From Frateuria flava (GTDB lineage Bacteria > Pseudomonadota > Gammaproteobacteria > Xanthomonadales > Rhodanobacteraceae): a DNA stretch of 64,000 nt. The notes beneath the pieces were generated by a model. It was given only the letters and a program-made list of their open reading frames with translations. It was not told the origin of the DNA and ran no database searches. The DNA lies in NCBI RefSeq assembly GCF_017837635.1, contig NZ_JAGJRS010000031.1, positions 62,001 through 126,000 of the forward strand, in the 5' to 3' direction. How positions within the stretch are numbered: the first letter of the stretch is position 1; the number at the start of each line of letters is the position of its first letter. A program made the translations under genes and the position numbers. This document shows positions 1 through 64,000 of this stretch, in pieces.

Positions 1-643
1 CGATCAGGGGCGCTTGCGCGGCCTGGCGCGGTGGAATGATCCGCTGCCCGAGCCGTTGGACCTGTCCGCGTTGCCCGGGGCGGTCATGGCCATCACGATC
101 GGTCACGCCGAGCGCGGCCAGCGCTACCAGGGCCTGGTCGAGCTCAGCCAGTCGGAATTGCCCGGTGCACTGGAAAACTACTTTCGCCTGTCCGAGCAGC
201 TGCCGGCGCGCCTGTTGCTGGCGGCCGACGGCGAGCATGCGGTCGGGCTGATGCTGCAGAAGCTGCCCGGCGAGGGTGGCCATGATGCCGTCGAGGACGA
301 GGATGCCTGGAGTCGCGTCCTGCACCTGACGGGCACGCTCGGCCGCGAGGAAATGCTGGCCACTGCGCCCGAACAGCTGCTGTACCGCCTCTACCACGAG
401 GAAACCGTGCGGATGTTCGAACCGCGTCCGCTGGCGTTCGGCTGCAGTTGCTCGCGCGAGCGGGTGGAGTCAATGTTGCGCTCGCTGGGGCGCGACGAGG
501 TGGAAGCCGCGCTGGCGGCGCGCGATGGCGAGATCGAGGTGATCTGCGAGTTCTGTGCGCAGCGCTATACCTTCGACCGCATCGATGCCGAGCATGTGCT
601 GAGCGGCGGAGTGGGCGCGGATACGTCGACGACGTCGCAGTAG
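1..643 (+). CDS. hslO: Hsp33 redox-regulated chaperone, C-terminal part (5' end outside window)
   Basis: The frame is open from base 2 and reads 213 residues to a TAG at 641-643, so the N-terminus lies left of the window. The visible start (DQGRLRGLARW) is a typical Hsp33 core segment. The C-terminal zinc switch is intact: a CxC pair and a CxxC pair separated by about 31 residues (CSC...CEFC). In the Hsp33 family these four cysteines bind zinc when reduced and form disulfides under oxidative stress, activating a cytosolic holdase that protects unfolding proteins. Nothing in the visible part looks broken. The next gene is convergent, with about 210 bp between them that carry a palindromic repeat. 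Confidence 0.95.
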   Translation, partial: DQGRLRGLARWNDPLPEPLDLSALPGAVMAITIGHAERGQRYQGLVELSQSELPGALENYFRLSEQLPARLLLAADGEHAVGLMLQKLPGEGGHDAVEDEDAWSRVLHLTGTLGREEMLATAPEQLLYRLYHEETVRMFEPRPLAFGCSCSRERVESMLRSLGRDEVEAALAARDGEIEVICEFCAQRYTFDRIDAEHVLSGGVGADTSTTSQ

Positions 644-776
644 GGGCTGGAGGAGGGGCTCCAGCGTGGGCTTAAGCTCCTGCGTCGCCCTATGCCCGTC
701 ACGCTGCGGCGGGCAATGACACGCGGACGGGGCGCAGCGACAACGCACATGGGGCGTGCACACGCTGCCGTAAGCC

Positions 777-837
777 CGTAGGGTGGGCTTCAGCCCACCA
801 TCGCCGCAGCCTGCGGTGGGCTGAAGCCCACCCTACG
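777..837. repeat. REP-like inverted repeat
   Basis: A 23-bp arm (777-799, beginning CGTAGGGTGGGCTTCAGCCC) is repeated as its exact reverse complement at 815-837, with a 15-bp spacer. Each arm also contains its own small palindrome (GGGCTTCAGCCC). It lies between the 3' ends of two convergent genes (hslO and the GGDEF-EAL gene), where it could form a hairpin in transcripts from either side. No T-run follows, so it is better called a repeat than a terminator. Confidence 0.85.
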
Positions 838-852
838 GAGCCATCCGGGCCG

Positions 853-3747
853 TCACGCCACGGCCGGCGTCGGATCGGCCGGCAACCACACGCTGATCGG
901 CTGCGGGCGGGCGAACAGGAAGCCCTGACCGTAGCGGCAGCCGACGCGCATCAGCGCCTGACGCTGGTGTTCTTCCTCGATGCCCTCGGCGATCACCAGC
1001 ATGTTCAGCGAGTCGGCCAGCACCTGGATCGCACGCACCACGGCCAGGCCCTGGCCATCCCCCTCGCGCGGCAGCTCCGTGATGAAGGAGCGGTCGATCT
1101 TCAGCGTCTCGAACGGGTACTGGTGCAGGTAGCTCAGCGAGGAGTAGCCGGTACCGAAATCGTCCAGCGCCACCCGCACGCCGCGGCTGCGCATGTTCTC
1201 CAGGATGCGTTTGACCTGCGCCGGGTTATCCAGCAGCGCGCGCTCGGTGACCTCGATGCGGACCTGTCGCGGCGGCAGGCTGTGCTCGGCGAGCAGGGCG
1301 AGCAGGCGGGCGTCCAGATCCGGCAAGCGGAAGTGACGGCCGGACACGTTGATGCTGACGAAGCCGTCCTTGCCCAACAGCGCCGGCGCCTGCACGCAGA
1401 CCTGCTCGAAGATCTGCCAGTCGATGCTCTCGGCGCAACCGGCTTCCTCGGCGATCACCAGGAACTCGCCCGGGGCGAGCAGCCCGCGGTCCGGGTGATG
1501 CCACCGCAGCAGTGCCTCGTAGCCCACCACATGGCCGTCTTCCAGTGCCACGATGGGCTGGTAGAACGGCACGAATTCGTTGCGCGCCAGGCCGCGGCGC
1601 AGATCGCTTTCCAGTTCCAGCAGCGAGAGCGCCTCGCGGCGCAGGCGGTCGTCGAACACCGCCGCGCGGTGGCGGCCTTCGTCCTTGGCGCGATACATCG
1701 CCGCGTCGGCGTCGCGCAGTAGCTCTTCCGGTTTCTGGTAGTGCGGGCCCGGCAGGGCCACCCCGATCGAGGCGGAGGTGAAGATTTCCTTGGCGCCCAG
1801 GCGGAACGGCACCTGCAGTTCACCGATGACACGTTCGGCGACCGCCACCGCGGTCGCCGGGTCGGCAATGCCCTCCAGCAGCACGGCGAACTCGTCGCCG
1901 CCCAGGCGCGCGACCACGTCGCGGGTCTTCAGGCACGCGCGGATGCGCCCGCCAACCTGGAACAGCAGGTCGTCGCCGACCAGGTGGCCGACCGAATCGT
2001 TGATGACCTTGAAGCGATCCAGGTCGATGAACAGCACGGCGAAGCCACCTTCGTCCGGTTCGCCGCGATAGCGTTCCAGCGCCTGTTCCATGCGCTGCAA
2101 CAGCAGCGTGCGGTTGGGCAGGCCGGTGAGCGAGTCGTGCAGGGTTTCGTACTTGAGGCGGCGCTCGACCCGCTCGCGCTCGGCGATCTGCTCGCGCAGG
2201 TCGCGGTTGGCCAGCGCCAGCGCGCGGGTGCGCTCGGTGACGCGGCGCTCCAGCCCGGCGTAGGCCTGCTTCAGCGATTCGGCCGTGTGCTTGCGCTGCA
2301 GGGCGTTGGCGATGTGGTAGCTGACGAAGGTGAGCAGTTCCTGGTCACGCTCGTTGTAGGTGTGCTCGGGCGTGTAGCTCTGCACCGCCAGCACGCCCAT
2401 CACCTTCTCGCCCCACACCAGCGGTACGCCCAGCCAGCACAGCGAATGGGTGCCCTGGCGCTGGATCTCGCCCAGCGCGGTCAGCCGTTCCAGTTCGGCG
2501 GAGTCGGCCAGCAGCGGCTTGCCGTGGCGGAGCACGTATTCGGTGGCGCCGCGGCCGTGCAGGCGCGGCGCCGGCACGTTGTCCACCTCGTCGACCGAAT
2601 AGGGGAAGGTCAGCTGTCCGCTGTCCTCGTCGACCAGCGCGATATAGAAGTTGCGTGCGTACAGGAGCCCGCCGATCACCCGGTGCACGGCCGAATAGAA
2701 GGTATCGAGGCCCTCGGAAGTGCTCGCCAGTTCGGCAATACGGAACAGCGCTGCCTGCAGCCGCTCGCCGCGCTGGCGCTGCAGCACCTGCTGGCGCAGC
2801 ACACGATTGGCCTCGCGCAGGGCGGCGGTACGGTCGGCCACGCGCCGCTCGAGTTCGGCCTGCGCCTGGCGCTTCTCCAGCGCGGCCTGCACGTGCTGGG
2901 CCACGTAGCAGAGCAGCTCCCGGTCCTGCGTGGTGTACTGGGTGTCGGCGCGGTAGCTCTGGATCACGATGCCGCCAACCACCTTGGCCTCGCGCAGCAG
3001 CGGCACGCCCAGCCAGTGTTCGCAGTCCGGGCCGATCAGCACCAGGCGGTCGGGCACGGTGCGGTTGAGCTCCTCGATCGAGCCCATCATGGCGCGACCG
3101 CTCTTGAGCAGGTTCCAGGTCAGGCTGTGTTCCAGGTCGGACAGCGGCACGCTGCGTTCGGGCGAGGGCGGGTCGCGGTCGGCGGCGTCGGCGTAATACG
3201 GGAAGCGCACGCTGTCGGTGCTCTCGTCGTACAGCACGATGTAGAAATTTTCCGCATACATCAGGCTGCCGACGATGGCGTGCAGCGAGCGCATCATCTC
3301 GCCCATGTTGCGTTCGGTCCCCGCCTGTTCGGCGATCGCGAACAACGCGCGCTGCAGTCGTTCGGCCAGTGCCAGACGGGAAATGGCCTCGTACAGCCGC
3401 GCAGTCTCGGCTTGCTGACGCATCCGGGTACCGGCCAGTCGACCAAACCAGGCAAGGCGCTCGCGCAAGGGCTCGGAGAGGGGCGATTCCGGTTCCAGCA
3501 CCAGCACACGCAGCCCCTGCGGGTCCTCGGCAAGCTCCATCCGACCCGCGGCGAAGGGGGGCTCCTCGACACCCAACGGCCGCCAACCCAGGCGCGCACG
3601 CACGTGCCAGTCCGACAGCAGGGTTTCACAGACGGCCGCCACGCTGCCGGCGTCCGGCGCCCCGAACAGCCGCTCGACCGCGCGATGCAAGACTTCCCGG
3701 TCGGCCGGGAAGGCCGCGGCCTCGCGGGTGGGAGGAGCCGGGTTCAT
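853..3747 (-). CDS. GAF-GAF-GGDEF-EAL cyclic-di-GMP signalling protein
   Basis: A 964-residue cytoplasmic protein with no clear membrane segment. Two GAF-like sensory domains occupy roughly residues 130-300 and 335-495. Each is followed by a helical linker starting with the same pattern (ERRVADRTAALREAN, then ERRVTERTRALALAN), so the sensor unit looks internally duplicated. The GGDEF domain (about 535-695) has an intact catalytic RLGGDEF motif. The EAL domain (about 705-955) has an intact EALLRW signature and the DDFGTGYSSLSYL segment. Both cyclase and phosphodiesterase activities are therefore possible; which one dominates cannot be read from sequence. The gene is monocistronic with an ATG start. 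It could control biofilm or motility, but no target gene is adjacent. Confidence 0.93.
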   Translation of the reverse strand: MNPAPPTREAAAFPADREVLHRAVERLFGAPDAGSVAAVCETLLSDWHVRARLGWRPLGVEEPPFAAGRMELAEDPQGLRVLVLEPESPLSEPLRERLAWFGRLAGTRMRQQAETARLYEAISRLALAERLQRALFAIAEQAGTERNMGEMMRSLHAIVGSLMYAENFYIVLYDESTDSVRFPYYADAADRDPPSPERSVPLSDLEHSLTWNLLKSGRAMMGSIEELNRTVPDRLVLIGPDCEHWLGVPLLREAKVVGGIVIQSYRADTQYTTQDRELLCYVAQHVQAALEKRQAQAELERRVADRTAALREANRVLRQQVLQRQRGERLQAALFRIAELASTSEGLDTFYSAVHRVIGGLLYARNFYIALVDEDSGQLTFPYSVDEVDNVPAPRLHGRGATEYVLRHGKPLLADSAELERLTALGEIQRQGTHSLCWLGVPLVWGEKVMGVLAVQSYTPEHTYNERDQELLTFVSYHIANALQRKHTAESLKQAYAGLERRVTERTRALALANRDLREQIAERERVERRLKYETLHDSLTGLPNRTLLLQRMEQALERYRGEPDEGGFAVLFIDLDRFKVINDSVGHLVGDDLLFQVGGRIRACLKTRDVVARLGGDEFAVLLEGIADPATAVAVAERVIGELQVPFRLGAKEIFTSASIGVALPGPHYQKPEELLRDADAAMYRAKDEGRHRAAVFDDRLRREALSLLELESDLRRGLARNEFVPFYQPIVALEDGHVVGYEALLRWHHPDRGLLAPGEFLVIAEEAGCAESIDWQIFEQVCVQAPALLGKDGFVSINVSGRHFRLPDLDARLLALLAEHSLPPRQVRIEVTERALLDNPAQVKRILENMRSRGVRVALDDFGTGYSSLSYLHQYPFETLKIDRSFITELPREGDGQGLAVVRAIQVLADSLNMLVIAEGIEEEHQRQALMRVGCRYGQGFLFARPQPISVWLPADPTPAVA

Positions 3748-4008
3748 GGAGGTTCTCAGGTTCCGTGCTGGGCCGTGGCGTGACTATATCGTGCGCGGCG
3801 CGTTGTCGGAGGTTCGTTTTGCCTGATTTTCATGTTCGGGGAACCCTCTTTTCACGTCAGGGTCCATGCTCAAGGGATATGTGCCTGGGTTCACCGTTTG
3901 AGAGGCCTCCCCGCCTGACAGGGTGTTAGTTAAACGTAAAGGGGCTATACTTGCCCCCAACCAATGGCATACGTCTGCCTGCCACCTTCCGACTGCTTAC
4001 AACGACTT

Positions 4009-4893
4009 ATGCGCCGCCTGTTGCCCCTGCTGACTTTGCTGATGCCGCTCGCCGCGGCAGGGCAGTCGCTGGACGCCAATCGGCATGCCCTGGCGCAGCC
4101 GTTGGTGGGTCCGGCGACCGGCCAGGCAACCGATTCCGGGGTCGTCGTGCGCGACCGCGATGGCCGCATGCTCATGCTCAAGGCGGGCGCGCAGTCGGTC
4201 GGTTCGAGCCAGCGTGCCGATGCGCCGCTGTCGTTCCCCGCGACCGATATCGGCAGCGTGACGTCGACCGACCTGCAGTACGGACTGGATCCGCACCTGC
4301 AGATCCACGCCGGCGTCAGCGAGCACAACGGGACATCCCGCAGCGCGCGGGTGGTCGGCAGCGAGGTCGGTGCCACCTACAACCTCGGCCGTTACACCCT
4401 GGGCGTGAGCGTGGGCGCCGACAGCACACCCGACCAGCGCCTGCCGCGCGTCCTGCCGGGCGCCACGCCCGGCGTGAACGGACTGCCCGACTTCGACAGC
4501 AGCGCCCAGCTCAATGCGCGCGGCCGTGTGGCGGTCGGCGGACAGAGCGGTATCGACCTGGGGGCCAGCGTGGGCCGCATCCGCCTGCTGCCGGGCAACG
4601 AACTGGGCGTCAATTCGCTGGATCAGAAGGCGCTGACCTTCGGCGTCGACCACGGTCCGCTGAGCGGCACGCTGGTCGGTCGCACCATGCAGCCGACGCT
4701 GCCGGGCGGCTACTACGGCGACAAACGGTGGAGCAGCATCGACCTTGGCGTCACCCTGCGGCTGCCGTGGCAGGGCGAACTGAGCATCGGCGCGCAGAAC
4801 CTGTGGTCCTCCGGAACCTCGGTGCCTACGCCCGCGGGCCCCGAACCCGATCAGTCGCGCACACCGTACGTGCAGTACCACCAGGACCTGTAA
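4009..4893 (+). CDS. Unknown exported protein, possible outer-membrane beta-barrel
   Basis: I do not recognise this family. The 294-residue product starts with a Sec-type signal peptide (MRRLLPLLTLLMPLAAAGQS). The rest is rich in alternating short strands with Gly, Tyr, Leu and Val (for example NLGRYTLGVSVGAD and SSIDLGVTLRLP), which suggests a beta-barrel or beta-rich periplasmic protein. An in-frame ATG at 3964 would add 15 residues before the signal peptide; the ATG at 4009 is preferred because it puts the signal peptide at the N-terminus. A TATACT hexamer at 3946-3951 could be the promoter -10, but no good -35 was found. A strong terminator follows at 4909-4938. Function unknown. Confidence 0.7.
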   Translation: MRRLLPLLTLLMPLAAAGQSLDANRHALAQPLVGPATGQATDSGVVVRDRDGRMLMLKAGAQSVGSSQRADAPLSFPATDIGSVTSTDLQYGLDPHLQIHAGVSEHNGTSRSARVVGSEVGATYNLGRYTLGVSVGADSTPDQRLPRVLPGATPGVNGLPDFDSSAQLNARGRVAVGGQSGIDLGASVGRIRLLPGNELGVNSLDQKALTFGVDHGPLSGTLVGRTMQPTLPGGYYGDKRWSSIDLGVTLRLPWQGELSIGAQNLWSSGTSVPTPAGPEPDQSRTPYVQYHQDL

Positions 4894-4908
4894 GCCACCT
4901 TCGACTAA

Positions 4909-4938
4909 AAAAAGGCCGTCGCATGCGACGGCCTTTTT
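4909..4938. terminator. Bidirectional Rho-independent terminator
   Basis: A perfect 30-bp palindrome with A5 on one flank and T5 on the other (stem core GGCCGTCGCA/TGCGACGGCC). It lies between the 3' end of the exported-protein gene on the plus strand and that of the DUF4097 gene on the minus strand, so it can end transcription in both directions. Confidence 0.92.
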
Positions 4939-5043
4939 GTTTGGTTGCTTGTCCCGTGGTATCGACCTGGCGCTGCATTCCGCGCCGGCCAAGATCCACC
5001 CCGACATGAGGCGCCCGATCCACACCAACCTGGAGCGCGGCCC

Positions 5044-5952
5044 TCAATCCTTCTTGCGGATGCGCAGGTCGCCGCTAAAGGTTTCCACGTGGATGCGGCC
5101 CTTGCTACCGCCCACTTCGACGTTGAGTTCGCTGCCCGGGCCGTGATCGTGTTCGATGGCCTGGCCGAAGTCGCTCCGCAGGTCGCCACTGAAGCTGCTG
5201 GCGTGGATCGAGGCGGACAGGTTCGAGGGCACCTGGATCTGCACGTCGCCGCTCATGCTGTCAACGTCGATGCTGCCGTGCTCGGCGAGGCCGCCGCTGA
5301 GCTGCACGTCGCCGGAAACCGTGCTCAGGTTGAATTTCTTCCACGGCCCACCGCTGGCCTGGATGCGGCCGGAGACCGTCTGCAGGTCCGCCTGGTTGCC
5401 CAGCGAGGGGGCGAGGATGTCGCCGCTCACCGTCTGCAGGTCGGCACGCTCGGCATGGCCGGACTGCTGCACGGTGCCGCTCACGCTCTGAACCGACAGG
5501 TCGGGCGTGCGGGCATTGATCCGCACGCGGCCGCTGACCGAATTGACCGAAAGCTCGCCACCGTCCATGCCGTCGATGCCCAGCGGCGCGCTGACCACTT
5601 CCACGTCCAGCGTGGCGCCCTTGGGCACGTGCAGGTCGAGCGTGGTATCGCCCATCGCGTTGTCGCCGTTCCAGTTGAACCAGCCCTTGGAGCCGTCGCC
5701 CCTGGGCTTGACCTTGATCTCCAGGTCACCGTTGTCGCCGTCGATCGCGAGCGGCGCGGCGCCCTCGCCAAGCGAACCGGTGACCTGCACCTCGTTGCGA
5801 TCCCACGCGGTGATGGTGACCTGGCCCTTGACGTTGCTCACGCTGATGCGCGCGTCGGCATTGGCCGGGTGGCGCAGATTGATCGGCGTGTCGGCCAGCG
5901 CCTGGCCGATGCACAGGGCGAGCAGCAGGGGTAGGTAGCGTACGGTTTTCAT
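5044..5952 (-). CDS. DUF4097-family exported beta-repeat protein
   Basis: A 302-residue protein with a signal peptide (MKTVRYLPLLLALCIGQALA) followed by repeated beta-strand units built on 'VSGxV/VSGDV' patterns spaced about 17-25 residues apart (SVSGRVRI, TVSGDILA, TVSGRIQA, TVSGDVQL, SMSGDVQI, SFSGDLR). This is the usual look of DUF4097, a predicted right-handed beta-helix or adhesin-like fold. The ATG at 5952 is chosen because GAGGAG sits about 7 bases upstream; a TTG 15 bases earlier overlaps that site. It is the last gene of a sigma/anti-sigma-like/DUF4097 operon, 22 bp downstream of the anti-sigma-like gene, suggesting that it is the envelope-located output or sensor of that sigma system. 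Biochemical role unknown. Confidence 0.8.
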   Translation of the reverse strand: MKTVRYLPLLLALCIGQALADTPINLRHPANADARISVSNVKGQVTITAWDRNEVQVTGSLGEGAAPLAIDGDNGDLEIKVKPRGDGSKGWFNWNGDNAMGDTTLDLHVPKGATLDVEVVSAPLGIDGMDGGELSVNSVSGRVRINARTPDLSVQSVSGTVQQSGHAERADLQTVSGDILAPSLGNQADLQTVSGRIQASGGPWKKFNLSTVSGDVQLSGGLAEHGSIDVDSMSGDVQIQVPSNLSASIHASSFSGDLRSDFGQAIEHDHGPGSELNVEVGGSKGRIHVETFSGDLRIRKKD

Positions 5953-5974
5953 GGGTTGACTCCTCAAGGATGGC

Positions 5975-6397
5975 TCAGCCTGCCTGCTGGTCGAGCTGGC
6001 GCAGCCGCGATTGCTGTTGGCGGGTGCGCGACAGCAGTCGCTGCAGTGCCGGTGAATGGGGGGCCTGTTCCAGTGCCTGCCTCAGTTCCAGGCGCGCGGC
6101 GTCCAGTTCGATCGCCGCACCGGCCAGACGCGGATCGTCCGGCTTCCACGGCGCCTGCGCCGACGCGGTGACGGAGGTCTGCGGGTGATCGGGCAACGCG
6201 CCCTGGCGCAGGCTCAGGGACACGGCGAGCAGGCTCAGCCCCGCGAAGCTGGCGGCGAGCAGCCAGCCCGGGCGCGAGCTGCCGTGCACCGGTTCGGCCG
6301 GTTCCAGCGCGGCGTCGATCCGCGTCCACAGGTCGTGGCGCGGTGCGACTGGCGCGCGCAATTCGCGCAGCTGTCGACGCCATTCGAATTCGTTCAT
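5975..6397 (-). CDS. Putative membrane anti-sigma factor
   Basis: A 140-residue protein with one membrane segment (about residues 44-60, LLAASFAGLSLLAVSLSL). It has a short cytoplasmic N-terminus (MNEFEWRRQLRELRAP) and a C-terminal helical, Gln/Arg/Leu-rich periplasmic tail that could form a coiled coil. Its ATG overlaps the stop of the ECF sigma gene by 4 bp, the classical arrangement of a sigma factor and its antagonist. The zinc-binding HxxxCxxC motif of many anti-sigma factors is absent. The assignment therefore rests on topology and gene order rather than on a recognised domain. Confidence 0.65.
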   Translation of the reverse strand: MNEFEWRRQLRELRAPVAPRHDLWTRIDAALEPAEPVHGSSRPGWLLAASFAGLSLLAVSLSLRQGALPDHPQTSVTASAQAPWKPDDPRLAGAAIELDAARLELRQALEQAPHSPALQRLLSRTRQQQSRLRQLDQQAG

Positions 6398-6945
6398 GAC
6401 GACTCTCCGGGTTCGAGCATCCGGCGCAGCAGCCCGCGTGCACGGTGCAATTGCGCCTTGGACGTACCGACGGCCATGTCCAGTTCGCCGGCGATCTCCT
6501 CGTGGCGCCAGCCTTCCACGTCATGCAGCACCAGGACCGCGCGGGCGCGCGGCGGCAATTTGGCGATGGCGCGCTCCAGTTCCTCCCGCTCGGCGGCGCA
6601 GAAGGGCACTTCGCCAGGGTCGGGCAGGTCCTCCTCGCCGACGAAACCGACCGGCTGCGCCCCGCGCGAACGGATGTCCATCAGCGCCACGTTCACCGCC
6701 AGCCGGTACAGCCAGGTACCGAAGGCGCTCTCGTGGCGGAAGTCGGCCAGCTTCTGCCAGGCACGCACGAAAGCGTCCTGGGTCAGGTCCTCGGCACGCG
6801 CATGGTCGTAGCCGGCCAACCGGTAGACCGCACCGTAGATACGGTCGACATGCTGCCGGTACAGCCGCTGGAACGCATGGCGATCGCCCCTGGCCGCGGC
6901 GCGCGCGTCATCGGCGTCGGACCACGCGACAGGCGGTGGCGGCAT
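6394..6945 (-). CDS. ECF-type RNA polymerase sigma factor
   Basis: 183 residues with sigma-70 region 2 (about 20-90, including DLTQDAFVRAWQKL) and region 4 (about 120-175, LPPRARAVLVLHDVEGWRHEEIAGELDMAVGTSKAQLHRAR, a helix-turn-helix). No region 1.1 or 3 is present, as expected for the ECF (RpoE-like) class. The start at 6945 has a GGAAG four bases upstream and matches the usual N-terminal length. A further in-frame ATG at 6978 would add 11 residues. Its 3' end overlaps the anti-sigma-like gene (ATGA), and DUF4097 follows, so the three genes form one operon probably dedicated to an envelope signal. Confidence 0.92.
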   Translation of the reverse strand: MPPPPVAWSDADDARAAARGDRHAFQRLYRQHVDRIYGAVYRLAGYDHARAEDLTQDAFVRAWQKLADFRHESAFGTWLYRLAVNVALMDIRSRGAQPVGFVGEEDLPDPGEVPFCAAEREELERAIAKLPPRARAVLVLHDVEGWRHEEIAGELDMAVGTSKAQLHRARGLLRRMLEPGESS

Positions 6946-7119
6946 CGGGCTTCCAGTGGCGAGGCAGGCGGCTTCCATCTTGCCAGTTTGGATGCACGGA
7001 AGTGGCGGAGCGTTTAATGCCTGTGCTCCCTCTCGCCATCGGGGAGTGGGCTGGGGTGATCGGACAATTGTCGCGGTAGGCGCTCGCCTGACGGGCCGCG
7101 CTTTTTGCCGTGGCCCATT

Positions 7120-7245
7120 CAAGCGCTCTGGCGAGGGTGGCCCCTCACCCCAATCCTCTCCCCGGAGGGGAGAGGGAGCTGGCTTGCGGCAGGCTGGAAA
7201 ACTAGGCGTGTTTCACCCACCCCTCTCCCTGCGGAGAGGGGCTCC
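7120..7245. repeat. Dispersed CT-rich hairpin repeats
   Basis: Two near-perfect hairpins, CCTCTCCCC/GGGGAGAGG at 7155-7175 and CCCCTCTCC/GGAGAGGGG at 7220-7241, lie in the 306-bp gap between the end of pckG and the start of the sigma gene. Related CT-rich hairpins occur near 27.98, 29.6 and 35.8-36.8 kb. They may attenuate read-through from pckG. The rest of the gap holds no gene that I can support; the sigma-factor promoter should be in it. Confidence 0.75.
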
Positions 7246-7251
7246 AGGCAC

Positions 7252-9030
7252 TCAGGCCGTGGCAGCGCGGGGCGCGGATTCGGCAGCGGACAGCCCACGG
7301 GCCACGCGCTGCTGTTCCTGGTGCAGGCGTTCGGGCATGCGCGAGCCGAAGCTGGCCAGGTACTCGCCGATCGCGTCCAGCTCGGCCTGCCAGCCGGCGG
7401 TATCGATGTCCAGCAGTTCGCTGGTGGCTTCGCGCGGGAGGTTCAGGCCTTCGAGCTTCAATTCGCCCTCGGCCGGGATGATGCCGATCGGTGTCTCCAT
7501 GCCACGGGCCTTGCCGTCCGCGCGGTTGATCATCCATTCCAGCACGCGCAGGTTCTCGCCGAAGCCCGGCCACAGGAACTTGCCGTCCTTGCCCTTGCGG
7601 AACCAGTTGACGTGGAAGATCTTCGGCAGCTTCATGCCCGGCTTGTCGAACGACAGCCAGTGCGCGAAGTAATCGCCGTAGTGGTACCCGCAGAACGGCT
7701 TCATCGCCATCGAGTCACGACGCAGCACGCCGACCGCGCCGGTCGCCGCGGCGGTGGTTTCCGAGCCCATCGCCGCGCCCATCAGCACGCCGTGCGCCCA
7801 GTCGCGCGCTTCCATCACCAGCGGCAGCAGCGAGGGACGGCGGCCGCCGAAGACGATCGCATCGATCGGCACGCCCTGCGCGTCCTCGGCCTTCTCCGAC
7901 CAGGTCGGGCACTGCTTTGCGCTCACGGTGAAGCGCGAGTTCGGGTGCGCGGCCGGGCCGTTGGCCGGATCGTAGGGGCGGCCCTGCCAGTCGGTGACCG
8001 GCGTGCCGGGCAGGCCTTCCCACCAGGGCTGGTTGTCGGCGGTGACGGCCACGTTGGTGAAGATGGTGTTGCGCGAGATCGACTGCAGCGCGTTGGAATT
8101 GGTCGACGTGCTCGTGCCCGGCGCCACGCCGAAGAAGCCGGCCTCAGGGTTGATCGCGTACAGGCGGCCATCGGCGCCGGGGCGCATCCAGCAGATGTCG
8201 TCGCCCACGGTCCACACCTTCCAGCCGTCCTTGCGGTAGCCCTCCGGCGGAATGAGCATGGCCAGGTTGGTCTTGCCGCAGGCCGAGGGGAAGGCGGCGG
8301 CGACGTAGTGCGTGTCGCCCTGCGGGTTCTCGATGCCCACGATCAGCATGTGCTCGGCCAGCCAGCCCTCGTCGCGGGCCTGGTTCGAAGCGATGCGCAG
8401 CGCATGGCACTTCTTGCCCAGCAGCGCGTTGCCGCCGTAGCCGGAGCCATAGGACTTGATCGTGCGCTCCTCGGGGAAGTGCATGATGAAGCGGCGCTCG
8501 GGGTCGAGCTCGCCGGTCGAGTGCAGGCCCTTCACGAACGAGCCCTCCCGCTCGATGCGTTCCTGCGCGGCCTTGCCCATGCGCGTCATGATGCGCATGT
8601 TGGCGACCACGTACGGGCTGTCGGTGATTTCCACGCCGCAACGCGACAGCGGCGAGTCGATCGGGCCCATGCAGTACGGGATGACGTACATGGTGCGGCC
8701 CTCCATGCAGCCGTCGAACAGCGCATCGATCTTGGCGTGCGCCTCGGTCGGATCCATCCAGTGGTTGTTCGGGCCGGCGTCGTCCTGGTTCTTGTGGCAG
8801 ACGAAGGTCAGGTGCTCCACGCGCGCCACGTCGGACGGGTTGGAGCGGTGCAGGTAGCAGCCCGGGTGGGTTTCCTGGTTGAGCTCGATCAGGGTGCCGT
8901 CGGCAAGCATCTCCTTCACCAGCTGCTGGTACTCGGCCTCCGAGCCGTCGCACCAATGGATCTTCGCCGGCCGCGTGCGCGCCGCCACCTCGTTCACCCA
9001 GCGCTCGAGCGCTTCCAGCTTGCTGGCCAT
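7252..9030 (-). CDS. pckG: Phosphoenolpyruvate carboxykinase (GTP)
   Basis: 592 residues, the usual length of GTP-dependent PEP carboxykinase, which converts oxaloacetate and GTP to phosphoenolpyruvate, GDP and CO2 in gluconeogenesis. The kinase-1a P-loop is visible as FPSACGKTNLAM, followed by the kinase-2-like GDDICWM, and the N-terminal WVNEVAARTRPAKIHWCDGS is typical of the GTP family rather than of ATP-type PckA. Start ATG at 9030. It stands alone, in the same direction as the sigma operon but separated from it by 306 bp of hairpin repeats. Its presence fits growth on amino acids and fatty acids, consistent with the neighbouring fadE and amino-acid catabolic genes. Confidence 0.97.
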   Translation of the reverse strand: MASKLEALERWVNEVAARTRPAKIHWCDGSEAEYQQLVKEMLADGTLIELNQETHPGCYLHRSNPSDVARVEHLTFVCHKNQDDAGPNNHWMDPTEAHAKIDALFDGCMEGRTMYVIPYCMGPIDSPLSRCGVEITDSPYVVANMRIMTRMGKAAQERIEREGSFVKGLHSTGELDPERRFIMHFPEERTIKSYGSGYGGNALLGKKCHALRIASNQARDEGWLAEHMLIVGIENPQGDTHYVAAAFPSACGKTNLAMLIPPEGYRKDGWKVWTVGDDICWMRPGADGRLYAINPEAGFFGVAPGTSTSTNSNALQSISRNTIFTNVAVTADNQPWWEGLPGTPVTDWQGRPYDPANGPAAHPNSRFTVSAKQCPTWSEKAEDAQGVPIDAIVFGGRRPSLLPLVMEARDWAHGVLMGAAMGSETTAAATGAVGVLRRDSMAMKPFCGYHYGDYFAHWLSFDKPGMKLPKIFHVNWFRKGKDGKFLWPGFGENLRVLEWMINRADGKARGMETPIGIIPAEGELKLEGLNLPREATSELLDIDTAGWQAELDAIGEYLASFGSRMPERLHQEQQRVARGLSAAESAPRAATA

Positions 9031-9155
9031 GATGTCCTCTTCAAGGTCTTAGGAAAAAAGGGTTCCGGAACGCTAGTTTGCGTGCACTGGTATTGCAAGG
9101 TTGAGCGCAGCAACAAGGCGCGCGCAGACGCGCGTAACCGGCCCCCGAGGCCTTA

Positions 9156-9734
9156 TCAGGCCGGAATCAATGTCGCGATCATGTGTTCCACGTAGGCGTC
9201 GAAGTCCTCGTGGCTGATGCGAGGCAGGCCCAGCGTGAAATTGAGTTGCAGGAAACCGACGTAGGCGGCGTAGGTCAGCCGCGCGCGGTTGAGCGCCTGC
9301 GGCGGGGGCAGGCCGGCCTCGCGGAAGGCGGTGGCCAGGAACTCGGTGCGCCGCTGCGACACGCGTGCCATCACCGGCACCACCAGCGGGTGATCCAGTG
9401 CCTTGAGCAATGCCGCATAGACGCGATGGGGACGCAGTTCGTGAGCAACGCGGCGGAACAGTTCGGGCAGCCGCTCGCGCGGATCGGCGATCGCCTCGAT
9501 CTGCGCGATCACCTCGCGCTCGCCGTACTGTTCCCAGCGCTCCAGCGCCGCCTGCAGCAGCGCCTCGCGGGTGCGGAAATGCCAGTAGAAGCTGCCCTTG
9601 GTCACGCCCAGACGGCGGGCCAGGGCCTCCACCGCCAACGCCCCGACGCCCTGTTCGGCGATCAGGTCCAGGGCGGCGTCTTCCCAGTTCTCGGCGGACA
9701 GGCGAGTGCGTTCGGGCTTGCTGCTGGCGTTCAT
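9156..9734 (-). CDS. TetR/AcrR-family transcriptional regulator, likely repressor of the hydrolase-fadE operon
   Basis: 192 residues. The N-terminal helix-turn-helix (about 20-65) shows the TetR signature GVTKGSFYWHFRTREALL. The C-terminal ligand-binding part is all-helical and diverged. It is transcribed away from the alpha/beta hydrolase-fadE operon, with 188 bp between the two start codons. A perfect TetR-like inverted repeat covers the promoter of that operon (9908-9927). By analogy with other TetR regulators of fatty-acid degradation, the ligand may be an acyl-CoA or fatty acid; that part is inference from context only. Confidence 0.9.
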   Translation of the reverse strand: MNASSKPERTRLSAENWEDAALDLIAEQGVGALAVEALARRLGVTKGSFYWHFRTREALLQAALERWEQYGEREVIAQIEAIADPRERLPELFRRVAHELRPHRVYAALLKALDHPLVVPVMARVSQRRTEFLATAFREAGLPPPQALNRARLTYAAYVGFLQLNFTLGLPRISHEDFDAYVEHMIATLIPA

Positions 9735-9796
9735 CAGCGCATGGTAGCGCTGTGGGAGGGCAGGCGACAGGCGGGCGCGACAGCGGCGTCTTCTCG

Positions 9797-9867
9797 TAGC
9801 AGCCTGGTTGCGGGTGATGCCTTACCCAACCTTGGCGAAAGGGCATCGCCCGCAAGCGGGCTCCTGC
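9797..9867. repeat. REP-like imperfect palindrome (GCAGGAGCCCGC family)
   Basis: The arms 9797-9822 and 9841-9867 are imperfect reverse complements. The right arm carries the sequence CGCCCGCAAGCGGGCTCCTG, which recurs at 60879-60952; a shorter relative lies at 26291-26317. It sits between the divergent tetR and hydrolase genes, just upstream of the -35 of the operon. Confidence 0.8.
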
Positions 9868-9886
9868 AGAAGTCGTGAGGCGGGAG

Positions 9887-9927
9887 TTGACCTCGCCCTG
9901 TCGCCAAACCATACTCTTGCGTATGGT
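9887..9927 (+). promoter_or_regulatory. Sigma-70-like promoter with embedded TetR-type operator, leaderless start
   Basis: TTGACC at 9887-9892 and CATACT at 9910-9915 are separated by exactly 17 bp. The predicted transcription start falls at or next to A9923, the first base of the ATG of the hydrolase gene. No Shine-Dalgarno sequence precedes that ATG, so the mRNA is probably leaderless. The perfect inverted repeat ACCATAC-N6-GTATGGT (9908-9927) covers the -10 and the start codon, an ideal position for repression by the divergently encoded TetR protein. Confidence 0.75.
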
Positions 9928-10807
9928 ATCAGTTGATCGCTTTTACGCTCCCGACGGCCTGGACCTGGCGGTTGAAACACGCCATGACGGTGGCGCGCCG
10001 ACGCTGCTGTTCGCCCACGGCTTCGGCCAGACCCGCGGCGCCTGGAACGGGGCTGCCGATGTGCTGGCGGCCCGGGGCTACCGCTGCGTGAGCTTCGACA
10101 GCCGTGGCCACGGCGAGAGCGGCCGCGTCGCGGGCGGGGATTACCACATGGACCAGTTCGCCGGCGACCTTCAGGCGCTGGCGCGGGCTCAACCGGAGCC
10201 GCCGGTGCTGATCGGCGCCTCGATGGGCGGCCTGCTGGGGCTGGTGCTGGCGGGTGAGGCGCGCCCGGTGCCGTTCCGCGCGCTGATCCTGGTGGACATC
10301 ACGCCGCGCTGGGAAACGGCGGGCGTCGAACGCATCCTGGCTTTCATGCAGGCCCATCCCGACGGCTTCGCCGACTACGCCGAGGCCTCAGCGCAGGTCG
10401 CCGCCTATCTGCCGCAACGACGCGAGCGCAAGCGCGAAGACCAGCTCAAGCCGCTGCTGCGCGAAGGGGCAGACGGTCGCCTGCGTTGGCACTGGGACCC
10501 GGCCCTGCTCGCCGGGGTGGTAAGCGAAAGCGAGCGCTACCAGCCACGCCTGCTGGCGGCGGCCGCGCGCGTGGAGGTGCCGGTCCTGCTGCTGTCGGGC
10601 GAACGCAGCGACGTGGTCTCGCGCGATACCGTGGCCGAGTTCCTCAGGCTGGTACCGCACGCGTGCCACGTGGAGGTCGCCGGTGCCACGCACATGCTTG
10701 CGGGTGACGCCAACGACGCATTTACGCGCGAAATCGCCGCTTTCATCCAAGATGTTTTCCCGGGCGGCCCCACCCGCCGCCCCGCCATTCCGCAAGAGGT
10801 GCATTGA
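9923..10807 (+). CDS. Alpha/beta hydrolase
   Basis: 294 residues with the alpha/beta-hydrolase core: an oxyanion HGFGQTRGAW segment near the N-terminus, the nucleophile elbow GASMGG (Ser), a late Asp in LLLSGERSDVV and the catalytic His in ATHMLAG. The substrate cannot be assigned; co-transcription with fadE suggests an acyl ester or acyl thioester. The ATG at 9923 sits at the predicted transcription start. A GTG at 9875 would add 16 residues but would place the whole promoter inside the coding region. The gene ends one base before the fadE start codon, so the two are translationally linked. Confidence 0.88.
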   Translation: MVSVDRFYAPDGLDLAVETRHDGGAPTLLFAHGFGQTRGAWNGAADVLAARGYRCVSFDSRGHGESGRVAGGDYHMDQFAGDLQALARAQPEPPVLIGASMGGLLGLVLAGEARPVPFRALILVDITPRWETAGVERILAFMQAHPDGFADYAEASAQVAAYLPQRRERKREDQLKPLLREGADGRLRWHWDPALLAGVVSESERYQPRLLAAAARVEVPVLLLSGERSDVVSRDTVAEFLRLVPHACHVEVAGATHMLAGDANDAFTREIAAFIQDVFPGGPTRRPAIPQEVH

Positions 10808-10808
10808 C

Positions 10809-13280
10809 ATGTCCGTGTTCCTGACCCTGCTGGCCGCCATCGTGGCGACCGGCGCCTGTGCCTACCACCGCACGAGCCTGCGCACCTGGGCGATCGCCAC
10901 GGTGGCCGCCACGCTGGTGGTGGGCGTGCTGACCGGCGCCTGGGTGACGATGACCGTGCTGCTGGTCATCGAGCTGCTCATCGCCGTGCCGCTGCTGATG
11001 CCGGCCTTCCGCCGCCGTCAGATCAGCGCGCCGCTGCTGAAAATGTTCGCCCGCGCCACGCCCACACTTTCGGCCACCGAGCAGACCGCGCTGGAGGCCG
11101 GCACGGTCGGCTTCGAGGGCGAGCTGTTCTCGGGCAAGCCGGACTGGCGGCAACTGCTCAAGCAGCCCAAACCCGAGCTGAGCACCGAAGAGCAGGCCTT
11201 CCTCGACGGCCCGGTGGAAGAGCTCTGCGCGATGATCGACGACTGGCAGATCACCCACGAGCTGGCCGACCTGCCGCCGGAGGTCTGGGCCTTCATCAAG
11301 AAGAACAAGTTCTTCGGCATGATCATTCCCAAGCAGTACGGCGGCCTGCAGTTCTCCGCATTGGCGCATTCGGCGGTGCTGCAGAAGCTGTCGACCGCTT
11401 CGGCGACAGTGTCCTCCACGGTGGCCGTGCCCAACTCGCTGGGGCCGGCCGAACTGCTGCTGCACTACGGCACCGAGGCGCAGAAGAACCACTACCTGCC
11501 CCGCCTGGCGGTCGGCGAAGAGATTCCCTGTTTCGCGTTGACCGGCCCTTACGCCGGCTCCGACGCCACCTCGATTCCCGACTACGGCATCGTCTGCAAA
11601 CAGGTGGTCGACGGCGTCGAGACGCTGGGCGTGAAGCTCAACTTCGACAAGCGCTACATCACGCTGGCGCCGATCGCCACGGTCATCGGCCTGGCCTTCC
11701 GCATGTACGACCCCGAGCACCTGCTGGGCGAGACCGAGGACCTGGGCATCACGCTGGCGCTGCTGCCGCACACCACCCCGGGGCTGGAGGTCGGCCGCCG
11801 TCACTTCCCGCTCAACATCCCGTTCCAGAACGGCCCGGTGCGCGGCAAGGACGTGTTCGCGCCGCTGTCGACCATCATCGGCGGGCCGCAGATGGCCGGC
11901 CACGGCTGGCGCATGCTGGTCGAGGTGCTGTCGGTGGGCCGCGCCATTTCGCTGCCCTCCAACGCCACCGGCGCGATGCGCGCCTCCGCCGCGGCGACCG
12001 GCGCCTATGCGCGCATGCGCAAGCAGTTCGGCCTGGCGATCGCGCGTTTCGAAGGCGTGGAGGAAGCGCTGGCGCGCATCGGTGGCCTGACCTACGCCAC
12101 CGCGGCGCTCTCGCGCGCCACCGCCGCGGCGGTCGACCGCGGCGAGAAGCCCGCGGTGACCTCGGCCATCGCCAAGTACCACGCCACCGAATGGGCGCGC
12201 CAGGTCGCCAGCGACACGATGGACGTGCACGGCGGCAAGGCCGTGCAGCTGGGCCCGAAGAACTATGCCGCGCGCGGCTGGGAAAGCGTGCCGATCGCGA
12301 TCACCGTGGAAGGCGCGAACATCATGACGCGCAGCCTGATGATCTTCGGCCAGGGCGCGATCCGCTGCCATCCGTACGTGCTCAAGGAAATGCAGGCGCT
12401 CTCCATCGCCGACTACGGCGAAAAGCTGCGCACCTTCGACCGCCTGCTGTTCGGCCACGTCGGCTTCGGCGTCTCCAATGCCGTGCGCAGCTTCGTGCTC
12501 GGTGTCACCGGTGCGTCGATCGGGCAGAGCGCGGGTGATGCCTACACGCGCCGCTTCTACCGCAAGCTCGACCGTTACTCGGCCGCGCTCGCGCTGTGCG
12601 CCGACGTGTTCATGGGCGTGCTGGGCGGCAAGCTGAAGTTCAAGGAGAAGCTCTCCGCGCGGCTGGGCGACGTGTTGTCGTATCTGTACATCGCCAGCGC
12701 CATGCTCAAGCGCTATGAGGACACCGGCCGCCCGGAAGCGGATCGTCCGCTGCTCGCTTGGGCTTTCCACGAATGCATGTGGCGCACGCAGATGGCGCTG
12801 GACGGTGCGATCCGCAACTTCCCGGTCAAGCCGGTGGGCTTCCTGCTGCGCGTGCTGGTGTTCCCGTTCGGCCGGCGCGAAGTGCCGCCTTCCGATCGCC
12901 TGGGCCGCCGCGTGGCCGCCATCCTCACCGCGCCGGGCGAGGCACGCGACCGCCTGATCGACTGGGTCTACCTCACGCCCACGCCGAACAACACCATCGG
13001 CCGCATGAACGCGCTGCTGCCGGACGTGATCGCCGCCGAGCCGGTCGAGCGCAAGTTCGGCAAGGCGCTCAAGGCCGGCCAGCTGCAGGCGCACGACTAC
13101 GAAGGCCAGTTGGCCGAAGCGGTGCGCGAGGGCGTGATCACCGAGGCCGAGGCCGCACTGCTCAAGCGCGTGCGCGATGGCGTGTTCGAGTTCATCTCGG
13201 TGGATGACTTCGATCCGTCCGAGCTGGGCACCGCAGTGACCCGGGCGGACAAGAAGCCGCGTTCGGTCGCCGTGGCCTGA
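10809..13280 (+). CDS. fadE: Acyl-CoA dehydrogenase, FadE type
   Basis: 823 residues, close to the roughly 814 of Escherichia coli FadE, the first dehydrogenase of fatty-acid beta-oxidation. Two N-terminal hydrophobic segments (about 1-22 and 25-60) would anchor it at the inner membrane. The flavin domain follows, with FALTGPYAGSDATS, and the C-terminal extension characteristic of FadE rather than of short acyl-CoA dehydrogenases is present. An AAGAGGTG ribosome site lies just upstream of the ATG at 10809, inside the end of the hydrolase gene. It is the second gene of the TetR-controlled operon. No electron-transfer flavoprotein gene is nearby. Confidence 0.95.
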   Translation: MSVFLTLLAAIVATGACAYHRTSLRTWAIATVAATLVVGVLTGAWVTMTVLLVIELLIAVPLLMPAFRRRQISAPLLKMFARATPTLSATEQTALEAGTVGFEGELFSGKPDWRQLLKQPKPELSTEEQAFLDGPVEELCAMIDDWQITHELADLPPEVWAFIKKNKFFGMIIPKQYGGLQFSALAHSAVLQKLSTASATVSSTVAVPNSLGPAELLLHYGTEAQKNHYLPRLAVGEEIPCFALTGPYAGSDATSIPDYGIVCKQVVDGVETLGVKLNFDKRYITLAPIATVIGLAFRMYDPEHLLGETEDLGITLALLPHTTPGLEVGRRHFPLNIPFQNGPVRGKDVFAPLSTIIGGPQMAGHGWRMLVEVLSVGRAISLPSNATGAMRASAAATGAYARMRKQFGLAIARFEGVEEALARIGGLTYATAALSRATAAAVDRGEKPAVTSAIAKYHATEWARQVASDTMDVHGGKAVQLGPKNYAARGWESVPIAITVEGANIMTRSLMIFGQGAIRCHPYVLKEMQALSIADYGEKLRTFDRLLFGHVGFGVSNAVRSFVLGVTGASIGQSAGDAYTRRFYRKLDRYSAALALCADVFMGVLGGKLKFKEKLSARLGDVLSYLYIASAMLKRYEDTGRPEADRPLLAWAFHECMWRTQMALDGAIRNFPVKPVGFLLRVLVFPFGRREVPPSDRLGRRVAAILTAPGEARDRLIDWVYLTPTPNNTIGRMNALLPDVIAAEPVERKFGKALKAGQLQAHDYEGQLAEAVREGVITEAEAALLKRVRDGVFEFISVDDFDPSELGTAVTRADKKPRSVAVA

Positions 13281-13564
13281 CGCCTGACGGACCCGGGCAG
13301 GGCGGGCCCAGGACGGGCTCCCTCTCGCCCGGCGCCTCCCCGAATGAAGGGCCGGGCGGGCGCGGTCGCGAGGCCGCTTCCGAGGATCGGAAAAAGGCGC
13401 CCGTTCGTTGAGAGCCGGCGCGACCCGGTTCCGCGCGTGACGGTGCGCAGGCCTCACCCGGTCGCTGCCTCCCGGGCGCTGCACGGCCGTTCGGGGCACG
13501 GCGAGCGCCTTGCTGTTCCGCAGCATTACATCGTCAGGCAATTGGGCTATGTTTGGAGTCGTTT
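13281..13564. other. Intergenic region upstream of the TonB receptor operators
   Basis: About 280 bp after fadE with no coding region that I can support. The first half is very GC-rich; the last 60 bp before the first operator become AT-richer (around 13525-13560), as expected for a promoter, but no convincing -35/-10 pair was found. Confidence 0.6.
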
Positions 13565-13584
13565 GATTTAGATCGATCTAAATC
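13565..13584. promoter_or_regulatory. Palindromic operator 1 upstream of the TonB receptor
   Basis: A perfect 20-bp palindrome, GATTTAGATCGATCTAAATC, centred between 13574 and 13575. An even-length palindrome with a central CG dyad is the usual form of LacI-family operators. A related copy lies 84 bp downstream and another upstream of the mannosidase operon at 44274-44295. Confidence 0.85.
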
Positions 13585-13647
13585 GCAGGGTCGGTACGGA
13601 CTGACGAAGGCGGATCCAGGTCGAGCGCAGGGGAAGCGGTTTGCTCT

Positions 13648-13669
13648 GAATTTGTAACGATCTAAATTC
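13648..13669. promoter_or_regulatory. Imperfect operator 2 upstream of the TonB receptor
   Basis: The half-sites GAATTTGTAAC and GATCTAAATTC match as reverse complements at 8 of 11 positions, and the right half shares GATCTAAAT with operator 1. It ends 16 bp before the TonB receptor ATG and just upstream of the ribosome site, so repression by looping or by roadblock is plausible. Confidence 0.7.
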
Positions 13670-13685
13670 TCTCGGGAGGGGAACC

Positions 13686-16600
13686 ATGAAAAGCCCATTC
13701 GTGCCGGTCACGCTGTTGGCCGCGGCCGTCCTGGCAGCGCTTTACTGCGGCAATGCCCAGGCGCAGACGCCGGAGCCGCAGAACCAGTCCCAACAGAACC
13801 AGTCCCGGCAGGGCCAGTCCCAGCAAGACCAGTCCGGGCAGGGCCAGGCCGACACCGGCGCCAAGGCACAGCCGGATCAGGCCGTCTCGCTGTCCAAGGT
13901 GCAGGTCACCGGCTACCGCTACTCGATTGAGAAGAGCCTGGATCAGAAGCGCGAAGCCAATGCGATCGTCGAGGTCATCACGGCCGAAGACGTCAGCAAG
14001 TTCCCCGACAAGAACGTGGCCGACGCGCTGCAGCGCGTGCCCGGCGTGATCATTTCGCGCGACGGTGGCGAGGGCAAGAACGTCAGCGTGCGTGGCCTGG
14101 CGGCCGAGCTCACGCTGACCGAGTTGAACGGCAACTACATCGCCACGGCCGAGTCCAACGGCGACCCGACTCGTTCCTTCAACTACACGCTGCTGCCGTC
14201 GAACATGCTTTCCAGCGCCGAGCTGTTCAAGACGCCGGAGGCACGCATCGATGAGGGTGGCATCGGCGGCACCGTCATCCTGCACACCCGCCGCCCGCTG
14301 GAGATGGAAGCGAACACCGGCTTCGTCTCCGCCGAAGGCACCTGGGCCGACACGACAAAGAAGACGGACGGCCAGTTCTCCGGGCTGTACTCCTGGCACG
14401 ACAAGGCCGAGCGCTTCGGTTTCCTCGTCGGCTACACCAGCCAGAAGCGCACCACGCGCACCATGGGCGCCAGCACCGAGAACTGGCAGTGGTACGGCGA
14501 TGACTACGACGCCCATCCGGCCACCGACGTCAACGGCCAGCCCTCGGGCATGACGTCCTACTGGTGGGGGCAGTCCGGCTTCAACGACCAGAACCATCCC
14601 TACACCGGTACCTTCCAGGATGGCTGGCCGACGGAGTGCGGCTATTACTGCAACTTCATGATGCCGACCTCGGTGAACCTCAACCTCACCAATGAGGACC
14701 GCGAGCGCAAGGGCGGGCAGGTGACCCTGCAGTTCCGCCCGGTCGACAACCTGACCCTGACGGCCAACTACTTCCGCTTCGATCTGTCGCAGGATTCCCA
14801 GACCAACACGCTGAAGATCCCGGAGTGGAACCTGGCCCGCTACGCCGGCGACGGCAACTGGCCCGGCGGCCGCATGCTCGACGGGCTGGCCTTCGACCCC
14901 AGCGGCACCATCGTCACCGGCGCCAATTACTCGGTGCATCCGGGCAAGGCCTACTACTGCAGCGGCGACGAGGCGGCGGCGGACGGATTGACCAACACCG
15001 GCGGCTTCGGCCCGGACGACTGCTCCATCCCGACCCCGCAGATCACCGGCAGCTACAACCACGAAAAGGCGGTGTCGCAGACCGCGGACATCGGTGCCGA
15101 GTGGGTGGGCGAGTCCTTCGACGCCAGCGTCAAGGCCGGCCGCACCTGGGCCAGCGGCGGCCCGCAGTTGCAGATTTCCGTGCCGATCAAGCCGCGCCGC
15201 CAGAATGCATCGGGCGACTACGACCTGGGCAACTATGCCAGCGCCTGGAGCCTGGTCGGAACGCCGACGATGACCTTCTCGCCGGAGCTGATGGCGAACC
15301 TGCGCAACGGCATCGGCGAAGTTGACCTCGGCTCGACCGGGTCGTCCTGGACCCGCAACGAGACCAGACAGAAATACGCCCAGGCCGACTTCTCCTGGCA
15401 TGCCTATGGTGACTGGATGGACTCGCTGCAGTTCGGCGTGAAGTACCGCAACGGGGGCACCCACCGCAGTACCGGCAACAACTACTGGGTCTGCCAGGGC
15501 ACCGATCCGGCCGACTACGACAACCGCTTCCAGAACGGTTGCGATCCCACCGCCTCGGTGTTCCAGCCGCAGTTCCTGTACGGGCAACCGCTGGGCAACC
15601 TCGCCGGCGGCATCAACGCCAGCGCCTTTCCGGCGATCAACTACCCGGCCTACGTCGCTTACCTCAACCAAGCCTACGGCGGGATGCATACCCGCAACGA
15701 GAACAACTTCATCTACAACGTCGGCGAGAAGATCTACTCCGGATACGTACAGCTCAACTTCAAGACCGAGCGCCTGCGCGGCAACCTCGGCGTGCGCCTG
15801 GCGCGCACGCGGCAGCACGCCGATTCGACCGATCAGGTCGATTACTACAACGACTATTTCTTCGATGGTGCGGACGGCAATCCGGCGCCCTGCCAGACCG
15901 GCAACCTGCCGGCCGCCGGCGCACCGGCGGGTTCCGGCTGCGTCAGCGGCTTCACCACGCTGCCGGACAGCCAGACCAACCCGGCCACCGGGCACGTCTC
16001 CTCGTTCGTGGTCAGCTCGCTCGACCGCACCTACACCGACGTGTTGCCGAGCTTCAACGTCGCCTACGACCTGACCGACGACCTGGTGCTGCGCGGCGCC
16101 GCCTCCAAGGTCATCTCGCGTCCGGGCTACAACGACATCGCCGCACCTGGTGGCCTGCAGTACTACAGCCCCGAATACGTCAACGATCGTCGCCTGATCG
16201 GCGGCGGCGACGAAGTGGGCTGGTACGGCGCCGGCAGCAACAAGCGCCTGGAGCCGTACAAGGCCACCCAGTACGACCTGGGCCTGGAGTGGTACTTCCA
16301 TCCCGGCTCGGTGCTCGGCGTCGACGTGTTCCGCAAGGACGTCAGCAACTTCTCGGTGCCGGTGGTACAGGACGTCTCGATGGACGTCGGCGGCCAGAGC
16401 GTGACGGTGCAGAACTACTCGACCACCGCCGGCGGCCGCGATGGCGTCTCCAAGGGTGTCGAGCTGTACGCGCAGCACACGCTGGATTTCGGCCTCGGCT
16501 TCCAGGTGAATTACACCTACAACAAGACCAACGAGGCGGCGATCACCCTGGAGGACGGCACCGAGATCGGCACCTCGCCGCTGGTCGGCAGTGCGAAGAA

Positions 16601-16901
16601 CCAGGCCAACTTCACGGTGTTCTACGAGACCGAGCGCTTCCTGGCGCGCGCGTCCTACAACCGCCGCGGCGAAGTGGTGGACGGCCTGGTCAACGGCCTG
16701 AACGTCTACGAGGAGCCCTACCAGCAGATCGACCTGAACGCGGCGTACAACATCACCAAGGCGTTTACGGTGACCGCGTCGGTGCTCAACCTCACCAAGG
16801 AGGAGTCGCGCTCGCACCTGGGCAACGACACCCGGGCGCGCTTCTACTCCAATGGCTACGCCGGACGCATCGTGTACATGGGCCTGACGTACAAGTTCTA
16901 G
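13686..16901 (+). CDS. TonB-dependent receptor, carbohydrate-type (Caulobacter/Xanthomonas class)
   Basis: 1071 residues. A signal peptide (to about residue 27, GNAQA) is followed by a short Gln-rich repeat tract (about 30-57) made of QSQQN/QSRQG/QSQQD-like pentads, then the plug domain (VQVTGYRYSIEKSLDQKREA, DALQRVPGVIISRDGGEGKNVSVRGL) and a large 22-strand-type barrel ending in the aromatic terminus VYMGLTYKF, as expected for insertion by the BAM complex. GGGAGGGG lies 4-11 bases before the ATG. The protein should import a bulky ligand across the outer membrane with TonB energy. The operators and the neighbouring halogenase-like gene point to a carbohydrate, and the shared operator points to mannosides. 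No SusD-like partner is present. Confidence 0.93.
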   Translation: MKSPFVPVTLLAAAVLAALYCGNAQAQTPEPQNQSQQNQSRQGQSQQDQSGQGQADTGAKAQPDQAVSLSKVQVTGYRYSIEKSLDQKREANAIVEVITAEDVSKFPDKNVADALQRVPGVIISRDGGEGKNVSVRGLAAELTLTELNGNYIATAESNGDPTRSFNYTLLPSNMLSSAELFKTPEARIDEGGIGGTVILHTRRPLEMEANTGFVSAEGTWADTTKKTDGQFSGLYSWHDKAERFGFLVGYTSQKRTTRTMGASTENWQWYGDDYDAHPATDVNGQPSGMTSYWWGQSGFNDQNHPYTGTFQDGWPTECGYYCNFMMPTSVNLNLTNEDRERKGGQVTLQFRPVDNLTLTANYFRFDLSQDSQTNTLKIPEWNLARYAGDGNWPGGRMLDGLAFDPSGTIVTGANYSVHPGKAYYCSGDEAAADGLTNTGGFGPDDCSIPTPQITGSYNHEKAVSQTADIGAEWVGESFDASVKAGRTWASGGPQLQISVPIKPRRQNASGDYDLGNYASAWSLVGTPTMTFSPELMANLRNGIGEVDLGSTGSSWTRNETRQKYAQADFSWHAYGDWMDSLQFGVKYRNGGTHRSTGNNYWVCQGTDPADYDNRFQNGCDPTASVFQPQFLYGQPLGNLAGGINASAFPAINYPAYVAYLNQAYGGMHTRNENNFIYNVGEKIYSGYVQLNFKTERLRGNLGVRLARTRQHADSTDQVDYYNDYFFDGADGNPAPCQTGNLPAAGAPAGSGCVSGFTTLPDSQTNPATGHVSSFVVSSLDRTYTDVLPSFNVAYDLTDDLVLRGAASKVISRPGYNDIAAPGGLQYYSPEYVNDRRLIGGGDEVGWYGAGSNKRLEPYKATQYDLGLEWYFHPGSVLGVDVFRKDVSNFSVPVVQDVSMDVGGQSVTVQNYSTTAGGRDGVSKGVELYAQHTLDFGLGFQVNYTYNKTNEAAITLEDGTEIGTSPLVGSAKNQANFTVFYETERFLARASYNRRGEVVDGLVNGLNVYEEPYQQIDLNAAYNITKAFTVTASVLNLTKEESRSHLGNDTRARFYSNGYAGRIVYMGLTYKF

Positions 16902-16942
16902 GAAGGCCTTCACCCCGCGCAGCGAGGTACGGGGAACCTTCC

Positions 16943-16983
16943 AACGGCAGTCGCCTGTACTCCCCGGGCGCTGCCGTTTTCTT
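16943..16983 (+). terminator. Rho-independent terminator between TonB receptor and halogenase-like gene
   Basis: Stem AACGGCAG (16943-16950) pairs with CTGCCGTT (16971-16978), followed by TTTCTT. It lies 40 bp after the receptor stop and about 30 bp before the next ATG, so it should lower but may not abolish read-through into the halogenase-like gene. Confidence 0.75.
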
Positions 16984-17011
16984 GTCCGCATCACACGCGA
17001 AGGCAGCAGCG

Positions 17012-18529
17012 ATGGACGACAACCGCATCCGCAACATCGTCGTCGTGGGCGGCGGCAGCGCCGGCTGGACGGCGGCGGCCGCGCTGGCCACCTACCTGGG
17101 CAAGGGTGCCCGCATCCGCCTGGTCGAATCGGAGGAGATCGGGATTGTCGGCGTGGGCGAGTCGACCGTGCCGTTCATGAAGACCTTCAACGCCCAGGTG
17201 CTTGGGATCCGGGAAGCCGACTTTGTCGCGCGGACGCAGGGCACCTTCAAGCTGGGCATCCAGTTCAACGATTTCGGGCGCATTGGCGACAGCTACGTGC
17301 ACGGCTTCGGCACCATCGGCCGCTCGCTGGGGCCGTTGCCGTTCCACCAGTACTGGCTGAAGCTGTTCCTGGCCGGGCGTGCGCCCGACATCGGCGTCTT
17401 CTCGCTGCCGACCGTCGCGGCCCCGCGCAACCGGTTCACCGCCAGCGCGGTCGATGCGCCGCCCGGGTCGCCGCTGGCGGACATCGCCTACGGCTACCAG
17501 TTCGACGCCGGACTGTACGCGCGCTACCTGCGCGAGCTGGCCGAGCGCCGCGGCGTGCAGCGGATCGAGGGCCGCATCGTCGACGTCGTCCAGCGCGGCG
17601 AGGATGGTTTCATCGAGGCGGTGGTGCTGCAGGGCGGCGCGCGCATCGAGGGCGAGCTTTTCATCGACTGCTCGGGCTTCCGTGGCCTGCTGATCGAACA
17701 GACTCTTAAAGCCGGTTACGAGGACTGGAGCCGCTGGCTGCCCTGCGACCGCGCGATGGTCGTCGCCTGCGCGAGCGCCGGACCGCTGACGCCCTACACG
17801 CGGGTGACCGCGCGGGCGGCGGGCTGGCAGTGGCGTATCCCGCTGCAGCACCGCACCGGCAACGGCTACGTGTATTCCAGCCGGCACATCAGCGACGACG
17901 AAGCGGCCGCGAGCTTGCTCGAAACCCTCGACGGCACGGCGCTTGGCGAGCCGCGGCCGCTGCGTTTCACGCCCGGCAGGCGCCGCAGGTTATGGGACAA
18001 GAACGTCGTCGCGGTCGGCCTGGCGGGCGGCTTCATGGAGCCGCTCGAATCAACCGCCATCTACCTGGCGCAGTCGGGCATCCAGCGCCTGCTCGGGCTG
18101 TTCCCGACGCGCGCGTTCGATCCGCAGCTGGCCGATCGCTTCAACCGCGACTCCGCTTTCGAGCACGAACGCGTGCGCGATTTCCTGGCCTTGCACTATC
18201 ACGCGACCGAGCGGAACGACACACCGTTCTGGGACCACTGCCGCACCATGGCGATCCCCGAGCCGTTGCGAGAGACGATCGCGCTGTTCCAGACCGACGG
18301 CCGCTATTTTCGCAACGGCGAGGACTTCTTCGCCCTGCCGAGCTGGGTGCAGGTGATGCTCGGGCAACGCATCGTGCCGCGCGGCTACCATCCCATCGTC
18401 GATGAGGTCCCCGACGCGGACCTGGTCGCGTTCGTCGAGCGCGTGCGCCGCACGATCGCCGCGTGCGTGGAGGCGATGCCTTCGCACCGGGACTACATCG
18501 ACGAGCACTGCAAGGCGCTCGTGGCCTGA
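17012..18529 (+). CDS. Flavin-dependent tryptophan-halogenase-like protein
   Basis: 505 residues, typical of the tryptophan halogenase family. The FAD-binding GGGSAGW is at residues 13-19. The residues needed for halogenation are all in register with PrnA/RebH: Lys80 (in TFKLG), the GWQWRIP motif at 271-277 and Glu346-Ser347 in EPLES. So the catalytic set is complete, yet the family members found beside TonB receptors in Xanthomonadales have no established natural substrate. It follows the receptor with a terminator in between. A halogenase role on free tryptophan is not implied by the context, which is sugar uptake. No separate flavin reductase gene is nearby. Confidence 0.85.
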   Translation: MDDNRIRNIVVVGGGSAGWTAAAALATYLGKGARIRLVESEEIGIVGVGESTVPFMKTFNAQVLGIREADFVARTQGTFKLGIQFNDFGRIGDSYVHGFGTIGRSLGPLPFHQYWLKLFLAGRAPDIGVFSLPTVAAPRNRFTASAVDAPPGSPLADIAYGYQFDAGLYARYLRELAERRGVQRIEGRIVDVVQRGEDGFIEAVVLQGGARIEGELFIDCSGFRGLLIEQTLKAGYEDWSRWLPCDRAMVVACASAGPLTPYTRVTARAAGWQWRIPLQHRTGNGYVYSSRHISDDEAAASLLETLDGTALGEPRPLRFTPGRRRRLWDKNVVAVGLAGGFMEPLESTAIYLAQSGIQRLLGLFPTRAFDPQLADRFNRDSAFEHERVRDFLALHYHATERNDTPFWDHCRTMAIPEPLRETIALFQTDGRYFRNGEDFFALPSWVQVMLGQRIVPRGYHPIVDEVPDADLVAFVERVRRTIAACVEAMPSHRDYIDEHCKALVA

Positions 18530-18701
18530 CGACGGGAGCGGGCGCGAAAAACGTCGGATGCGATGGCTCTGACACACGGGTGGTTCCGGGACGCCTGGCG
18601 GAAAACGTTCCGGCGGAAGCTGGTCAACCTTGATCCTGGCCGGACAGCCACGTGGATTCCGGCTTTCCGGGGGGGGGCGTCCGATCGAGGTCTTCAAGGT
18701 T

Positions 18702-18784
18702 CCTGCAGGAGCGCACTCGGGCGCGACCGTGGCCCCGGGTAGCCTCGGACATCGCGGTCGCGCACAGGGTGCGCTCCTACAGGG
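18702..18784. repeat. REP-like element, copy A
   Basis: An 83-bp imperfect palindrome (arms starting CCTGCAGGAGCGCAC and ending GTGCGCTCCTACAGG). It is a near-identical inverted copy of the element at 19011-19096, and its arms match the element at 56446-56522. The GTAGGAGCGC arm resembles REP sequences of pseudomonads. Confidence 0.85.
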
Positions 18785-18835
18785 ATACGTGCGGACTGGG
18801 AATCACAGGCTCCCATCAACCAGGGCGCGCTGCGT

Positions 18836-18986
18836 CAGTCCGCCACGACGCAGCGGTTCTTGCTGCCATCCCTGGCGCGGTACAACGGCCTGGATCCGCG
18901 CCTCGTCACTGGCCACCCGTGCGCTCCACGGCGCGACGCCGATGCTGGCGCTGGCATGGGCAATGACGCGGCCTCATGGCGACACC
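18836..18986 (-). pseudogene. Decayed duplicate of the 3' end of the REC-GGDEF gene
   Basis: This stretch aligns base by base with 19136-19300, the last roughly 55 codons of the adjacent REC-GGDEF gene (shared stretches include CACGGCGCGACGCCGATGCT). Relative to the intact gene it has an 11-bp deletion around 18885, which breaks the frame, plus scattered substitutions. It lacks everything upstream. The duplication also includes the short sequence between the REP element and the gene end. It is bracketed by inverted REP copies. Apart from this and the REP elements, the 605-bp gap 18530-19134 contains nothing that I can support. Confidence 0.85.
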
Positions 18987-19010
18987 CCGAAGGTTGCGGT
19001 ATCCAAGGCT

Positions 19011-19096
19011 CCCTGTAGGAGCGCACCCTGTGCGCGACCGCGATGTCCGAGGCTACCCCGGAGGCTGTGGTCGCGCCCAAGTGCGCTCGTACAAGG
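19011..19096. repeat. REP-like element, copy B (inverted relative to copy A)
   Basis: Begins CCCTGTAGGAGCGCACCC and is the reverse complement of copy A apart from about ten differences. It lies immediately downstream of the REC-GGDEF stop codon and could act as the 3' hairpin of that operon. Confidence 0.85.
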
Positions 19097-19134
19097 GTTC
19101 GTGCGGGCTGGGGCTCACACCACCGACGCGTGCG

Positions 19135-20133
19135 TCAGTCCGCCACCACGCAGCGGTTCTTGCCGCCGTCCTTGGCCCGGTATAGGGCCCGGTCGGCGGC
19201 CTGGATCATCGCCTCGTCGCTGGCCACCTGTGCGCTCCACGGCGCGACGCCGATGCTGGCGCTGACATGCGCCACGACAGGGCCCTGCGGCGACACCAGC
19301 GGATAGGGCTCGGCCAGGCTGGCGCCCAGTTCCTCGCAGCGGCGCAGCAGCACCGGCAACGCCTGCATCTCGCCCACGATCAGCGCGAACTCGTCCCCGC
19401 CCAGCCGCGCGACCGTGTCGCCGACGCGCAGGTTGAGCTTCAGCCGCGCGGCGATCGCCTGCAGCAGCGCGTCGCCGGCCGGATGGCCGTGGCGGTCGTT
19501 GATGCCCTTGAAGCCGTCGATGTCCAGCAGCACCAGCGCGAAGCCCGGCCCACCCTCGATCGCATGACGCAGCGCGGCGCCCAGCCGGTCATGGAACAGC
19601 ACGCGGTTGGGCAGGCCGGTCAGCATGTCGTGGGTCGCCTGGTGGCGCACCTGCGCCTCGACGCGCTCGCGCTCGGCGATCTCCTGCTGCAGCTGGTGGT
19701 TGCGTTCGGACAGCTCCTCCAGCGTCAGTTCCAGCTTCGCGCGCGCGGCGTAGAGCTCCAGGAACACGCGCACCTTCGACTGCAGGATCACGTCGTTGAT
19801 TGGCTTGGCGATGTAGTCCACCGCGCCGGAGCGGTAGCCCTTGAGCCGGTTCAGGTCGTCCGCGTAGGCGGCGGTGACGAAGATGATCGGCGTCTCGTGC
19901 AGCTGATCGGCCTCGGTCAGCAGCGAGGCCACCTCGAAGCCATCCATGTCCGGCATGTTGACGTCCAGCAGGATCAGCGCGAACTCGTGGTCCAGGCACA
20001 GCGCGAGCGCCTCGTTGCCGCTGCCGGCTTCGTACAGGTCCGCGCCGGCGTGGCCCAGCAGGCGGCGCATCGCCACCAGGTTGGCGGGGGTGTCGTCGAC
20101 CACCAGGATCTTCGGTCGCGTCGTGTCGGTCAT
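19135..20133 (-). CDS. Response regulator with REC and GGDEF domains (diguanylate cyclase)
   Basis: 332 residues. The receiver domain (about 8-125) has the acidic pair in VVDDTP, the phospho-acceptor Asp in LILLDVNMPDMDG and the conserved Lys in AKPIN. A coiled linker (about 130-160) leads into a GGDEF domain with an intact RLGGDEF motif. It is expected to make cyclic-di-GMP when phosphorylated, probably by the hybrid kinase at the head of this operon. Its ATG overlaps the stop of cheB by 4 bp. The 3' end of this gene has been duplicated and decayed just downstream. Confidence 0.94.
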   Translation of the reverse strand: MTDTTRPKILVVDDTPANLVAMRRLLGHAGADLYEAGSGNEALALCLDHEFALILLDVNMPDMDGFEVASLLTEADQLHETPIIFVTAAYADDLNRLKGYRSGAVDYIAKPINDVILQSKVRVFLELYAARAKLELTLEELSERNHQLQQEIAERERVEAQVRHQATHDMLTGLPNRVLFHDRLGAALRHAIEGGPGFALVLLDIDGFKGINDRHGHPAGDALLQAIAARLKLNLRVGDTVARLGGDEFALIVGEMQALPVLLRRCEELGASLAEPYPLVSPQGPVVAHVSASIGVAPWSAQVASDEAMIQAADRALYRAKDGGKNRCVVAD

Positions 20134-20702
20134 GCGCAGTGGGCCAGTTCGTTGAGCAGCGGCGCGATGCGCGCCAGGGGCAGGCAGTGGTCGGCGCCGG
20201 CCTGGTCGAGCGCGGCCTGCGGCATCGTCGGTGCGAGCGCGTCGGCCGGGTCCTGCACGATCGCCAGGCCGCCGGCCTGGCGGATGCGCGCCAGGCCCTG
20301 TGCGCCGTCGGGGCTGGCGCCGGTCAGCATGACGCCGGCCAGACCCGCGCCATAGGCATCCGCGGCGCTTTCGAACAGTACGTCGATCGACGGGCGCGAA
20401 TAGTGCACCGGTTCATCCACCGAATAGGCGAAGCAACGGTCGCGCTCGATCAGCAGATGATAGCCGGGCGGGGCCAGGTGGATGATCCCGGCCTCCACCG
20501 GCCAGCGCTCGCGTGCTTCGCGCACCGGCAGCCGCGCGTGCCGCGCCAGCAGTGGCACGAGCAGGCCGGTACCCGGTTCGGCGCTGTGGCTGCACACGAT
20601 CACCGGCAGCGGAAGCGGCGGCGTCAACGCGCGCAGCAGTGGCTTGAGCGCGCCCAGGCCGCCCGCCGAACAACCGATCACGACCGCCTCAAGCCTTGCC
20701 AT
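20130..20702 (-). CDS. CheB-type protein-glutamate methylesterase lacking a receiver domain
   Basis: 190 residues covering only the catalytic domain of CheB. The serine nucleophile lies in GCSAGG, the His in CSHSAEPG and the Asp in VMLTGASPDGAQGL. Classical CheB has an N-terminal receiver domain that is missing here. Stand-alone CheB/CheR pairs beside hybrid kinases are a known arrangement in which the methylation target is not a chemoreceptor array. The start at 20702 overlaps the end of cheR by 14 bp and the stop overlaps the next ATG by 4 bp. Confidence 0.9.
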   Translation of the reverse strand: MARLEAVVIGCSAGGLGALKPLLRALTPPLPLPVIVCSHSAEPGTGLLVPLLARHARLPVREARERWPVEAGIIHLAPPGYHLLIERDRCFAYSVDEPVHYSRPSIDVLFESAADAYGAGLAGVMLTGASPDGAQGLARIRQAGGLAIVQDPADALAPTMPQAALDQAGADHCLPLARIAPLLNELAHCA

Positions 20703-21543
20703 CGGGCGCGGTAAACACGTTGCGGCGGTAGATGCGCAAGTTCGCGTCGAGCGCGGTGAAGTCCGCCCCACTGGGCGCGAATTCCAGGCTCTCGCGCAAC
20801 CCGAGGCACAGGAAGCCGCCACGCACCAGGCTGTCGCGGAACAACCCCAGCACCCGGTCCTGCAGCGGGTTGGCGAAGTAGATCAGCACGTTGCGGCAGA
20901 GCACCAGCTGCGCCTCGCAGAACACCTTGTCGGTAACCAGGTTGTGGTTGGCGAAGCTGACGTTGCGGCGCAGGCGCTGGTCCAGCTTGATGAACTCGTA
21001 GCGCGCGCTGTAGTAGTCGGCCAGCGAGTGGCGCCCGCCGGCCTCCAGGTAGTTGCGCGACCACGCCTGCGCGGCGCGGGCGGGGTAGATGCCCTCCTGC
21101 GCGCGCCTGAGCGCGGCCGGGTTGAAGTCGGTGGCGTAGATCTGGCAGCGCTCGTAGAGCCCTTCCTCCTCCAGCAGGATGGCGAGCGAGTACACCTCCT
21201 GTCCGCTGGCGCAGCCGGCCTGCCAGATGTTGATGCGCGGCCACGAAGCGAGCAGCGGCAGCACCTGCTCGCGCAGCGCGCGGAACACCGGCGGATCGCG
21301 GAACATGTCCGACACCGGCACGGAGAGCCCTTCGATGACGGTGAACACGAACTCCGGCTCGTGCAGCAGGCGACCGGTCAGCGCGCTGATCGTGCCGGTG
21401 CCGTGCGTCTGCACCAGCTGGCGCACGCGCCGGCGCAGCGACGCGGGCGCGTAATGGCCGAAGTCGTAGCCGTGGCGCTGGCGCAGGGCGCGCACGAACA
21501 ACTCCAGTTCGATGTCCTCCAGCGCGGGATCGATCCGGTCCAT
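20689..21543 (-). CDS. CheR-type protein-glutamate methyltransferase
   Basis: 284 residues with the CheR N-terminal helical domain (residues 1-75) and the S-adenosylmethionine-binding domain. Visible features are FRDPPVFRALREQVLP, the SAM motif IWQAGCASGQEVYSLAI and the late CRNVLIYFANPLQ segment. It would methylate glutamates using SAM. The ATG at 21543 is 10 bp downstream of the hybrid kinase stop. No methyl-accepting chemotaxis protein or cheA/cheW gene is present in the window, so the substrate may be the hybrid kinase itself, which has a long coiled coil similar in nature to receptor signalling helices. That is inference. Confidence 0.93.
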   Translation of the reverse strand: MDRIDPALEDIELELFVRALRQRHGYDFGHYAPASLRRRVRQLVQTHGTGTISALTGRLLHEPEFVFTVIEGLSVPVSDMFRDPPVFRALREQVLPLLASWPRINIWQAGCASGQEVYSLAILLEEEGLYERCQIYATDFNPAALRRAQEGIYPARAAQAWSRNYLEAGGRHSLADYYSARYEFIKLDQRLRRNVSFANHNLVTDKVFCEAQLVLCRNVLIYFANPLQDRVLGLFRDSLVRGGFLCLGLRESLEFAPSGADFTALDANLRIYRRNVFTAPDGKA

Positions 21544-21553
21544 CGCGCGGCGC

Positions 21554-25198
<3,645 letters not shown>

Positions 25199-25275
25199 GC
25201 GGGTGTCGCCGTGGTTGCGGTGGCCGTGGGGTATCGCCGCCACGGCTCGCAGTGCCCGCCGACGACGGGACCAGA

Positions 25276-26211
25276 TTAGCTGCCCGCGGTGGGCAAGGGT
25301 AGGGAAGCGGCCACCGGTTCGACGCCCTGGCGACGCCAGCGCGGCGGCACGATCAGTCCGCGCCGCAGGGCCACCGTCAGCAGCATGGCCGACACCAGCG
25401 AACACAGCACCAGGGCGATCACCGACGCCTCGGCACCGAACACGCCGCCGCTGAGCCAGTCCGGACCGCTACGGGTGGAGACCAGCCAGCCGTCCGCCTT
25501 GGTACCGGACACGGGAATGCCGTAGACCGTGCCCTGCATGAAGTTCCAGGCGGCGTGCAGGCCCATGCAGATCCACAGCGAGCGTGTGACCAGATAGAGC
25601 AGGCCGAACAGGATGCCGGCCTCGATGGCGATCGCCAGCCCCGCCCACAGGGTCGCGCCCGGGTTGTTCAAGTGCACCGCCCCGAAGAACAGCGCCGAAA
25701 CCAGCAAGGCAGCCCAGGTGCCCAGTCCCTCCTCGACGAGGCGGTAGAGCACGCCGCGGAACATGATCTCCTCGCCGATCCCGGCGCCCAGCCCCACCGT
25801 CAACGCGGCGAGCAACCAGTGCGCTTCGGGGTTGATGCCGACGATGTCATAACTGCCGAGCAGCCAAAGGGCGCCGACGACGGCGCTGAACAGCAGCACG
25901 CCCGCCGCCAGGCCGAGTCCACCCTCTGGTGCGAGGCGGCGTAGCGCCAGCTCGCGCAGCGGCCGGCGCTCGACCAGCTTGACCATGGCCAGGTAAGCGA
26001 GCAGCGGACCCAGGGCGCGGAAGCCGAACTCGCGCAGGCCCTTGGCGACCGGACTATCGGCCGGGCCATGCGGCAACAACCCGAACAGCATGCTGGCGGC
26101 CACCATCAGCGCGATGAAGAACACCAGCCGGGCCACCGGCGAGAACACCAGCCAGCGCTGCCAGCGCGGGGCCTGGGCGGGTGTGACGAAAGCGAGGCGG
26201 TAGCCGTACAT
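25276..26211 (-). CDS. CPBP-family intramembrane metalloprotease
   Basis: 311 residues with about eight membrane segments. The CPBP (Abi, Rce1-like) motifs are present: EEIMFRG, then a His in GAVHLNNPG and HAAWNF, which form the membrane-embedded catalytic site in this superfamily. Substrates of bacterial members are mostly unknown; some process peptides or protect against bacteriocins. The ATG at 26211 has a GGGGGAA ribosome site. It lies 77 bp upstream of the hybrid kinase gene on the same strand and could share transcripts with it. A REP-like hairpin separates it from prfC. Confidence 0.88.
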   Translation of the reverse strand: MYGYRLAFVTPAQAPRWQRWLVFSPVARLVFFIALMVAASMLFGLLPHGPADSPVAKGLREFGFRALGPLLAYLAMVKLVERRPLRELALRRLAPEGGLGLAAGVLLFSAVVGALWLLGSYDIVGINPEAHWLLAALTVGLGAGIGEEIMFRGVLYRLVEEGLGTWAALLVSALFFGAVHLNNPGATLWAGLAIAIEAGILFGLLYLVTRSLWICMGLHAAWNFMQGTVYGIPVSGTKADGWLVSTRSGPDWLSGGVFGAEASVIALVLCSLVSAMLLTVALRRGLIVPPRWRRQGVEPVAASLPLPTAGS

Positions 26212-26290
26212 GGAATTCCCCCTGTGTGGACGGCGCACGCTAGCAGCGACCGCGACGCCGTCCCAGTGGAGGAGGTCACGCCCCGCAAAC

Positions 26291-26317
26291 GCAGGAGCCC
26301 GCACGCGGGGCTCCTGC
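26291..26317. repeat. REP-like hairpin between prfC and CPBP gene
   Basis: GCAGGAGCCC pairs with GGGCTCCTGC around a short GCACGC loop. It belongs to the same GCAGGAGCCCGC repeat family as those at 9.8 and 60.9 kb and lies just after the prfC stop. Confidence 0.8.
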
Positions 26318-26325
26318 AGGCCGGT

Positions 26326-27927
26326 CTAGACCTCGACCGAGGCCGCGTGCTCGCGTGTCGCCGAGAAGCGCACTTTCGGCCAGCGCTCCTGCGCCAATTG
26401 CAGGTTGACCCGCGAAGGCGCCAGGTAGACCAGCTCGCCAGCCGCGTCGATCCCCAGGTTCATCGCGTTCTTCTCGCGGAACTCCTCCAGCATCTTCGGA
26501 TCGTCGCAATGCACCCAGCGCGCGGTGGCCACGCCGACCGTGTCGAACGAGGCATCCACGCCGTACTCGTCCTTCAGGCGGTAGGCCACCACGTCGAACT
26601 GCAGCACGCCGACCGCGCCCAGGACCAGGTCGTTGCTCATCAGCGGCCGGAAGAACTGCGTGGCGCCTTCCTCCGACAACTGCGCCAGGCCCTTCTGCAG
26701 GGCCTTCATCTTGAGCGGATCGCGCAGGCGCGCGCGTCGGAACAGTTCCGGCGCGAAGTTGGGGATGCCGGTGAACGACACCGGCTCGCCCTCGCTGAAC
26801 GTATCGCCAATGGAAATGGTGCCGTGGTTGTGCAGGCCGATCACGTCGCCGGGGTAGGCACTCTCGACGATTTCGCGGTCGCTGGCCATGAAGGTCAGCG
26901 CATTGGCGATGCGCACGTCCTTGCCGGTGCGCGTCTGCACCATCTTCATACCGGCGGTGTAGGTGCCCGAGCACACGCGCATGAAGGCCACGCGGTCGCG
27001 GTGCGCCGGGTCCATGTTGGCCTGGATCTTGAACACGAAGCCGGTGAGTTTCTCCTCCTCCGGCATCACCTCGCGGCCCAGCGTGCCGCGCGGGCGCGGA
27101 CTGGGCGCGTGCTCGACGAAGAAGTCCAGCAGCAGCTGCACGCCGAAGTTGTTCACCGCCGAGCCGAAGAACACCGGGGTCAGTTTGCCGGCGAGGTAAT
27201 CCTCCAGCACGAACGGGTTGGAGGCGCCCTGCACCAGCTCCAGCTCGTCCCGCAGTTCGGCCAGCATCTGGGCGCCGACCACTTCTTCCAGCCCGGGTGC
27301 ATCCAGGCCCTTGAAGATGGTCGAGTCCTGGCGGGTGAAGTTCTTGCCCGGCTCGTAGACGTGCACCTCGTCCAGCAACAGGTGGTAGACGCCCTTCAGG
27401 CGCTTGCCCATGCCGATCGGCCAGGTCACCGGCGTGCAGGCGATGCCCAGCACCGACTCGACCTCGTCCAGCAGTTCGATCGGCGAGCGGCCCTCGCGGT
27501 CGAGCTTGTTGATGAAGGTCATGATCGGCGTGTCGCGCAGGCGGCAGACCTCCATCAGCTTGATCGTGCGCTCCTCCACGCCCTTGGCGCAGTCGATCAC
27601 CATCAGCGCCGAGTCCACCGCGGTGAGCACGCGGTAGGTGTCCTCGGAGAAGTCCGCGTGGCCTGGCGTGTCGAGCAGGTTGACGATCTTGCCCTCGTAG
27701 GGGAACTGCATCACCGAGGAGGTCACCGAGATGCCGCGCTCCTTTTCCAGCGCCATCCAGTCGGAGGTGGCGTGGCGCGCGGCCTTGCGGCCCTTGACCG
27801 AGCCGGCCATCTGGATCGCGCCGCCGAACAGCAGCAGCTTCTCGGTCAACGTGGTCTTGCCCGCGTCAGGATGGCTGACGATGGCAAAGGTACGGCGGCG
27901 ACGGGTTTCGGACAGATGCGTGGACAT
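26326..27927 (-). CDS. prfC: Peptide chain release factor 3
   Basis: 533 residues, the usual RF3 length. A translational GTPase that recycles RF1/RF2 from the ribosome after termination. G-domain motifs are intact: [13 protein letters not shown] (G1), the switch segment [20 protein letters not shown] (G3) and NKLDREGR (G4). The [25 protein letters not shown] start is standard for the family. Codons upstream of the ATG at 27927 are open but lie in repeat sequence and are not counted. Confidence 0.97.
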
Positions 27928-27977
27928 GCGGCGGGCAGGCTTTGTATGCGAACCGCCGATTGTACCGCGCCCAGGCG

Positions 27978-28022
27978 CCCTCTCCCCTGCGGGGAGTGGG
28001 TTGGGGTGAGGGCCGGGTCTTG
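27978..28022. repeat. CT-rich hairpin repeat
   Basis: CCCTCTCCCCTGCGGGGAGTGGG and the following GGGTGAGGG resemble the units at 7.1, 29.6 and 35.8-36.8 kb. It lies between the M24 gene end and prfC on the minus strand. Confidence 0.65.
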
Positions 28023-28103
28023 CATGAGCTGTTACCGTGCGAGGGACAAAGGCTGCCTCCCCGGCGAGCCATCGCTCATCCGCCCCTTCCCCGGGGCGAG
28101 GGA

Positions 28104-28769
28104 TCAATCCGCTCCGGGCGCGACCAGCAGATCCTCGAAGAACGCTCCGTACGGCTTGGTCGGATGGGCGATCTGGATCTCGAGCACCCACAGCCCGGGC
28201 GAGGGTGCGCCCTCCAGCGTGCCGAGGTCGCCGCCCTTGTGCACCGAGTGCGGGTAGTCGCCCAGCCGGTGGCCCTTGATCGCGTGGTTGAAGCGCCAGC
28301 CCATCGCCTGCGCCCGCTCCGATGCGACGTCATAGAGCGCCCGGCCGCTCAACCCGTCGTTGCGCCAGGCGCAGGCGACCTCGTCGAACAGGCTGCGGGC
28401 GGCACTCGCGCACGCCGTCAGTGCCGGCGCATCGCCAACGGCGAAGGTGTCCCCGACGTCGCCTTCGTGGCCGTCGAACACCAGGCCCAGGTCGATGAAG
28501 TAGATGTCGTTCTCGCCCAGTCGCACGTCCGGGTGGGAGCGCTGCCGGTAGGTCTTGGTCGTGTTGGCGCCGATGCGGATGATCGGCGGATGCCACAGGC
28601 GTTGCACGCTGTGCGCCGTGAAAATGTCCGCCGCCATCGCCTTGGCCTCGGCCTCGTCGATACCCGGCTGCATGCGCTGGCGGATGTCCTGCAGGACCGC
28701 CCAGCTGCGCTCGCGGGCGCGCTGCATCAGCATCGCGTCGTAGCGCCGACCGACGGCTTCGCGGTTCAT
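28104..28769 (-). CDS. M24-family (pita-bread fold) peptidase-like protein
   Basis: 221 residues, shorter than most Xaa-Pro aminopeptidases and close to a bare catalytic domain. Putative metal ligands are visible: Asp93 and Asp104 in the [13 protein letters not shown] segment, a His among [11 protein letters not shown] (167-177), Glu197 (VLEIQIAH) and Glu212 (FFEDLL). In the M24 family five such residues bind two metal ions and cleave an N-terminal residue or act on small amides. Its ATG overlaps the stop of the 2-oxoglutarate dioxygenase gene by 4 bp, so the two are co-translated. Substrate unknown. Confidence 0.85.
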
Positions 28770-29485
28770 GCGCGGCTCCGCGCGGCATCGCGGAAGGTCA
28801 CCACCAGCACGTCACGGTGCGCCGGCTGGGTGGGATCGAGAGGGGTGACCGCGGTAACCCCGTGGAACACGCGTGCGTCGTCCACCAGCGCCGCGTCGAA
28901 CGGTCGGGTGAGGGTGAAGCTGCCGAGCAGCCGGCCGTCGGCGGCGTGGATGGTGGTGGTGCCGCTTTCGATGTTGCTGCGGTCGATGAGCAGCACGAGC
29001 ACGAAGTCCACGCCGTCGCGGTGCACGCCTTCGGGCGTGGGCTCGCCCGCTTCGTCGGCGCGTGCCTCGATGCGGAACTGGTGGACCTCCACGCGCCAGC
29101 GCGCCACGTCCGGGGCGAGCGCGCCGAAGCAGTCATGGCAGAACCCGATGATGCGACGGAGGCTCGGCCCGTCGGCGGTGACGGGCTCGAACCAGCGCTC
29201 GATGTCGCCCTGCAGGGTGTTGTAGGTCTTGCTCTGGTAGTGCGGCTGATGCGCCTCGCGACAGACACCCCCCGCATCGGCCGAGAAAGTCGCGTGGCGG
29301 CGACGGCGGTGGCGGCCGGTGGAGGCCAGGTAGGCGTCCGGGGCCAGCTCGTTCCAGCTGGCGGTGAACGCGGCCCAGTCGGGCAGGGCGTGCGCGTCGA
29401 GCAGCACCTGCATCGGGCCGGCGGCAACGAAGGCGAAGCCGTCCTGGCGGAGCTGGTCGTGCAGCGCGGGGAGTGCGGCGGTCAT
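28766..29485 (-). CDS. 2-oxoglutarate/Fe(II) dioxygenase of the amino-acid hydroxylase type
   Basis: 239 residues resembling the 2OG-Fe_Oxy_2 family, which includes the L-isoleucine 4-hydroxylase of Bacillus thuringiensis. The iron triad is visible: His155-x-Asp157 (EGVHRDGVDF) and His208 (FHGVTAV), with Arg224 or Arg232 available to hold 2-oxoglutarate. Known members hydroxylate or sulfoxidise free aliphatic amino acids; the substrate here is not established. It precedes and overlaps the M24 gene (ATGA), suggesting one pathway in which a hydroxylated amino acid or its dipeptide is handled by the peptidase-like protein. Confidence 0.85.
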   Translation of the reverse strand: MTAALPALHDQLRQDGFAFVAAGPMQVLLDAHALPDWAAFTASWNELAPDAYLASTGRHRRRRHATFSADAGGVCREAHQPHYQSKTYNTLQGDIERWFEPVTADGPSLRRIIGFCHDCFGALAPDVARWRVEVHQFRIEARADEAGEPTPEGVHRDGVDFVLVLLIDRSNIESGTTTIHAADGRLLGSFTLTRPFDAALVDDARVFHGVTAVTPLDPTQPAHRDVLVVTFRDAARSRA

Positions 29486-29555
29486 GGCTGGGATGGCGGG
29501 GAGGGGGCATCAGGATACGCCCGATCTGAACGCCCGTTCCCTCAGCCATCATCAT

Positions 29556-29765
29556 GCCGCGATCCGGAGCCCTCTCGCCTCGGCCATCAGCACGCCGCGA
29601 TCCGAAGCCCTCTCCCCGCCGGGGAGAGGGTTGGGTGAGGGGTCGGGGCTCGCGGGGAGGCTTGCCCGTGCGGCGTGCATGGTTTCGTTTGTCGCTCTGT
29701 AGCTGGGCTACCGCAAGAGTGGCCCCTCACCCCAGCCCTCTCCCCGGAGGGGAGAGGGAGCAGGT
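29556..29765. repeat. Cluster of CT-rich hairpin repeats
   Basis: Several related units, including CCCTCTCCCCGCCGGGGAGAGGG near 29610 and CCTCTCCCCGGAGGGGAGAGG near 29740, plus a direct repeat of CCATCATCATGCCGCGATCC / CCATCAGCACGCCGCGATCC around 29543 and 29583. They fill most of the space between the dioxygenase start and the met promoter. Confidence 0.75.
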
Positions 29766-29810
29766 CGTGGCGACAATCTGCATAAGGCCATCCAGACGTC
29801 TAAACGTCTA

Positions 29811-29840
29811 TTGACACGGGTTACTGTCAGGTCCCAGAAT
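29811..29840 (+). promoter_or_regulatory. Promoter of the met operon
   Basis: A perfect -35 TTGACA (29811-29816) and CAGAAT (29835-29840) with an 18-bp spacer. The start would fall near 29847, exactly at the 5' edge of the SAM riboswitch P1 stem. Confidence 0.7.
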
Positions 29841-29845
29841 CATCC

Positions 29846-29960
29846 CACTCATCGAGACCGGCGGAGGGATAGGCCCTTTGATGCCGGGGCAACCTGCGGG
29901 AAGCGTTCCCGCGACGGTGCCAATTCCTGCGGGGCGCTGGTCGCCACCGAGAGATGGGCG
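29846..29960 (+). promoter_or_regulatory. SAM-I (S-box) riboswitch controlling metX-metB-hom
   Basis: The conserved SAM-I core is recognisable in order: P1 5' strand CTCATC (29848-29853), GAG-ACCGG, GGAGGGATAGGCCC, TTTGATGCCGGGGCAACC (29879-29895), a CGGGA/TCCCG P3 hairpin, GGTGCCAATTCCTGC (29916-29930), P4, then GAGAGATGGG whose GATGGG closes P1. In this class binding of S-adenosylmethionine shuts off methionine genes. The expression platform (29961-30041) has a possible hairpin (TCGCCG/CGGCGA) and no long T-run, so control at translation initiation is as likely as transcription termination. Confidence 0.93.
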
Positions 29961-30041
29961 TGATTCGTCGCCGACGTCATATCGCCGGCGAGGGGTGGCG
30001 GCCTTTTCCGGTTCCCGCGGGCGATGCCCACGGAGAACCGC

Positions 30042-31055
30042 ATGACCGCCCAGCCGCTGCCCCTGCCCGCCTCGCCCGCCGCCGTTCCGCCGCGCGTGGA
30101 TGCCCGCATGGGTGGCCTCACCGCGCAGCGCAGCACCCGCCGGCTGACGCTTTCCCCGAAGTACGGCCACGGCGCGCGCGACGTCGACGTGCGCTATCTC
30201 TGGTGTGGCGCGGCCGATGCACCGACCGTCATCGTGCAGGGCGGCATTTCCGCCAGCCGGGACGTCACCGCTTTCGACGGCGCGTCCGGCTGGTGGCAGG
30301 CGCTGGTCGGCGCCGGCGCTGCCATCGACCTCGACCATTACCGCGTGCTGTCGATCGACTGGCTGGCGCCCGCCGAGCTGGGAATCGAGGCGGTTTCCAG
30401 CGAAGACCAGGCCGACGCGCTGGCCGCCCTGCTGGAGTCGCTCGGGATCCATCGCGCGCATGCCTTCGTCGGTGCCTCCTACGGCGCGATGGTGACGCTG
30501 GCCTTTGCCGCGCGCCATCCGCGTGCGCTGGACCGGCTGGTCGTGCTGGCCGGCGCGCATCGCCCGCATCCGCTGGCCTCCGCCCAGCGCAGCGTGCAAC
30601 GCGGCATCGTGCGGCTCGGGCTGGCCAGCGGCCGGGCTGACGAAGCCCTCGGCCTGGCGCGCCAGCTTGCGGTCACCACCTACCGCAGTCGCGAGGAGTT
30701 CGGCCGCCGCTTCGCCGGCGCGCCGGAGTTCCGGGACGGCCGCTTCCGCCTGCCGGTGGAGGACTACCTGGAACACCAGGGTCGCCGCTTCGTCGAGCGC
30801 TTCGACGCCGAGCGCTTCCTCGCCCTGTCCGAGTCGATCGACCTGCACGACGTCACCCCCGAGCGCATCCCCACTCCCGCCACGCTGGTCGGTTTCGCCT
30901 CCGACCTGCTGGTGCCGCTGGCCGACCTGTGTGAGCTGCAGCGGCGCCTGCATGGCCCCGCCACGCTGGAAGTCCTGCAGTCGCCCTACGGGCACGACGG
31001 CTGCCTCAAGGAAACCCACCAGCTCGCGCCGCTGCTGCGCGCCGCGCTGGCCTGA
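30042..31055 (+). CDS. metX: Homoserine O-acyltransferase, MetX family
   Basis: 337 residues, alpha/beta-hydrolase fold, somewhat shorter than the roughly 370 of most MetX. Catalytic triad candidates: Ser in GASYGAM, Asp in FASDLLVP and His in YGHDGCL. MetX acylates homoserine in the first committed step of methionine synthesis; whether the donor is acetyl-CoA or succinyl-CoA cannot be told from the fold, and some Xanthomonadaceae MetX proteins use succinyl-CoA. The ATG at 30042 has GGAGA upstream. It follows a SAM-I riboswitch and precedes metB and hom, which fixes the pathway. Confidence 0.9.
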   Translation: MTAQPLPLPASPAAVPPRVDARMGGLTAQRSTRRLTLSPKYGHGARDVDVRYLWCGAADAPTVIVQGGISASRDVTAFDGASGWWQALVGAGAAIDLDHYRVLSIDWLAPAELGIEAVSSEDQADALAALLESLGIHRAHAFVGASYGAMVTLAFAARHPRALDRLVVLAGAHRPHPLASAQRSVQRGIVRLGLASGRADEALGLARQLAVTTYRSREEFGRRFAGAPEFRDGRFRLPVEDYLEHQGRRFVERFDAERFLALSESIDLHDVTPERIPTPATLVGFASDLLVPLADLCELQRRLHGPATLEVLQSPYGHDGCLKETHQLAPLLRAALA

Positions 31056-31076
31056 ACACCCAACGGAGCAACCTCC

Positions 31077-32264
31077 ATGAGCGAATCGGCCCCCTGTACC
31101 CGCGCCGTGCGCGCCGGCATCGAGACGGACACGCAGCACGGCGCCATCGTGCCGCCCCTGCACCTGTCGACCAACTACAGTTTCGACGGACTTGGCGGCA
31201 AGCGGCCGTACGACTACTCGCGCAGCGGCAACCCCACGCGCGACCTGCTGGGCAACGCGCTGGCCGAGCTGGAGCTGGGCGCGGGCGCCGTGGTCACCGC
31301 CAGCGGCATGGCGGCGGTGGCGCTGGCGCTGGAACTGGTCCCGGCCGGCAGCCTGGTGCTGGCGGCGCACGACTGCTACGGCGGCACCTGGCGGCTGCTC
31401 GACGCATGGGCGAAGAAGGGCCGCTTCGAACTCGCCTTCGCCGACCTCACCGATCGTGCGGCCTTGGCCGATGGCCTGGCGCGCAAGCCGGCCCTGGTGT
31501 GGGTGGAGACGCCCTCCAACCCGCTGCTGCGCATCACCGACATCCGCCACGTGGCGCAGGCCGCGCATGCGGTCGGCGCCCTGCTGGTGGTGGATAACAC
31601 CTTTCTCTCGCCCGCGCTGCAGCAGCCGCTCGCACTGGGCGCGGACGTGGTGGTGCACTCGACCACCAAGTACATCAACGGCCACAGCGACGTGGTCGGC
31701 GGCGCGGTGATCGCGCGCGACGCGGGCGTCGCCGAGAAGCTCAGGTGGTGGGGCAACTGCCTGGGGCTGACCGGCGCGCCGTTCGACAGCTTCCTCACCC
31801 TGCGCGGCCTGCGCACGCTGGCCGTGCGCCTGCGCCAGCACCAGGAGAACGCGTTGCGCATCGCCGAGTACCTGGCGCGGCATCCGGCGGTGAGCACGGT
31901 GTATTACCCCGGCCTGCCGGGCCATGCCGGCCATGCGCTGGCCGCGCGCCAGCAGCAGGGCTTCGGTGCCATGCTGAGCTTCGAGCTGGCCGGTGACGAG
32001 GCCAACGTTGCCGCCTTCGTCGATGGACTGGCTTGCTTCTCGCTGGCCGAGTCGCTGGGGGGCGTGGAAAGCCTGATCGCGCATCCGGCCTCCATGACCC
32101 ACGCCGCGATGGCGCCGGAGGCGCGTCGCAACGCCGGTATCGCCGACACGCTGTTGCGCGTCTCGGTGGGCATCGAGGACGGCGAGGACCTGCTGCTCGA
32201 CCTTTCCCGCGCGCTCGACCGGGCCGCGGCCGCCCAACCGTCCAAACGCCGGGTGAGCGCATGA
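31077..32264 (+). CDS. metB: Cystathionine gamma-synthase / O-acylhomoserine sulfhydrylase (PLP enzyme)
   Basis: 395 residues of the Cys/Met metabolism PLP family. The lysine that binds PLP lies in HSTTKYINGHSDVVGG; the phosphate-binding SRSGNPTRDLL-type segment (DYSRSGNPTRDLL) and ETPSNPLLRI are present. It would join an acylhomoserine to cysteine (trans-sulfuration) or to sulfide. Sequence alone does not separate these. It starts 21 bp after metX, and its stop overlaps the hom ATG by 4 bp, so it is part of the SAM-controlled operon. Confidence 0.93.
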   Translation: MSESAPCTRAVRAGIETDTQHGAIVPPLHLSTNYSFDGLGGKRPYDYSRSGNPTRDLLGNALAELELGAGAVVTASGMAAVALALELVPAGSLVLAAHDCYGGTWRLLDAWAKKGRFELAFADLTDRAALADGLARKPALVWVETPSNPLLRITDIRHVAQAAHAVGALLVVDNTFLSPALQQPLALGADVVVHSTTKYINGHSDVVGGAVIARDAGVAEKLRWWGNCLGLTGAPFDSFLTLRGLRTLAVRLRQHQENALRIAEYLARHPAVSTVYYPGLPGHAGHALAARQQQGFGAMLSFELAGDEANVAAFVDGLACFSLAESLGGVESLIAHPASMTHAAMAPEARRNAGIADTLLRVSVGIEDGEDLLLDLSRALDRAAAAQPSKRRVSA

Positions 32265-33337
32265 GCGCGGTGCTGGCCGACTGTCCGCAGCCGGCATCGC
32301 CGATCGCGGTGGTGTTGCTAGGCACCGGCGTGGTCGGCGGCGCGTTGCTCAAGCTGCTCGACACCCCGGCGGCGGCGTCGCTACGGCTGGTCGGCGCGGC
32401 CAATTCCCGACGCCAGCAGACCGACCCGCGGCGGTTGGCGCAACGCAACCTGCGCGAGCAGTTGCGTCACGAGGGCGACCCTCGCGACGACGCGGCACTG
32501 CTCGCCGCGCTGGACGCCAGCGACGCGGCGGCCAGGGTCATCGTCGATGCGACGGCCAGCGCCGCGCTCGCCGCGCGGCATGCCTCCTGGCTGGCGCAGG
32601 GTTACCACGTGGTCACCGCGAACAAGGCCCTGGCCGGCGGCGAGCTGGCCGGCTGGCGTGCGCTGCAGGCGGCGCTCGCGACCGGCGCGCGCTATGGCGA
32701 CGCGGCCACCGTCGGCGCCGGGCTGCCGGTGCTCTCGACGCTGCGTCGCCTGCGTGGTTGTGGCGACAGCCTGCTCACGCTGGAGGGCGTGTTCTCCGGC
32801 TCGTTGTCCTACCTGTTCAACCAGTACGACGGCAGTCGACCATTCTCCGCGCTGCTCGCCGAGGCACGTGCGCTCGGCTACACCGAGCCGGATCCGCGCG
32901 CGGACCTGTCGGGCGAGGACGTGGCGCGCAAGCTGCTGATCCTTGCCCGCCATGCCGGCTTCCCGTTGAACAGCGACGAGGTGGAGGTGGAGAGCCTGGT
33001 GCCCACGGCATTGCGCGCGCTGGACGCCAGCGCCTTCCTGGACCGGCTGTCCGAGCTCGACGCACCGCTGGCCGAGCGCCACGCGCAGGCGGCCGCACGC
33101 GGTAACGTGTTGCGCTTCCTGGCCCGCCTCGACCCGCGCGGCCGTGCGCGTGTCGGGCTGGTCGAGGTGCCGCCCACGCACCCGTCCGCGCGGTTGTACG
33201 GCACCGACAACCAGTTCGCCCTCACCACCACCCGTTACAACACCCGGCCGCTGGTGATCCAGGGCCCGGGCGCGGGGCCGGACGTCACCGCGCAGGCCTT
33301 GCTCGGCGATACCCTCGCCGTGGCGTCCGCAAGGTAG
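32261..33337 (+). CDS. hom: Homoserine dehydrogenase
   Basis: 358 residues: an N-terminal NAD(P)-binding domain (LLGTGVVGGALL), the TANKALAGG segment and the catalytic domain with GVFSGSLSYLFNQYDG and YTEPDPRADLSGEDVARKLLIL. It converts aspartate semialdehyde to homoserine. It lacks both an aspartokinase domain and a C-terminal ACT regulatory domain, so allosteric threonine inhibition through ACT is not expected. It overlaps metB by 4 bp, placing homoserine supply under the SAM riboswitch. A second, threonine-dedicated enzyme (for example ThrA) may exist elsewhere. Confidence 0.95.
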   Translation: MSAVLADCPQPASPIAVVLLGTGVVGGALLKLLDTPAAASLRLVGAANSRRQQTDPRRLAQRNLREQLRHEGDPRDDAALLAALDASDAAARVIVDATASAALAARHASWLAQGYHVVTANKALAGGELAGWRALQAALATGARYGDAATVGAGLPVLSTLRRLRGCGDSLLTLEGVFSGSLSYLFNQYDGSRPFSALLAEARALGYTEPDPRADLSGEDVARKLLILARHAGFPLNSDEVEVESLVPTALRALDASAFLDRLSELDAPLAERHAQAAARGNVLRFLARLDPRGRARVGLVEVPPTHPSARLYGTDNQFALTTTRYNTRPLVIQGPGAGPDVTAQALLGDTLAVASAR

Positions 33338-33455
33338 GTCGACGGCATGCCGACCGGTATGCGCCGCCGGCGGCATGTCGCGGGGCGGGCATGCGCCAGC
33401 GGTCCGCCGGCGATCTTTCCGGTGCTGGCGGCAGGGGAGCGGGCGCGGCGGCGCG

Positions 33456-33701
33456 TCAGGATGGCTTGCCCAGCTCCCGCCAGCTCTTCTCGCTTACGTC
33501 GACATCGAACTTTTTCGCCGCCGCCTGGATGCGCTTCCACGCCTCGTCGCGCTCGTCGTCAGTGACGCCCTTGACCTGATCGAAGCGTGCAATGGCGTTG
33601 CGAACGTGGCTGGCGTCCTCCAGCGGCTCCTTGCGCTGATCGGGAAAGGCGAAACGGCCGCGGGACAGGTCGTCCCGTTCGTCGCTATCGAGCTCTGCCA
33701 T
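33456..33701 (-). CDS. Small DUF6582-like protein
   Basis: 81 residues, highly charged, with MAELDSDERDDLSRGRFAFP and HVRNAIARFDQVKGVTDDERDEAWKRIQAAAKKFDVDV. The pattern 'R/FAFPxxRKxPLxDxxHVRNAIARF' is that of DUF6582, a small domain of unknown role also seen at the ends of phage-related and stress-linked proteins. The ATG at 33701 has a strong GGAGGAAA ribosome site. No signal peptide or membrane segment. It is convergent with hom and lies downstream of the APC permease on the same strand, beyond a terminator. Confidence 0.75.
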   Translation of the reverse strand: MAELDSDERDDLSRGRFAFPDQRKEPLEDASHVRNAIARFDQVKGVTDDERDEAWKRIQAAAKKFDVDVSEKSWRELGKPS

Positions 33702-33938
33702 GGGATGGTTTCCTCCGCTTGGATGGGATCGTGCGTTTTGCGAAGGCCTTGACCGGCGTGTCCGGGACACTGCCTTCACCGCTTTCATGCCGGACGGGTG
33801 TCCTTCGCCGCGGGCCAGGGCATTGGCCATCTGTGTGAGGCGTTCTTCCTGCTGCCCAGCGCGTCTTGCTGCCCGGCTGCGAGGATGTTGTCGCGTAACC
33901 GGTAAGCCGCGTGTATCGACGGCGTGAGGCCTGCCCGC

Positions 33939-33967
33939 AAAAAAACGCGCGGCTCGTGGCCGCGCGT
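33939..33967 (-). terminator. Rho-independent terminator of the APC permease gene
   Basis: Read on the minus strand, a 9-bp stem ACGCGCGGC/GCCGCGCGT (arms 33945-33953 and 33959-33967) is followed by a run of seven T. It lies about 23 bp after the permease stop codon. The 33702-33938 stretch on its left carries no gene that I can support. Confidence 0.9.
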
Positions 33968-33989
33968 CGGGTCGTCATGAAGATCCGGC

Positions 33990-35654
33990 TCAGTGGCCGG
34001 TGATCTTCTCGGCCTCTTCCTCGTCCGGCGGGATCTGCAACGCATCCGGATGCTGCGCCGCCTGCTCGCGCTCGGCCTCGATGGCCGGCGTGCGCCAGCC
34101 CGATGCCACGCCCCACACGTAGAACACCAGGCCGATCACCCCGACCACGGCGAGGTCGTAGCCGTAGGGGATGTAGTCCAGCCCGCCGAATTTCGCGCTG
34201 CCGATGCGCGACACCGCCGCCAGCGTGATCAGGTACGCGATCAGCCACCACGCACCCTTCAGGTGCCGGCCGAACTCGTGCCAGCCGTGCTTGGCCGTGT
34301 AATAGAAGTACACCGGCAGCGCGACCACCATCAGCAGGATGATCTGACCGGTCAGCGGCCACTTGGCCCAGTACAGCAGCTCGGCCGACATGATGAAGGC
34401 GATGCCGGCGATCACCGGCAGGCCAGCCAGCTTGAACGGGCGGTGCAGCTCGGGCGCGGTGCGGCGCAGGGTCATCACGCTGACCGGGCCAGTCAGGTAG
34501 GAAATGATCGTCGCCACCGAGATCACCGCGGCCAGCGAGTCCCAGCCGCGGAAGAAGAACAGGAACAGGAACGACACCACCAGGTTCAGCCACATCGCCG
34601 GGCGCGGCACACCAGAGCGCGGATCGATCCGGCCGAAGATGCGCGGCAGCGTGCCGTTGCGCTCCATGCCGTAGATCATGCGGGCGGTGGTGGCGGTGTA
34701 GGTCATGCCGGTGCCGCTGGGGCTGACGAAGGCGTCGGCGTAGAGCAGGATCGCCAGCCAGTTGAGGTTGACCAGCACCGCCAGCTCGGCAAACGGCGAG
34801 CTGAAGTTGATGCCCTTCCAGCCAGCCTGCGCCAGCAGGTCCGGCGGTACCGCGCCGAGGTAGGCGATCTGCAGCAGCACGTAGACCACGGTCGCCAGCG
34901 CGATCGCGCCGATGATCGCGAACGGGATGCTGCGGCCGGGGTTGCGGGCTTCGCCGGCGAGATTCACCGGGCTCTGGAAGCCGTTGAAGCTGAACACGAT
35001 GCCGGCGGTGGCCACGGCGGTGAGGATCGCCGCGAAATCGTTCGCATGGCTGCCGCCCGCCGCACCCACGTCGAGGTTCTCGCCGTGGAAGCCGCTGGCG
35101 ATCAGCGCCACGCCGGTGGCCGCCGGGATGACCAGCTTGACCAGCGTGATCAGGCTGTTCGACTTGGCGAAGAGCTTGACGCTCCAGTAGTTGAGCAGGA
35201 AGTACACGATGACCAGCACCGCGGCGATGCCCACGCCCAGCGGACTGAGCTCGCCATGGGCGCCGGGCACGGAGTGGTAGAGATCCTGTGCCCACTGCCA
35301 CTTCCAGCCGGCCATGTACTGCACCGAGGCCTCGGCCTCGACCGGGATCACCGAGACGATCGCGATCCAGTTGGCCCACGCCGCGATGAAGCCGACCAGC
35401 GAGCCGTGCGAGTAGTGGCCGTAGCGCACCATGCCGCCGGACTCGGGGAACATCGCGCCCAGCTCGGCGTAGGTCAGCGCGATCGACAGGATGATCGCCG
35501 CGCCGAGCACCCAGGCCCAGATTGCGCCGGGTCCGGCGAGCTTGGCCGCGTTCCACGCGCCGAACAGCCAGCCCGAGCCGATGATCGAGCCCAGGCCGGT
35601 GAACATGAGCGCGAAAGGACCGACGTCACGCCGGATGGAAGTCTGGTTCGCCAT
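33990..35654 (-). CDS. APC-family amino acid permease
   Basis: 554 residues with about 12-14 membrane segments. The N-terminus (FALMFTGLGSIIGSGWLFGAW) has the glycine-rich TM1 GSIIGSGW signature of amino acid/polyamine/organocation transporters. The C-terminus is a charged cytoplasmic tail (EREQAAQHPDALQIPPDEEEAEK). It should be an inner-membrane importer or exchanger of amino acids; the substrate cannot be predicted. Monocistronic, with its own terminator; its promoter region adjoins the tandem repeat array. Confidence 0.92.
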   Translation of the reverse strand: MANQTSIRRDVGPFALMFTGLGSIIGSGWLFGAWNAAKLAGPGAIWAWVLGAAIILSIALTYAELGAMFPESGGMVRYGHYSHGSLVGFIAAWANWIAIVSVIPVEAEASVQYMAGWKWQWAQDLYHSVPGAHGELSPLGVGIAAVLVIVYFLLNYWSVKLFAKSNSLITLVKLVIPAATGVALIASGFHGENLDVGAAGGSHANDFAAILTAVATAGIVFSFNGFQSPVNLAGEARNPGRSIPFAIIGAIALATVVYVLLQIAYLGAVPPDLLAQAGWKGINFSSPFAELAVLVNLNWLAILLYADAFVSPSGTGMTYTATTARMIYGMERNGTLPRIFGRIDPRSGVPRPAMWLNLVVSFLFLFFFRGWDSLAAVISVATIISYLTGPVSVMTLRRTAPELHRPFKLAGLPVIAGIAFIMSAELLYWAKWPLTGQIILLMVVALPVYFYYTAKHGWHEFGRHLKGAWWLIAYLITLAAVSRIGSAKFGGLDYIPYGYDLAVVGVIGLVFYVWGVASGWRTPAIEAEREQAAQHPDALQIPPDEEEAEKITGH

Positions 35655-35801
35655 CGAGGGCCCCTGTGTCTGTCAGGCGCTGAGCGCCAAAGCGTTGATG
35701 GTCGCAAAGTGGGCAGGACCTGTCACCTGCAATGGGCGCTACGTGGCCCCTGGACGTCCGGATGTCCGTTGCGGTGAGGTGCAGCGCCGCGCGCCTCTAT
35801 T

Positions 35802-36795
35802 CCCTCTCCCCTCGGGAGATTTGCCGGAAGGGCGGGCGAGTGTTCGGGCGAAGGGTGCGACCCGGCCATGCCGAACCCTCTCCCCAACCCCTCTCCTGGC
35901 GGGAGAGGGGCTCCAGATCCCCGTTCGGGGGGAGAGGGGCTTGAGATCCCCGTTCGTGCTGAGCGTAGGCGCAGCCGGAGTCGAAGCACTTGCCGCAGCC
36001 CACGGCTTGTTGTCCCTCTCCCCTCGGGAGAGGGTGCCCGAAGGGCGGGTAGGGTTCGGGCGAAGCGTACGACCCGGCCATTCCGAACCCTCTCCCCAAC
36101 CCCTCTCCCGGCGGGAGAGGGACTCCAGATCCCCGTTCGGGGGCAGAGGGGCTTGAGATCTCCGTTCGTGCCGAGCGTAGGCGCAGGCGAAGTCGAAGCA
36201 CTTGCCGCAGCCCACGGCTTGTTCTCCCTCTCCCCTCGGGAGAGGGTGCCCGAAGGGCGGGTGAGGGTCCGGGCGAAGCGTGCGACCTGGCCATTGCGAA
36301 CCCTCTCCCCAACCCCTCTCCCGGCGGGAGAGAGGCTCCAGATCCCGTTCGGGGGAGAGGGGCTTGAGATCTCCGTTCGTGCTGAGCGTAGGCGAAGCCG
36401 GAGTCGAAGCACTTGCCACAGCCCACGGCTTGTTCTCCCTCCCCCCTCGGGAGAGGGTGCCCGAAGGGCGGGTGAGGGTCCGGGCGAAGCGTGCGACCCG
36501 GCCATTGCGAACCCTCTCCCCAACCCCTCTCCCGGCGGGAGAGGGGCTCCAGATCCCCGTTCGGGGGGAAGATCCCCGTTCGTGCTGAGCGTAGGCGAAG
36601 CCGGAGTCGAAGCACTTTGCCACAGCCCACGGCTTGTTCTCCCTCTCCCCTCGGGAGAGGGTGCCCGAAGGGCGGGTGAGGGTTCGGGCTAAGCGTGCGA
36701 CCCGGCCATTGCGACAACCCCTCTCCCGGCGGGAGAGGGGCTTTGGATCCCCGTTCGTGCCGAACTCAGGCGCAGGTGGAGTCGAAGCACCTCGG
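35802..36795. repeat. Tandem array of about five 204-212 bp palindrome-bearing units
   Basis: The marker CCCTC(T/C)CCCCTCGGGAG recurs at 35802, 36014, 36226, 36437 and 36641, so unit lengths are 212, 212, 211 and 204 bp, with a shortened fifth unit ending near 36795. Each unit contains hairpins CCCTCTCCCCTCGGGAGAGGG and CCCCTCTCCCGGCGGGAGAGG, plus the conserved block AGTCGAAGCACTTGCC. Units differ by small substitutions and short deletions. The array fills the 1.16 kb gap between the permease start and the GH92 gene end. No gene is supported inside it; open frames seen there are repeats read in phase. Confidence 0.93.
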
Positions 36796-36814
36796 CCTCA
36801 CGCCGGAGGCGACC

Positions 36815-39244
36815 TTACGCCGCCGGTGCGGGCTGCCCGAACGACGGCGGCCGGTCGCCCGGCGCCGCACCAAACCTAAGGTTGGGCGTAGCCCCCATCT
36901 CGAACTCCAGCGTCCCGCCGGCCGCCAGCTCGGCGTGGCTGATCCAGCTCTTCGTCCACGGCTTGCCGTTGAAGCGCACCGACTGGATGTAGGGCTTGTC
37001 CGGACCGTTCCCGTGCGTGCGCACCACCAGCTTCCTGTCGCCTGCGAGGCTCACCTCGGCCTGATCGAGCAGCGGGCTGCCGAACACGTAGTTCGTGCTG
37101 ACCGGATCGACCGCGTACAGCCCCAACGCCCCCAGCACGTACCAGGCACTGGTCTGCCCGCAGTCTTCGTTGCCGGCCAGTCCGTCCGGCTCGGGCCGGT
37201 ACATCTTCTCCAGCAGCATGCGCACGCGCGCCTGCGTCTTGTGGTGCGCGCCGGTGTAGGCATAGAGGTAGGCCACGTGGTGGCTGGGCTCGTTGCCGTG
37301 CGCGTACTGGCCGACCATGCCGGCGATGTCCGGCGGTGCGTCGCCCGGCAGCGCCGAGCTGGTCTCGAACAGCTCGTCCAGCTTGCGCTCGAACGCCTGC
37401 TCGCCGCCGAACAGCGGCATGTAGCCGTACAGGTCGTGCTGGTTGAGGAAGGTCGCTTCCCAGGCGTTGGACTCGGTGAAGTCGCGCCACTTGTCCCAGT
37501 GGCCCATCGCGCGCGGGTCGAACGGCTCCAGCCACTTTCCGTCGCTGCCGCGCGGGCGGATGAAGGTCAGCTTCTTGTCGAACAGGTTGCGGTAGTTGCG
37601 CGAGCGCTCGCGCAGATGCTTCGCGTCCTCGTGCGCGCCGGCGGCCTCGGCCAGGCTCGCCATTGCCCAGTCGTCGTAGGCGTACTCGAGCGTCTTGCTG
37701 GCGCCTTCCCATTCCTTGTCGCTGGGGATGAAGCCGAGCTTGCGGTACCAGGTGAGCCCGCGATAGTCGTCCTCCATCGCGCGCTTGCGATAGAGCGGCC
37801 AGGCCTTGGCGTAGTCGATGCCGGTGAAGCCCTTGGCCTGCGCCTCGGCGATCACCACGGCGGAGTGGTAGCCGATCATGCAGCCGGTTTCCACGCCCTG
37901 CAGCGGCCACACCGGCGGGCCATCCGGGCTCTCCGCCGCCATCCGCACCAGGCCGTCGACCAGGTCCGGCACGCGTTCGGGCTGGAACAGCGTCAGCAGC
38001 GGATGCAGCGCGCGATAGGTGTCCCACAGCGAATAGGTGCTGTAGTTGTGCCGGCCCTGCGGCAACGTGTGGACCTTCAGGTCCATGCCGCGGTAGCGGC
38101 CGTCGACGTCGCTGAACAGCGTCGGCGCGAGCATGGTGTGGTAGAGCGCGCTGTAGAAAGTGCGCTTGACCGGCTCGGACGGGCTGTCGATGCGGATGCG
38201 CGAGAGCTCGCGCTCCCAGGTGTCGGCGGCCTGCTGCCGCACGCCGTCGAAGTCCCAGCCGGGCACTTCGGCTTCCAGGTTGCGCCGGGCGCCGTCGATG
38301 TCGACGGCGGAGATACCGACCTTCACCAGCAGCGGCTGGCGGGCGACGTCGCCGAAATGCAGCGCCGCTTTCAGGTGCTTGCCGTGCGCCTCGCGCGAGC
38401 CGGCCGGCAGCGCCGCGTCCTCGGCGTACAGCGTGGTACGCGTGACCGGGCGGGAAAGCTTCATGGCGAAATGCATGTAGCGCCCGTTCGCCCACTGGTG
38501 CACACGCCGGCTGCCGACCAGCAGGTCGTCGCCGACGAGCTGGAGCGTGGCGTCGCTGACCTTGGCCGGCACCTTGGCGTCGTCGTGGTAGCCGTGCGCC
38601 AGATCGACCAGCAGGTGGCCGTCGCCTTCGCCGTGGAACGTGTAACGGTGCAGGCCGGCGCGCAGCGTGGCGGTGAGCTCGGCGAGGATGTCGTGGTCGG
38701 TCAGGTGCACGCGGTAGTAGCCGGGCTGCGCCTGCTCGTTGTCGTAGCGCGAGCGGTAGCCGTGGCCAGGCTGGCCGACCGCATCCGGCGGCAGCCGCGT
38801 GCTGGCGAACGCGGCCTCGTCGAAGTGCGACTGGTAGTTCCTGTCGGGCAGTCCGCGCTCGCCCGGCTGCAGCAGCACCGGCCCCCGCGCCGGCATCACC
38901 AGCACGTCCAGCATGTCGCTGGCGCCGGTGCCGGACAGGTGCGTGTGCGAGAAGCCCATGATCGAGCCGTCGCGCTGGTGGTAGCCCGAGCAGGCGTCCC
39001 AGCCGGCGTCGTTGGTGTCGGGGCTGAGCTGCACCATGCCGTAGGGCAGGGCGGCGCCGGGAAAGGTGTGGCCATGGCCGCCGGTGCCGACGAACACGTC
39101 GACGAAGCGCGACACGCCTTCGCCGGCGCCCGTGAGGGCCCGGGCGGCACTCCAGCGACTCATCGCGAACCCCGGCAGTGCGCCGGTGCCGCCCAGTGCG
39201 GCCACGGCGCCCATGCCTTGCAGGAAGCGTCTGCGCGTCACCAT
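36815..39244 (-). CDS. GH92 alpha-mannosidase, Tat-exported
   Basis: 809 residues. The N-terminus has a twin-arginine signal (TRRRFLQGMGAVAALGG). The GH92 landmarks follow: FVGTGGHGHTFPGAALPYGMVQLSPD, GFSHTHLSGTGASD, and near the C-terminus GNEDCGQTSAWYVLGALGLY. GH92 enzymes are calcium-dependent exo-alpha-mannosidases that trim alpha-1,2 (or 1,3/1,4) mannose from high-mannose N-glycans. Last gene of the operon cutC-GH2-GH125-GH92, 73 bp after GH125. Tat export as a folded protein places it in the periplasm. Confidence 0.95.
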   Translation of the reverse strand: MVTRRRFLQGMGAVAALGGTGALPGFAMSRWSAARALTGAGEGVSRFVDVFVGTGGHGHTFPGAALPYGMVQLSPDTNDAGWDACSGYHQRDGSIMGFSHTHLSGTGASDMLDVLVMPARGPVLLQPGERGLPDRNYQSHFDEAAFASTRLPPDAVGQPGHGYRSRYDNEQAQPGYYRVHLTDHDILAELTATLRAGLHRYTFHGEGDGHLLVDLAHGYHDDAKVPAKVSDATLQLVGDDLLVGSRRVHQWANGRYMHFAMKLSRPVTRTTLYAEDAALPAGSREAHGKHLKAALHFGDVARQPLLVKVGISAVDIDGARRNLEAEVPGWDFDGVRQQAADTWERELSRIRIDSPSEPVKRTFYSALYHTMLAPTLFSDVDGRYRGMDLKVHTLPQGRHNYSTYSLWDTYRALHPLLTLFQPERVPDLVDGLVRMAAESPDGPPVWPLQGVETGCMIGYHSAVVIAEAQAKGFTGIDYAKAWPLYRKRAMEDDYRGLTWYRKLGFIPSDKEWEGASKTLEYAYDDWAMASLAEAAGAHEDAKHLRERSRNYRNLFDKKLTFIRPRGSDGKWLEPFDPRAMGHWDKWRDFTESNAWEATFLNQHDLYGYMPLFGGEQAFERKLDELFETSSALPGDAPPDIAGMVGQYAHGNEPSHHVAYLYAYTGAHHKTQARVRMLLEKMYRPEPDGLAGNEDCGQTSAWYVLGALGLYAVDPVSTNYVFGSPLLDQAEVSLAGDRKLVVRTHGNGPDKPYIQSVRFNGKPWTKSWISHAELAAGGTLEFEMGATPNLRFGAAPGDRPPSFGQPAPAA

Positions 39245-39317
39245 GTCGGATTCTCCTGTGGGTCGAAGGGTGGCAAGCGGAATGCCGGCCCCGGGGTGGA
39301 AAGATGGGTGATGCCGG

Positions 39318-40745
39318 TCATGGCTTGCGCAGCAGCGCCGGCTGCGTATCGGCGAGCCTGACGATCAGCTCGCCGAACAGGCTGTTGGCCCAGGCGAACC
39401 ACGCGCGCGTGAAGTGGGCCGGGTCGTCCTGGTCGAACGCCTCGTGCATGAAGCCGGTGCCCGCGTCGGTGTCGCGCAACCAGCGCAGGCATTGGCGGAC
39501 CTCGGCCGGATCGGTGCTGGTCAGTGCGCGCATGGTGATCGCCATCGGCCAGATCATGCGCAGGCCCTCGTGGGGGCCGCCGATGCCGTCAGCCGCCGTG
39601 CCGCGGAAGAAATACGGATTCTGTCCGCTCCAGGCGCGCGCGCGCGTGCGCCGGTAACGCGGATCGTCCGCCGCGCAGCACCCCAGGTAAGGCAGGCTGA
39701 GCAGGCTCGGCGCGTTGGCGTCGTCCATGAACAGGCGGTTGCCGTAGCCGTCGATCTCGTAGGCCCAGTAGTCGCCGTCGGCATCGGACACACGGCCGTC
39801 GCGCTCGGTGGCCTTCGCCACGTCGTCGGCCAGTGCCGTGCACTCGTCGGCGAAGCCGGCGTCCCGATGGATGGCGCGGCTCATCGCGGCGAGCTGGCGC
39901 AGCGAGACCACGGCGAACAGGTTGGCCGGCACGAACAGCGGGTACAGGCACGCATCGTCGGATGGCCGGAACATCGAATGGATCATGCCGTTGGGTCGGG
40001 TCGGGTGGCCGTAGCCCTCCAGCGCCAGCGTTTCGGTGGGACGGTCGCTGGTGCGCTGGAAGTGGTACGGGCCGCGGCCGTGCCGGCGTTGCTGTTCGCG
40101 GAAGGTTTGCACCACCCGGTGCATGGCCGCGCGCCAGTCATCGTCGAACGGCGTGGTGTCGCCGGTCGCCTGCCAGTAACCGTGCGCCAGGCGGATCGGC
40201 CAGCACAGCGAGTCGATCTCCCATTTGCGCTCGCCCACGCCGGGCTTCATGTCGGTTTGGTCGCTGCGCGCCCACGACAGCGGCTGGGCGTGCGGATCGG
40301 GCAGGAACGCGTTGGCGTAGGGATCGAGCCGGATGCAGCGCGCCTGGCGGCGGATCAGCCCCTGGAACAGCCGCTGCAGCGCGCGGTCCTGCTTCGCCAG
40401 CGGCAGGTAGGGCGCCACCTGCGCGGAGGAATCGCGCAGCCACATCGCCTCGATGTCGCCGGTGATCACAAACGTGTCCGGCTCGCCCTCCAGCGTGCCC
40501 AGCTCGACCGTCGTATCGAGCGTGTTCGGATAGCAGTTGCCGAACATCCAGGCGAGCTTGGGATCGCCGATGAGGCCCTGCACGCGCGCCAGCTCGCGCT
40601 CCACCACGTCGCTGGTGAAGCGGCGCTTGCCCGGCGGCGGGCGCTTGCTGGCAAAGCCGGGCGTGCGGGCCATGGCGACGTCGCCGATGGCGCCGGCGGC
40701 TGCCGTGGTGCCCAGCAGTTTGAGGAAGTCGCGGCGGGTGGTCAT
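39318..40745 (-). CDS. GH125 exo-alpha-1,6-mannosidase, Tat-exported
   Basis: 475 residues with a Tat signal (TTRRDFLKLLGTTAAAGA) and the GH125 features FGNCYPNTLDTTVE, TGDIEAMWLRDSSAQVAPY, WEIDSLCWPIRLAHGYW, GMIHSMFRPSDDA and GPHEGLRMIWPMAI. GH125 enzymes remove alpha-1,6-linked mannose, the bond left in the N-glycan core after GH92 action. The ATG overlaps the GH2 stop by 4 bp. The three hydrolases together can dismantle Man-alpha and Man-beta bonds of N-glycan cores. Confidence 0.94.
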   Translation of the reverse strand: MTTRRDFLKLLGTTAAAGAIGDVAMARTPGFASKRPPPGKRRFTSDVVERELARVQGLIGDPKLAWMFGNCYPNTLDTTVELGTLEGEPDTFVITGDIEAMWLRDSSAQVAPYLPLAKQDRALQRLFQGLIRRQARCIRLDPYANAFLPDPHAQPLSWARSDQTDMKPGVGERKWEIDSLCWPIRLAHGYWQATGDTTPFDDDWRAAMHRVVQTFREQQRRHGRGPYHFQRTSDRPTETLALEGYGHPTRPNGMIHSMFRPSDDACLYPLFVPANLFAVVSLRQLAAMSRAIHRDAGFADECTALADDVAKATERDGRVSDADGDYWAYEIDGYGNRLFMDDANAPSLLSLPYLGCCAADDPRYRRTRARAWSGQNPYFFRGTAADGIGGPHEGLRMIWPMAITMRALTSTDPAEVRQCLRWLRDTDAGTGFMHEAFDQDDPAHFTRAWFAWANSLFGELIVRLADTQPALLRKP

Positions 40746-43405
40746 GGCGCAGTTTCCATGGCATGTGCAAGGTCCTGCACCTGCAGGGCTTGCCGGAGCG
40801 CCTCGGCCGCGGCCTTGCTCCCGACATCCAGCGTGACCGGCTCGCCCGGCAACAGGTCGAAGCCGTTGTCCGACAGGCCGGCATCGAGATCGCCGAAAGA
40901 CACCCACACGTCGCGCGCCAGCGCATCGGTGGTGAGCGTCAGCGTGTAACCCCCGGTCGCAGGCGCGAGTTGCGCTTGGACGTGTGGCTGCGGAAGGCGC
41001 AGGTCCCTCGGCAGCGCGAAGAACACCAGGTTGCGCGAGACGCGCTTGCCGTCTGCGATCAGTTCGAAGGCGGCGAACGTGGTGCGTGGATCGGCGCCGT
41101 CGAGCAGTTGCGCGTCGGTATAACGGGCGACCTGCGTGCTGGCCAGCGGAGCCAGTGTCACGTCGTGGTTTTCCTCGCGCCGCACGTGGCCGGCGAAGTC
41201 CATCAGGCGCAGCCGCCAGTGCGTGGCAAGCGGGGTCGTGCGGTCGGAGACCAGCGACACGGTGGTGGTGCCCTGATGACGCAAGGCCGCCACCAGCAGC
41301 GGCGCGTAGAAGCGCCGGGCGCGGAATTGCAGCGCCTTCCATCGCCCGTAGGTATCGATGCTGGACCAGGTCACGCCGGGCCACAGGTCGTTGAGCTGCC
41401 AGTACAGCGAGCCCATCGACCGCGGCCGCGAGGCGCGCAGGTGCTCGGCCGCCAGCGCGATGCCATCGGCCTGCATCACCTGGCTCAGGTACACCAGCGC
41501 GGGAAAATCCTTCGGCTCGCCGTAGGCGCGACGTACGTAGTCGAGCAGCCGGCGGTTGCCGTTGCCGCCATCGAACTTCTGGTGCGCACGCATCACCGGC
41601 GCATCCGCCTGCAACGGCTCCGGCCCCGCAAAGGCGCGGATCGTGCGCATGTCGGGAAACGACTGCAAGCCGTATTCGGACTGGAAACGCGGCGTCACGT
41701 CGAGGTAGGCGGTTGCCGGCTTGGCCGCGCCCGACCACACGTCCCAGTAGTGGTAATCGCCATCGTCCAGGCTGTTGGCAAAGCCGTCGCCGCCCTGGCT
41801 GGGCGAGCTTGGCCAATACGGCACGTCCGGATCGTGTTGCGCCACCACCTCGCGCAGCACGTCGCCGAAGAGGTCGCGCATGCCCTGCTTGATGCGTTCG
41901 TTTTCCGCGGGCGCGAGCGAGGCTTGCAGTGCCTTGCGGTCGCCCCACGACAACCAGCTGCTCTGCACTTCGTTGTTGCCGCACCAGAGCACGATCGCGG
42001 GATGGCCGGACAGCCGCTCGACCTGCTCGATCGCCTCCTGCCGCACGTTCGCCGCGAACGCCGCGTCACGTGGCGGGATCGCGCCGCCGAACATGAAGTC
42101 CTGCCAGATCATCAGGCCCATCCGGTCGGCCATCGCATAGAAGGCGTCCGGCAGGTAGTAGCCGCCGCCCCACACGCGCAGCATGTTCATGTTGGCCGCG
42201 CGCGCCGACTCGAGCGTCTGGCGCATGCGCGCCTCATCCACGCGGGTGGGGAAGCTGTCGAACGGAATCAGGTTGGCGCCCTTGGCGAAGATCGGGATGC
42301 CGTTGACCACGAACGCGAAGCTGCGGCCCCAGCGGTCCCTGTCGCGCCGAAGCTCGACCGTGCGCAACCCGATTTGGCGCGAACCTTCGTAAAGCGGGCT
42401 GTCGCTGTCACCCAGCCGCACGCCTACCGTGTACAGGTCCTGCGCGCCGTACCCTGCCGGGTACCACCGCTTCGGATGGGCGATCGTCAGTGGTATTCCC
42501 ACGCGGTGGTGGCCGGCAAGCACTTCCACATCCGCAAGCCGCCGGGCCACCGGCCGGCCATCCGGGCCGTACACGCGTATGTCCGCGGGCAACGCGGCGC
42601 CGCTGTCCGAGTCGATATCCAGCTGCACCTCCAACTGCGCCGCCTGCGCATCCAGGCGGTGCTGCGCGACATGGACGCCGGCCACGCGCGGCCCGTCCCA
42701 ACTGTCCAGATGCACCGGCTGCCAGACGCCTTCGGTCACGATGCGCGGACCCCAGTCCCAGCCGTACTGGTAGGCGGCCTTGCGCACGTAGTTGGCCGTC
42801 TGCAGGCCCTTGGGCTCGTCGCCGAAGGCCGAGTCGAACTCGCCCGGCAACGCGTACGGCTGCCGCTTGAGCCAGGGCTGCAGGCGCTTGATGGGCGAGA
42901 ACAGCCGCACTTCGAGCGTGTTGCCGCCAGCGTGCAGCCAGGGCTTCGCGGGTGCGGCCCAACGCCGGAACATGTTGTCCGCGTCGAGCAGCTTGTGCCC
43001 GTTGAGGTAGACCTCGGCAAAGGTGTCCAGCCCGTCGAACACCAGTTGGACGTGGCGGCGCGCCAGCGTGGCCTGATCGACGTCGAAGCGCGTACGGTAG
43101 ACCCAGTCGGACAGACCCACCCACTGGATCGCCGCCTCGTTCCGTCCCACGAAAGGATCGGCCACCAGCCCGGCCGCGATCAGGTCGGTCTGCACCGTGC
43201 CCGGCACGGTGGCGGCGAGCCAACGGGCCGCTTGCGGGTGCTCCACCTCGTGCGCATCGCCCGCTGCGAGGCGGACCTGCCAGCCCTGGTCCAGACGCTG
43301 CGTCGCCGGTGCCGCCCACCCCGGACCCGTCAACAGCAGCGCACCGACGAGGCCGGCCAGGCCCGGCATCCGGCGCGTTCTGGCGGGTGCGGGCGGGATC
43401 GTCAT
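40742..43405 (-). CDS. GH2 beta-mannosidase, periplasmic
   Basis: 887 residues. Sec signal peptide (about 14-34, GLAGLVGALLLTGPGWAAP), then the GH2 sugar-binding, immunoglobulin-like and TIM-barrel domains. Catalytic acid/base Glu in WCGNNEVQ and nucleophile Glu in FQSEYGLQSFP. The overall sequence (WVGLSDWVYRTRFDV, QYGWDWGPRIVTEGVW, RVWGGGYYLPDAFYAMADRMGLMIWQDFMFG) is that of exo-beta-mannosidases, which split Man-beta-1,4-GlcNAc or mannooligosaccharides. The ATG at 43405 overlaps the cutC stop by 4 bp. Confidence 0.94.
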   Translation of the reverse strand: MTIPPAPARTRRMPGLAGLVGALLLTGPGWAAPATQRLDQGWQVRLAAGDAHEVEHPQAARWLAATVPGTVQTDLIAAGLVADPFVGRNEAAIQWVGLSDWVYRTRFDVDQATLARRHVQLVFDGLDTFAEVYLNGHKLLDADNMFRRWAAPAKPWLHAGGNTLEVRLFSPIKRLQPWLKRQPYALPGEFDSAFGDEPKGLQTANYVRKAAYQYGWDWGPRIVTEGVWQPVHLDSWDGPRVAGVHVAQHRLDAQAAQLEVQLDIDSDSGAALPADIRVYGPDGRPVARRLADVEVLAGHHRVGIPLTIAHPKRWYPAGYGAQDLYTVGVRLGDSDSPLYEGSRQIGLRTVELRRDRDRWGRSFAFVVNGIPIFAKGANLIPFDSFPTRVDEARMRQTLESARAANMNMLRVWGGGYYLPDAFYAMADRMGLMIWQDFMFGGAIPPRDAAFAANVRQEAIEQVERLSGHPAIVLWCGNNEVQSSWLSWGDRKALQASLAPAENERIKQGMRDLFGDVLREVVAQHDPDVPYWPSSPSQGGDGFANSLDDGDYHYWDVWSGAAKPATAYLDVTPRFQSEYGLQSFPDMRTIRAFAGPEPLQADAPVMRAHQKFDGGNGNRRLLDYVRRAYGEPKDFPALVYLSQVMQADGIALAAEHLRASRPRSMGSLYWQLNDLWPGVTWSSIDTYGRWKALQFRARRFYAPLLVAALRHQGTTTVSLVSDRTTPLATHWRLRLMDFAGHVRREENHDVTLAPLASTQVARYTDAQLLDGADPRTTFAAFELIADGKRVSRNLVFFALPRDLRLPQPHVQAQLAPATGGYTLTLTTDALARDVWVSFGDLDAGLSDNGFDLLPGEPVTLDVGSKAAAEALRQALQVQDLAHAMETAP

Positions 43406-44184
43406 GACGCGCCGCGCTGGGCCGAGGCCGCGATGTCGCGGGCGGCCAGGTCCTGGAGCACGGATACCATCGCGTGGACTTCCGCCGCGTCGCTTCGCCA
43501 TTCACCCGTCGTCATGCCATCCAGCCCTGTCTGCCGATGGCGCATGCCCGACGGCAACGCACGCTTCGCCGAAGCATGGAACTCTCGCGCGCCCGTCGCC
43601 TGGGCCAGCGCCGCGATGTTGCCGGCATGGATACCCGCACCGGGCATGACCACCAGCCGCCCGGCCGCCTGTTGCACCAATACGCCCAAGGCGACCGCGC
43701 CCTCCATCGCACTCGCCCGCGCGCCGGAACTGAGCACGCGCTCGCACCCCAGCCCGATCACCGCATCCAACGCCTGAGCCGGGTCCGCGACCATGTCGAA
43801 GGCACGATGGAACGTGACGCCCAGCCGCCCGGCCGCACCGACCAGCGCCCGGCATCGCGCCTGGTCGACCCGACCCTCGGCGTCCAGCACGCCAAGCACC
43901 ACGCCGTCGCACCCCAGCGCCACACAGGCCTCGACGTCACGCAGCATCACTTCGCACTCGAAGTCGTTGTACAGGAAATCGCCCGCGCGCGGCCGGATCA
44001 ACACGTACAGCGGAATCGTCAGCCGATCCCGCGCGGTGGCGATCTCGGCATAGGAAGGCGTCACGCCTCCCAGCTCCAGCGCAGCGCACAGCTCGATGCG
44101 CCCGGCACCGCCCTCCTGCGCGGCCAGTGCGGAGGCCACCGAGTTGGCGGCGACTTCGAGCACGGGCAGAGGAGGTGCAGACAT
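43402..44184 (-). CDS. cutC: CutC-family TIM-barrel protein, first gene of the mannosidase operon
   Basis: 260 residues. Conserved CutC features: LEVAANSVASALAAQEGGAGRIELCAALELGGVTPS, YVLIRPRAGDFLYNDFE, DGVVLGVLDAEGRVD, VTFHRAFDM, RVLSSGARASAMEG and VVMPGAGIHAGNI. The family was named for copper tolerance, but a direct copper role is disputed and an enzymatic one is unknown. Here it heads an operon of three mannosidases with 4-bp overlap to GH2, and a mannoside-type operator lies about 90 bp upstream. That context favours a role in sugar processing. ATG at 44184. Confidence 0.88.
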   Translation of the reverse strand: MSAPPLPVLEVAANSVASALAAQEGGAGRIELCAALELGGVTPSYAEIATARDRLTIPLYVLIRPRAGDFLYNDFECEVMLRDVEACVALGCDGVVLGVLDAEGRVDQARCRALVGAAGRLGVTFHRAFDMVADPAQALDAVIGLGCERVLSSGARASAMEGAVALGVLVQQAAGRLVVMPGAGIHAGNIAALAQATGAREFHASAKRALPSGMRHRQTGLDGMTTGEWRSDAAEVHAMVSVLQDLAARDIAASAQRGAS

Positions 44185-44273
44185 CAGGAAGCCGCTTTCC
44201 AGGCGGCGGTCGCAACATGTTTGGCGCGAACGGACGCGCCTGGAGACGGGATCAGATGGCCCACGATGGTCTA

Positions 44274-44295
44274 CCGTTTGGATCGATCTATATGG
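44274..44295. promoter_or_regulatory. Palindromic operator upstream of the cutC-mannosidase operon
   Basis: Half-sites CCGTTTGGATC and GATCTATATGG are reverse complements at 8 of 11 positions around a GATC|GATC centre. It shares GATCGATCTA with operator 1 of the TonB receptor. On the minus strand it contains CATATAGAT, which could be the -10 of the operon, so binding would block the promoter. Confidence 0.75.
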
Positions 44296-44834
44296 CAAGG
44301 TAGCATCGCTTGGAAAAGCTTGCATGCCGCATTGCGGTAACGCATCCGGGTTTGGTTTTACCGGTCTGGACCCGTGGCCTGAGACATCAAGCAGCGCGGC
44401 TCGACGGTAGCCGTTGGCCCGGGTGCGCTTTGCTGCTCCTGTCGGCATCAGGAAGCGCGGCTGACGCTGAATCGGACGGGGCCGTGGCTGGAGCTCGCGA
44501 GCGGACACCCGCTCCTGGGTGGAAGCAGATGCTTGCCCGAACCACGGGCGGCCAGCGAGCGCGTCGCGCTCGATACGAATGCAGCGCTACCTCCCGCTCG
44601 CCACCATTTTCTTGCCAACGAGAACATCCAACACTAGTACGGCAACGATGATGCGAGCAGTTGACCCGCGTGCAATCGGGCAGCCGGTCTGGCCAGGCAG
44701 AAGCCCGAGCGCACCAGTGCGCCGCCACAAGTCGATATGTGCATGTCGATCCGCTGCAGCGCGTCGCGGAACGAAGCGAGGTCCACATAACGACAGGAGC
44801 GCGAAAATGGCCCAGGCCGATAGGATCGCGGTAG
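44296..44834. other. Intergenic stretch between the mannosidase operon and the ilv operon
   Basis: About 540 bp without a convincing gene. A minus-strand open frame (GTG at 44844 to stop at 44587, 85 residues) begins inside the end of the threonine dehydratase gene. It has a hydrophobic N-terminus (TAILSAWAIFALLSLCGP) and a second hydrophobic stretch near the end (RIIVAVLVLDVLVG). It has no visible ribosome site or recognisable domain and may be a decayed membrane-protein fragment. Nothing else is supported here. Confidence 0.4.
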
Positions 44835-45842
44835 TCACGACCACCCGCTGAGCCGCCCCGGGGTCTGGTCGGCCGCGCCCCCGATCCGCGCCGCTTTCGC
44901 GCGCACCGCCGGACTCAGCTCCGAAAGCAGGCGAGCCAACACGTCGGGATCAACGTTTCCACCCGATACGACCGCACACTTGTGACCTGCGTCGACGTGC
45001 CGTGCCGCAGCAAGAGCGAGTGCACCCGCGCCCTCTGCGATCACGCGTTCCTCCAGCGCGAGGCGCACGAGCGTGTCGCGTAGTTCATCCTCACGCACGA
45101 TCACGATCCCGTCGAGTTGCGCGGCGAGCACGCGCCGCGTGAGCAGGCCCGGCACGGTGACCCGCACGCCGTCGGCCAGCGTGGCCTGGGGCTCGCGCGT
45201 ACTGTCATCACCGCGCAGCACGCGCGCCATCGCGTCGACGCCCTCGACCTGCGCGCCGACGATGCGCACCCCCTGGCTCTTCAACGCCAGCGCGACGCCC
45301 GCGGCGAGGCCGCCGCCACCGATAGGCACCACCACGGCCTCGGGCGCCAGTTCGCCCAGCTCCAGCCCGACCGTGCCCTGGCCGGCGATCACGTCCGGAT
45401 CGTCGAAGGCAGACAGCAGGCGCCAGCCGTGCTCACCGGCGAGCTCGGCAGCGACCAGGCGCGCCTCGTCGAACGTTTCGCCATGCAGCCGCACCTGCGC
45501 GCCCCAGTGCGCGACGCCGGCGATCTTCGTCTGCGGCGCACAGCGCGGCATCACCGTGACCACGGGCACGCCAAGCCGCTGCCCCGCCCAGGCCAGCCCC
45601 TGCGCATGGTTGCCGGCCGATGCGGCGACCACCGGCCGCGTGTCGCCGCGCTCGCGCGCCACCAGCAGCGCGTTGAGCGCGCCGCGCACCTTGTACGAGC
45701 CGGTGCGCTGCAGATTCTCCAGCTTGAGCCAGCAGTCGAAGCGCTCGGCGCGATGCAAGGGCGTGACCGGCAGATGGCGGCGCAGCCGCGCCTGCGCGGC
45801 CAGCACATCGGCGGCGTCGACGGTGTGAGCGCTATCAGACAT
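44835..45842 (-). CDS. ilvA: Threonine dehydratase without regulatory domain
   Basis: 335 residues: only the fold-II PLP catalytic domain, with Lys in GSYKVRGA, AASAGNHAQGLA and the phosphate loop VVPIGGGGLAAG. The C-terminal ACT-like regulatory domain of biosynthetic IlvA (about 510 residues) is missing, so isoleucine feedback by the classical mechanism is unlikely. It converts threonine to 2-oxobutanoate, the isoleucine precursor. Last gene of the ilv operon, overlapping ilvE by 8 bp. A catabolic TdcB-like enzyme would look similar; the operon context supports the biosynthetic role. Confidence 0.88.
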   Translation of the reverse strand: MSDSAHTVDAADVLAAQARLRRHLPVTPLHRAERFDCWLKLENLQRTGSYKVRGALNALLVARERGDTRPVVAASAGNHAQGLAWAGQRLGVPVVTVMPRCAPQTKIAGVAHWGAQVRLHGETFDEARLVAAELAGEHGWRLLSAFDDPDVIAGQGTVGLELGELAPEAVVVPIGGGGLAAGVALALKSQGVRIVGAQVEGVDAMARVLRGDDSTREPQATLADGVRVTVPGLLTRRVLAAQLDGIVIVREDELRDTLVRLALEERVIAEGAGALALAAARHVDAGHKCAVVSGGNVDPDVLARLLSELSPAVRAKAARIGGAADQTPGRLSGWS

Positions 45843-46743
45843 GTGTGAGCCATCCGGTTCGCGTCGTATCGCGGCCGCGAACCACGTCGGCATAGGCCGC
45901 GCCGAGTTCGCGGCCCACGCGTGCGGCGGCATACGCGCGACCGTCGAGTTCGCCGATCGGCAGCACCTCGGCCGCGGTGCCGCAGACGAACACTTCGTCG
46001 GCCTCCCGCAGCTCGGTCAGCGTCATCGCGCGCGAGGCCGCGCCGCTGAGCGCGATCACTGTGTCACGCGTGATGCCGGGCAGCGCGTCGGGGTGCTCGA
46101 CCGCCGTGATGCGTCCGTCATGAACCGCGAACACGTTCGCACCGGTGCATTCGACCACGCGGCCATCCGTATCGACGAACAATGCCTCGTCGAACCCGCG
46201 CGCGTGCGCCTCCTGCTTGGCGAGGATCGAATTGACGTAGCCGCCGCACAGTTTGAGCGGCGGCAGCGATGTGGACGGGTTGCGTTGCCACGCCGACACG
46301 GTGAGCCGCACCCGGTCGACGGCCAGGTGCACCTTGCTTGCAATCGTCGTCACCATCAGGTGCTTGGCCGTGGGCGCGACATCCAGGCCGATCGAACCGG
46401 TGCCGCACCAGGCTAGCGGGCGCACGTAGGCATCGCGATGCGAGTTCGCGCGCAGGGTGGCGAGGACTGCCTGGGTTGCCTGGGCGGGGTCGAACGGGAT
46501 GCCGAGCAGATCGCAGCCCGCACGCATGCGTTCCAGGTGCTCGGGTAGCCGGAAAACCGCGGCACCATTTGCGGTGGCGTAGCTGCGGATGCCCTCGAAC
46601 ACGCCACTGCCGTAATGCATGGCGTGCGTGGTGAGCGTGGCGTGTGGGGCGGCGGCGTCGACGAGCGCGCCGTCGAACCAGATGCGCGGCGTGCCGTCGT
46701 CGCGCTCGGGCCTGGCAGTCGTCGGCATGGCGGTCAGCGACAT
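45835..46743 (-). CDS. ilvE: Branched-chain amino acid aminotransferase
   Basis: 302 residues, fold-IV PLP aminotransferase. The motifs GVFEGIRSYATANG, LKLCGGYVNSILAKQEAHARGFDEALFVD (Lys that binds PLP is in the NSILAKQEA segment) and VFVCGTAAEVLPIGELDGR are typical of IlvE. It performs the last step for isoleucine, leucine and valine with glutamate as donor. It starts inside the end of the ilvM gene (10-bp overlap) and runs into ilvA. Confidence 0.94.
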   Translation of the reverse strand: MSLTAMPTTARPERDDGTPRIWFDGALVDAAAPHATLTTHAMHYGSGVFEGIRSYATANGAAVFRLPEHLERMRAGCDLLGIPFDPAQATQAVLATLRANSHRDAYVRPLAWCGTGSIGLDVAPTAKHLMVTTIASKVHLAVDRVRLTVSAWQRNPSTSLPPLKLCGGYVNSILAKQEAHARGFDEALFVDTDGRVVECTGANVFAVHDGRITAVEHPDALPGITRDTVIALSGAASRAMTLTELREADEVFVCGTAAEVLPIGELDGRAYAAARVGRELGAAYADVVRGRDTTRTGWLTHV

Positions 46744-46973
46744 GGCGTGGCCTCCACGGCGAGGCAGTCGTGCAGCTTGGCCAGCTGTGCGGTGAGCGTG
46801 CCGGGCGCGCGCTCGCCTTCGACGGCCAGGCGAAGATGCCAGCGGTCGCCATCGACACGCGTTTCGCCCTCGACGCCCAGCGGGCGGAAGCCGCGCCGCT
46901 CGACAGTGCCGAGCACGCGAACCAGCGCGCCTTCGGCGCGGCGCAGGGTAAGGTCAAGCTGGAAGCGGTGCAT
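46734..46973 (-). CDS. ilvM: Acetolactate synthase small (ACT) subunit, IlvM type
   Basis: 79 residues forming a single ACT-like domain ([33 protein letters not shown]). The ATG at 46973 is chosen since GGAGG lies six bases upstream; another ATG at 46979 abuts that site. The start lies inside the end of ilvG (20-bp overlap), so synthesis of the two subunits is coupled. By family, it stabilises and tunes the catalytic subunit. Confidence 0.88.
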
Positions 46974-48630
46974 CGGCATCCTCCGGGTTGAACAGCATCT
47001 GAGCGTTGTTTCGATTGGGCGGCACCAGCGGCCAGACGTTGGCATCGGCGTCGATGCACACGTGCAGCAGCGCCGGGCCCTCGCAGGCGAGCAGGCAGTG
47101 CAGTGCGTGCTCGACGCCGTCGGCGCGCTCCAGGCGGAACGCGGCGATGCCGAACGCGTGCGCGAGCGCGCCGAAGTCGGGGTTGTCGGAAAGGTCGGTT
47201 TCGCTGTAGCGACCGTCGAAGAACAGCTGCTGCCACTGGCGCACCAGGCCCAGGCGCTGGTTGTCCAGCAGCACGATCTTCACCGGTAGCCGGTAGCGGC
47301 CCAGCGTGGCGAGCTCCTGCACGTTCATCAGGAACGAGCCATCCCCGCTCACGCAAATCACCTGCGAGGCTGGGTCCTGCAGCTGCGCGCCGATCGCCGC
47401 GGGCAAACCGAAGCCCATCGCGCCGAGTGCGCCACTGGTGAGATGGCGGCGCGGATGGGTATGCCGCCAGTGCTGGGCGACCCACATCTGGTGCTGGCCG
47501 ACGTCGCAGGTGACGACCGCCTCGGGCGCCAGCGCCGACAGTCGCGCGAGCAGTTGCGGCGCGTACACCGACGGGCCGGGGGCGTCGTAGCGCGCGGCGT
47601 ACTCCGTCTTGCGCGAAAGGCACTGCGCGCGCCAGTCGTCGCAGTCGGGCTGTGCCCTAGTCAACCGTCGCAGTGCAAGGCAGAGGTCGCCGAGCACCGC
47701 CACCTCGGCGTGGCGCAGCTTGTTGACCTCGGCGGCGTCCCCGTCAAGATGCACCACGCGTGCACGCGGCGCGAACTGATCCAGCTTGCCGGTGGCCCGA
47801 TCGTCGAAGCGTGCGCCGACGACCACCAGAAGGTCGGCTTCCTGCACGGCGAGGTTCGCCTCGCGGGTGCCGTGCATGCCGAGCATGCCTAGGTTGAGCG
47901 GGTGCGATGCCGGCAATGCGCCCAGCCCGCGGAGCGTGAGTACCGTGGGCAGCCGGGTGGCCTCGACGAACGCGCGGAACACCCCGACCGTGTCGCCCAG
48001 CGCGATGCCGCCGCCACCGTAGACGAGCGGGCGTTGCGCGCCCTCGATGAGCGCGAGCGCGTCGTCGAGTGGGCCGTGGAGGGGCGCAGGAAGCGCGTCG
48101 GCGGGTGCGGGTGCGTGCGGCGGCAGGTGTGACGCATCGGCCGTCTGAACGTCCTTCGGCAGGTCGATCAGCACCGGGCCAGGGCGGCCGGATCGAGCGA
48201 GGCGGAAGGCGTCGCGGACAGCTTCCGGCAACGCTTCCACCTCGCGCACCAGGAAGCTGTGCTTGACCACCGGCAGGCTCATGCCGAACACGTCGACTTC
48301 CTGGAACGCATCGGTGCCCATCAGCGGTGTGGGTACCTGGCCGGTGATCACCACCATGGGCACCGAGTCAAGCATCGCGTCGGCGATGCCGGTCAGCAGA
48401 TTGGTCGCACCCGGTCCGGAGGTCGCCACGCAGACACCGACGCGACCGCTGGCGCGCGCGTACCCGTTCGCGGCGAACGCCGCGCCCTGTTCATGGCGAA
48501 CGAGGATGTGGCGCAGCGACGCGCCGTAGAGCGCGTCGTAGAACGGCATGATTGCGCCGCCGGGGTAGCCGAACAGCGTGTCCACGCCTTCGGCGACCAG
48601 CGCCTGTACCAGCCATTGCGCGCCGTTCAT
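46954..48630 (-). CDS. ilvG: Acetolactate synthase large subunit
   Basis: 558 residues, a thiamine-diphosphate enzyme that makes 2-acetolactate or 2-aceto-2-hydroxybutyrate. The activating Glu lies in [19 protein letters not shown]; the FAD-region [14 protein letters not shown] and the ThDP motif [29 protein letters not shown] are complete. The small ACT partner follows directly, as in ilvGM-type enzymes. Overlaps ilvC by 4 bp. Confidence 0.96.
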
Positions 48631-49628
48631 GCCGGGGCCTGCATGTTTTTCGTCGCAGGCTGTGCGGCGCCCGCCAGCCACGGCATGCGGGCGCGCAGCG
48701 AACGTCCGACGTCCTCGATCGGATGCGCGAGATCGGCCTGCTTCAGCGCACGGTACCGCGCGTTGCCAGACGCGTATTCGGCAATCCATTGCCGCGCGAA
48801 GGTGCCATCCTGGATCTCGGCGAGCACTGCGCGCATGCGCTCGCGCGTGGCATCGTCGACCACGCGGCTGCCGCGGGTGAGCGCGCCGTACTGCGCGGTC
48901 TCGCTCACGACCTCGTGCATGCGCGTCACACCGCCTTCGTAGAACAGGTCGACAATCAGCTTCAGCTCGTGCAGGCATTCGTAATACGCGAGCTCCGGCG
49001 AATAGCCGGCGTCGACCAGCGTGTCCCAGCCGGCCTGCACGAGCCGGGTGACACCGCCGCAGAGCACGGCCTGTTCGCCGAACAGATCAGTCTCGGTTTC
49101 GTCCTTGAAGGTGGTGCGCAGCGGCGTCTGGCGCGCGCCACCGATGGCCGCGCAATAGGCGAGCGCGAACGCTTCCGCGTGGCGACTGCGGTCCTGGTGC
49201 ACGGCGTACAGCACGGGTACGCCGCGGCCGATCTCGAACTCGCGCCGCACCAGTGCGCCTGGGCCCTTGGGCGCGACGAGCACCACGTCGAGGTCGTCGC
49301 GCGGCACGACCTGGCCGTAGTGCACGTTGAAGCCGTGCGCGAACAGCAGGCAGGCGCCGGGCCGCGCATTCGGTGCGATCACGTCGCGGTACAGCTGCGC
49401 CTGGCCCATGTCGGGGATGAGCAGCGCGAGCAGGCCTGCGCTCGCAACGGCGTCTCGCAGCGATGCGACGTCGAAGCCGTCGGCGCGTGCGCGCTCGCTC
49501 GTGGGGCCGCCGGGGCGCAGGCCTATGACAACGTCGATGCCGGAGTCGCGCAGGTTCAGCGCATGCGCGCGGCCCTGACTGCCATAGCCGAGCACGGCGA
49601 CGCGGGGGAGAAGGGTGGGCGTTGTCAT
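48627..49628 (-). CDS. ilvC: Ketol-acid reductoisomerase (class I)
   Basis: 333 residues, class I length. The dinucleotide-binding [17 protein letters not shown] and the catalytic domain with [19 protein letters not shown] and [14 protein letters not shown] (metal-binding Asp/Glu) are intact. It isomerises and reduces acetolactate using NADPH. The Arg-containing loop after the Rossmann strand (GLRPGG) fits NADPH preference. It lies 25 bp after ilvD. Confidence 0.96.
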
Positions 49629-49653
49629 TGGGAATGTCCTTGGAGGGGAGGGG

Positions 49654-51357
49654 TCAGGCGGATTCGGAGTCGAGTACGGTGGGAACGACGCGCGGCGGCA
49701 CGCGATCGAGCGGGCCGGGCGCGGTGACGGCGCCGCGTGAGGCCGATCCGACGCTATGCGCGTATTTGGCGAGTACGCCGGTGTCGACGCGCGGTTCGCG
49801 GCGAACCGGCGTGCGCGCGGCGAGGTCGGCACCGACGTCGATGCGACGCGTGGCGATGTCGATGCGCACCACGTCGCCATCGCGCAGCCGCGCGATCGGG
49901 CCACCATGCGCCGCTTCCGGCGCGACGTGCCCGACCATGAAGCCGTGTGTGGCGCCGCTGAAGCGGCCGTCGGTGATCAGCGCGACATCGTTGCCGAGCC
50001 CTTGCCCGATCAGCGCCGCGGTGACCGCGAGCATCTCGCGCATGCCGGGACCGCCGGCCGGACCTTCGAAGCGGATGACCACGACGTCGCCAGCCACGAT
50101 GCGGCGCGCCTGGACCGCGGCGAACGCGGCTTCTTCGGAATCGAACACGCGCGCGCGACCCTCGAAATGCGTGCGCCCGTGGCCGGCGAGCTTGACGATG
50201 CAGCCGTCCGGCGCAAGATCGCCGTAGAGGATCGCGAAGCCGCCGTCGGGCTTCAGCGGTGTGTCGACGCTGCGTACGATGTCTTGCGGCAGAGCCGGCG
50301 CGGCGGTATCGAGCGCGGCGAACAGGTGGCCGTCGACGGTGGGCGTGTCGTCGAGCAGACCGGCGTCGCGCAGGGCTTTGGCAACGAGGGCCGTGCCGCC
50401 GACATTGAATAATTCCGCTGCGGTGTAGCGCCCGCCGGGCTTGAGGTCGGCGATCACCGGTGTGGCCGCGGCAGCGTGCATGTCCTCCAGGTCGAAGGCG
50501 ACGCCGGCTTCGTGCGCGATGGCGAGCAGGTGCAACGCGGCATTCGTCGAGCCCGCCGTAGCCGACACCGCGCGCGCGGCATTGCGCAGCGACGCGCGCG
50601 ACACCAGCGCGCGCGGCGTCGGCCCGGCGTCGCGAAGCAGCCGCATCACCCGTTCGCCGCAGGCGAAGGCGGCGGCAGGCTTATCCGGGTGCAGCGCCGG
50701 GATGTCGTTGAGCTGCAGCGGCGAAAGGCCGAGGAAGGTCAGCACCATCGCCATCGTGTTGGCGGTGAACTGGCCTCCGCAAGCGCCGGCGCCGGGGCAG
50801 GCGCTGGACTCCACGGCATGCAGCTGCGCATCGTCGATGTGGCCGGCGGCATGCGCCCCCACGGCTTCAAACACGTCCTGCACGGTGATCGCGCGGCCGT
50901 CGCGCGGGCAATGCCCTGGCATGATCGTGCCGCCGTAGAGGATCACGGTCGGCAGGTCGAGGCGCGCGGCCGCCATCGCGGCGGCGGGGATGGTCTTGTC
51001 GCAGCCGACCAGCACCACGAGCGCGTCAAGGCAATGGCCTGTGACGGCAAGCTCGATCGAGTCGGCGATCGTCTCGCGCGAGGCCAGCGACGCCCGCATG
51101 CCGTCGCTACCCATTGCGATGCCGTCGGTGACGGCGATGGTGTTGAACTCCACCGGCGTGCCGCCGCCCGCCTGCACACCAGCGCGCACGTGCTGCGCGA
51201 GGTCACGTAGCGTGAGGTTGCACGGCGATACGTCGCTCCAGGTGTGCACCACGGCGACCATCGGCCGCGCGATGGCCTCATCGCCGAGGCCGGTGGCGCG
51301 CAGCATGGCGCGGGCGGGGGCGCGGGCGGGGCCGTGCTTGATGGCGTTGCTTTTCAC
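49654..51357 (-). CDS. ilvD: Dihydroxy-acid dehydratase
   Basis: 567 residues. Iron-sulfur ligands and catalytic residues are visible in [13 protein letters not shown] and [23 protein letters not shown], and [19 protein letters not shown] near the end is diagnostic. It converts dihydroxy acids to the 2-oxo acids of valine and isoleucine. The start codon is GTG at 51357, with GCAGGAG nine bases upstream. First structural gene of the operon, placed directly after the attenuator terminator. Confidence 0.95.
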
Positions 51358-51395
51358 GAACGGGAACTCCTGCAGGGAAAAGTTCCAGGCCGCAA

Positions 51396-51429
51396 AAACA
51401 AAAACCCCGCGCCGTTTCGGGCGCGGGGT
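51396..51429 (-). terminator. Attenuator terminator of the ilv operon
   Basis: On the minus strand, ACCCCGCGCC and GGCGCGGGGT (arms 51420-51429 and 51404-51413) form a 10-bp GC-rich stem with a 6-base loop, followed by TTTTTGTTTTT. It lies between the leader peptide stop (51465) and the ilvD start (51357), the position of a transcription attenuator. An alternative antiterminator pairing was not worked out. Confidence 0.88.
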
Positions 51430-51464
51430 CTGTGTTTCTCGACCTGGTCGGTGTGGTCTAGTCG

Positions 51465-51620
51465 CTAGACGTGCCCGATCTCCGCGCTTGGCTGCACGGT
51501 AATAATGCTGATCAGGGCGATCGCGACGGACGCGGAAAGGGAAGCCGGCAGCACGCGCGACGACGCACCGATGCCAGTGGACATGGCGGACGTCTGCGGG
51601 TGGAAGGTGTGCTGCGTCAT
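51465..51620 (-). CDS. ilv leader peptide
   Basis: A short open frame ending 36 nt before the attenuator hairpin. From the ATG at 51584 it is 39 residues with 6 Ile, 4 Val and 3 Leu, concentrated in [12 protein letters not shown]. Ribosome stalling on these codons when branched-chain aminoacyl-tRNAs are scarce would prevent terminator formation. An earlier in-frame ATG at 51620 (51 residues) coincides with the predicted transcription start and would give a leaderless message; neither ATG has a good Shine-Dalgarno sequence. Confidence 0.78.
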
Positions 51621-51626
51621 ATTTCT

Positions 51627-51655
51627 AGAACAACACGCCCACTGGGAACTGTCAA
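51627..51655 (-). promoter_or_regulatory. Promoter of the ilv operon
   Basis: On the minus strand TTGACA (51655-51650) and TGTTCT (51632-51627) are 17 bp apart. The -10 is weak. The start would fall near 51620, at the ATG of the long version of the leader peptide. The remaining 51656-51801 stretch is shared with the 3' end of sdaA and shows no gene. Confidence 0.55.
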
Positions 51656-51801
51656 CAGCCGACACAGCGGTACGCCTCAGGCGATATCGCTTGACCGGAA
51701 AAGGGCATCCGGTTGGGGTCGCAGCTTGGAAATAGAGGGTTTTGCTCCCGGCCCACTTCATCAGCTTCCGTCTCGTCGCACCGGGCAATAGACAGTGTGA
51801 C

Positions 51802-53184
51802 TCAGCACTCGATGACGTTGACCGCCAGGCCGCCGCGGCTGGTTTCCTTGTACTTGTCCTTCATGTCGCGGCCGGTGTCGCGCATGGTCTTGATGACCTT
51901 GTCCAGGCTGACGCGATGCTTGCCGTCGCTCTTGAGCGCCATGCGGCTGGCGTTGATCGCTTTGACCGAACCCATGGCGTTGCGCTCGATGCAGGGGATC
52001 TGCACCAGGCCGCCGATGGGGTCGCAGGTGAGTCCGAGGTTGTGCTCCATGCCGATCTCGGCGGCGTTCTCGACTTGCCAGATGCTGCCGCCCAGGGCGG
52101 CGGTGAGGCCGCCGGCGGCCATCGAGCAGGCGACGCCGACTTCGCCCTGGCAACCGACTTCGGCGCCGGAGATGGAGGCGTTTTCCTTGTAGAGGATGCC
52201 GATGGCGGCGGCGGTCAGGAGGTAGTCGACGATGCCGTTCTCGTCCGCCTTGGGGCAGAAGCGCAGGTAGTAATGGCCCACCGCGGGGACGATGCCGGCG
52301 GCGCCGTTGGTCGGCGCGGTGACCACGCGGCCGCCGGCGGCGTTTTCCTCGTTGACGGCCAGTGCGTACAGGTTGACCCAGTCCAGGATGGTGAGCGGGT
52401 CCTTGAGCGAGGCCTCGGGCTGGTTGCGCAGTTCATCGGCCATCGCCGGGGCGCGGCGCGCCACGTGCAGCCCGCCGGGCAGCGTGCCGGGGGAGCGCAG
52501 GCCGCGGCTGACGCAGTGCTGCATGGCCTTCCAGATGGTCAGCAGGCCGGCGCGGGTCTCGGCCTCGGGACGCCACACGCTTTCGTTGGCCATCATCAGC
52601 TGGGCGACGGTCATGCCGTGCCGTTCGCACAGCGCCAGCAGTTGATCGCCGGTGGAGAACGGGTAGGGCTGTTCGGTGGTGTCGGCCACGATGCGGTCTT
52701 CGGCCGCTTCGTCGTGGTTGACCACGAAGCCGCCGCCGACCGAGTAGTAGTCGCGGGTCGCCAGCTGGTTGCCGTCGGCGTCGTAGGCGGAGAAGCGCAT
52801 GCCGTTGGTGTGGAACGGCAGCTTCTGGCGCTTGTTAAAGACCAGGTCGGCCTTCTCGTCAAACGCGATCTCGTGTTTGCCCAGCACGCGCAGGCGGCCG
52901 GTAGCGCGGATACGGGCGAGGATGTCGGGGATCAGGTCCGGATCGATGGTGTCCGGATGATGGCCCTCGAAGCCCAGCAGCACCGCCTTGTCGGTGCCGT
53001 GGCCACGGCCGGTCATGGCCAGCGAACCGTAGAGTTCGGCACGCACGCGGACGACGCGGTCCAGCACCCCCTTTTCCTCCAGCCAGCGCTCGCCGAAGCG
53101 GGCGGCCGCACGCATCGGCCCGACCGTGTGCGAGGACGACGGCCCGATGCCGATCTTGAAGATGTCGAAAACGCTGACGGCCAT
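51802..53184 (-). CDS. sdaA: L-serine ammonia-lyase, single-chain iron-sulfur type
   Basis: 460 residues. N-terminal beta domain starting [24 protein letters not shown], then the catalytic alpha domain. Cysteines for the [4Fe-4S] cluster lie in [16 protein letters not shown] and [19 protein letters not shown]. It deaminates serine to pyruvate and ammonia, feeding carbon catabolism. It is on the same strand as and upstream of the ilv operon but separated from it by the ilv promoter and leader. Confidence 0.96.
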
Positions 53185-53260
53185 GAGTGCGCTGCGTGGA
53201 AAGGGGTGAACCCGTTATTCTACGCGCCCCCTTCACGTTTGGCAGTCCATTCGCCGCCGC

Positions 53261-53491
53261 ATGGCCGACCTCGTTCTCTACCAGCGCGACTACTGCCACC
53301 TGTGCGATCAGGCGCTCGCCGTGCTCGCCGCGGCGCGGGCGCCGGAATTCGACAGCGTGTGGGTGGATGACGACGAGGCGCTGGAGGCACGCTATGGCAC
53401 GCGGGTGCCGGTGTTGCGCGATGCCAGGGACGGCCGGGAGCTGGATTGGCCGTTCGACGCGGAGGCGGTGCACGAATTCGTGAGGGGGTGA
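53261..53491 (+). CDS. Glutaredoxin-like small protein
   Basis: 76 residues with a thioredoxin-like start (LVLYQRDYCHLCDQALAVL) containing a CxxC (CHLC) at about residues 12-15, and a RVPVLRD cis-proline segment. This matches the glutaredoxin-family (DUF836-like) proteins of Proteobacteria. It could reduce small disulfides; its partner is unknown. Divergent from sdaA, with 76 bp between starts. Confidence 0.85.
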   Translation: MADLVLYQRDYCHLCDQALAVLAAARAPEFDSVWVDDDEALEARYGTRVPVLRDARDGRELDWPFDAEAVHEFVRG

Positions 53492-53511
53492 GGCAAGTCC
53501 TCCCACATCCG

Positions 53512-53612
53512 CCCTTCGGGCACCTTCCCCCGTGGAACGGGGGAAGGATCGTAGCGATCGCTTCCCCGTGAGCCTTCCTCCGTGAGCGGGGAAGGTGCCC
53601 GAAGGGCGGCTA
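53512..53612. repeat. CCTTCCCCCG hairpin repeats
   Basis: A hairpin CCTTCCCCCGT/ACGGGGGAAGG at 53523-53547, then a partly matching copy ending GCGGGGAAGGTGCCCGAAGG. The same family occurs at 57470-57640. Both sites separate convergent genes and may serve as two-way transcription stops. Confidence 0.8.
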
Positions 53613-53627
53613 AGCGCGCGTGGAACG

Positions 53628-54194
53628 CTACTTCGGCACGAGCACCAGGTGCGCGTTGATCGTCACGTCGTTGCCGATCACCGACGTGTCGGCGTACTCG
53701 CCGCCGCCCACGCCGTAGTCCAGGCGCTTGAGCGTACCGGACACGTCCATCAGCGCCGTGCCGTCCGGTTGGGCGGTGTAGGTCACCATGAGGTTCAGCG
53801 GATGGCTTTCGCCGCGCAGTGTCAGGTTGCCGCGCGCGATCGCGTGCGTGCCGGCCCGAACGAACTCGGTCGCCACGTAGCGGGCCTGCGGGTACTTGGT
53901 CGCGTTGAAGAAGTCCGCGCCCGGCAGCGCGCCATCGCGATCGGTATCGCCGGTGCTGGCGCTGGTCGTGTCCACGGTCACGTCGAACTTCGAGCCGGCC
54001 AGGTGCGCCGGATCGAAGCGGATCGCCGCGTGCCATTGCGCAAAGCTTCCCTGAAAGGGCGCACCCTGGAACGTGGCGGTGAAGCCGAGCGAGCTCTGTT
54101 CCTGCTGCACGCTGTAATCGGTGGCCGTGGCGGCCATCGGCAGGACGAGGAAAAGCAGCAGTGGAGTCAGGCGTCCTAGGGGCGGTCGGATCAT
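53628..54194 (-). CDS. YceI-family periplasmic lipocalin-like protein (second copy of operon)
   Basis: 188 residues with a signal peptide (LTPLLLFLVLPMAATA). YceI pattern: the N-terminal YSVQQEQSSLGFTATFQGAPFQGSF, the middle FFNATKYPQARYVATEF and the C-terminal DVTINAHLVLVPK. YceI proteins are beta-barrels that bind polyisoprenoids or amphiphiles. It is the third gene of yceI-cytochrome b561-yceI, four bp downstream of the cytochrome gene. Confidence 0.9.
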   Translation of the reverse strand: MIRPPLGRLTPLLLFLVLPMAATATDYSVQQEQSSLGFTATFQGAPFQGSFAQWHAAIRFDPAHLAGSKFDVTVDTTSASTGDTDRDGALPGADFFNATKYPQARYVATEFVRAGTHAIARGNLTLRGESHPLNLMVTYTAQPDGTALMDVSGTLKRLDYGVGGGEYADTSVIGNDVTINAHLVLVPK

Positions 54195-54197
54195 GCT

Positions 54198-54764
54198 TCA
54201 GTCTCCTTGGTTTTCGCGCCGGAGCCGGGCGAACGGCCACATCCGGCGGAGCACGTCGTCGTTGTCGAACACGTGGTGCTTGAGCGCCGCGCCGACGTGG
54301 GCGGCCAGCATTAGCAACAGGATCCAGAACAGGTATTCGTGCACCTCGTGCGAGAGGCGGCGCAGGTCGGGATTCTTCGCCGCGATCGCGGGCAGGTTGA
54401 ACAGCTTGAAGAACTGCAGCGGATAGCCGCGCACCGAGTTGAACCACCAGCCCGACAGCGGCAGCGCGGCCACCAGCACGTACAGCACCGCGTGCACCAC
54501 GCGCGCGGCCCACTGCTGCCAGCGCGGCGCCGGCAGTTCGCGTGGCGGGCGGTTGAATGCCCGCCATAGCAGGCGCAGCGCGAACAGCGCCAGCACGGTC
54601 AGGCCGATCGACTTGTGCAGCGCCATCCAGTTGACCTTCTGCATCGGCGAGCTGGCCAGGTCCATCAGCAGGCCGAACACGCCATTGCCCAGGATCAGCA
54701 GCGCGATCGTCCAGTGGAAGAATTTGGCGACGGCGCCCCAGTGCCACTCGTCATTGCGCAGCAT
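54198..54764 (-). CDS. Cytochrome b561-type membrane protein
   Basis: 188 residues with four membrane helices and conserved histidines in HWTIALLILGNG, ALHKSIGL, VVHAVLYV and AHVGAALKHHVF that would bind two hemes b. It would transfer electrons across or from the quinone pool. It overlaps the upstream yceI by 14 bp, and the downstream yceI follows after 3 bp, so all three proteins probably function together. Confidence 0.92.
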   Translation of the reverse strand: MLRNDEWHWGAVAKFFHWTIALLILGNGVFGLLMDLASSPMQKVNWMALHKSIGLTVLALFALRLLWRAFNRPPRELPAPRWQQWAARVVHAVLYVLVAALPLSGWWFNSVRGYPLQFFKLFNLPAIAAKNPDLRRLSHEVHEYLFWILLLMLAAHVGAALKHHVFDNDDVLRRMWPFARLRRENQGD

Positions 54765-55368
54765 CGGCGTCCTCCTGGTGGTGTTCCTCGCGGATGGCCT
54801 CGATCTCCAGCCACACGGACACGTGCTGGCCGATCGAGCCCTGGTTGGCGGTGATGCCGAAATCGGTGCGGTCGAGCATGGCGGTGGCGGAGAACCCGGC
54901 GATGGTGTGCAGGCCGAAGATGGTGCGCGCCTGGCGGTTGAACGTAAATGGAATGTCGATCGGGCGGGTGACGCCGCGCAGGGTGAGGTCGCCATGCAAC
55001 ACGCCGTGGCGGTCGTCCTTGCGTTCGACCGAGGTGCTGGCGAAGTGGGCGTAGCGCGCCTTGTCCGCGTCGAGGAAGGCGGGTTTGAGCACCGCGGCGT
55101 TCCAGTCCGCGTCGCCCATGTCGAGGCTGGCCAGGTCGATGTCCAGCGCCGTGGCGGCGTGGCTCCAGTCCTCCGGATCGAAGCGCAGCCAGCCGCGCGC
55201 GATGTGCAGGCGGCCGAACGGCCGCGAATAGCCGTCGTGGCTCACGCTGAAAAGGATCTGGCTGTGCACCGTGTCGTAGCGGTAGCGATGCTCGGCCGCG
55301 CCGGCCGCGAGCGGGCACAGCAGGGCCGCGCAGGCAAGCAGGCGGGCGGTGGCGGGCAGGGCGCTCAT
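54751..55368 (-). CDS. YceI-family periplasmic lipocalin-like protein (first copy of operon)
   Basis: 205 residues with a signal peptide (ARLLACAALLCPLAAGA). YceI features: YRYDTVHSQILFSVSHDGYSRPFGRL, VERKDDRHGVLHGDLTLRGVTRPIDIPFTFN and TDFGITANQGSIGQHVSVWLEIEA. It is clearly diverged from the second copy. Its start is divergent from ku. Confidence 0.9.
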   Translation of the reverse strand: MSALPATARLLACAALLCPLAAGAAEHRYRYDTVHSQILFSVSHDGYSRPFGRLHIARGWLRFDPEDWSHAATALDIDLASLDMGDADWNAAVLKPAFLDADKARYAHFASTSVERKDDRHGVLHGDLTLRGVTRPIDIPFTFNRQARTIFGLHTIAGFSATAMLDRTDFGITANQGSIGQHVSVWLEIEAIREEHHQEDADAAQ

Positions 55369-55477
55369 CAGGCCAAGTCTGGATGATCGTTGGCGTGGGT
55401 GCCAGCGCGAATCCTTGGCGTTTCATGCACGCGTGGCGTGTCAAACCTCCAGACCCCGCCACTTATGGAGGTAGGCC

Positions 55478-56437
55478 ATGGCTCGCCCCATCTGGACCGG
55501 CACGCTGTCGTTCGGGCTGCTGAACGTCCCGATCCGCCTGATGACCGCCGAGCGCAAGGTCGATCTGCATTTCCGCATGCTCGACCAGCGCAACAACCAG
55601 CCGGTGCGCTACGAGCGCGTCAATGCCGAGTCGGGCGAAGAGGTGCCCTGGAAGGACATCGTCAAGGCGTACGAGTACTCCAAGGGCAATTACGTCGTGC
55701 TGGAAGAATCGGACATCAAGAGCGCCGCGGCCGAGGCACACGAGACGGTTGAGATCGACACCTTCATCGACGCCGGCCAGCTGACCCCCGCGTACTTCGA
55801 GAAGCCCTACTTCCTGGTGCCCGGCAAGAAGGCCGAGAAGGGCTACGTCCTGCTGCGCGAGGTGCTCAAGCGCACCGGCAAGATCGGCATCGCGCGGGTG
55901 GTCATCCGTACCCGCGAATACCTGTGCGCGGTGATGCCGCAGGAAGAGGCGCTGATGCTGATCCTGCTGCGCTTCCCGCAGGAGCTGGTCGACGCGGACG
56001 AATACGCGCTGCCGGACAAGGCGGCTTCCGAATACCGCATCAGCGACCGCGAGCTGGATATGGCCGGGGAGCTGATCGAATCGATGTCCGGCAAATTCGA
56101 GCCGGAGCACTACAAGGACGAGTTCCGCGAGCGCCTGACCGCGGTCATCGAGCAGCGGCTCAAGAGCAAGGGCGTCACCACCACGCTGGAGGAAGAGGAG
56201 CCCGCGCACGCCAACGCCACCACCAACGTGGTCGACTTCATGGCATTGCTCAAGAAGAGCATCGAGGGCAAGCAGCGAACGCCGGCCAAGGGCAAGGACG
56301 AGCCGGAGAAGGCGGAGAAGAAGCCGGCGGCGAAGAAGGCGGCCGCCAAAAAGGCCGAATCGGCGGCCAAGAAGGCCTCGCGCAAGAGCCCGGCCAAGAA
56401 GGCGACCGCTACGCGCAAGGGGCGCAAGGCTGGGTAG
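55478..56437 (+). CDS. ku: Ku protein for non-homologous end joining
   Basis: 319 residues. Ku core from residue 1 to about 255 (MARPIWTGTLSFGLLNVPIRL, YEYSKGNYVVLEESDI, ELIESMSGKFEPEHYKDEFRERL). The C-terminal 50 residues are a Lys/Ala-rich tail (KKPAAKKAAAKKAESAAKKASRKSPAKK), as in other bacterial Ku proteins where it binds DNA and helps threading. The homodimer binds DNA ends and recruits LigD. GGAGGT precedes the ATG. The polymerase-domain gene follows after an 84-bp REP element. Confidence 0.96.
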   Translation: MARPIWTGTLSFGLLNVPIRLMTAERKVDLHFRMLDQRNNQPVRYERVNAESGEEVPWKDIVKAYEYSKGNYVVLEESDIKSAAAEAHETVEIDTFIDAGQLTPAYFEKPYFLVPGKKAEKGYVLLREVLKRTGKIGIARVVIRTREYLCAVMPQEEALMLILLRFPQELVDADEYALPDKAASEYRISDRELDMAGELIESMSGKFEPEHYKDEFRERLTAVIEQRLKSKGVTTTLEEEEPAHANATTNVVDFMALLKKSIEGKQRTPAKGKDEPEKAEKKPAAKKAAAKKAESAAKKASRKSPAKKATATRKGRKAG

Positions 56438-56445
56438 AGTCTTCC

Positions 56446-56522
56446 CTGTAGGAGCGCACCCTGTGCGCGACCGCATCCTGCGGGATCACCATCGCGGTCG
56501 CGCACGAGGTGCGCTCCTACAG
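56446..56522. repeat. REP-like element between ku and the polymerase gene
   Basis: CTGTAGGAGCGCACC (56446-56460) pairs with GGTGCGCTCCTACAG (56508-56522), with an inner matching GTGCGCGACCGC/GCGGTCGCGCAC pair. It is the same family as the elements at 18.7 and 19.0 kb and fills the ku-ligD spacer. Its last G is the first base of the next start codon. Confidence 0.9.
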
Positions 56523-57448
56523 TGAACGATACGGGCCAGAACATCCACGCCAGCAAACGACCTCCCGCGGACCGGCCCATCGACGTCTCCGGCGTGCGGA
56601 TCACGCATCCGGGGCGGGTGGTCTATCCGGATGACGGCATCACCAAGGGCGAGGTGGCTGCCTATTACGCGGCGGTCGCCGACTGGATCCTCCCGGAGAT
56701 CATCAATCGGCCACTGTCGATGGTGCGCTGCCCGGGCGGTACCGACAGCGCCTGCTTCTTCCAGAAACATCACGCGGCCAAGCTTGGTTCCAGCGTGCGG
56801 CCCATTCCGCTGGAGGAAAAGGGCGGCGGGGAGGACGACTACGTCTACATCCGCGACCGCAAGGGCTTGCTGCAGCTGGTGCAGATGAACACGATCGAGT
56901 TCCACCCGTGGGGCTCGCGGGTGGACAAACCCGATGCACCCGACCGCATCGTGCTGGACCTGGACCCCGCGCCGGGCGTCGCGTGGGAAGCGGTGGTGGA
57001 AGGTGCGCGCGGCATTCGTGACCTGCTCGACGGGATGAAGTTGGCGAGTTTCGTGCGCACCAGCGGCGGCAAGGGCCTGCATGTGGTGGTGCCCTTCCGG
57101 CGCGGGCCCGACTGGCAGGCGGTGAAGGATTTCTGCGAGCGGGTGGCGGACACGATGGTCGAGCGTGCGCCCGACCGCTACATCGCCACGGCCAGCAAGG
57201 CACAGCGGGAAGGGAAGATCTTCATCGACTGGCTGCGCAATGCGCGCGGGGCGACCAGCGTGTGCAGCTGGTCGCTGCGGGCGCGCGAAGGGGCGCCGGT
57301 GGCGATGCCGTTGCGCTGGGACGAGCTGGGGAAGGTCGGAGGCGGCGCCGCTTTCGGCATGCAGGCGGCGATCGCGCGGGCGCGGAGCCTGAAGGCCGAT
57401 CCCTGGGAAGGCATGGCCAGGCTGCAGCAGCGCTTGCCGAAGGGCTGA
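56522..57448 (+). CDS. Stand-alone LigD-type polymerase/primase domain
   Basis: 308 residues. It matches the polymerase domain (PolDom) of LigD only: VSGVRITHPGRVVYPDDGITKGEVAAYY, catalytic acidic pair in LDLDPAPG, SGGKGLHVVVPFRRG and IFIDWLRNARGATSV. No ligase or phosphoesterase domain is attached. It should add ribonucleotides or deoxynucleotides at Ku-bound ends. The only start in frame before the conserved domain is the GTG at 56522, inside the REP arm; GTG at codon 26 would truncate the fold. A ligase partner must be encoded elsewhere. Confidence 0.92.
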   Translation: MNDTGQNIHASKRPPADRPIDVSGVRITHPGRVVYPDDGITKGEVAAYYAAVADWILPEIINRPLSMVRCPGGTDSACFFQKHHAAKLGSSVRPIPLEEKGGGEDDYVYIRDRKGLLQLVQMNTIEFHPWGSRVDKPDAPDRIVLDLDPAPGVAWEAVVEGARGIRDLLDGMKLASFVRTSGGKGLHVVVPFRRGPDWQAVKDFCERVADTMVERAPDRYIATASKAQREGKIFIDWLRNARGATSVCSWSLRAREGAPVAMPLRWDELGKVGGGAAFGMQAAIARARSLKADPWEGMARLQQRLPKG

Positions 57449-57463
57449 GGCGGGGCTTCCCCC

Positions 57464-57650
57464 ATCCGCCCTTCGGGCACCTTCCCCCGTCAACGGGGGA
57501 AGGATCGAGTGGCGCGTTCTGCACGCTTGCGAGGTATGCCCAGTGAGCCTTCCCCCGTAAGCGGGGAAGGGCCGGTTGTCGAAGCTCCACCTGAGTGAGC
57601 CTTCCCCCGTTCCACGGGGGAAGGTGCCGACAGGCGGATGGGGGTTGCCC
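57464..57650. repeat. CCTTCCCCCG hairpin repeat cluster
   Basis: Three related hairpins: CCTTCCCCCGT-N-ACGGGGGAAGG at 57480-57503, a diverged one near 57549-57570, and CCTTCCCCCGTTCCACGGGG at 57600-57624, flanked by inverted CATCCGCC(C)/GGCGGATGG. It separates the convergent polymerase and M1 peptidase genes. Confidence 0.85.
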
Positions 57651-57656
57651 CGCGGA

Positions 57657-59606
57657 CTACTTCACCTTCAACAGGTCGTTGGCGCGATCCGCTTCCGGCA
57701 GCACATGCGCCGGGTCCAGCGTGGCGGACACTACCTTGCGCGATCCGGCCACCCGCACCACGTACTCGCGGTGCTGCTGCCAGGTCTCCACCGGCACGCG
57801 CACGTCCTTCGCGCTGCCGTCGTCGTAGGTTAGCCGCAGCGTGTTCGGCAGCACGAGCCGGTCCAGGTTCGCCACCGTCACCGCCGCGCCGTGCGACCAG
57901 TCGCCGTCGACCGGTTCGACCTTGCGCACCGCCATGTCGAAGGTCCAGTTGTGCTGGTACCAGCCGCGCCAGAACCAGCCCAAATCCTCGCCCGCCTCGC
58001 TTTCCATGAAGCGGAAGAAATCCGATGGCGACGGATGGCGGAAGGCCCAGGTGGCGATGTACTTGCGGAAGGCGTCGTCGAAGCGCTCCGGTCCCAGAAT
58101 CTGCTCGCGCAGCAGCACCAGGCCGAAGGCGCCCTTGAAATAGCTGATCGGGTGGCGGTAATTCTCCGGCGTCATGTCGGCGCCGTTGAGCAGGGCGGGC
58201 GCCTGCGGGTCGGCGATCACCTTGGCGATCTCGTCGGCCGGATTGCCGCCGCCGGGCGCGTATTCGCCGTCGCGCTTGGGCGCGAACTCGCCGTGGTTGA
58301 AGGCCTCATCCTCGTAGATGTCCACGAACGTGTTGAAGCCCTCGTCCATCCAGGCGTCGCGGCGCTCGTTGGAACCGACGATCATCGGGAACCAGGTGTG
58401 CCCGATTTCATGCGCGATGAGCATGTGCAGCGATTTGCCCTTGGCACGCTTGTGGTCGAACGTGATGCCCGGGTATTCCATGCCGCCGGCGGTGCCCGCT
58501 TCGTTGATCGCCACCGGCCAGGGATAAGGGAACCACTCCTTCGAGAAGTACTCGACCGAGGCCTTGAGAAACTCGGTGGCGCGGCTCCATTCGCTTTCGA
58601 CCGGGTAGACGGACATCGCCAGCGCCGTCTTGCCGTGCGGCAGGTTGATGCGCGCGGCGTCCCACACGTACGCCCTGGACGCACCGAAGGCCACGTCGCG
58701 CGTGTTCCGCATGCGGAAGTGCCAGGTGAGCGTGCCGCCCTGCTTCGGACGGCTGGACGGCTGGGTGACCTCGGCCGGGGTGCGGATCATCACTGTCCTA
58801 TCGCTGTGGCGCGCTTCGTCCAGCCGCTTGATCTGCGTTGGCGTGAGCACGTCCTGCGGGTTCAGCAGTTCACCGGAGCCGGCCACGATCATGTCCGAGG
58901 GGACGGTGACCTTGTAGTCGAAGTCCCCGTACTCCAGGTAGAACTCGCTGTTGAGGTAGGGCGCGGTGTCCCAGCCGCGCAGGTCGTCGTAGACGCACAG
59001 GCGCGGATACCACTGGGCGATCTCGAAGATGTCGCCATTCCTGCTCGCGTTGACGTCCATGCGCCCGCCGAACTCGCCCGGCACGGTGAAGCTCCAGGCG
59101 ATGTGCACGCGCACCGTGCCGCCTTTGGGCTTCACCGCCTCGGGCAGGCGCAGTTGCATGCGGGTGTCGGAGACGCCCCACTTCACCGGCTTCAGCTGGC
59201 CGCTGCCGTCGTCGACCTCGACCGAGGCGATCCGGTAGCCCTGGGTGAATTCGGTCGGGAACTCGCTGGTGAACGCGCCGCGCGCATCGGGCTTGTAGCG
59301 GTTCTGGTCCAGCTGCAGCCACAGCACGTCAAGCGCGTTCGGGCTGTGGTTGGTGTAGGTGATCGTCTCGCGGCCGGTGAGCAGGCGGCTGGCGGGATCC
59401 AGCGTGGCCTCGATCGTGTAGTCGGCGCGGTTCTGCCAGAACAGCGGGCCCGGCTTGCCGTCGCCGGAACGGTAGGCGTTGACCGGGTCGGGGTAGGTGA
59501 ACGGGGCGAACGTCTGGAGCGGGTCGTAGCGCGGCGCGTCGGTAGCCGCGGCGAGGGTGGTGGCAAGCGCCAGCGCGCCGGCCATGCAGAGTGCGAGTGC
59601 CTTCAT
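57657..59606 (-). CDS. M1-family zinc metallopeptidase, exported
   Basis: 649 residues. Signal peptide (MKALALCMAGALALATTLAA), an N-terminal beta domain and the gluzincin catalytic core HEIGHTWFPMIVGSNERRDAWMDEG, in which His-Glu-x-x-His and a downstream Glu bind zinc; GGMEYPG is the GAMEN-like exopeptidase motif. It should remove residues from peptides in the periplasm. An ATG at 59624 overlaps the AGE gene stop by 4 bp and adds six residues; the ATG at 59606 has AGGGGA at the right distance and is preferred. It is the last gene of the sugar cassette. Confidence 0.9.
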   Translation of the reverse strand: MKALALCMAGALALATTLAAATDAPRYDPLQTFAPFTYPDPVNAYRSGDGKPGPLFWQNRADYTIEATLDPASRLLTGRETITYTNHSPNALDVLWLQLDQNRYKPDARGAFTSEFPTEFTQGYRIASVEVDDGSGQLKPVKWGVSDTRMQLRLPEAVKPKGGTVRVHIAWSFTVPGEFGGRMDVNASRNGDIFEIAQWYPRLCVYDDLRGWDTAPYLNSEFYLEYGDFDYKVTVPSDMIVAGSGELLNPQDVLTPTQIKRLDEARHSDRTVMIRTPAEVTQPSSRPKQGGTLTWHFRMRNTRDVAFGASRAYVWDAARINLPHGKTALAMSVYPVESEWSRATEFLKASVEYFSKEWFPYPWPVAINEAGTAGGMEYPGITFDHKRAKGKSLHMLIAHEIGHTWFPMIVGSNERRDAWMDEGFNTFVDIYEDEAFNHGEFAPKRDGEYAPGGGNPADEIAKVIADPQAPALLNGADMTPENYRHPISYFKGAFGLVLLREQILGPERFDDAFRKYIATWAFRHPSPSDFFRFMESEAGEDLGWFWRGWYQHNWTFDMAVRKVEPVDGDWSHGAAVTVANLDRLVLPNTLRLTYDDGSAKDVRVPVETWQQHREYVVRVAGSRKVVSATLDPAHVLPEADRANDLLKVK

Positions 59607-59620
59607 CGAAAATCCCCTGT

Positions 59621-60832
59621 TCATGGTTGGCCGCCGGCGCGGATCAGCGCGAGCACTTCGTGGCAGGCGCCCATGGTGTGGTAGTCGACCTTGCCGGCCG
59701 GGCTTTTCTCGTCGTCGTACTTGCGGTTGTCGTGGGTGAGGATGCGATACCACGCGCCATGCTCGTGGTCGACGAAATGCTCCCACGCGTACGTCCACAG
59801 CCGCTCGTACCACTGGTCATACACCGCCTCGCCGGTGCGCGCGTGCAGCAGCGCCGCGGCGGCCAGCGACTCGGCTTGCACCCAGAAGTACTTGTCCGCG
59901 TCGCAGATGCTGCCGTCGGGCGCGAAGCCGTAGTGGATGCCGCCGTGCTTCGGGTCCCAGGCGCGCATCAGCGCGGTGTCGAACAGGTGCCGTGCGGTCG
60001 GCAGCAGCCAGCGTTCCTCGCGGCCGCGCTCGGCCAGGTGCGATTCCAGGATCACCAGCAGCTTGGCCCACTCGGTCTGGTGGCCGGGCTGGAAGCCCCA
60101 GGGACGGAACAAATGGCGCGGGTTGGCGCGGTTGTAGTCCCAGTCGACGTTCCAGTCGGCGTCGTAATGCTCCCACACCAGGCCGCCGGCCTTGGCCGCC
60201 TGGCGGCGGGTCATGTGCTCGGCCAGCAGCAGCGCGCGGTCGAGGTAGCGCACGTCGTTGCTGGCCTGGTAGGCGGCCAGCATCGCCTCGCACATGTGCA
60301 TGTTGGCGTTCTGGCCGCGGTAGGGCGAGAAATGCCAGTTCGCGTCGGCCTCGTCGCGGTAGAGACCGGCGGCCGGGTCCCAGTAGTGTTTCTCCAGCAG
60401 CGCCCAGGTCTCGTCCATCCACAGCTCCGCCTCCACCAGTCCCGCGCGCAACGCGCTGGCGCAGGCGAGCAGCACGAAGGCGACGCCGTAGGCGTGGTTG
60501 GTGCGGTCTTCCGGCTGGCCGTCGCGGAGGGTCCAGGCATAGCCGCCGGTGGCCGGGTCGCGGTGCACGTCGCGCAGGTAGCGCAGGCCGTGGCGCGCGG
60601 CTTCCAGGTAGTCGGGGTCTTCGAACTCCATCGCCGCGAAGGCGTAGTTGAAGACGAAGCGGGTGCTGCTGACCAGGTGGCGATGGCTGCGATCGTAGAT
60701 CGTGCCGTCGTCCTTGAAGTAGTGGAAGAAACCGCCCGCCGGGTCGATCGCGCGCGGGTGGTAGAACGCCATGGTCCGGGCGATGTGGTCGCGCAGGAAA
60801 CTCTCGCTGCGGAAATCAGGCAGGGCGGTCAT
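59621..60832 (-). CDS. AGE-family isomerase/epimerase, probable D-mannose isomerase
   Basis: 403 residues, an (alpha/alpha)6-barrel protein of the N-acylglucosamine 2-epimerase family. Conserved segments: GGFFHYFKDDGTIYD, HLVSSTRFVFNYAFA, NHAYGVAFVLLACASAL, NANMHMCEAMLAAYQAS, RPWGFQPGHQTEWAKLLVIL and KYFWVQAESLAAAAL. The family includes mannose isomerases (mannose to fructose). Neighbours (fructokinase, sugar permease, LacI regulator) support that activity rather than sialic-acid or cellobiose epimerisation. The ATG at 60832 with AGGA upstream is preferred over a TTG at 60838. Confidence 0.88.
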   Translation of the reverse strand: MTALPDFRSESFLRDHIARTMAFYHPRAIDPAGGFFHYFKDDGTIYDRSHRHLVSSTRFVFNYAFAAMEFEDPDYLEAARHGLRYLRDVHRDPATGGYAWTLRDGQPEDRTNHAYGVAFVLLACASALRAGLVEAELWMDETWALLEKHYWDPAAGLYRDEADANWHFSPYRGQNANMHMCEAMLAAYQASNDVRYLDRALLLAEHMTRRQAAKAGGLVWEHYDADWNVDWDYNRANPRHLFRPWGFQPGHQTEWAKLLVILESHLAERGREERWLLPTARHLFDTALMRAWDPKHGGIHYGFAPDGSICDADKYFWVQAESLAAAALLHARTGEAVYDQWYERLWTYAWEHFVDHEHGAWYRILTHDNRKYDDEKSPAGKVDYHTMGACHEVLALIRAGGQP

Positions 60833-60878
60833 CTGCAATTCCTAAGGTGGGGTCGCGGAAAAACGAAGCACGCGAACG

Positions 60879-60952
60879 TGCAGGAGCCCGCTTGCGGGCG
60901 ATGCTCCTCCGCCGGCACCCTGAAGGACATCGCCCGCAAGCGGGCTCCTGCA
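60879..60952. repeat. REP-like element between kinase and isomerase genes
   Basis: TGCAGGAGCCCGCTTGCGGG (60879-60898 and following) pairs with the reverse complement ending CCCGCAAGCGGGCTCCTGCA (60933-60952). It shares arms with the element at 9.8 kb and interrupts the operon between fructokinase and AGE genes. Confidence 0.9.
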
Positions 60953-60959
60953 AGTGGCT

Positions 60960-61931
60960 TCAGGGTAGGCGTTCATGCAGGAAGGCATCGACGTCCGCCG
61001 CACTGGGCATTGCGGTGAACGAGCCCTGGCGGGTGACGGTGAGGGCGCCGCAGGCGGCAGCGAAGGCGAGCATCCCTTCAAGCGCCGCGTCTTCACGCAG
61101 CAGCGCCTCGAATGCGGTGGCATGGCCGAGCGCGGCGAGCCGGTACAGCAGGCCGCCGACGAAGGCATCGCCCGCGGCCGTGGTGTCGACCGCCGCCACC
61201 TGCGGGCAGGGCACTTCGCCGCTTGCGTCGCGGCGGAACCAGCGCAGCGGCCGCGGACCGTCGGTAACCACCAGCAGGCGCGTGCGCCCGCGCCACAGGC
61301 GGGTGAGCAGTGCGCCATCCTCGGCCAGCCAGGCGAATTCTTCGGCACACAGCTTGACCACGTCCGCCAGGTGCAGCGCCGGCCATACCGAGGGACGCGG
61401 GTTCGACTCCCGCGGCCACAGCGCCGGGCGCAGGTTGAGGTCGAAGCTGACCAGCGCGCCGGCGGCCTGCGCGCGGCGCATGCCCTCGCGGGTGGTCTCG
61501 GCAAGATCCGGGTCGGTCATGCTGTTGGAGCAGACATGAAAGACCCCGATGTCATCGAACGCCTGCGCGCGGAAGTGTTGTGGACGGAACAGCAGATCGG
61601 CCGAGGGTGGGCGATAGAAGTTGAAGCTGCGCTCGCCGCGGGCGTCCAGGCTGACGAACGCAAGCGCGGTGTTGGCTTCGTCGGTGCGCGCCACGTCGGC
61701 CACACCCACGCCGGCACGCTGGAGGCTGTCGAGCAGGAAATCGCCGAACGGGTCGCGCGCGAGCATGCCGGCGAAGCGCGCCGCGCCGCCCAGGCGCGCC
61801 ACTGCCACCGCCACGTTGGCCGGCGCGCCGCCGGCGAAAGGCACGAACGCGCGCGGGAAGCCCGCCGCGCCGGTGCCCTCGGCGTGAAAGTCGATCAACG
61901 CCTCGCCGAAGCAGAGGATCGGACGGTTCAT
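60960..61931 (-). CDS. PfkB-family fructokinase
   Basis: 323 residues of the ribokinase/PfkB fold. N-terminal sugar-binding ILCFGEALIDFHAEG and AGGAPANVAVAVARLGG; C-terminal ATP and catalytic motif DTTAAGDAFVGGLL with the base Asp. It would phosphorylate fructose produced by the isomerase to fructose-6-phosphate. Its ATG overlaps the permease stop by 4 bp. Confidence 0.92.
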   Translation of the reverse strand: MNRPILCFGEALIDFHAEGTGAAGFPRAFVPFAGGAPANVAVAVARLGGAARFAGMLARDPFGDFLLDSLQRAGVGVADVARTDEANTALAFVSLDARGERSFNFYRPPSADLLFRPQHFRAQAFDDIGVFHVCSNSMTDPDLAETTREGMRRAQAAGALVSFDLNLRPALWPRESNPRPSVWPALHLADVVKLCAEEFAWLAEDGALLTRLWRGRTRLLVVTDGPRPLRWFRRDASGEVPCPQVAAVDTTAAGDAFVGGLLYRLAALGHATAFEALLREDAALEGMLAFAAACGALTVTRQGSFTAMPSAADVDAFLHERLP

Positions 61932-63250
61932 CGACCCTCCAGCGGCGCGCCGACGATGCGCGAGCCGCGCAGGCCGTAGAAAACGATGTAGGCGTAGCAC
62001 ACCGCCGGCAGGACGAAAGCCGCCTGCACGCCGATCGCGTCGGCCAGCGCGCCCTGCGCGAACGGGATCACCGCGCCGCCCACGATCGCCATGATCAGCA
62101 GGCTGGAGGCCTTTTCGGTCAGCGGGCCGAGCCGCTCGATGCCCAGCGTGAAGATGGTCGGGAACATGATCGAGTTGAACAGGCCGATCGCCACGATGCT
62201 CCAGGTGGCGGTCATGCCGGCGGTGCTCATGGTGATCGCCAGCAGCACGATATTGACCGCGGCGAACAGCGCCAGCAGCGCGCGCGGCGAGTAGCGGGTC
62301 ATCAGCCAGGAACCGGCGAAGCGGCCGATCATCGCGCCCAGCCAGTAGTAGGACACGTAGGTCGCGGCCGTGGTCTCAGGCATGTCGCCGATCTGCGGCA
62401 GCGACAGGTAGTTGACCATGAAGCTGCCGATCGCCACTTCGGCGCCGACGTAGCAGAAGATCGCGATCACGCCGAACAGCACGTGCGGGATGCGCAGCGC
62501 ATCGAGCAGCGTGTGGTGCGCGCGGTCGGCCTGCTCGGTGGCTTCCTCCAGCGCGGGCAGGCGGAACAGGTACACCAGCACCGCCAGCACGAACAGCGCG
62601 ATGGCCAGGCCCAGGTAGGGGCCCTGCACGGCTTGCGCTTCCTGCGCCCGGTAGACCAGTTGCTCGGCCGGCGAGAGCTGGGCGACTTCGAGCGAGCTTT
62701 TCACGGCGACGGCAAGGATCAGCAGGCCGCCGAAATGGGGTGCCAGGAATGTGCCGAAGGAGTTGAGGGCCTGCGCCAGCGTGAGGCGGCTGGAGCTGGT
62801 GCGCGCCGGTCCGAGCAGTGCCACGTACGGGTTGGCGGCCACCTGCAGCACCGTGATGCCGGTGGCCAGCACGAACAGCGCCAGCAGGAAGGCCAGGTAG
62901 GAATGCAGCCCTGCCGCCGGCCAGAAGCCCGCGGCGCCGATGCCTGCGATCGCCAGGCCCGCGACGATGCCGAGCTTGTAGCCCAGATGCGCCACCAGCC
63001 GCCCGGCCGGCAGCGACATCAGGAAGTACGCGCCGAAGAAGGTGAACTGCACCAGCATCGCCTGCTTGTAGTTCAGCTCGAACAGCGCCTTCAGGTGCGG
63101 GATCAGGATGTCGTTGAGGCAGGTGAGGAAGCCCCACATGAAGAAGATCGTGGTGACCACCGCGAGTGCGGCCGGGTAGCTGGTGTAGCGCTCGCGTGGC
63201 CCATCGGCGGGGGCGGCGGGCGACCGGTGGGGAGCTTGCGTGATGGCCAT
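61928..63250 (-). CDS. FucP/GluP-type sugar MFS transporter
   Basis: 440 residues and 12 predicted membrane helices. The start FFMWGFLTCLNDILIPHLKALFELNYKQAMLVQFTFFGAYF is typical of the fucose/glucose/galactose:proton symporter family, as is LQVAANPYVALLG. It should bring a hexose, here probably mannose, across the inner membrane. AAGGAG precedes the ATG at 63250. It lies 20 bp after the LacI-type regulator. Confidence 0.93.
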   Translation of the reverse strand: MAITQAPHRSPAAPADGPRERYTSYPAALAVVTTIFFMWGFLTCLNDILIPHLKALFELNYKQAMLVQFTFFGAYFLMSLPAGRLVAHLGYKLGIVAGLAIAGIGAAGFWPAAGLHSYLAFLLALFVLATGITVLQVAANPYVALLGPARTSSSRLTLAQALNSFGTFLAPHFGGLLILAVAVKSSLEVAQLSPAEQLVYRAQEAQAVQGPYLGLAIALFVLAVLVYLFRLPALEEATEQADRAHHTLLDALRIPHVLFGVIAIFCYVGAEVAIGSFMVNYLSLPQIGDMPETTAATYVSYYWLGAMIGRFAGSWLMTRYSPRALLALFAAVNIVLLAITMSTAGMTATWSIVAIGLFNSIMFPTIFTLGIERLGPLTEKASSLLIMAIVGGAVIPFAQGALADAIGVQAAFVLPAVCYAYIVFYGLRGSRIVGAPLEGR

Positions 63251-63270
63251 GGAGGACTCCTTCGGTCCGG

Positions 63271-64000
63271 TCAGGCGAGGGGCGGGCAACTGCTGGCGCG
63301 GATCACCAGCTTGACCGGCGCGACGATGCGGCGGGCTTCGGCGTCCGGATCGCGCAGGCGCTGCAGCAGCATCTGCGCGGCCTGGCGACCGCGCGCGCGG
63401 GGCGCGGCGGCGAGCGTGGTGAGCGACGGCGTGGCAAGCGCGGCCTCGGCGATGTCGTCGAAGCCGGTCAACGCGAAATCCTGCCCCGGCGCCAGCCCGC
63501 GCTCGGCCAGGCCGTGCATCAGGCCCAGCGCCACCGCGTCGTTGTAGCAGACCGCCGCGGTGGGTGCGGGATCGGCCTCGAACAGCGCTTCGGCGCAGCG
63601 GGCCGCATCCAGGCGGGTGGGCAGGCACTCGACCTCCCAGTGTGGCGCCATCGGAAACCCGACGGCCTTCATCGCCTCACGGTAGCCCGCCCGGCGCTGC
63701 CGGCAGGACGAGGAATCGCCGTGGCCGCCGAAGAAGGCGATGCGCCGGTGGCCCTGCGCGATCAGGTGTGCGGTCGCTTCGCGCGCGCCCTGCTGGTTGT
63801 CCAGCGCCAGCGAATCCCAGTGCGCGTATTCGGGCTGCTCGCCGCTGAGTTCGCGGTTGAACACCAGCAGCGGCGTGCGCGCGCCGACCGCGGCCAGCAC
63901 CTGGCGGGCATCGCTGCCCTCGGCGGGCGAGAGGATGATGCCGCCGGGGCCGTGCTCGATCAGCGAGCCGAGCACGGCCTGTTCGCGCTGGGGCGACTCG
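63271..64000 (-). CDS. LacI-family transcriptional regulator, C-terminal part (5' end outside window)
   Basis: About 243 visible residues of the periplasmic-binding-protein-like sensor domain: GGIILSPAEGSDARQVL, DSLALDNQQGAREATAHLIAQGHRRIAFFGG, CYNDAVALGLMHGLAERGLAPGQDFALTGFDDI and TTLAAAPRARGRQAAQMLLQRL. The DNA-binding helix-turn-helix lies beyond the right edge, as does any promoter. It is the upstream gene of the permease-kinase-isomerase cassette and a good candidate to bind the palindromes at 13.6 and 44.3 kb. Confidence 0.92.
   Translation of the reverse strand, partial: ESPQREQAVLGSLIEHGPGGIILSPAEGSDARQVLAAVGARTPLLVFNRELSGEQPEYAHWDSLALDNQQGAREATAHLIAQGHRRIAFFGGHGDSSSCRQRRAGYREAMKAVGFPMAPHWEVECLPTRLDAARCAEALFEADPAPTAAVCYNDAVALGLMHGLAERGLAPGQDFALTGFDDIAEAALATPSLTTLAAAPRARGRQAAQMLLQRLRDPDAEARRIVAPVKLVIRASSCPPLA

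Follow-up and report, generated by a model that had tools for sequence, protein, structure and literature searches.

A candidate TfmR operator over the -10 element and start codon of a predicted leaderless hydrolase–fadE operon in Frateuria flava

TfmR and related described systems

TfmR of Xanthomonas citri is a long-chain-fatty-acid-responsive repressor of mhpC-fadE (XAC3052-3054; PMC6637906). Deletion of tfmR raises the mhpC/fadE promoter 50- to 100-fold; by EMSA and ChIP the protein was shown to bind there, and long-chain fatty acids release it; an operator sequence, a transcription start or a leaderless mRNA is not given in the main text of that work (PMC6637906). PsrA – known from Pseudomonas and, as Smlt2053, from Stenotrophomonas – is likewise a TetR-family fatty-acid-responsive repressor of beta-oxidation genes, but its operator reads G/CAAAC-N2-4-GTTTG/C and its sequence identity to TfmR is low (PMC13104628, PMC10304680); according to a 2026 review, the two are not close orthologues (PMC13104628).

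The closest described layout to the one analysed here is that of the AcuR system of Rhodobacter sphaeroides, whose acuR-acuI-dddL operon is leaderless by 5' RACE (PMC3017554). The two have in common a TetR-family repressor, an inverted repeat with an N6 gap over the promoter, a leaderless first gene (predicted in our case) followed by genes with a Shine-Dalgarno sequence, and conservation in relatives (PMC3017554). However, the published account places the AcuR operator, TAATAGAC-N6-GTCTATTA, over the promoter (-35 TTGATT, -10 TATTAT) and not over the start codon, and AcuR is autoregulated, with acrylate as its ligand (PMC3017554), whereas the regulator described below is encoded divergently. 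Several of the proven leaderless examples in proteobacteria are regulators (PMC3017554).

The window – the whole 64,000-nucleotide stretch of Frateuria flava DNA that was analysed – contains the following features:

9156..9734, minus strand: TetR-family repressor, TfmR orthologue, 192 aa (Pfam TetR_N, PF00440, 2.8e-15)
9887..9892, plus strand: -35 element TTGACC (promoter scan; TTGAC lies 16-18 bp from CATAC in 78/80 loci)
9908..9927, no strand assigned: operator O2, ACCATAC-N6-GTATGGT, predicted TfmR-binding site (perfect repeat, genome-unique, kept in 80 loci)
9910..9915, plus strand: -10 element CATACT, within the left half of the operator (promoter scan)
9923..9925, plus strand: ATG of the hydrolase gene, within the right half of the operator (in frame in 63/63, no Shine-Dalgarno)
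9923..10807, plus strand: alpha/beta hydrolase of mhpC/bioH type, operon gene 1 (Pfam Abhydrolase_1, 4.3e-22)
10809..13280, plus strand: fadE, long acyl-CoA dehydrogenase, operon gene 2 (NCBIfam FadE_coli 1129 bits, PRK09463 1108 bits)

The tetR gene is divergent from the hydrolase–fadE operon, from which it is separated by 188 bp; directly downstream of it, on the minus strand (7252-9030), lies a gene for GTP-dependent phosphoenolpyruvate carboxykinase. As ATG 9923 starts the hydrolase, with fadE second (10809), an earlier note on this DNA was right to speak of a fadE operon, though the start codon in question is not that of fadE.

With X. euvesicatoria as the Xanthomonas reference, the window TetR, which carries a TetR N-terminal domain, forms a reciprocal best hit (64% identity); each protein is the only strong match in the other's genome, and the X. 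euvesicatoria gene also adjoins mhpC-fadE. Judged by reciprocal best hit and synteny, the divergent TetR is the orthologue of TfmR, so both regulator and target are already known, and the orthologous gene, the divergent layout and the two-gene operon are all as in X. citri (PMC6637906). The earlier note had set the motif apart from the PsrA site, and correctly so. PsrA is rejected as the regulator, since the operator is not of the GAAAC-N-GTTTC type and the orthology does not fit either; the beta-proteobacterial FadP is also rejected, as it is reported to be unique to that class.

Our main reading, to which we assign a probability of about 0.85, is that 9908-9927 is the operator of this divergent TfmR-type TetR, which would repress a leaderless hydrolase–fadE transcript until fatty acids release it. 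A repressor dimer on the repeat would cover both the -10 element and the start point, shutting out RNA polymerase; the promoter would be freed by long-chain fatty acids or by their CoA esters, with both ligand and repression taken from the X. citri work. The released promoter would give a transcript whose 5' end lies at the ATG (A9923) in the right half of the operator, or about 2 nt from it at most. A start there would make the hydrolase mRNA leaderless; the hydrolase would be translated from that 5' end and fadE, second in the mRNA, from an ordinary internal Shine-Dalgarno sequence (AGAGGTG at about 10795). From conservation, frame, the missing Shine-Dalgarno sequence and promoter geometry we infer both where exactly the repressor binds and that the 5' end is leaderless; a search of the open-access literature found no 5'-end mapping or footprint for this locus or its relatives, nor any paper describing the TfmR operator sequence or a leaderless start. 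Within that literature, the regulator–target pair is known, and it is the operator site and the leaderless start that lack a description. TfmR affects virulence in Xanthomonas, and the repeat is a strong candidate for its missing operator sequence.

Promoter and operator in the window and across tfmR loci

The repeat, ACCATACTCTTGCGTATGGT, is perfect, with arms of 7+7 bp and a 6-bp gap. TTGACC and CATACT are 17 bp apart and form the sole sigma-70-like site in 9700-9990 (shuffle mean 0.0), although the -10 hexamer agrees with the consensus at only 4/6 positions; the hydrolase ATG starts 8 nt past its final base. These placements, together with the overlap of the repeat with both -10 element and start codon, are those that the earlier note had proposed. 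With up to three mismatches the operator matches once in the window (shuffle mean 0.45), and with 0 or 1 mismatch it has this one match, and no further copy, in the whole 3.68-Mb genome. Three copies with 2 mismatches show no link to fatty-acid genes, so that the regulator looks local in this genome. X. citri also has a fadH site.

The suggested search of relatives for the motif near fadE was carried out on 80 tfmR loci from named genomes, of which one (L065) is a partial region; the 80 loci analysed are the remaining 79 plus the window. An in-frame hydrolase from a more distant family (L138) is not counted, since its start may be internal. The operator is found in all 80 loci (in L076 at three mismatches), always divergent from the same TetR gene, and its positions 4-7 and 14-16 are invariant. 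Apart from the operator, the most conserved feature is the -35 element, a TTGAC-type sequence (at least 5/6 matching) located 16-18 bp ahead of CATAC in 78/80 loci. The layout of the predicted operator on promoter and start codon is conserved across a bacterial order. In Xanthomonas and Stenotrophomonas the spacer is 16, so that the exact -10 element, and with it the start point, can be placed only to within about 2 nt.

About half of the loci (41/80, 40 of them with the hydrolase) carry a second operator, ACCATAC-N6-GTATTGA. It lies 36-38 bp further upstream, with its right half running into the -35 element (GTATTGAC). The Xanthomonas loci compared have two operators – one over the -35 element, the other over the -10 element and start – whereas the window has only the latter: like most Rhodanobacter and Dyella loci it is without the upstream one, scoring 8 mismatches at that position. 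A class-wide search for the double-operator pattern returned no more than two genomes, of which one lies outside the order.

The start codon of the hydrolase

In every one of the 63 loci with a hydrolase gene, the operator ATG shares the reading frame of that gene, even though its distance to the conserved core differs from that in the window by anything from 0 to 23 codons. Parsimony on the TetR tree gives some 31 changes of this distance, all multiples of three; the count is approximate because the distances rest on local alignments. The 153 other ATGs lying up to 150 bp upstream serve as a control: just 13 of them are both open and in frame. The earlier note's claim of a TetR operator over the -10 element and start codon of a predicted leaderless operon is supported by this frame, by the repeat in 80/80 loci and by the lack of Shine-Dalgarno sequences.

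As that note had also said, no Shine-Dalgarno sequence precedes ATG 9923 (duplex energy +1.4 kcal/mol). Promoter geometry puts the start point only a few nt from the start codon; the predicted 5' end of the mRNA shows no unusual RNA fold (z 0.80). Across the 63 loci, Shine-Dalgarno energy at the operator ATG averages -0.61 kcal/mol and reaches -4 or below in 3, compared with a mean of -7.35 kcal/mol at fadE in the same loci, where 53/53 reach that value (paired Wilcoxon p about 3e-10). These figures bear on the alternative of a genuine operator combined with an mRNA that begins at another promoter, further upstream, and carries the hydrolase behind a leader lacking a Shine-Dalgarno sequence. 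The 188-bp gap is roomy enough for another promoter, but TTGACC-17-CATACT is the only promoter-like site found there and its -35 element is so well conserved; moreover, given that fadE always has a Shine-Dalgarno sequence, its absence from hydrolase leaders in 60/63 loci would be strange. We consider an upstream start improbable.

Still less likely is that translation begins elsewhere – at TTG 9917, GTG 9875 or a downstream codon – with the operator ATG a by-product of GTATGGT. The motif does nearly always contain ATG, even where no gene starts there, and the TTG and GTG do lie in frame upstream of the hydrolase ATG in this genome. Against this stand the frame in 63/63 hydrolase loci, compared with 3/15 for fadE where the hydrolase is missing, and the absence of upstream in-frame starts from 25/63 loci – often because the TGA of the TTGAC -35 element is an in-frame stop. 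The window has no alternative downstream start, and eight loci have no alternative ATG, GTG or TTG on either side of the operator ATG.

If the operator ATG is the hydrolase start, as we favour, the repeat should also shape the first codons of the protein, and the earlier note had proposed Met-Val as the result. Codon 2 encodes Val in 47 of the 63 loci, with Glu (9) and Asp (4) making up most of the rest (other, 3); the constraint is therefore a strong tendency, not a rule. Were the main reading true, the hydrolase would be a conserved and testable gammaproteobacterial example of a metabolic enzyme made by leaderless translation.

Loci without the hydrolase and related operators

In 17 loci (Lysobacter, Luteimonas, Thermomonas, Xanthomonas sp. 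GPE 39 and others) the hydrolase is absent and the operator kept, and presence or absence of the gene implies at least 4 state changes on the tree. With 63 loci on one side and 17 on the other, this is a natural comparison between a repressor site that doubles as a start codon and one that does not. In the hydrolase-less loci, fadE starts 17-260 nt past the operator ATG, in frame with it in 3 of the 15 measured and with a Shine-Dalgarno sequence in 13 of 15; in L059 the ATG itself is gone (GTACGGT). As the operator persists where it contains no operon start codon, it is held by repressor or promoter constraints. On this comparative evidence the operator keeps its place on the promoter, and the hydrolase takes its start from the ATG supplied by the operator; the repeat would be primarily a promoter-anchored repressor site.

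The same promoter-operator layout recurs in an outgroup family of the same order (L013, L014, L015, L018, L028, L032), whose TetR is 36-42% identical and which has no hydrolase; here fadE begins 25-27 nt past the operator ATG, behind a Shine-Dalgarno sequence and mostly out of frame. We lean, by a narrow margin, towards an ancestral promoter-anchored TetR operator whose ATG gave a leaderless start to the hydrolase when it joined the operon upstream of fadE. On that reading a single 20-bp element, preserved throughout an order, would combine the operator with the core promoter, the transcription start and the start codon, and only in loci lacking the hydrolase would its ATG have no coding role. 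That some regulator other than the adjacent TetR binds the repeat is very unlikely: binding by TetR is a prediction, and the TfmR operator sequence is absent from main texts, but the repeat tracks the same TetR gene in the 80 loci and in these outgroups, and X. citri TfmR binds this promoter region (PMC6637906).

In that outgroup family (L019-L021, L023, L024, L026, L027, L031), ACAATAC-N6-GTATGGT also follows a TTGAC -35 element, and the gene downstream, identified in L027, is a FadI-type thiolase (fadI). The motif is thereby tied independently to fatty-acid degradation, and fadI is a likely second member of the regulon, to judge from sequence.

In several hydrolase-less loci (L081, L084, L094, L100 and others), the operator ATG opens frames whose length ranges from 2 codons to at least 100; some overlap fadE, and they are possible leaderless upstream reading frames with their ATG at the predicted 5' end. 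This predicted layout matches that of Escherichia coli mRNAs in which an AUG at the very 5' end precedes a gene with a Shine-Dalgarno sequence (PMC4965119); the abstract of that study mentions no tie to a repressor operator.

On the tetR side, many Rhodanobacter and Dyella loci (L035-L051) have a half-site, ACCATAC-N6-GAATGTC (3 mismatches), just ahead of the tetR start codon – a possible autoregulatory site – which is weaker in the window, at 9730-9750. Between tetR and the promoter, at 9798-9868, the window also holds a REP-like imperfect hairpin ending TCGCCCGCAAGCGGGCTCCTGCA, with about 60 near-identical copies in the genome and an inverted pair at 60879-60952.
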